From the IMG/VR virus record IMGVR_UViG_3300025889_001240, positions 1 through 20,010 of that record: a stretch of DNA of 20,010 nt; one strand, given 5' to 3'. Below, piece after piece: positions 1 through 20,010 of the stretch. The DNA is from a virus. Each line of letters starts with the position of its first letter. Position 1 is the first letter of the stretch. Under the pieces are notes generated by a model. That model did not search any database. It saw only the letters and a program-made list of their open reading frames with translations, and was not told the DNA's origin. The translations under genes were made by a program, and so were the position numbers.

Positions 1-2952
1 GTCACCGCTTTGAACAATCGTGTTGGCTCCCGTTGCCGTTCCTCTTGACTTGCCAAGAACAAGACTGGCAATAGTTCCGGCACTATTGGAGTTTCTAATA
101 ATTGAAAAACTCGAAGTGGCGTAGGTTGTGCCTTCAATTTGTACGGCTGCGGTATCACCAACAATGTTGCTACGCGCAGTAGGCGTACCAACTAAGAGGC
201 GACCCGAAGTGTCGATGGTGGCGCGTGGGGTGTTGCCTACATAAAAACCAAGTGGATGAGAAGTTTCAGTACCAAGAACTGCTGCGCCGTCATAAATGTA
301 AAAAGCGCCTTTTTGCGAACTGTCGCTTGAAGAGAGGCGTATACCACCACTTCTAGTAGTAGCAGCACCCTGAACTTCGACAGTCGTTACGTTTGTCCCC
401 AGCGAAGTAGGCGAAGCAGTGCCAATCCCTACTGACCCTTGAACAATCAATCCGTCAGTAGGCGGTGTACTAGCAACATACGAATTACCAATACTTGCTT
501 GCTTGATTCTTGTTTCTCTACCTGTCCCACCATTGACAACGAGAGAAAATCCACCTGCTGCACCGTCAACACGCAAACCCTCTGCAGCAGAAGTTTCAAC
601 GGAATGAATTCTTGCTCCAGGCGCACTGGTCCCTATGCCTACGTTGCCGGAGGAGTCGAGTACAACAGAATTGCTATTATTGGTAATAAATAGTTTGCTA
701 GATTGACTACCTCCCCAAGTGCTATTTCTATAATCAATCGACGCTTTTTCGGTGCCAGCTTCTGCAAATAAGATTTTTGAGTTCCAGTTCGTTGCAGTTT
801 GGTTGAGAGAAATAGTTGCGTAGGTATTGCCATTGCCTTCAACGACAACCTGAGTGCCAGGCGAACTAGTTCCAACACCTACTTTCCCTGTCGAATCAAT
901 AACAAGGCTATTAACTGGTGCGCTGCCGTTGAAGCTGACGGCTTGAGTAGAACCTGCGGTGCCAGCACCAACGAAGTTCAGAGCGCCGGTTGAGGTGATG
1001 CGGAGGCGTTCGGTGTTATTAGTTCGGAGTTCAACTCCGTGATTACTTCGTGCACCTAAAACTGCTGTACTGTTACCAACAGAAAACCCAATCTGATTGA
1101 TGATTGTTCCGTTTCCAGCATAAATCAATCCACGAGCATCCAAGACTGAGTTGGAATCCGGTGTTGATGTACCGAGTCCAACATTCCCACTTGCATCAAC
1201 AAACAGTCTCCCAGACCCATTAGTCGAGATGGCTACTTGGTCTGCGCCAGGTGAGTAAATGCCGGTGTTGGTGTCTCCGGTAAAGGTGACGGTGGGTGCG
1301 CCAGCCGTGCCAAGTGCGTGACTGATTACGCCGGTGGTTTGGACGGTTTGGCTGCCGAAGTCGGGGCTGATTTTGGTGCCAGCGATTGCGGCGGAAGCGT
1401 TGACATCGGCGTTGACGATCGTGCCATCAGCAATCTTTGCACTGGTAACAGCACCGTTATCAATTGTCCAAACAGTACCGGTACCGCTAACAGTGATGTC
1501 ACCGTAATCAGCGTCAGCAATGGTTCCAGCAGCAACCGTAGCGTCTACATAACCCTTGGTTGAAGCGTCAGTGCTAGCAGTAGGAGTACCAAGACCAGTG
1601 ATCTTGTTGTTGCCCATTGCAAGGGCACCGCTCATTGTGTCGCCAGTTACGTTGACATAGCGAGCGTCGTAACGATTATCAGAAGCGCTGGTTGTAAAGA
1701 AAGTGGCGTCGTCAGGGGTGCTACCAGATTGTTCAGCTGCTGTAACAACAGTAGAAGCGCTAAGTTTGGCGCTAGTAATAACACCATCAGCAATCTTTGC
1801 AGCAGTTACAGAGCTGTCTGCCAGTTTGTCAGTAGTAACATTTGCATCGACAATTTTTGCAGTCGTTACAGAATTACTAGCCAGATCTCCAGCAACAATT
1901 GTCCCATCAGCAATTTTGGCGCTGGTTACAGAGCTATCCGCCAGCTTTGCGGTAGTGACATTTGCATCAGCAATTTTGACAGTTGTAACGTTGCTGTCCA
2001 GAATTTTGGCAGTAGTAACACTGTCAGAAGCCAGATCTCCAGCAACAATTGTGCCGTCAACAATCTTTGCGCTAGTGATTGAAGAATCAGCAATCTTGGC
2101 AGTCGTAACGTTGAGATCTGCAATTTTTGCAGTTGTTACGTTTGCATCAAGAATCTTGGCAGTAGTGACAGCATCATTAGCAAGGTCACCAGCAATAATT
2201 GTTCCGTCTGCAATTTTGGCAGAAGTAACAGAATCGTTAGCCAGCTTGGCTGTGGTTACAGCTGCATCGTTAAGCTTTGCAGTCGTTACGTTGCTGTCAA
2301 GAATTTTTGCAGTGGTAACGTTTGCATCCAAGATTTTTGCAGTTGTTACAGCACCATCAGCCAGCTCTGCGGTCTCAATAGCGCCGTTAGTAACAGCAAC
2401 AGTGATTTGACCGCTAGAGGGGCTGTTGTCGGTAATTGTGATTGCGTTACCAGCAACGACATCAGTTGTCAGTGCTGTGTCGATCTTGCTGTCTACACGA
2501 CCATCAATAGCCCCTGTAGTGGCTGCGTGAGCGTTATCAGAGACCCAAGTCTCAGAAGAACCAATGAAACCACCAAGAGCTTGGAGGTCACCAGTACCGG
2601 TAGTTAATGCAGCATAGGTATCGCTGAATTCTTGGAGACCATAACGAATCTGATTATCAGCGTTATTAAGATCTTGAGCTGTGAGGGTAGAGCCTGCGGT
2701 ATAAACCACAGTTGCATCAGCGATGCTGGTTGAACGGCTGATGATGACTGTTGCACCGCTTACAGCGCTAGCCAAAACAATGGCAGTACCAGCGGCGTTA
2801 AAGGTGTAACCAGTACCTTGAGTCAGAACAGTTCCGTTAACAGTAACGGTAATGTCAGCTTGACGCAGATACGGAATTGGATCGCCTTCGCTGTTGGTCA
2901 GAGCAAACGTGGTACCAGATGCACTGGTATAGGTAATAGATGCGTAAGCCAT
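1..2952 (-). CDS. Tail fibre protein, T7 gp17-like N-terminus (3' end outside window)
   Basis: Receptor-binding fibre attached to the tail. The frame stays open for 984 codons from the ATG at 2952 to base 1, so the C-terminal tip is missing. I read all triplets from base 1 to about 1800 and found no stop. Residues 1-140 resemble the T7 gp17 tail-attachment domain: an MAYASITYTS start, a PYLRQADITVTVNG strand pair, and LTAQDLNNADNQIRYGLQE, which matches the T7 'ILRAYDLN...' helix. Residues 185-404 are 22 decapeptide repeats of the VTTAKIADxN type. Residues about 434-469 hold a GDTMSGALAMGNNKI...TKGYVD segment that is common in phage fibres. Beyond that are five GxVGIGTxxP-type motifs in beta-rich sequence. 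The start codon overlaps the stop of the gp16-like gene as TAATG, which suggests translational coupling. The N-terminal match and the position after gp16 make the role secure. The receptor cannot be deduced because the tip is absent. Confidence 0.9.
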   Translation of the reverse strand, partial: MAYASITYTSASGTTFALTNSEGDPIPYLRQADITVTVNGTVLTQGTGYTFNAAGTAIVLASAVSGATVIISRSTSIADATVVYTAGSTLTAQDLNNADNQIRYGLQEFSDTYAALTTGTGDLQALGGFIGSSETWVSDNAHAATTGAIDGRVDSKIDTALTTDVVAGNAITITDNSPSSGQITVAVTNGAIETAELADGAVTTAKILDANVTTAKILDSNVTTAKLNDAAVTTAKLANDSVTSAKIADGTIIAGDLANDAVTTAKILDANVTTAKIADLNVTTAKIADSSITSAKIVDGTIVAGDLASDSVTTAKILDSNVTTVKIADANVTTAKLADSSVTSAKIADGTIVAGDLASNSVTTAKIVDANVTTDKLADSSVTAAKIADGVITSAKLSASTVVTAAEQSGSTPDDATFFTTSASDNRYDARYVNVTGDTMSGALAMGNNKITGLGTPTASTDASTKGYVDATVAAGTIADADYGDITVSGTGTVWTIDNGAVTSAKIADGTIVNADVNASAAIAGTKISPDFGSQTVQTTGVISHALGTAGAPTVTFTGDTNTGIYSPGADQVAISTNGSGRLFVDASGNVGLGTSTPDSNSVLDARGLIYAGNGTIINQIGFSVGNSTAVLGARSNHGVELRTNNTERLRITSTGALNFVGAGTAGSTQAVSFNGSAPVNSLVIDSTGKVGVGTSSPGTQVVVEGNGNTYATISLNQTATNWNSKILFAEAGTEKASIDYRNSTWGGSQSSKLFITNNSNSVVLDSSGNVGIGTSAPGARIHSVETSAAEGLRVDGAAGGFSLVVNGGTGRETRIKQASIGNSYVASTPPTDGLIVQGSVGIGTASPTSLGTNVTTVEVQGAATTRSGGIRLSSSDSSQKGAFYIYDGAAVLGTETSHPLGFYVGNTPRATIDTSGRLLVGTPTARSNIVGDTAAVQIEGTTYATSSFSIIRNSNSAGTIASLVLGKSRGTATGANTIVQSGD
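165..1206 (-). repeat. Five dispersed 'DxSGxVGIGTxxP' motifs in the fibre
   Basis: In protein order the copies are VDASGNVGLGTSTP (about 1165-1206), IDSTGKVGVGTSSP (about 860-908), LDSSGNVGIGTSAP (about 620-665), IVQGSVGIGTASP (about 410-455) and the degenerate IDTSGRLLVGTPTA (about 165-220). Spacing is about 215-300 bp, so these are dispersed modules and not a tandem array. Similar motifs are frequent in large phage and bacterial fibre-like proteins. They probably mark the starts of repeated beta-structured domains between shaft and tip. Confidence 0.8.
1741..2400 (-). repeat. 22 in-frame 30-bp (decapeptide) repeats with a 150-bp super-period, in the tail fibre
   Basis: Twenty-two consecutive 30-nt units each encode ten residues of the form A-K-I/L-A-D-x-x-V-T-T. 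A variant pair (AKIADGTIVA then GDLASDSVTT) recurs every five units. Its DNA (agcaacaatt or agcaataatt on the + strand) starts at 1891, 2041 and 2191, exactly 150 bp apart. Units differ mainly by synonymous or conservative changes, so the repeat is under protein-level constraint. It probably forms a rigid trimeric shaft, but the fold is inferred. Isolated relatives of the unit (VTSAKIADGT, with a following INGDVNA-like stretch) occur near 1381-1450. Confidence 0.95.
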
Positions 2953-5900
2953 TACTTAGGACCTCCGGTCATGCGGTTGGTAAGAATCATCTGTTTCATT
3001 TCTGGTGGTGCTTTGTAGCGTTGACCGGGTAGGTCTCCCATTAAAAATTGCTCCTTAGCAATACCTATAAGTTTACTTACTTCGTTTTTAAGAATCACAC
3101 TTCTTACGTTGTCTTCTCGGTTCCAGTTTGCATCTTGAACTAAACCAAACGGACCCATCTTAAATGGGCTATCGACACCAGGATACTGAGTGTAATTTTT
3201 GCTGGTAACGAGATCTTTTAGGTACGGATAAATACCTTTGTAAGATTTACCGTTTTCATAGAACGAAAACTCTTGGTTAAGAAAGTGATTGAAGTCGTTT
3301 AACACAGTGTCGTTAATACCTACACCATCTGAGTGGTAAAGGGTTTTACGAGGTGGAGAGACGAGGTTGTAAACCATTTCCTTGTACACAGGATCTTCAA
3401 GCTTGTCCGGGAAGCCCCAGTAACGCCCCAGAACAGCTTGTATGGGGTACCAAACACCAGCGTTGTTAGCTTTGATCGTTTCTCCTGGTTTGCCGTACCA
3501 CAGAGCCTTACGAGAGGCTGCACGGTACTCAGGGTCCTGACTAATGCGAGAAATAAGAGCGTCAGTCAAAACACCTATTGGCTGATATTCAGCAGCAATA
3601 CCAAAAGTTCCAAAAGCTGTGTCACTGAGACTGTTAACAAAGTCAGAAAGCGTCACACCCTTTTCACCAACCTTGCCACGGCTGTAGAACTTAGAACCTG
3701 CAAACCGGCTAATAGGAGAAGCTGGTTTTCTTGGATCAATACCTTGCGTAATGACTTTACGAAGGTTGAGGAACGGATCACCAGCTTTAGCTACACCATC
3801 AGCCAGTAGTTTTTGCAAACGGCTTACATCACCGTTTTGTGCTGTGTTGACAGCCGTAAGGATCTTGTCAAAACCAGCAATAGACGGAGTGTCAAGAATT
3901 ACGTTTGCGAGAGAAGCAGCAGCTAAGGCAGTCAAAGCTGAAGTGTCTTTACCAGGAGCAAACTCTTGAAGATCCCTAATTGTGGCGTGGAACGCAAGAA
4001 CGTTACCAAGCAAAGGAATGTTGCGATAAGGATAACGTCGATCACCAATTTTCCAAGTGAACTGATCTACGCCACCTTCAGCTTCTCGATAGGAGTTCTC
4101 AAGACCACCAGTAATGTCTTGATTACCATCTCTTGTCAAGAAGAACGCAAGGCTATTAATACCAACAGAAAGAGCAAGAGCGCCTTGAGCAGCAATCCGT
4201 TGCTTTGGATCACTACTCATATATTTGCTTTCAAAATCAATAATGCTCTTACGCCATTCAGCTGGAAGGATCTTAGTTACCTGCTCTGGTAGGTTTTTCA
4301 TACCAGTAGAAAGACCAGCTCGAACAACATCAGTAGATGCTTGAGCGATCTCACCACCGTATGCAATCATTACGGCACGTTTAATGCCGTTTACTGGTGA
4401 AGTAATGATTGGAAAGATGTCACGAGCAAAGATTGCAAGTGGAGGGAATTTACTTTGACGCCAAGTGTTAATGCCGTCCGTAATAAGTCCAAGAGGTCCT
4501 GTAAGTTCTTCAGTCAGGTTTACAGCTCTGGTCAACTCAAGGATTTGATTATCAAGAACTGAATAACCAATAGTCTTTTGATCAAAACCAACTTTGATTG
4601 GTTTATACATATCAGACATATCTTTATTAAGACGTTCTGCAATAGCAGAAGCCCGATCAGCCTGATTTAAAAGACCAGCAGCAATTTGTTCTTCTACATC
4701 CAAAACAGCTCGAGCTCGTACTGAAGAATTAGCAAACAAAGCAGTAGAGAACTCGTCAGCGGTTGCAGAAAGCTGATTGAAAAGCGTAAGGTTTACATCT
4801 TCACCACCTGGGTAGTAGCTTTCTTTACCAATACCAAGGCCACGCATAGCGGTGGTAGGAAGGCCAATTGTTTTACCAATAAAGCTTCGCTTGCTCCAAG
4901 CTTCACCAGGCATAAAGTAATCGTGGAAGACTTTTGTCATCACACGACTTTTGTTGATTACATCAAACAGTTTTTCGTTTTCTTCGCTCTTTTCAAGAAC
5001 ATAGTTAAAGAACGGAACTTGAACACGAGTAGCTGCTAGATCTTGAGTAATAGCCTCTTCACGACGAAGACCAGAGTTACGAGAGAGGTCATAAGCAGCG
5101 TTTGCAGCTTGCGTAGGATCTGTCAAAGACCGACCATACACAAAGCGGTTATAGGTGGCTTCTAAAGCTTCACCTATTACAAAACGAAATTGAAGAAGCG
5201 TTTGTGTAGCCCACTTAGCTTCTGCAAGATCTTCAGCAGATGCAGCAGTACGACCAGTAATAAACTTGCCAAGAGCGTTGGTGTATCCAGCGGCAGACAT
5301 TCCCATCAACTGAGCTGCTGTTTCTGGTACAGCTTGGATGGGAATAGAAGCAATCATTGCTGGGTTGGAAAGCGGAGAACCAACTTGCAATCGAGCAAGA
5401 ACAGCATCGCCAGTTACTTCAAGCTGTTTAACTTTTTCAAAATCACCTTTGGTTTGATAAACCTTTTCAATCAGTTCTTCAAACCCTTCAAACTCTTCAT
5501 TAGTCAGTTCTTCACCGTTTTCAACCTTTTTAAAGAACTGACCAATGGTTTGATCCATTTCCTCCTTAGCGTTCTTAGCTGCTTTAGACAGGCTGTCAGC
5601 AAACTCGTTACTATCACCCATTGCTGCAAGCTGCTGGTTGAATTCGCTAAACAGCGCTTTGGGATCTTGAGTAGCAAAGCCAAGGCGGTTACGACGATCA
5701 AACAGTCTCAAAGCGTTACCAACGCCATAGAACTGCTCGCTAATAGCTTTAGCGTTTGCCATAAGGACCTTGTAGCTGTTAGACGCCAAAGCCAAAGCTT
5801 GGTCACGATCTAATCCTTCGATCTCTTCACCACGAATAATTTGACGAAGATTACGAGCGTCGCGTAGAGCAGCTGTAGCGCTGTCATCCAGCATTGCTAC

Positions 5901-8528
5901 AGGAGCGATAATTTTGTTCAAATTCTTTTGAATGTCTTTACCAAACTTTTCGGACTCAGCTAAAAGTGCAAGTTTTTGAGCAATCGAATTTTGACCAATT
6001 AATGGTGCAAGTTTTCTAATTGCAATTCCATATTGCTGAGGCAGGATTGCTTTACGTCCATCAAGAGAATCCACGGCAGCTTTGACCACTGCAGCGTTTT
6101 CAAAAGAACTTACATACTTAACCGCGTTAGTGCTGTAGATCTTGGTTGCATTTTCTGCAAGATCAGTCCCGTTACGAATGTCATCAACAACTAGCTCACC
6201 TTGTTTAGTGATGATCTTGTTGAAGTTATTGATGAAATCATTCAGAGTCTCTTTGGTTTCAGTTGGATCAAGATTCTGTTGAAGAGCTTTGTTGGTCTCT
6301 TTAATCAGATCAGAGAAGGAGCCAGACACCTCATCAATTTGAGGAGCTTGGATAGCTTCACGTTCAGCCAGGGCGTTGGCATCAATGACAATCTCTCCCT
6401 CATCAGTCTTGGTGACAGGCACTGAGGTAGAGATAGGAGAAGGATCTCGAGGTAGCTGAAGCTGAGGATCAATAGCTTCTTCTGCTTGAGTTGTAGTAGG
6501 TAGATCAATCCCTTCAGCAGGAATCTCAGGGGTAATAGGAGCTAGGCCACCGTTTTCAATGACTTTGTTGTGAATGGCATCAGTACGCTGAACAAAGGTA
6601 CGAATGAACTCTTCGTTCAGGTTGCCAGTAGCTACAGCAGCTTCAGCAGCATTCAGAAGGTCTTTGAGCTCTCCGTAGGCCTCACCGTAAGCATCTTGAA
6701 TCCTGTAATCAAAGTCCATCTCATCGAGACGGTTCTCTGCAAACAATTGAGAGTTACGGCTTTCCAGCAGTTGAATACGTTGTGAATCCAGCTCATCAAG
6801 AGCGTTAATCAAGATCCGAGCATCGTTCAAGCTGTTACGGAACCCAAGAGAAGCCGTCATGGTGTCTGCAGTCAGACGCTCCAGCTCGCTTTCTCGTGCC
6901 AACCGCTCAAGATTTGCGTTTTCAAACTCACCCTTCTGTAGATACAGGTCTTCCAGAAGTTTGATTTGATCAGCAAGCTCAGTAGCTTTACGAAGTTTTG
7001 AGCTGTTCTTACTGGCCTTTTTACCAGTACCAGTGCTTTTCAAGAGCCAATCAGGATCCTTAGCGATTGCAGCTTCATAGCCAGCAAGACGCTCTTGAAT
7101 CATGGAGCTTTTCTTCATCAAGCTCTCTTTGCTATTTACGCCAAGAATCTTTTGAAGAGAAGTAATATCAGTATCAACTTGCTGCAGCTGAGGGGTCAGA
7201 TCAGGAGCACCTTGAAGGCGAGCAATGGCGTCCTCAGTTTCAGGCAACAGTTCTTGACGCTTGCTTAGGAACGATTCAGCACCAGCACGACCGTTACGAG
7301 CAATGTCAGCAACGTTCTCTTCGATCTTGCGATACAGCTGAGAGTTGATGTCTCCAAGCCTTTGTTCACGAAGTTCATTGGCACGTTGGAGTCCCTCAGC
7401 TTCGATGCTTTGACGCATCATGGGCTCAGCTTCTGCAGCAGCGTCCTCAAAGGCCTGCTTAGCCGGTACGTTAGCTGTTGCTTTTCTAAGAGCCCTATTA
7501 GCAGCCCAGAACGCCCCTCGAAGCACTCCAAGGGTGGCTGTACCTGCAGCAGCGTTTTTAAGCTGTTCGTAGTAGTAATCGAACTCTGAATCGCTTGTAG
7601 CCCTCAGAACTTGAGCAGCAGCGATACGTTGTTCAGGAGTACGAAGTTTCTGCACTTCATCCAACTGCTTTTGAATAGCAGCAGGAGCAGTGGGCATAAA
7701 GAACATTGCATCTTGGATTGCGTTAGGGATAACGTCTTGAACCAAGAAACGAGCAACAACTTCAGTACCTTTTCGAATATCAGCAGATTTCCAAACATCA
7801 ACCAGTTTGTCTGCAGTTTGGACAGTCTTACCGACCATCGAAGGGGCTTGAAGCAGCTTACTGACGCCTTTATCACCAGCAACAGAAGCAAAGACACCAG
7901 CAGCCAGTTGACCACCCCAGGTCTTTGGTTTGATGTTTTGCTTTACAAACTCGCTGTCTTCACTAAACAGAGGGCCGAGAACAGGGACGTTAGGGCGAAT
8001 ACCGTAGCTAAATCCTTCAGGGTCCCTAGCGGTCTTTCTAAGGGCCTCAGAGGCCGCTTGAGCGCTCTTAATCCTTTGCTGTTCCTTTTGCTTATCCAGC
8101 TCCAAAGAACCAGTGGTCATAGGGCCACCAAGCTGTCCAGCAGGAGCAGCACCACGAGTTACAGCTTCTAGTTGCTGAGCTGCAGCAATAGGAGCGTTGA
8201 CCATCAAACGGCCAGCTTCTGCAGCAATACGAGGGGCTTCTTGACCGACAGTAGTGCCACCAGCAAACGGAATAGGAACCCGTCCAGCAGCTTTAATCAG
8301 CTGAATAACTGGATGAGATTGCAGGATGTCAGAACCTTTTTCTTTAACAAACTGACCTAGATCAAAACCACGCTTAGGTTGAGGCTTAGGTTTTGCAGCG
8401 GGTTTTGAAGGAGCAGCAGCTACTTGTTGAGTAGGTTGGCTACCCCATTCCTGTTGGTATCTTTGTTCTGCTTGACCAGGATCAGCTACGAATTCTGTTT
8501 GACCGTTACGAAGGGGAACGTAGGGCAT
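2952..8528 (-). CDS. Very large internal virion / ejection protein, T7 gp16-like position
   Basis: The protein has 1858 residues against about 1318 for T7 gp16. It lies between the gp15-like gene and the fibre, exactly where T7 has gene 16, so it is most likely the ejection protein that forms the trans-envelope DNA conduit. Residues 38-54 are a Pro/Lys/Ala linker (AAPSKPAAKPKPQPKRG). Residues about 505-630 are highly charged, Leu-rich and predicted coiled coil. Around residue 1365-1380 (nt 4381-4430) is ARDIFPIITSPVNGIKRA, which resembles the F-P-x-x-T-P-x-N-x-x-K motif seen in large ejected phage proteins. A hydrophobic stretch (LALSVGINSLAFFL) lies near residue 1450. I see no lysozyme or soluble lytic transglycosylase signature in the first 200 residues, unlike T7 gp16. 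The ATG at 8528 has no adjacent Shine-Dalgarno. A GGAGG lies about 25 nt upstream, too far for normal use. The function is inferred mainly from synteny, size and composition. Confidence 0.75.
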   Translation of the reverse strand: MPYVPLRNGQTEFVADPGQAEQRYQQEWGSQPTQQVAAAPSKPAAKPKPQPKRGFDLGQFVKEKGSDILQSHPVIQLIKAAGRVPIPFAGGTTVGQEAPRIAAEAGRLMVNAPIAAAQQLEAVTRGAAPAGQLGGPMTTGSLELDKQKEQQRIKSAQAASEALRKTARDPEGFSYGIRPNVPVLGPLFSEDSEFVKQNIKPKTWGGQLAAGVFASVAGDKGVSKLLQAPSMVGKTVQTADKLVDVWKSADIRKGTEVVARFLVQDVIPNAIQDAMFFMPTAPAAIQKQLDEVQKLRTPEQRIAAAQVLRATSDSEFDYYYEQLKNAAAGTATLGVLRGAFWAANRALRKATANVPAKQAFEDAAAEAEPMMRQSIEAEGLQRANELREQRLGDINSQLYRKIEENVADIARNGRAGAESFLSKRQELLPETEDAIARLQGAPDLTPQLQQVDTDITSLQKILGVNSKESLMKKSSMIQERLAGYEAAIAKDPDWLLKSTGTGKKASKNSSKLRKATELADQIKLLEDLYLQKGEFENANLERLARESELERLTADTMTASLGFRNSLNDARILINALDELDSQRIQLLESRNSQLFAENRLDEMDFDYRIQDAYGEAYGELKDLLNAAEAAVATGNLNEEFIRTFVQRTDAIHNKVIENGGLAPITPEIPAEGIDLPTTTQAEEAIDPQLQLPRDPSPISTSVPVTKTDEGEIVIDANALAEREAIQAPQIDEVSGSFSDLIKETNKALQQNLDPTETKETLNDFINNFNKIITKQGELVVDDIRNGTDLAENATKIYSTNAVKYVSSFENAAVVKAAVDSLDGRKAILPQQYGIAIRKLAPLIGQNSIAQKLALLAESEKFGKDIQKNLNKIIAPVAMLDDSATAALRDARNLRQIIRGEEIEGLDRDQALALASNSYKVLMANAKAISEQFYGVGNALRLFDRRNRLGFATQDPKALFSEFNQQLAAMGDSNEFADSLSKAAKNAKEEMDQTIGQFFKKVENGEELTNEEFEGFEELIEKVYQTKGDFEKVKQLEVTGDAVLARLQVGSPLSNPAMIASIPIQAVPETAAQLMGMSAAGYTNALGKFITGRTAASAEDLAEAKWATQTLLQFRFVIGEALEATYNRFVYGRSLTDPTQAANAAYDLSRNSGLRREEAITQDLAATRVQVPFFNYVLEKSEENEKLFDVINKSRVMTKVFHDYFMPGEAWSKRSFIGKTIGLPTTAMRGLGIGKESYYPGGEDVNLTLFNQLSATADEFSTALFANSSVRARAVLDVEEQIAAGLLNQADRASAIAERLNKDMSDMYKPIKVGFDQKTIGYSVLDNQILELTRAVNLTEELTGPLGLITDGINTWRQSKFPPLAIFARDIFPIITSPVNGIKRAVMIAYGGEIAQASTDVVRAGLSTGMKNLPEQVTKILPAEWRKSIIDFESKYMSSDPKQRIAAQGALALSVGINSLAFFLTRDGNQDITGGLENSYREAEGGVDQFTWKIGDRRYPYRNIPLLGNVLAFHATIRDLQEFAPGKDTSALTALAAASLANVILDTPSIAGFDKILTAVNTAQNGDVSRLQKLLADGVAKAGDPFLNLRKVITQGIDPRKPASPISRFAGSKFYSRGKVGEKGVTLSDFVNSLSDTAFGTFGIAAEYQPIGVLTDALISRISQDPEYRAASRKALWYGKPGETIKANNAGVWYPIQAVLGRYWGFPDKLEDPVYKEMVYNLVSPPRKTLYHSDGVGINDTVLNDFNHFLNQEFSFYENGKSYKGIYPYLKDLVTSKNYTQYPGVDSPFKMGPFGLVQDANWNREDNVRSVILKNEVSKLIGIAKEQFLMGDLPGQRYKAPPEMKQMILTNRMTGGPK

Positions 8529-8585
8529 CTTTAAGAGAAAGCTACGGCGCTTCCTCCAAACTAACGGATATATCTAGAAAACACA
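8529..8585. other. 57-nt intergenic gap between gp15-like and gp16-like genes
   Basis: This is the only untranslated break in the stretch from tail tube A to the fibre. On the minus strand it contains GGAGG followed by a weak stem, GGAAGC-GCCGTA-GCTTTC, with no U-run, so it is not a terminator. It could hold a phage promoter or a processing site, but I recognise no consensus. Confidence 0.4.
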
Positions 8586-11342
8586 CTAGCGACGGTTCGG
8601 ATCGCTAACTGCACGGAACAGGGGATAGAACGATTTACGGAAGAATTCGTTTTGACGTTCTTGAATGTACTGATCAACGCGACTGGGGAAACCCTTACCA
8701 GGCTTAAACAGTTGGCTATGAAGGTGACCAGGGGTACCAGTGCCTGTAGTAGAGCGACCAGGAACACTGTTAGTCGCACTTTGATCGCCAGCAATCAAAA
8801 TGTTTTGACCACGATTAATTGTTTGACCGTTACGAACCAACAATTGAGCAGCGTGACCCAACAGCAGACGATCCCCAGCACGATAACCAGGACCATTTGA
8901 AGTGGCTTCAATAACTACCGTATTGCCAAAACCTTGGACAGGTCCTGAGTAAACCACACGGCCACTCATAGGGCTAGGAAGAGGGTTAGCTGTTTGAGCT
9001 TTGTTACCTCGTTCAACTTGAAAATCAACAGAACGGTTAGGAGAGTGAGAGTGGTGGAAGTTATACACATACAGCTGCATATCCCTAGGAGCCGTCCCAG
9101 TGCCAGCTACAGGAGCTTTAACAGCAGTTTGAATGAGCTGAGCGTTCTTAGAGAACTCAGGCCTAGTCATCACACCAAAACGAGCTGATTGCTGTTTAAC
9201 AATTTCAGCTGCTGTCAGTTTGTTACCAAAAGCTCCTTGAACGTTTGCAATGCTGCGACGAGTACCAGCACTCAAAGCAGATGTATCGCCAGTGATCAGG
9301 GCTTTGTTGATTTCATTAAGCTCTGTTTGATTGAACACAAAGTTGTTGTTTAGATAATCACGAGCTTTGGCTGGTGTGTTGAGATACGGTCTAGCCAACG
9401 TTGCCCAAGTAGCTCGGTTATCAACGTCGTTAATGTTGATCTCCCAACGGCCATCAGAAAGCTTTTTAGAGGTACCTAGACGCGGCCCAGAGACGTTTGG
9501 CTTACCGATTTGATCAGTAATGTTGTAGTACGAATCAACGTCGTTGTACTGAGGTTGGGTGTAGAAGTACTTTCTGGCGTCTTCAAGAATCCTCAGTTGT
9601 ACAAGAGGATCTTTAACATCCTCACCACGCATCCGAGCTTCGTAGATCTTGTTGTTGATGTACTTACTACCTTCAGCTTTAAGACGTTGACCAGCAAGAA
9701 TAACAGCTTGCTTAAGAAGGGCTTTCTTTTGCTGCCCAACTTGTCCTTCAGAACCGACAAGCCTCATTTGCTCATCAGCCATAAAGCTACCTTCAAGACC
9801 TTTTACAAGGTCACTAAGGATTGAATTACGAGCTTTACTAGTGTCTGGGTTAGCAGCAGCGCGAGCAGCATCTCCAAACTTATTAATGGCATAAGCCATC
9901 ACAGTAGTGCCTTCGATTCGAGCAGCAAGATCAGCAGGCATTTCAGTAACACCTTGAGCTGCTAGATCTTCTATTTCTTCTTTTAAAAGCTGTTCAGCGG
10001 CAGGGCTAAGGTCTTTTTTGGTTTGGAACGGATACGCTTTATCCACCAGATCATCAGCATCAGCAACTGACATACCTTCAGGAAGAAGCCCTTCAGCAGC
10101 TAGCTGACGATTACGAGATTTAAGAGTGCTTCGTTGATCTGTAATTTGTTGATCTGAAGGATTGGGAAACTGAGCGTAGAACTGATTGGCTTGATCGTTG
10201 AAATCCCTTTTCCACTGACGCTGAGCACGCTGAACACTTCTTTCAATAGAACCTTCAAAAACTTCTTGAGCTTTTACGGCTTGAATAGCACCTGCTTCAA
10301 GCGCTTGTCGGAACGTCTCTCCTTTTGCGTTACGCAGATCAAGGATTGACTGACCATCTGCAGTTTTGATGTTTTGCCAAGCTTTGACGTAGTTTAAATA
10401 GCTAAACGTTTCTCCAAGATCGTTATAGCCATCTTTGTTTACATCAATAAACAGATTTGGAGCTTCACGGAACAACAGCTCGTGAAACGCTTTTTCGGAA
10501 TAACCTCGAGTTACGACGTAATAGTTATAGGCTTCGTTGTAACCGTTCTGAAGGCTTTGTTCACCAAACCTAGTACCAGTCTCATTTCCATAAGACCCTT
10601 TTACAAACTGAGCACCAAGTTTGATATTGCCTAAGAATTTCTGAGCAGCAATGTTTTGATCAGTGCGCTCTGCTCGTTCAAAGGTTTTAACAGTTACGTC
10701 CTTTTTAACATCAGCTAAGACAGAACTAACAAGAGGATCAATCTTGGCTGTTCTGAATGCAGCTGGAATGTCTGAATACGGACGAAGCAGTTCCTCTACT
10801 TTGTTACCAAGAATTGCTGCACGTTCTGCGGGGTTATCAATTTCAGCAATACGTTCAGCGTTCTGTTTACCCCAAGCAGCAAGACCTACACCGACTTCCT
10901 TACCAGCGTTTGTTGCTTTGGTGTCGTAATAGAAGAAGTTAACCCAAGGGTTGCTAATACGATTTTGACGAGCAAGGTTTTCGTTGCCTGTCTTTTCAAG
11001 CTGTTTGGTTTCCTTTGCGTTTTCAAGAGAGTCTCGAACAGCAGCCGCTTCCTGCTGCAACAGCCTTGTAGCTTCTTGACGCTTTTGCTCTTTATAGTTT
11101 TCAAACAGTTGTGCAGAAGCCTGTCCAAAAGCTCCTTCTTTGCTTAAGAAGCTTTGAATGCTTTCAATAGCTTGAGTAGCAGCTGTATTGGGCTGGTAAG
11201 ACGCACCGTAATACAGCTGTCCACCAACCTGTTTAGGAGTGTAAGTAGGTTTTGCAGGTTCTGGTGGAGCAGCTTCTTGCCTAGGACCAGCTACAAGATT
11301 ACGGATCTGACGTTGAGGAGAGATTCCAAAACTACTGGTCAT
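8586..11342 (-). CDS. Internal virion protein, T7 gp15-like position, with C-terminal M23-type peptidase domain
   Basis: This 918-residue protein follows the gp14-like gene with an ATGA overlap. T7 gp15 is about 747 residues, and the extra length fits an added C-terminal domain. Residues 1-60 are Pro/Gln-rich and probably flexible. The middle is mostly helical and polar (for example NPWVNFFYYDTKATNAGKEV, then KVEELLRPYSDIP), as expected for an ejectosome core protein. Residues about 757-900 look like an M23 (lysostaphin/LytM) metallopeptidase. A His cluster with Asp occurs at H763/H764/H766...D773, LLLGHAAQLLVRNGQ resembles the usual Y-x-H-L...V-x-x-G-Q segment with His830, and GTGTPGHLHSQLF gives the HxH zinc motif at H873/H875. 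This domain would locally cleave peptidoglycan cross-links during DNA entry. The residue normally occupying the first zinc position of HxGxD is Asn (NRSVD), so H766 or H764 may substitute, or the site may be altered. The domain call is good, activity is unproven. Confidence 0.82.
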   Translation of the reverse strand: MTSSFGISPQRQIRNLVAGPRQEAAPPEPAKPTYTPKQVGGQLYYGASYQPNTAATQAIESIQSFLSKEGAFGQASAQLFENYKEQKRQEATRLLQQEAAAVRDSLENAKETKQLEKTGNENLARQNRISNPWVNFFYYDTKATNAGKEVGVGLAAWGKQNAERIAEIDNPAERAAILGNKVEELLRPYSDIPAAFRTAKIDPLVSSVLADVKKDVTVKTFERAERTDQNIAAQKFLGNIKLGAQFVKGSYGNETGTRFGEQSLQNGYNEAYNYYVVTRGYSEKAFHELLFREAPNLFIDVNKDGYNDLGETFSYLNYVKAWQNIKTADGQSILDLRNAKGETFRQALEAGAIQAVKAQEVFEGSIERSVQRAQRQWKRDFNDQANQFYAQFPNPSDQQITDQRSTLKSRNRQLAAEGLLPEGMSVADADDLVDKAYPFQTKKDLSPAAEQLLKEEIEDLAAQGVTEMPADLAARIEGTTVMAYAINKFGDAARAAANPDTSKARNSILSDLVKGLEGSFMADEQMRLVGSEGQVGQQKKALLKQAVILAGQRLKAEGSKYINNKIYEARMRGEDVKDPLVQLRILEDARKYFYTQPQYNDVDSYYNITDQIGKPNVSGPRLGTSKKLSDGRWEININDVDNRATWATLARPYLNTPAKARDYLNNNFVFNQTELNEINKALITGDTSALSAGTRRSIANVQGAFGNKLTAAEIVKQQSARFGVMTRPEFSKNAQLIQTAVKAPVAGTGTAPRDMQLYVYNFHHSHSPNRSVDFQVERGNKAQTANPLPSPMSGRVVYSGPVQGFGNTVVIEATSNGPGYRAGDRLLLGHAAQLLVRNGQTINRGQNILIAGDQSATNSVPGRSTTGTGTPGHLHSQLFKPGKGFPSRVDQYIQERQNEFFRKSFYPLFRAVSDPNRR
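8640..9074 (-). other. M23-type peptidase domain within the gp15-like protein
   Basis: The domain covers residues 757 to about 900 of the gp15-like protein. The order of motifs is H...D, then a beta-rich core (PMSGRVVYSGPVQGFGNTVV), then GH...V-x-x-G-Q-x-I-x-x-G-Q-x-I, then HLH. The core and the last two motifs match the M23 family layout. The first motif is non-canonical in spacing, with His seven residues before Asp and not four. Confidence 0.75.
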
Positions 11343-12370
11343 GGCTGATTAGGAGTTGAAGGGGTCGGCTTAGGAGGCTGCATGGACTCGTAGTTCTTAA
11401 GAGCTTCAAGTCCGATGTTTGTTAAACCAATCGTAAACGCAGTTTGAGAAGGACCAGAGGCAGGCGTAGGTGGAATAGCGTTGATCGGCAACGGAGCCAG
11501 CGGTTTAACTGGATCAACCATTGGCTGAGGAGTGTAGAACTGAACCTGATTAACAGTGTTCTGTCGCGCCACATCCAAAGCTTCACCTTGGCGAATCTTG
11601 TCTGCAATCCTGTAATTTCTTGTAATTTGACGGTTGCTGACGTTAGCCAAGTACTGCTGATGATATTGATTCGTCATCCTTTCAACAGAACGACCAGCTT
11701 GACCCTTGGCTTGGACCTTACTAGCAGCAGCGATGGACTGAGCTCTAATGTTTTCAATCTCTACAGTTTCTTTGGCTTCCTCTTCATAGAAGCGTCCTTC
11801 AAGGTCAGCAATCTGACGCTCAAAGTTTTTAAAAGCTTGAGTAGCTGTAGCACCAACAAACTCAGCTTGCTGTTTCTCTAGTTGAGCTTCATAGTCCCGA
11901 CGACGTTGAACGTAATCAAGATCTCTGTAATAGGTATCAAGCTGCTGTTGATAATCTCTGTAGTTTTGAGCTACTTGATCGGCATAGCGAGCCCAGTACG
12001 CCTGTTGAGCTTCAGCGTTTTGACGTTCAGTTTCAGCAGCAGCAGTCCTATAAGCCGCTGTCGCAACTGTGGCATCCATGACTCCTTTACCAATTGAAAG
12101 GATGGAAGGCAGCTCTAAGATTCCCTTTAAAACGTCTCCAAAGATGTTTTGATTTTGAGTTTGAAAGATTCCTGAATAATCAGGAACGTTTAACTGGGGA
12201 ATGCCAAGACTTGCGCCAAGGTTAAGACCAGGAGTAAACCCAAGAGATCCAATATCAAGCGCTGGTGAAAACGCTTGTTGAACAAAGCTTGGAGCGTTAA
12301 TCGGGGCAATGTTTAGGGTTTTACCTAGATCAAGGTTTAGGTCAAAATTAGAGCCACCTGAGAAGGTCAT
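11339..12370 (-). CDS. Internal virion protein, T7 gp14-like
   Basis: The protein has 343 residues against 196 for T7 gp14, and is placed directly after tail tube B with a TAATG start overlap. In T7, gp14 forms the outer-membrane part of the ejection channel. The N-terminal 90 residues are Asn/Leu/Pro/Gly-rich without charge clusters. Residues about 95-200 are a long Ala/Gln/Arg/Glu helix or coiled coil (ETERQNAEAQQAYWARYADQ and YRDLDYVQRRRDYEAQLEKQ). IRAQSIAAASKVQAKGQAGR and the following YHQQYLANVSNRQITRNYR parallel the T7 gp14 stretch IRAAIGESMLEGSS...ENYRRDYQAI. The C-terminal 60 residues are Pro-rich. The gp15-like gene begins inside its stop codon (ATGA). The family call rests on synteny plus this patterned similarity. 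Confidence 0.75.
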   Translation of the reverse strand: MTFSGGSNFDLNLDLGKTLNIAPINAPSFVQQAFSPALDIGSLGFTPGLNLGASLGIPQLNVPDYSGIFQTQNQNIFGDVLKGILELPSILSIGKGVMDATVATAAYRTAAAETERQNAEAQQAYWARYADQVAQNYRDYQQQLDTYYRDLDYVQRRRDYEAQLEKQQAEFVGATATQAFKNFERQIADLEGRFYEEEAKETVEIENIRAQSIAAASKVQAKGQAGRSVERMTNQYHQQYLANVSNRQITRNYRIADKIRQGEALDVARQNTVNQVQFYTPQPMVDPVKPLAPLPINAIPPTPASGPSQTAFTIGLTNIGLEALKNYESMQPPKPTPSTPNQP

Positions 12371-15300
12371 TAGCCGTACTTCCTCGCTACATCAAAGTAC
12401 AGACCAGTCCACTCAAGAGCGATGAACTTAGCCTGGTCTATGCTGTCGTTCACTAGCTCCACTGTAACTTGGTCATTCTTGCTTTGGATATACGCTCTAA
12501 ATTTAGCCTCTTCAAACGGCTCTTCCTCGCTGATGACAATGTTGCCGTTTAGAGGGTCCCTACGGTCAAACTCATAGGTAACCGTATCTCTAAATTTAGG
12601 AGTCACCTCAATGGTGAAATACCTTGCATCGCTGTAATAAACATCAAGATATCGCAGCTGCAAACGACCAGTACGATTGCCAATAAAAGTGTTTTCAGTC
12701 GCTGTTCTGCTGTAAGGCATGAGCTGAGGCGGTCGATAGGTGAACGTAAACTTCTCACCAAAGACCCAAGAGCTGCTCGAGAAATCCCCAAGGCTATCGC
12801 AAACGAAACTAGTAACACCAGCCGGAACATTATTAGCCACGATCCAGCGTTTCTCAGACTCTGAGGCATCTGATGAGTCAATTTTAATAATGGCGAATTG
12901 ACTTGTGTTAACAGTACGGTATGGAAGGTTAACTGTGGTTTTGTTTGTACCAGCGTTGTAGCTGAACGTCACAGCACCGAGGTCTGTCGTAATCGAACTA
13001 GACAACTGACGATCTAACAGGAACAGATCGTTGCTTTCTTGAGGCGGTCTAGAGGCGTTAAGACCCTCAAGGTAGTACTCAGTTGTTCCGCTGTTGTTGT
13101 AGCTGACCAGCTTGAAAAGAGTGCCTTCTACAAAGTCACACCAATAGATGTTCTTATTGGGGAACAACCAGCGATGCCAAGCGTTCTGTCTATTGGTTAG
13201 AGAGCCTCCAGAGGCCTCCCAGAAGAACTGATACACATACAGAGCATCGGGATCATCTTTGCTAAGAGCCACCAGATACTGGTCTGTACGGCTTACAGCC
13301 AGCGAATCAATGTTCTTAGGGATGTACTTAGGAACAGTTTCTGTAATAACTGCTGTCTGTCCCAGGTTGATACCAACAGTACGGTCAGTTGTGATGAACG
13401 TATGGAAACCAGTGAAATCCCCTTCCTTAACAGGGAACAGAACCTGAGGTCCAACCTGTTCAGGCTTCACATAGGGCTCCATACTGATGGAGCTGATACG
13501 GCCTACAGAAGCTGTCTCAGGAGAGAACGTAACGTTGTCACCAGAGTACAGACGGAACTGGTTCTCGTTTGAGAACAGCACAAGTTCGTCCTGCTGCTGA
13601 AGGGCATAGTTCAACACAGCAACGTCGTTACTGACTGCTGTGAGGTCAATAGGATCGCTGTCGACAACTTGCAAGGCTGACTGCTGCCAGAAGTTGTAAT
13701 AGTCTCCAGCTTCACTCAGGATGACGTTTTCACCACTTACGAAACCAAGACGGTTTTTAAAGAACACAATGTCGTTAATTGTGTTGCTAGTAAAAGAAGG
13801 TCCTGGTAATTCATCCTCATCACCAGCAAGCCTAGTAGTCCAACCTGGAATAGAGAAAGAAACAGAACCATCTGTATATGTACTTCCACTAAATGGTTGG
13901 AAAGTAAAGCGCACAAGGCCGTTTGCATTCCTGTAGTAAACAAAGGAATGAGGCATTGTGTTGTCATCAAACTGACCTCTAGTACCCCAACCAGCAGCTT
14001 CTTCCCAAACACCACGAGCAAAGGTACCGTTAGTGGTGGTGTTTTCAGCGTTAAACGTCAGGTAGTACGAGCTTTGATCTGAAGAACCGTCAGGAGCCAC
14101 AAGGATCGTATAGCCTTCCCAAGAGAACGGAGGAAGCTCTGTAATGCTGGTCACCTGATTAGAGAAACCAGCCATGAGGGTATTACCTCGAGCGTCAGAA
14201 GCAACGATGCTCTTGATGTATCGAGAAGCGCTGGTAAGACCAATCAGAATCTGAGAATCTTCAACGCTAAACGTAAGCTCGTTATGGACATCAGTTTGAT
14301 CAAGACCGTGACCAATAGTCAAAGTAGTAGTGCCGTTAGCTGTAGCGTTAACAGCAACACCAGCTTCAGTGACAAGAGTTAGCGTCAACGCTGTTGTGTC
14401 GACAGTTCCGACAAAGGTGCTAGCAGGGATACCAGTACCACTTATGGTTTCACCACCGTGAACCTGTTTAATGTCAGTAGCTGAGATGTTGGAAACAGTG
14501 CTGCTACCAATTGATGTTTGACCAGAGATTGTGTTGGTATAACTGACTAGTTTTGAAGCAATATCAGCAGAACTGACAACGTTTGCGTTACCAGAAGAAT
14601 CGGTCAAAGAAGGAGTTACATAATGACCACTAATTTCATCGCCATTATCAAGTTCTACTTTGACGTTGTACTCAGTGTCATAGTCAACTAGTTTGATCCA
14701 GATTTGAGCTTTGGTGGGTCGATAGGTAGAACTGATACTGCTAATGTTGTAACGAGTCAGCGTCTCCGCAGCGTCATAAGTAATCTCTTTCTGGATGTTT
14801 GTAATAAAGACGTAATCCTGGAATGACGTAGCCCTAAACCGATCACGAGCCCGACCAGATCCACGAAGGTACTCAAGATTGGCGGAGGTAACGTTTGTAA
14901 AAGACTGTTCAACAGGGACTACCTCAGGAAGAATGCCACTAATAGGCTCAACGTTGGATACACCAGTTACAAAGGTGTAGCTGGATTCAATTGTTAACGT
15001 GACTCCAGTTGTCGTAGCAGTAGCATTTTTGCTGAGAGTGATGCGAGAGCCAGCAGTATCAATATCAACAATGGTGGTACCAGCAGGGATACCACTACCA
15101 GTTACTCCAGCTCCTACAAACAAATCTGTCATGGAGCTTACAGAAGCAACCACTGCAGACCCATTTGTTATGTTTCCCGTACGAGAAACGGTTCTACTGT
15201 CGTCAACAGCAAGCAGAATGAATCGTTCATCACTGCTTCGGTTATAGACAAAGACCCAGGCCTCATCCCACTTGATTGGATTGGTAAGGGTCAAACCTCC

Positions 15301-15489
15301 AGCGTTCTTGGTGAGCGTATCAATACGCTTAACTGGCACAGAGCCTAGACGCTTCTTAAGACCCTCTACAAGGTCACAGACGCCGTTATCCAAAGCTTTA
15401 GCAAAGCCAGGTAGCACAAAGCTATCTGCTTGCTGGTTTACGCCTTTGTTGAGAGGGCCAATGATTTGGCTAAAAAGTTCTCGTGACAT
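12370..15489 (-). CDS. Tail tubular protein B (tail nozzle), T7 gp12-like
   Basis: This is the nozzle of the short tail, which docks on the adaptor ring. It has 1039 residues against 794 for T7 gp12. The N-terminus (IIGPLNKGVNQQADSFVLPG, then DLVEGLKKRLGSVPV) aligns with the T7 'NLKGGISQQPDILRYP...EGLQKRPP' start. The segment around residues 577-650 (FFKNRLGFVSGENVILSEAG, YYNFWQQSALQVVDSDPIDL, ELVLFSNENQFRL) is the conserved propeller signature of the family. Much of the extra length is explained by two inserted beta modules, at residues 102-167 and 322-393. The ATG overlaps the stop of tail tube A as TAATG, and the stop overlaps the start of the gp14-like gene the same way, so these proteins are probably translated in coupled fashion. 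Confidence 0.92.
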   Translation of the reverse strand: MSRELFSQIIGPLNKGVNQQADSFVLPGFAKALDNGVCDLVEGLKKRLGSVPVKRIDTLTKNAGGLTLTNPIKWDEAWVFVYNRSSDERFILLAVDDSRTVSRTGNITNGSAVVASVSSMTDLFVGAGVTGSGIPAGTTIVDIDTAGSRITLSKNATATTTGVTLTIESSYTFVTGVSNVEPISGILPEVVPVEQSFTNVTSANLEYLRGSGRARDRFRATSFQDYVFITNIQKEITYDAAETLTRYNISSISSTYRPTKAQIWIKLVDYDTEYNVKVELDNGDEISGHYVTPSLTDSSGNANVVSSADIASKLVSYTNTISGQTSIGSSTVSNISATDIKQVHGGETISGTGIPASTFVGTVDTTALTLTLVTEAGVAVNATANGTTTLTIGHGLDQTDVHNELTFSVEDSQILIGLTSASRYIKSIVASDARGNTLMAGFSNQVTSITELPPFSWEGYTILVAPDGSSDQSSYYLTFNAENTTTNGTFARGVWEEAAGWGTRGQFDDNTMPHSFVYYRNANGLVRFTFQPFSGSTYTDGSVSFSIPGWTTRLAGDEDELPGPSFTSNTINDIVFFKNRLGFVSGENVILSEAGDYYNFWQQSALQVVDSDPIDLTAVSNDVAVLNYALQQQDELVLFSNENQFRLYSGDNVTFSPETASVGRISSISMEPYVKPEQVGPQVLFPVKEGDFTGFHTFITTDRTVGINLGQTAVITETVPKYIPKNIDSLAVSRTDQYLVALSKDDPDALYVYQFFWEASGGSLTNRQNAWHRWLFPNKNIYWCDFVEGTLFKLVSYNNSGTTEYYLEGLNASRPPQESNDLFLLDRQLSSSITTDLGAVTFSYNAGTNKTTVNLPYRTVNTSQFAIIKIDSSDASESEKRWIVANNVPAGVTSFVCDSLGDFSSSSWVFGEKFTFTYRPPQLMPYSRTATENTFIGNRTGRLQLRYLDVYYSDARYFTIEVTPKFRDTVTYEFDRRDPLNGNIVISEEEPFEEAKFRAYIQSKNDQVTVELVNDSIDQAKFIALEWTGLYFDVARKYG
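14311..14526 (-). other. Inserted beta module 2 in tail tube B
   Basis: Residues 322-393 carry SGQTSIGSSTVSNISATDI, GGETISGTGIPASTFVGTVD and a final TTTLTIG. The order is the same as in module 1: an initial 'G-S-x-V' strand, then GxGIPxxT, then a Thr-rich strand ending in LTI. The module is strongly diverged from the first copy, which suggests an old duplication or two independent gains. Confidence 0.55.
14989..15186 (-). other. Inserted beta module 1 in tail tube B
   Basis: Residues 102-167 read RTGNITNGSAVVASVSSMTD, then GSGIPAGTTIVDID, ITLSKNATATTTG and VTLTI. The G-S-G-I-P-A-G-T-T-I turn followed by a 'LSKNAT' strand is a Thr/Ser-rich beta cassette of a type I associate with phage and bacterial surface proteins. 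It has no counterpart that I know of in T7 gp12. A diverged second copy lies in the same protein. Confidence 0.6.
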
Positions 15490-16127
15490 TAGCGGCTCAG
15501 GATGTCAGGACCAAAGTTAGTAACTACACGACCGCCGTACATATCGTCAGGGCCGCTGATGAAGTTATAGTTTTGCGCCATGTCCTCGGTACGCTTCAAA
15601 ATTTGCAAAGCGTTCCGTTCGTCATCTGCCGTATAGCTTTCAATACTGGCTGAAGTAACAGCACGATTTGAGAACATCCGTGCCGCACGAATCATGATGT
15701 AACGACGACCAGTTTCTGGAATGCTGTCCCAATCCAATTCTTCAATAATTTCAGCAATAAGATCGCTAGTGGTCCCAGTAACAGAAACGCCAACGCTGCT
15801 TCTCAAATCGTATGTATTCTTAACGCGATCAAAAAGCCGCAAACCGCGAAGAACAAACCTTTGTGACGGGTAGGTAAGCGGATTAAACCTGACAGCAAGG
15901 GTGTTGCTAGGAAGTTGGGATTGACCTGTAGAAGCATCCAAAGGAATGGAGTCATAAAGCATCGTGTTCCAAGACCAACCTGCTCCTTGGACTTCACGAC
16001 TAACTTCATCCAAGGTGCGCTCTGCAAGACTAGCGTCACCAGTTAGCGGTGGGTTAAGGCTGTTAATCGGTGCCTCGCCAATAATGGCAAGAAGCGTATT
16101 AACTGCACTGAGTTTACTAGTTGCCAT
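15489..16127 (-). CDS. Tail tubular protein A (adaptor/gatekeeper), T7 gp11-like
   Basis: This ring protein joins the portal to the nozzle. The chosen start gives 212 residues, against 196 in T7 gp11. LSAVNTLLAIIGEAPINSL matches T7 'LSAVNDILASIGEPPVSTL', and REVQGAGWSWNT matches 'RQIQSRGWTFN'. MIRAARMFSNRAV corresponds to the T7 'VTKASRQFNNRFF' helix, and the C-terminus contains YNFISGPDDMYGG. The frame remains open to an upstream ATG at 16166, but that version would add 13 residues (MRGGKCFPFFIAI) encoded by a terminator hairpin. The ATG at 16127 starts MATSKLSAVN, which fits the family. No Shine-Dalgarno precedes either ATG. Expression is probably lower than that of the capsid because of the intervening terminator. 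Confidence 0.9.
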   Translation of the reverse strand: MATSKLSAVNTLLAIIGEAPINSLNPPLTGDASLAERTLDEVSREVQGAGWSWNTMLYDSIPLDASTGQSQLPSNTLAVRFNPLTYPSQRFVLRGLRLFDRVKNTYDLRSSVGVSVTGTTSDLIAEIIEELDWDSIPETGRRYIMIRAARMFSNRAVTSASIESYTADDERNALQILKRTEDMAQNYNFISGPDDMYGGRVVTNFGPDILSR

Positions 16128-16137
16128 TATTGCAATG

Positions 16138-16162
16138 AAAAAGGGGAAGCATTTGCCTCCCC
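16138..16162 (-). terminator. Intrinsic terminator between capsid and tail tube A (T7 T-phi position)
   Basis: Read on the minus strand, GGGGAGGC-AAAT-GCTTCCCC forms an 8-bp stem with one G-U pair and a four-base loop, followed directly by TTTTT. This is a textbook rho-independent structure. T7 places its main terminator T-phi at the same point, just after gene 10. It would let most late transcripts stop after the capsid while a minority read through to the tail genes. Confidence 0.85.
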
Positions 16163-16195
16163 TCATTGTATTGGTAATTAACTAGAAGCTAATTA

Positions 16196-17608
16196 TCAAT
16201 AGGGATTGCCGTCGTGCAGCAGGCTCACGCAGCACTCAGGACGCAGCACACCGTGACCCACGGCATAGCTAGCAACCATCATGGTGCTCTGAGTCATGGC
16301 CTTGTACTCGGAACCGGTCATCTGCATGGACACGTCCTTCAGAGACACAGTACCCACAGCTTCCTTGGTGAAGCAGAGGCCGAAGCAGTTGGCGATAGAG
16401 GAGGTGTTACCCTGCTCATCTTGGTAGTAGTCGTAGGTACCAGCAGCAGCCGCACCGTCAGAACCGTCCTTACCGTTGATGTAGTTAGGACGCTCACCAC
16501 GGGTCACAGCAGACTGATTGCTCAGACCCACATAGGTTTGACCGTTGGTGTAGCTGTTGATACCGAGGTGGTTGCTGGTCAGCAGGCGGAAGCCAGCCAC
16601 AGAAGCAACACGGTTCTGGTAGATAGCACCGTTAGAACCGCCACCACCGTTCCAATCGGTGTTGATGGCACGGTCGCTGTTCAGCACGTCGTAGTAAGCA
16701 CCAGGGCTCAGGACGCACACACGGCCTTCCTTAGGAGCATCCTTCTCGTCCAGAGCTTGGCAAGCCTTGAACAGGTTCTCAACGATCAGATCGCCGCGAG
16801 CGTTACGGTCAGCAGCAGCGTTCAGGTCGATACCAGAGAAGGAAGTACCACCAGGCATCTTGTTCAGGGTGAACAGACGCTCGCCAACAGTGAAGGTGGC
16901 ATCAGAACCAGAACCAATAGCACCCAGGGGGTTCAGACCGAAAGTAGCTGCGCCGTTGGTAGGAGCAGTGGTGATCACACCGTAAGCACCGGAGGTCTCA
17001 CCATACACAACTTCACCCACTGCCCAGAGACCCAGCTCAGCGGTAGCGAAGTTAGCGCTCAGGGTGACAACACCGGAAGAAGCGGAGGCGTAAGTACCAC
17101 CAGCGATTTGGAAGTTGCGGGACTCCCAATCCTTCACACGACCGTCAGACTCAGAAGCAGTCAGAAGGGTGCGAGCAAGACGCTGGTCATAGGCCCGAGC
17201 AAGAGCCCTGCCCAATTCTGTTGAATAGATGCTGCGAACATCCCAGTGAAGCTTGGCTTCATCCAGGTCATAGATCGAAGCATCAGCGATCAGCAGGTCA
17301 TCGATGGTGATGATCTTTTCGCCGATCATGCCCTTGTTACCCTGACCGGTGATGAAGTCACCAGGACGGTGGTAGCGGCTAGTAAAGCGGCCCGTGATCG
17401 GGAAGCTGGCCGATTTGCCCGAAGAGATCGAGCGCTTCATGGTCAGATCTTTGAAGATCGTCTCACGGTTGAACGTGGTCAGAACTTCACCACTGAAGAT
17501 TTTAAGGAAATTAGCGTTTTCCTTTTCATAGTTACCGGAGGCGGAACCAGCGTTGTATTGAACGCCATTAAGTCCACCCAACCGGCTAAGAGATGCAAAG
17601 TCAGGCAT
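16196..17608 (-). CDS. Major capsid protein, T7 gp10-like
   Basis: HK97-fold coat protein, 470 residues. The N-terminal part has FLKIFSGEVLTTF, KRSISSGKSASFP and EKIITIDDLLIADASIYDLD, followed by WDVRSIYSTELGRALA. These match T7 gp10 'FLKVFGGEVLTAF', 'VRSISSGKSAQFP' and 'EKVITIDGLLTADVLIYDIE'. The C-terminus KEAVGTVSLKD...YAVGHGVLRPE matches T7 'RSAVGTVKLRD...YAMGHGGLRPE'. Residues about 155-255 are an insertion relative to T7, rich in Gly/Thr/Ala with two VGE motifs (VGEVVYGETSG and VGERLF). The gene is visibly richer in G+C than its neighbours and prefers AAC, TAC, TTC and AAG codons, as expected for the most abundant protein. A structured leader precedes it and a terminator follows it. The ATG at 17608 lacks a Shine-Dalgarno. 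No 10B-type frameshift extension is possible, because all frames close soon after the stop. Confidence 0.97.
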   Translation of the reverse strand: MPDFASLSRLGGLNGVQYNAGSASGNYEKENANFLKIFSGEVLTTFNRETIFKDLTMKRSISSGKSASFPITGRFTSRYHRPGDFITGQGNKGMIGEKIITIDDLLIADASIYDLDEAKLHWDVRSIYSTELGRALARAYDQRLARTLLTASESDGRVKDWESRNFQIAGGTYASASSGVVTLSANFATAELGLWAVGEVVYGETSGAYGVITTAPTNGAATFGLNPLGAIGSGSDATFTVGERLFTLNKMPGGTSFSGIDLNAAADRNARGDLIVENLFKACQALDEKDAPKEGRVCVLSPGAYYDVLNSDRAINTDWNGGGGSNGAIYQNRVASVAGFRLLTSNHLGINSYTNGQTYVGLSNQSAVTRGERPNYINGKDGSDGAAAAGTYDYYQDEQGNTSSIANCFGLCFTKEAVGTVSLKDVSMQMTGSEYKAMTQSTMMVASYAVGHGVLRPECCVSLLHDGNPY

Positions 17609-17700
17609 CGTTAGTTAGTAGGTAGGAATGTTTAACGCGCTCGCTTCGCACTGTTGTTATCGCCTCAGCGGCAACAATGTTTACGTTCGCTAATCAAATA
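17609..17700 (-). promoter_or_regulatory. Capsid gene leader with a 10-bp stem-loop; likely promoter or processing region
   Basis: This is the longest non-coding stretch in the window (92 nt), lying directly before the capsid gene. On the minus strand, TTGTTGCCGC-TGAG-GCGATAACAA (17654-17677) forms a 10-bp stem with one mismatch and one wobble and a four-base loop. No U-run follows, so it is not a terminator. The last 22 nt before the ATG are unstructured C/T/A sequence with tandem tetramers (CTAC CTAC TAAC TAAC). By analogy with T7 phi10, a late promoter is expected here, but I cannot identify its consensus. Confidence 0.55.
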
Positions 17701-18336
17701 TTAACCCCTAGGACCAAGAACATCGCTGCGAAGCAATTTATCTTGGACATCTTGGGTGTATGCAGAGTCCTGCAAGTAGCGAGGATCGTTCATAGCAGCC
17801 ATCACTTCTTGGCTTGAACGGAATACATCACTGCTATTACCAGAGAGTTTCCCACCAATCAGATCAGGCTCAAAACCAGAACTGTCTTGATATGCAAAGT
17901 ACAAAGACTGCAAAGCGTTACGAGCTCGGTAAAAATCACCGCTATTGACTTCACGGTTGTATGCCTCAAGCTCATCAGCATCAAGAGTTTCTCGAGCCCA
18001 AGTTTGAGCAGCTTCAAAATTCTGCTGACCACCAATGCTTTCAAGAATCGTCAGTTCGTCTTCTTGAGACAGAACAACAGGTTCTTCGTCTTGGTCATCA
18101 GTAGCCTCTTCAGAAGCATCTTCATCGGTTTTGTCGTAACCATTACGGCTACTCAACTTCTTTTCAAGCTCTTGATAAGCCTTCAACAAGTCATCAGGAC
18201 TTTTGAATTTGCCACCAATCAGCTCGTCTTGAAGCTGCTGTTGCTCGAGTTGCTCAGCCTCTTGCAGTGCTTGAAGATCTTGCTCACTGTAAGGGCCAGT
18301 CTCTTGTGACAAAAAGTTGTCAGCGACGACTTCCAT
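17701..18336 (-). CDS. Capsid assembly scaffold protein, T7 gp9-like
   Basis: Internal scaffold that guides capsid assembly and is then lost. It has 211 residues from the ATG at 18336. The frame also opens with TTG at 18342, two codons earlier, but that overlaps the preceding stop and ATG is preferred. The protein is very acidic, with a DEDASEEATDDQDEE run near residue 75-90. LIGGKFKSPDDLLKAYQELE is a segment widespread in phage scaffolds. The C-terminus EVMAAMNDPRYLQDSAYTQD...VQDKLL matches the T7 gp9 end 'EMIKAMSDPRYRTDANYRRQ...VEQKVI', the coat-binding helix. The pentapeptide LIGGK occurs twice. The gene sits between the small unknown gene (2-nt gap) and the capsid leader. Confidence 0.93.
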   Translation of the reverse strand: MEVVADNFLSQETGPYSEQDLQALQEAEQLEQQQLQDELIGGKFKSPDDLLKAYQELEKKLSSRNGYDKTDEDASEEATDDQDEEPVVLSQEDELTILESIGGQQNFEAAQTWARETLDADELEAYNREVNSGDFYRARNALQSLYFAYQDSSGFEPDLIGGKLSGNSSDVFRSSQEVMAAMNDPRYLQDSAYTQDVQDKLLRSDVLGPRG

Positions 18337-18338
18337 GA

Positions 18339-18554
18339 TCAACCAATGCGAACGGTCAGATCAGGATAGATCCAAACAGGACGTTTTGCCTTAGCAGCAG
18401 CAACGTACTGATCGTAAACATCTGGCTTTTTGCTCTTGAGCTCTTCGATAAGAGCATCCATCTTGGTTTTAGGAGCTTCCTTTTTAGGAGCTTCTACTAC
18501 TTCAGAGACCGGCTCCACCGCCAGCGATTTCTTGACTTGCCCGGATTGAGTCAT
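18339..18554 (-). CDS. Small protein of unknown function between portal and scaffold
   Basis: This 71-residue protein is read in a different frame from the end of the portal gene and overlaps it by 53 nt. The ATG is at 18554. Residues 8-35 are Lys/Pro/Glu-rich and probably disordered (VEAPKKEAPKTK). Residues 32-50 form an amphipathic helix (MDALIEELKSKKPDVYDQYV), and the end is KRPVWIYPDLTVRIG. There is no signal peptide or membrane segment. It stops two bases before the scaffold start, which suggests coupled translation of portal, this protein and scaffold. T7 has no gene I know in this position. It may be a minor virion or assembly protein, but I do not recognise a family. Confidence 0.7.
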   Translation of the reverse strand: MTQSGQVKKSLAVEPVSEVVEAPKKEAPKTKMDALIEELKSKKPDVYDQYVAAAKAKRPVWIYPDLTVRIG

Positions 18555-20010
18555 TTTGAGCTTTAACTAGTGCGGCTTGTTTAGCAGGATCGTTGTTTGG
18601 ATCTTGCGAAGCCATTTGTTGCTGCATCATCATAGCTTGCTGTTGTTCTTCCGCCATAAGATCCTCGTCACTCTTGATAAGTTTGTAGGTATCAAGGCCA
18701 TCAGAAGCGGCAAGACGAGTAATAAGTTCTCGGCTATTAACAAACCGTGCCAAGACTTCTGGACCGAGAGTACCTGCAATGGTCTGGAGGAACTCAATAA
18801 GTTTCGCTTTGTCGTTACCGCGACCGAGGGCGTCAAGACCAGTGGTGATCTGAGGTTTAACAATGTCCTTGGGAAGCTTGGGTAGGCGGCCTTGGCGCTC
18901 CATCAAAGCCATCTTGCGGTTCACAAGAGGCAGCTGAAGCTCAACGCTGAGGATGGAGTATATGCCGCCCAGACCGGCTTCAAGCTCCTGTGCAACCATT
19001 CGTATCTCTTCGGCTGTCACACGGTCCCGACCACTCGTACCAGCTTGGATGGCACTGTTCAGCAGGAACGCAAAGCTCAGACGTTGCTCGATCCGTGCAA
19101 TGGTGTTGAGAGCAACCGTGAGATCTGCTTGCTTCTGCATTTGCAGAGGAGCCACATCATTTGGATTACCTGCCACAATTGATCCATTGGCAGCCCGAGC
19201 AAGAGCATCAGGACGAGTCGTGCCGTTTGGATTGCACAGGAAGATGATTTTGGCTGCTGCTGCAGAGCCTTCAACGATGGCTTTGCTGAGGTACTCAAGG
19301 CTCTTCAGGTCTCCAAGGAGCTCTTCGCAATAGCCACGTCCATAGGCCTCATGAGCCACACGGAACATCCGTAGAGGAATCCAAGGACTCTTATCAATAG
19401 GAACAGATCCTTTCTTCCCAATGGGCTTGTTGTAAGCCTCTTGTTGCCAAGTACAACGGTCAGCTTCGTAGTCCCATTTGACGTAGGTGTACAGGAAAAC
19501 AGTTTTGTCTACAAACCCGCCTTCAGTCTTTTTAGGGGCAACACCGTCTGGAAGAACTTCAGGATTAACTTCTTCGCGGACAACAACCTCAAGAATGTTT
19601 CCTTCAGGATCACGATTGAGTACAAACGATTTGAGTGGATATACCCGGGTACCATTTTCGGAAACATAGAGGAGCGCGTTGCCGCCAATAATAAGGTGCT
19701 TGAGGGCTTCGAACAGTGCCGTACGATCCCCTGACTCCTCAATGTCCCGCATGACGGAACGTTCCATCAAAGCCAGTTGCTGGTCAAACTCTGATTGAAG
19801 TTCTTTGTAGTTTTCCAGCTCCCGCTTTAGCTTCATATCGTCTACAGAGAGACGGAAGAAAGCTTGGTTAGGAGGTAGCAAAGCAATCAGCAGTTTGCTC
19901 GCCAAGTTGTTTACACCACGAGCACCAAGACCTTGGTAAGTGGTAGCAATTTTGGTATAGATATTCTTGCCGGTGCTACGGTCGTTATCGGTAATAAGAG
20001 TCGGCAGAGT
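18502..20010 (-). CDS. Portal (head-tail connector) protein, T7 gp8-like, N-terminus outside window
   Basis: This is the dodecameric portal through which DNA is packaged and ejected. The frame is open from the right edge, giving 502 residues. By comparison with T7 gp8, roughly 30-35 N-terminal residues are missing. The first readable residues include YQGLGARGVNNLASKLL, matching T7 'VGARGLNNLASKL', so the in-frame TTG at 19905 is not the true start. Other matching stretches are FEALKHLIIGGNALLYV, YGRGYCEELLGDLKSLEYL, QKQADLTVALNTIARIEQRL, RVTAEEIRMVAQELEAGLGG and ITTGLDALGRGND. The C-terminus is Met/Gln-rich (QQQAMMMQQQMASQ), like the T7 tail 'EEQKQQKMAQQSMQ'. Its last 53 nt overlap the small gene that follows. 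Confidence 0.95.
   Translation of the reverse strand, partial: TLPTLITDNDRSTGKNIYTKIATTYQGLGARGVNNLASKLLIALLPPNQAFFRLSVDDMKLKRELENYKELQSEFDQQLALMERSVMRDIEESGDRTALFEALKHLIIGGNALLYVSENGTRVYPLKSFVLNRDPEGNILEVVVREEVNPEVLPDGVAPKKTEGGFVDKTVFLYTYVKWDYEADRCTWQQEAYNKPIGKKGSVPIDKSPWIPLRMFRVAHEAYGRGYCEELLGDLKSLEYLSKAIVEGSAAAAKIIFLCNPNGTTRPDALARAANGSIVAGNPNDVAPLQMQKQADLTVALNTIARIEQRLSFAFLLNSAIQAGTSGRDRVTAEEIRMVAQELEAGLGGIYSILSVELQLPLVNRKMALMERQGRLPKLPKDIVKPQITTGLDALGRGNDKAKLIEFLQTIAGTLGPEVLARFVNSRELITRLAASDGLDTYKLIKSDEDLMAEEQQQAMMMQQQMASQDPNNDPAKQAALVKAQNDSIRASQEIAGGGAGL

What the first reader, a model, noticed from the sequence alone, without database searches (positions are those of the whole stretch)
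1741..2400. Nested 30-bp and 150-bp repeats build the tail fibre shaft
Twenty-two ten-residue units run in perfect phase. A marker pair (AKIADGTIVA/GDLASDSVTT) recurs exactly every five units (1891, 2041, 2191). This points to expansion by duplication of a 50-residue block after an older decapeptide expansion. Such an array can change length by recombination and so could tune fibre length. A lone relative near 1381-1450 suggests the array was once longer or was copied downstream.
Basis: partly seen in the sequence, partly recalled or inferred. Interest (0 to 1): 0.6.

Follow-up and report, generated by a model that had tools for sequence, protein, structure and literature searches.

The report
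Repeat-built phage tail-fibre shaft
A T7-like phage related to marine cyanobacterial phages builds part of its tail fibre from a ten-residue repeat arranged in older fifty-residue blocks; relatives carry anywhere from none to about 28 such units, so shaft length and tip are exchanged in evolution, but this copy shows no sign of recent expansion.

Summary
The repeat is real. Twenty-two in-phase decapeptide units lie at window 2382-1723 (minus strand, fibre residues 191-410), 18 nt from the quoted coordinates; the first and last units are degenerate. Marker units recur every 50 residues. The 150-bp autocorrelation is 0.64 against a 0.28 background, and reordering the units almost never reproduces the 50-residue period (p about 5e-5).

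The interpretation needs revising. (1) DNA identity at lag 150 (0.660) equals what the shared protein alone would give (0.647, sd 0.016), so the duplication is old and the array is not a currently unstable tract. (2) Unit number does vary between the same flanks in relatives: 3, 13, 17 and 21 units here. The difference from the nearest relatives is four units, not five. (3) Breakpoints between phages fall inside the array: L004 and L029 share about 94% DNA up to unit 5, then nothing. (4) The 'lone relative' at 1369-1452 is a cap motif that ends many decapeptide arrays, not a relic. (5) In another fibre family 30 diverse loci keep 16-17 units, so length can be held fixed.

The nearest isolate by capsid, Prochlorococcus phage P-RSP2, has a different repeat in the same place. 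The kind of system is known. The trimeric fold could not be tested.

The parts
1..2952 (-). T7-like tail fibre gene (gp17-like), 984 residues, cut off by the end of the record
   Evidence: Open ORF; PF03906 Phage_T7_tail E 8.3e-12; gene order portal, scaffold, capsid, tube, nozzle, internal virion proteins upstream
2383..2952 (-). N-terminal anchor, residues 1-190 (PF03906 at residues 25-124)
   Evidence: conserved 68-87% in the IMG/VR relatives matched over all or nearly all of residues 1-180, apart from L045 (59%)
1723..2382 (-). Decapeptide array, 22 units in phase (residues 191-410), consensus [ASN]VTTAKIADx
2173..2202 (-). Marker unit 1, TIIAGDLAND (residues 251-260)
2023..2052 (-). Marker unit 2, TIVAGDLASD (residues 301-310)
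1873..1902 (-). Marker unit 3, TIVAGDLASN (residues 351-360); shares a 24-nt exact match with marker 2
1660..1752 (-). Conserved post-array junction TVVTxAEQSxSTPDDxxFFTTSASDxRY, shared with relatives of other array lengths
1369..1452 (-). 'Lone relative': end-cap motif AVTSAKIADG TIVNADVNAS AAIAGTKI (residues 501-528)
   Evidence: DNA match; the same motif ends decapeptide arrays in other fibres

Best explanation
The array is the proximal shaft of a T7-like tail fibre of a phage related to marine cyanopodoviruses. It is made of decapeptide units (one predicted short strand each, in low-confidence models) that most likely form an elongated trimeric rod between the conserved virion anchor and exchangeable distal domains. 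It grew first from single units. A five-unit block was then copied before this phage split from its nearest relatives (L003/L006/L019/L029 share the five-unit marker spacing). In evolution the array has two effects: it gains and loses whole units, which keeps the rod in register, and it offers a stretch of similarity inside which homologous recombination between phages swaps the anchor against different distal parts. Shown: nested repeat, differing unit number between conserved flanks, breakpoints inside arrays, absence of recent expansion in this copy. Inferred: rod-like trimer, growth by unequal recombination, and any effect on host binding.
For: Same anchor and same post-array junction with 3 (L014), 13 (L033, L034), 17 (L003, L006, L019, L029) and 21 units (window); all gaps inside the array are multiples of ten residues. 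L004 against L029: gene upstream about 72% DNA, fibre codons 1-240 about 94%, then a drop to 45% and unalignable from unit 6 on; four-fold sites 81% identical in the anchor against 49% upstream, so this is transfer and not protein constraint. L034 against L020 also diverge inside the array. L003/L029 and L003/L006 share fibre anchor and array at 77-85% of four-fold sites (68-75% over the first five units) while the upstream gene is at 43-47%. The five-unit period recurs in L006 (p 0.026 over lags) and weakly in L003 (p 0.058). Isolates S-CBP3, P-SSP3, P-GSP1 and S-TIP37 have 7, 26, 26 and 28 units. P-RSP2, with 83% capsid identity and 69% anchor identity, has no decapeptide array and a 13/74-residue repeat instead.
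Against: No structure supports the rod: AlphaFold2 monomer models are poor (mean pLDDT 52 and 55) and the fold search gave nothing at E <= 0.001. A family with 30 loci keeps 16-17 units, so length is not freely variable. Metagenome contigs could contain assembly errors in repeats, although copies this divergent should assemble correctly.
Confidence: 0.75

Rival explanations
1. The array is a currently unstable tandem repeat that changes length within the phage population and tunes fibre length.
For: Unit number differs between relatives; some other arrays of this class are freshly amplified (L109 with 119-nt exact repeats, L073, L072, L068).
Against: In the window, DNA identity between blocks is just what the protein requires (z 0.8), the longest exact repeat is 24 nt, and four relatives at about 86-93% DNA identity to each other in the anchor all have the same 17 units.
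Confidence: 0.1
2. The 50-residue period is a structural rule of the fold (for example a whole number of turns), kept by selection and not a trace of block duplication.
For: The period is visible in protein and only to the expected degree in DNA.
Against: Among 66 dissimilar arrays the best superperiod ranges from 1 to 8 units and only 23 are significant; isolates show other superperiods, such as 80-90 residues in P-GSP1; the length step to the nearest relatives is 40 residues.
Confidence: 0.12
3. The units fold as a monomeric pentapeptide-like square beta-helix, since each decapeptide reads as two A-x-hydrophobic-x-x pentapeptides.
For: phmmer matches to designed pentapeptide-like proteins and to NP275-NP276 (E 3.5e-8 to 2.4e-5); Pentapeptide_4 E 2e-4.
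Against: Scores are below the Pfam cut-off (21.8 against 38); composition bias can cause such matches; AlphaFold2 does not give a confident solenoid; T7-like fibres are trimers (established knowledge).
Confidence: 0.15

Closest known systems
T7 gp17 tail fibre and its cyanopodovirus homologues (PF03906)
   Same: N-terminal domain and position after the internal virion genes
   Different: The T7 shaft is not this decapeptide repeat (own knowledge); here the proximal shaft is a decapeptide array
Decapeptide-array fibres of Synechococcus/Prochlorococcus phages S-CBP3, P-SSP3, P-GSP1, S-TIP37
   Same: Same unit type after a T7-like anchor; higher-order repeats also present in some
   Different: 7 to 28 units and different superperiods
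Prochlorococcus phage P-RSP2 fibre
   Same: Closest capsid (83%) and 69% identical anchor
   Different: Shaft made of an unrelated 13-residue repeat in 74-residue blocks
Pfam PF25296 Decapeptide repeat region; IcmE/DotG repeats
   Same: Ten-residue period with similar hydrophobic spacing
   Different: Score below cut-off (22.2 against 45 bits); IcmE/DotG is a cellular secretion protein; homology not shown
Collagen-like repeats in streptococcal phage fibres (own knowledge, a lead only)
   Same: Repeat tract in a fibre that varies in length and could serve as a recombination site
   Different: Unrelated repeat chemistry; not tested here

Membership tests
T7-like tail fibre (gp17) | PF03906 N-terminal domain | tested here: met
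   E 8.3e-12, 45.5 bits against cut-off 25.2
T7-like tail fibre (gp17) | Encoded in the T7-like virion gene block | tested here: met
   Portal, scaffold, capsid, tube and nozzle Pfam matches above cut-off in order; gp14-like match below its cut-off
T7-like tail fibre (gp17) | Homotrimer attached to the tail | not testable with these tools
   Only monomer prediction available
Pfam PF25296 Decapeptide | Reaches the curated score | tested here: not met
   22.2 bits against 45
Pentapeptide repeat fold (PF13599) | Reaches the curated score | tested here: not met
   21.8 bits against 38
Pentapeptide repeat fold (PF13599) | Square right-handed beta-helix | tested here: inconclusive
   Low-confidence models, pLDDT 52 and 55
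Recently amplified (labile) tandem repeat | Near-identical DNA copies beyond what the protein requires | tested here: not met
   Lag 150 z 0.8; positive controls L109, L073, L072 reach z 5 to 8.3
Recently amplified (labile) tandem repeat | Length variation within one population | not testable with these tools
   No reads available

The most novel reading that the evidence does not exclude
Decapeptide arrays act as a general recombination joint of marine phage fibres: whole-unit gain and loss sets rod length while in-register crossover swaps anchors and tips, with lineages switching between free length (3 to 21 units) and a fixed-length 'ruler' regime (17 units).
Probability: 0.3. Interest if true: 0.55.

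Novelty: new member of a known kind. Interest (0 to 1): 0.33.

Why it matters
It gives a worked case in which repeat number, block duplication and recombination breakpoints in a fibre can be read from sequence and separated in age. If the joint model holds, it would help explain how marine phages exchange tips while keeping the virion attachment. For this window itself the result is ordinary: an old, repeat-built fibre shaft.

Tried and rejected
Recent expansion: rejected by codon-resampling, with positive controls from the same class. A universal five-unit rule: rejected. A relic origin of the downstream copy: the same kind of motif ends 44 of 97 arrays of 12 or more units and occurs in relatives without a long array (L039-L041). 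Structure: two AlphaFold2 monomer runs gave low confidence, and the viral fold search on such a model gave no match at E <= 0.001 and is not used. Literature searches for decapeptide or length-varying fibre repeats found nothing useful in the held library. No tRNA in the window. Two locus searches failed on a frame error and were repeated.

Full report
What is there. The window is a 20,010-base virus record with a T7-like virion block on the minus strand: portal, scaffold, capsid, tube, nozzle, gp14-like, an M23-peptidase-containing internal protein, a long protein in the gp16 position, and a tail fibre. The fibre is cut off at window position 1. Its N-terminus matches PF03906. The closest capsid among phage records is that of Prochlorococcus phage P-RSP2, 83.4% identical; all other records are below 60%.

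The observation. Residues 191-410 are 22 decapeptide units in perfect phase, window 2382-1723; the first and last are degenerate. Marker units sit at residues 251, 301 and 351. TRF reports the 150-bp period. Lag-150 identity is 0.643 against a background of 0.278, and shuffling unit order shows that the five-unit order is not chance.

Age of the blocks. If blocks had been copied recently, their DNA would be more alike than the protein demands. I kept the protein fixed and redrew codons from the usage of the window's genes: expected lag-150 identity 0.647 (sd 0.016), observed 0.660, z 0.8. Where residues agree at lag five, codons agree in 51% of cases against 40% expected by usage, hardly more than at most other lags. 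The longest exact repeat is 24 nt; simulated arrays had a mean longest match of 17 and reached 25 once in 100. The same test applied to other arrays of this class does find recent amplification, for example L109 (z 8.3, 119-nt exact repeat), L073 and L072. So the test has power, and the window's array is old.

Relatives. Forty-eight IMG/VR loci carry the same anchor, some only in part. Counting units from the S/AI-x-TA-K/E-L unit up to the T[IV]VTxAE junction gives 3 in L014, 13 in L033 and L034, 17 in L003, L006, L019 and L029, and 21 in the window. L004 and its close relatives have about nine, one of them shortened, before a different distal part; several other relatives have no array at all. 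All alignment gaps inside the array are multiples of ten residues (40, 80, 140, 180). Against its nearest relatives the window has four more units, which can be read as one insertion of four or as a block of five gained and one unit lost. The five-unit period is shared with L006 and, weakly, L003, so it predates their split.

Recombination. L004 and L029 are about 72% identical in DNA in the gene upstream, 90-98% over most of the fibre from its start to unit 5 (83-85% in two 60-nt bins), and lose similarity abruptly at unit 6. Four-fold degenerate sites show the same contrast (81% in the anchor, 49% upstream), which protein constraint cannot explain. L034 and L020 diverge inside the array as well. 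L003/L029 and L003/L006 share anchor and array at far higher four-fold identity than the gene before it. P-RSP2 has a 69% identical anchor but a 13-residue, 74-residue-block repeat in place of the array. Anchor plus proximal array therefore moves between phages, and the array is one of the places where exchange ends.

A counter-example. Thirty loci of another fibre family found with the array (median array identity 0.73, minimum 0.58 among 24 of them) keep 16 or 17 units and, in nearly all, the same spacing from head to end-cap. In that lineage length seems to be held by selection. Length freedom is thus a property of some lineages and not of the repeat itself. The loci were picked by similarity to the window's array, and a few are overlapping stretches of one contig, so the sample is not random or fully independent.

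The lone relative. AVTSAKIADG TIVNADVNAS AAIAGTKI (1452-1369) is of a motif that closes 44 of 97 arrays of 12 or more units, and it stands after only a unit or two in L039-L041. It is best read as a standard cap module.

Structure and naming. The unit resembles two pentapeptide repeats, and phmmer links it to pentapeptide proteins and IcmE/DotG, but the Pfam scores are below cut-off and monomer models are poor. A trimer could not be modelled. The shaft role is inferred from position and from T7-like fibres in general.

Verdict. A real and well-described nested repeat; an old one; a known kind of fibre shaft, with good evidence for unit-wise length change and for recombination in related phages over evolutionary time.

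Noticed in passing
window 2955-8528 (-): The 1,858-residue protein in the gp16 position has no match in Pfam or PHROGs at E 0.001.
   Followed up: no
window 8586-11342 (-): Internal virion protein carries an M23 peptidase domain near its C-terminus (residues 782-878), probably a wall-cutting enzyme for genome entry.
   Followed up: no
L109, L073, L072, L068: Arrays of the same unit type with long exact repeats (61-119 nt), hence recently amplified; good places to look for length change in reads.
   Followed up: partly
30 loci between L057 and L208 (listed): A fibre-like family with 16-17 decapeptide units throughout despite diverged sequence, suggesting a fixed length.
   Followed up: partly
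L219 (P-RSP2) 3001-6282: Fibre shaft made of 13-residue repeats in 74-residue blocks, a second nested repeat in the same position; a similar repeat is visible in L028.
   Followed up: partly
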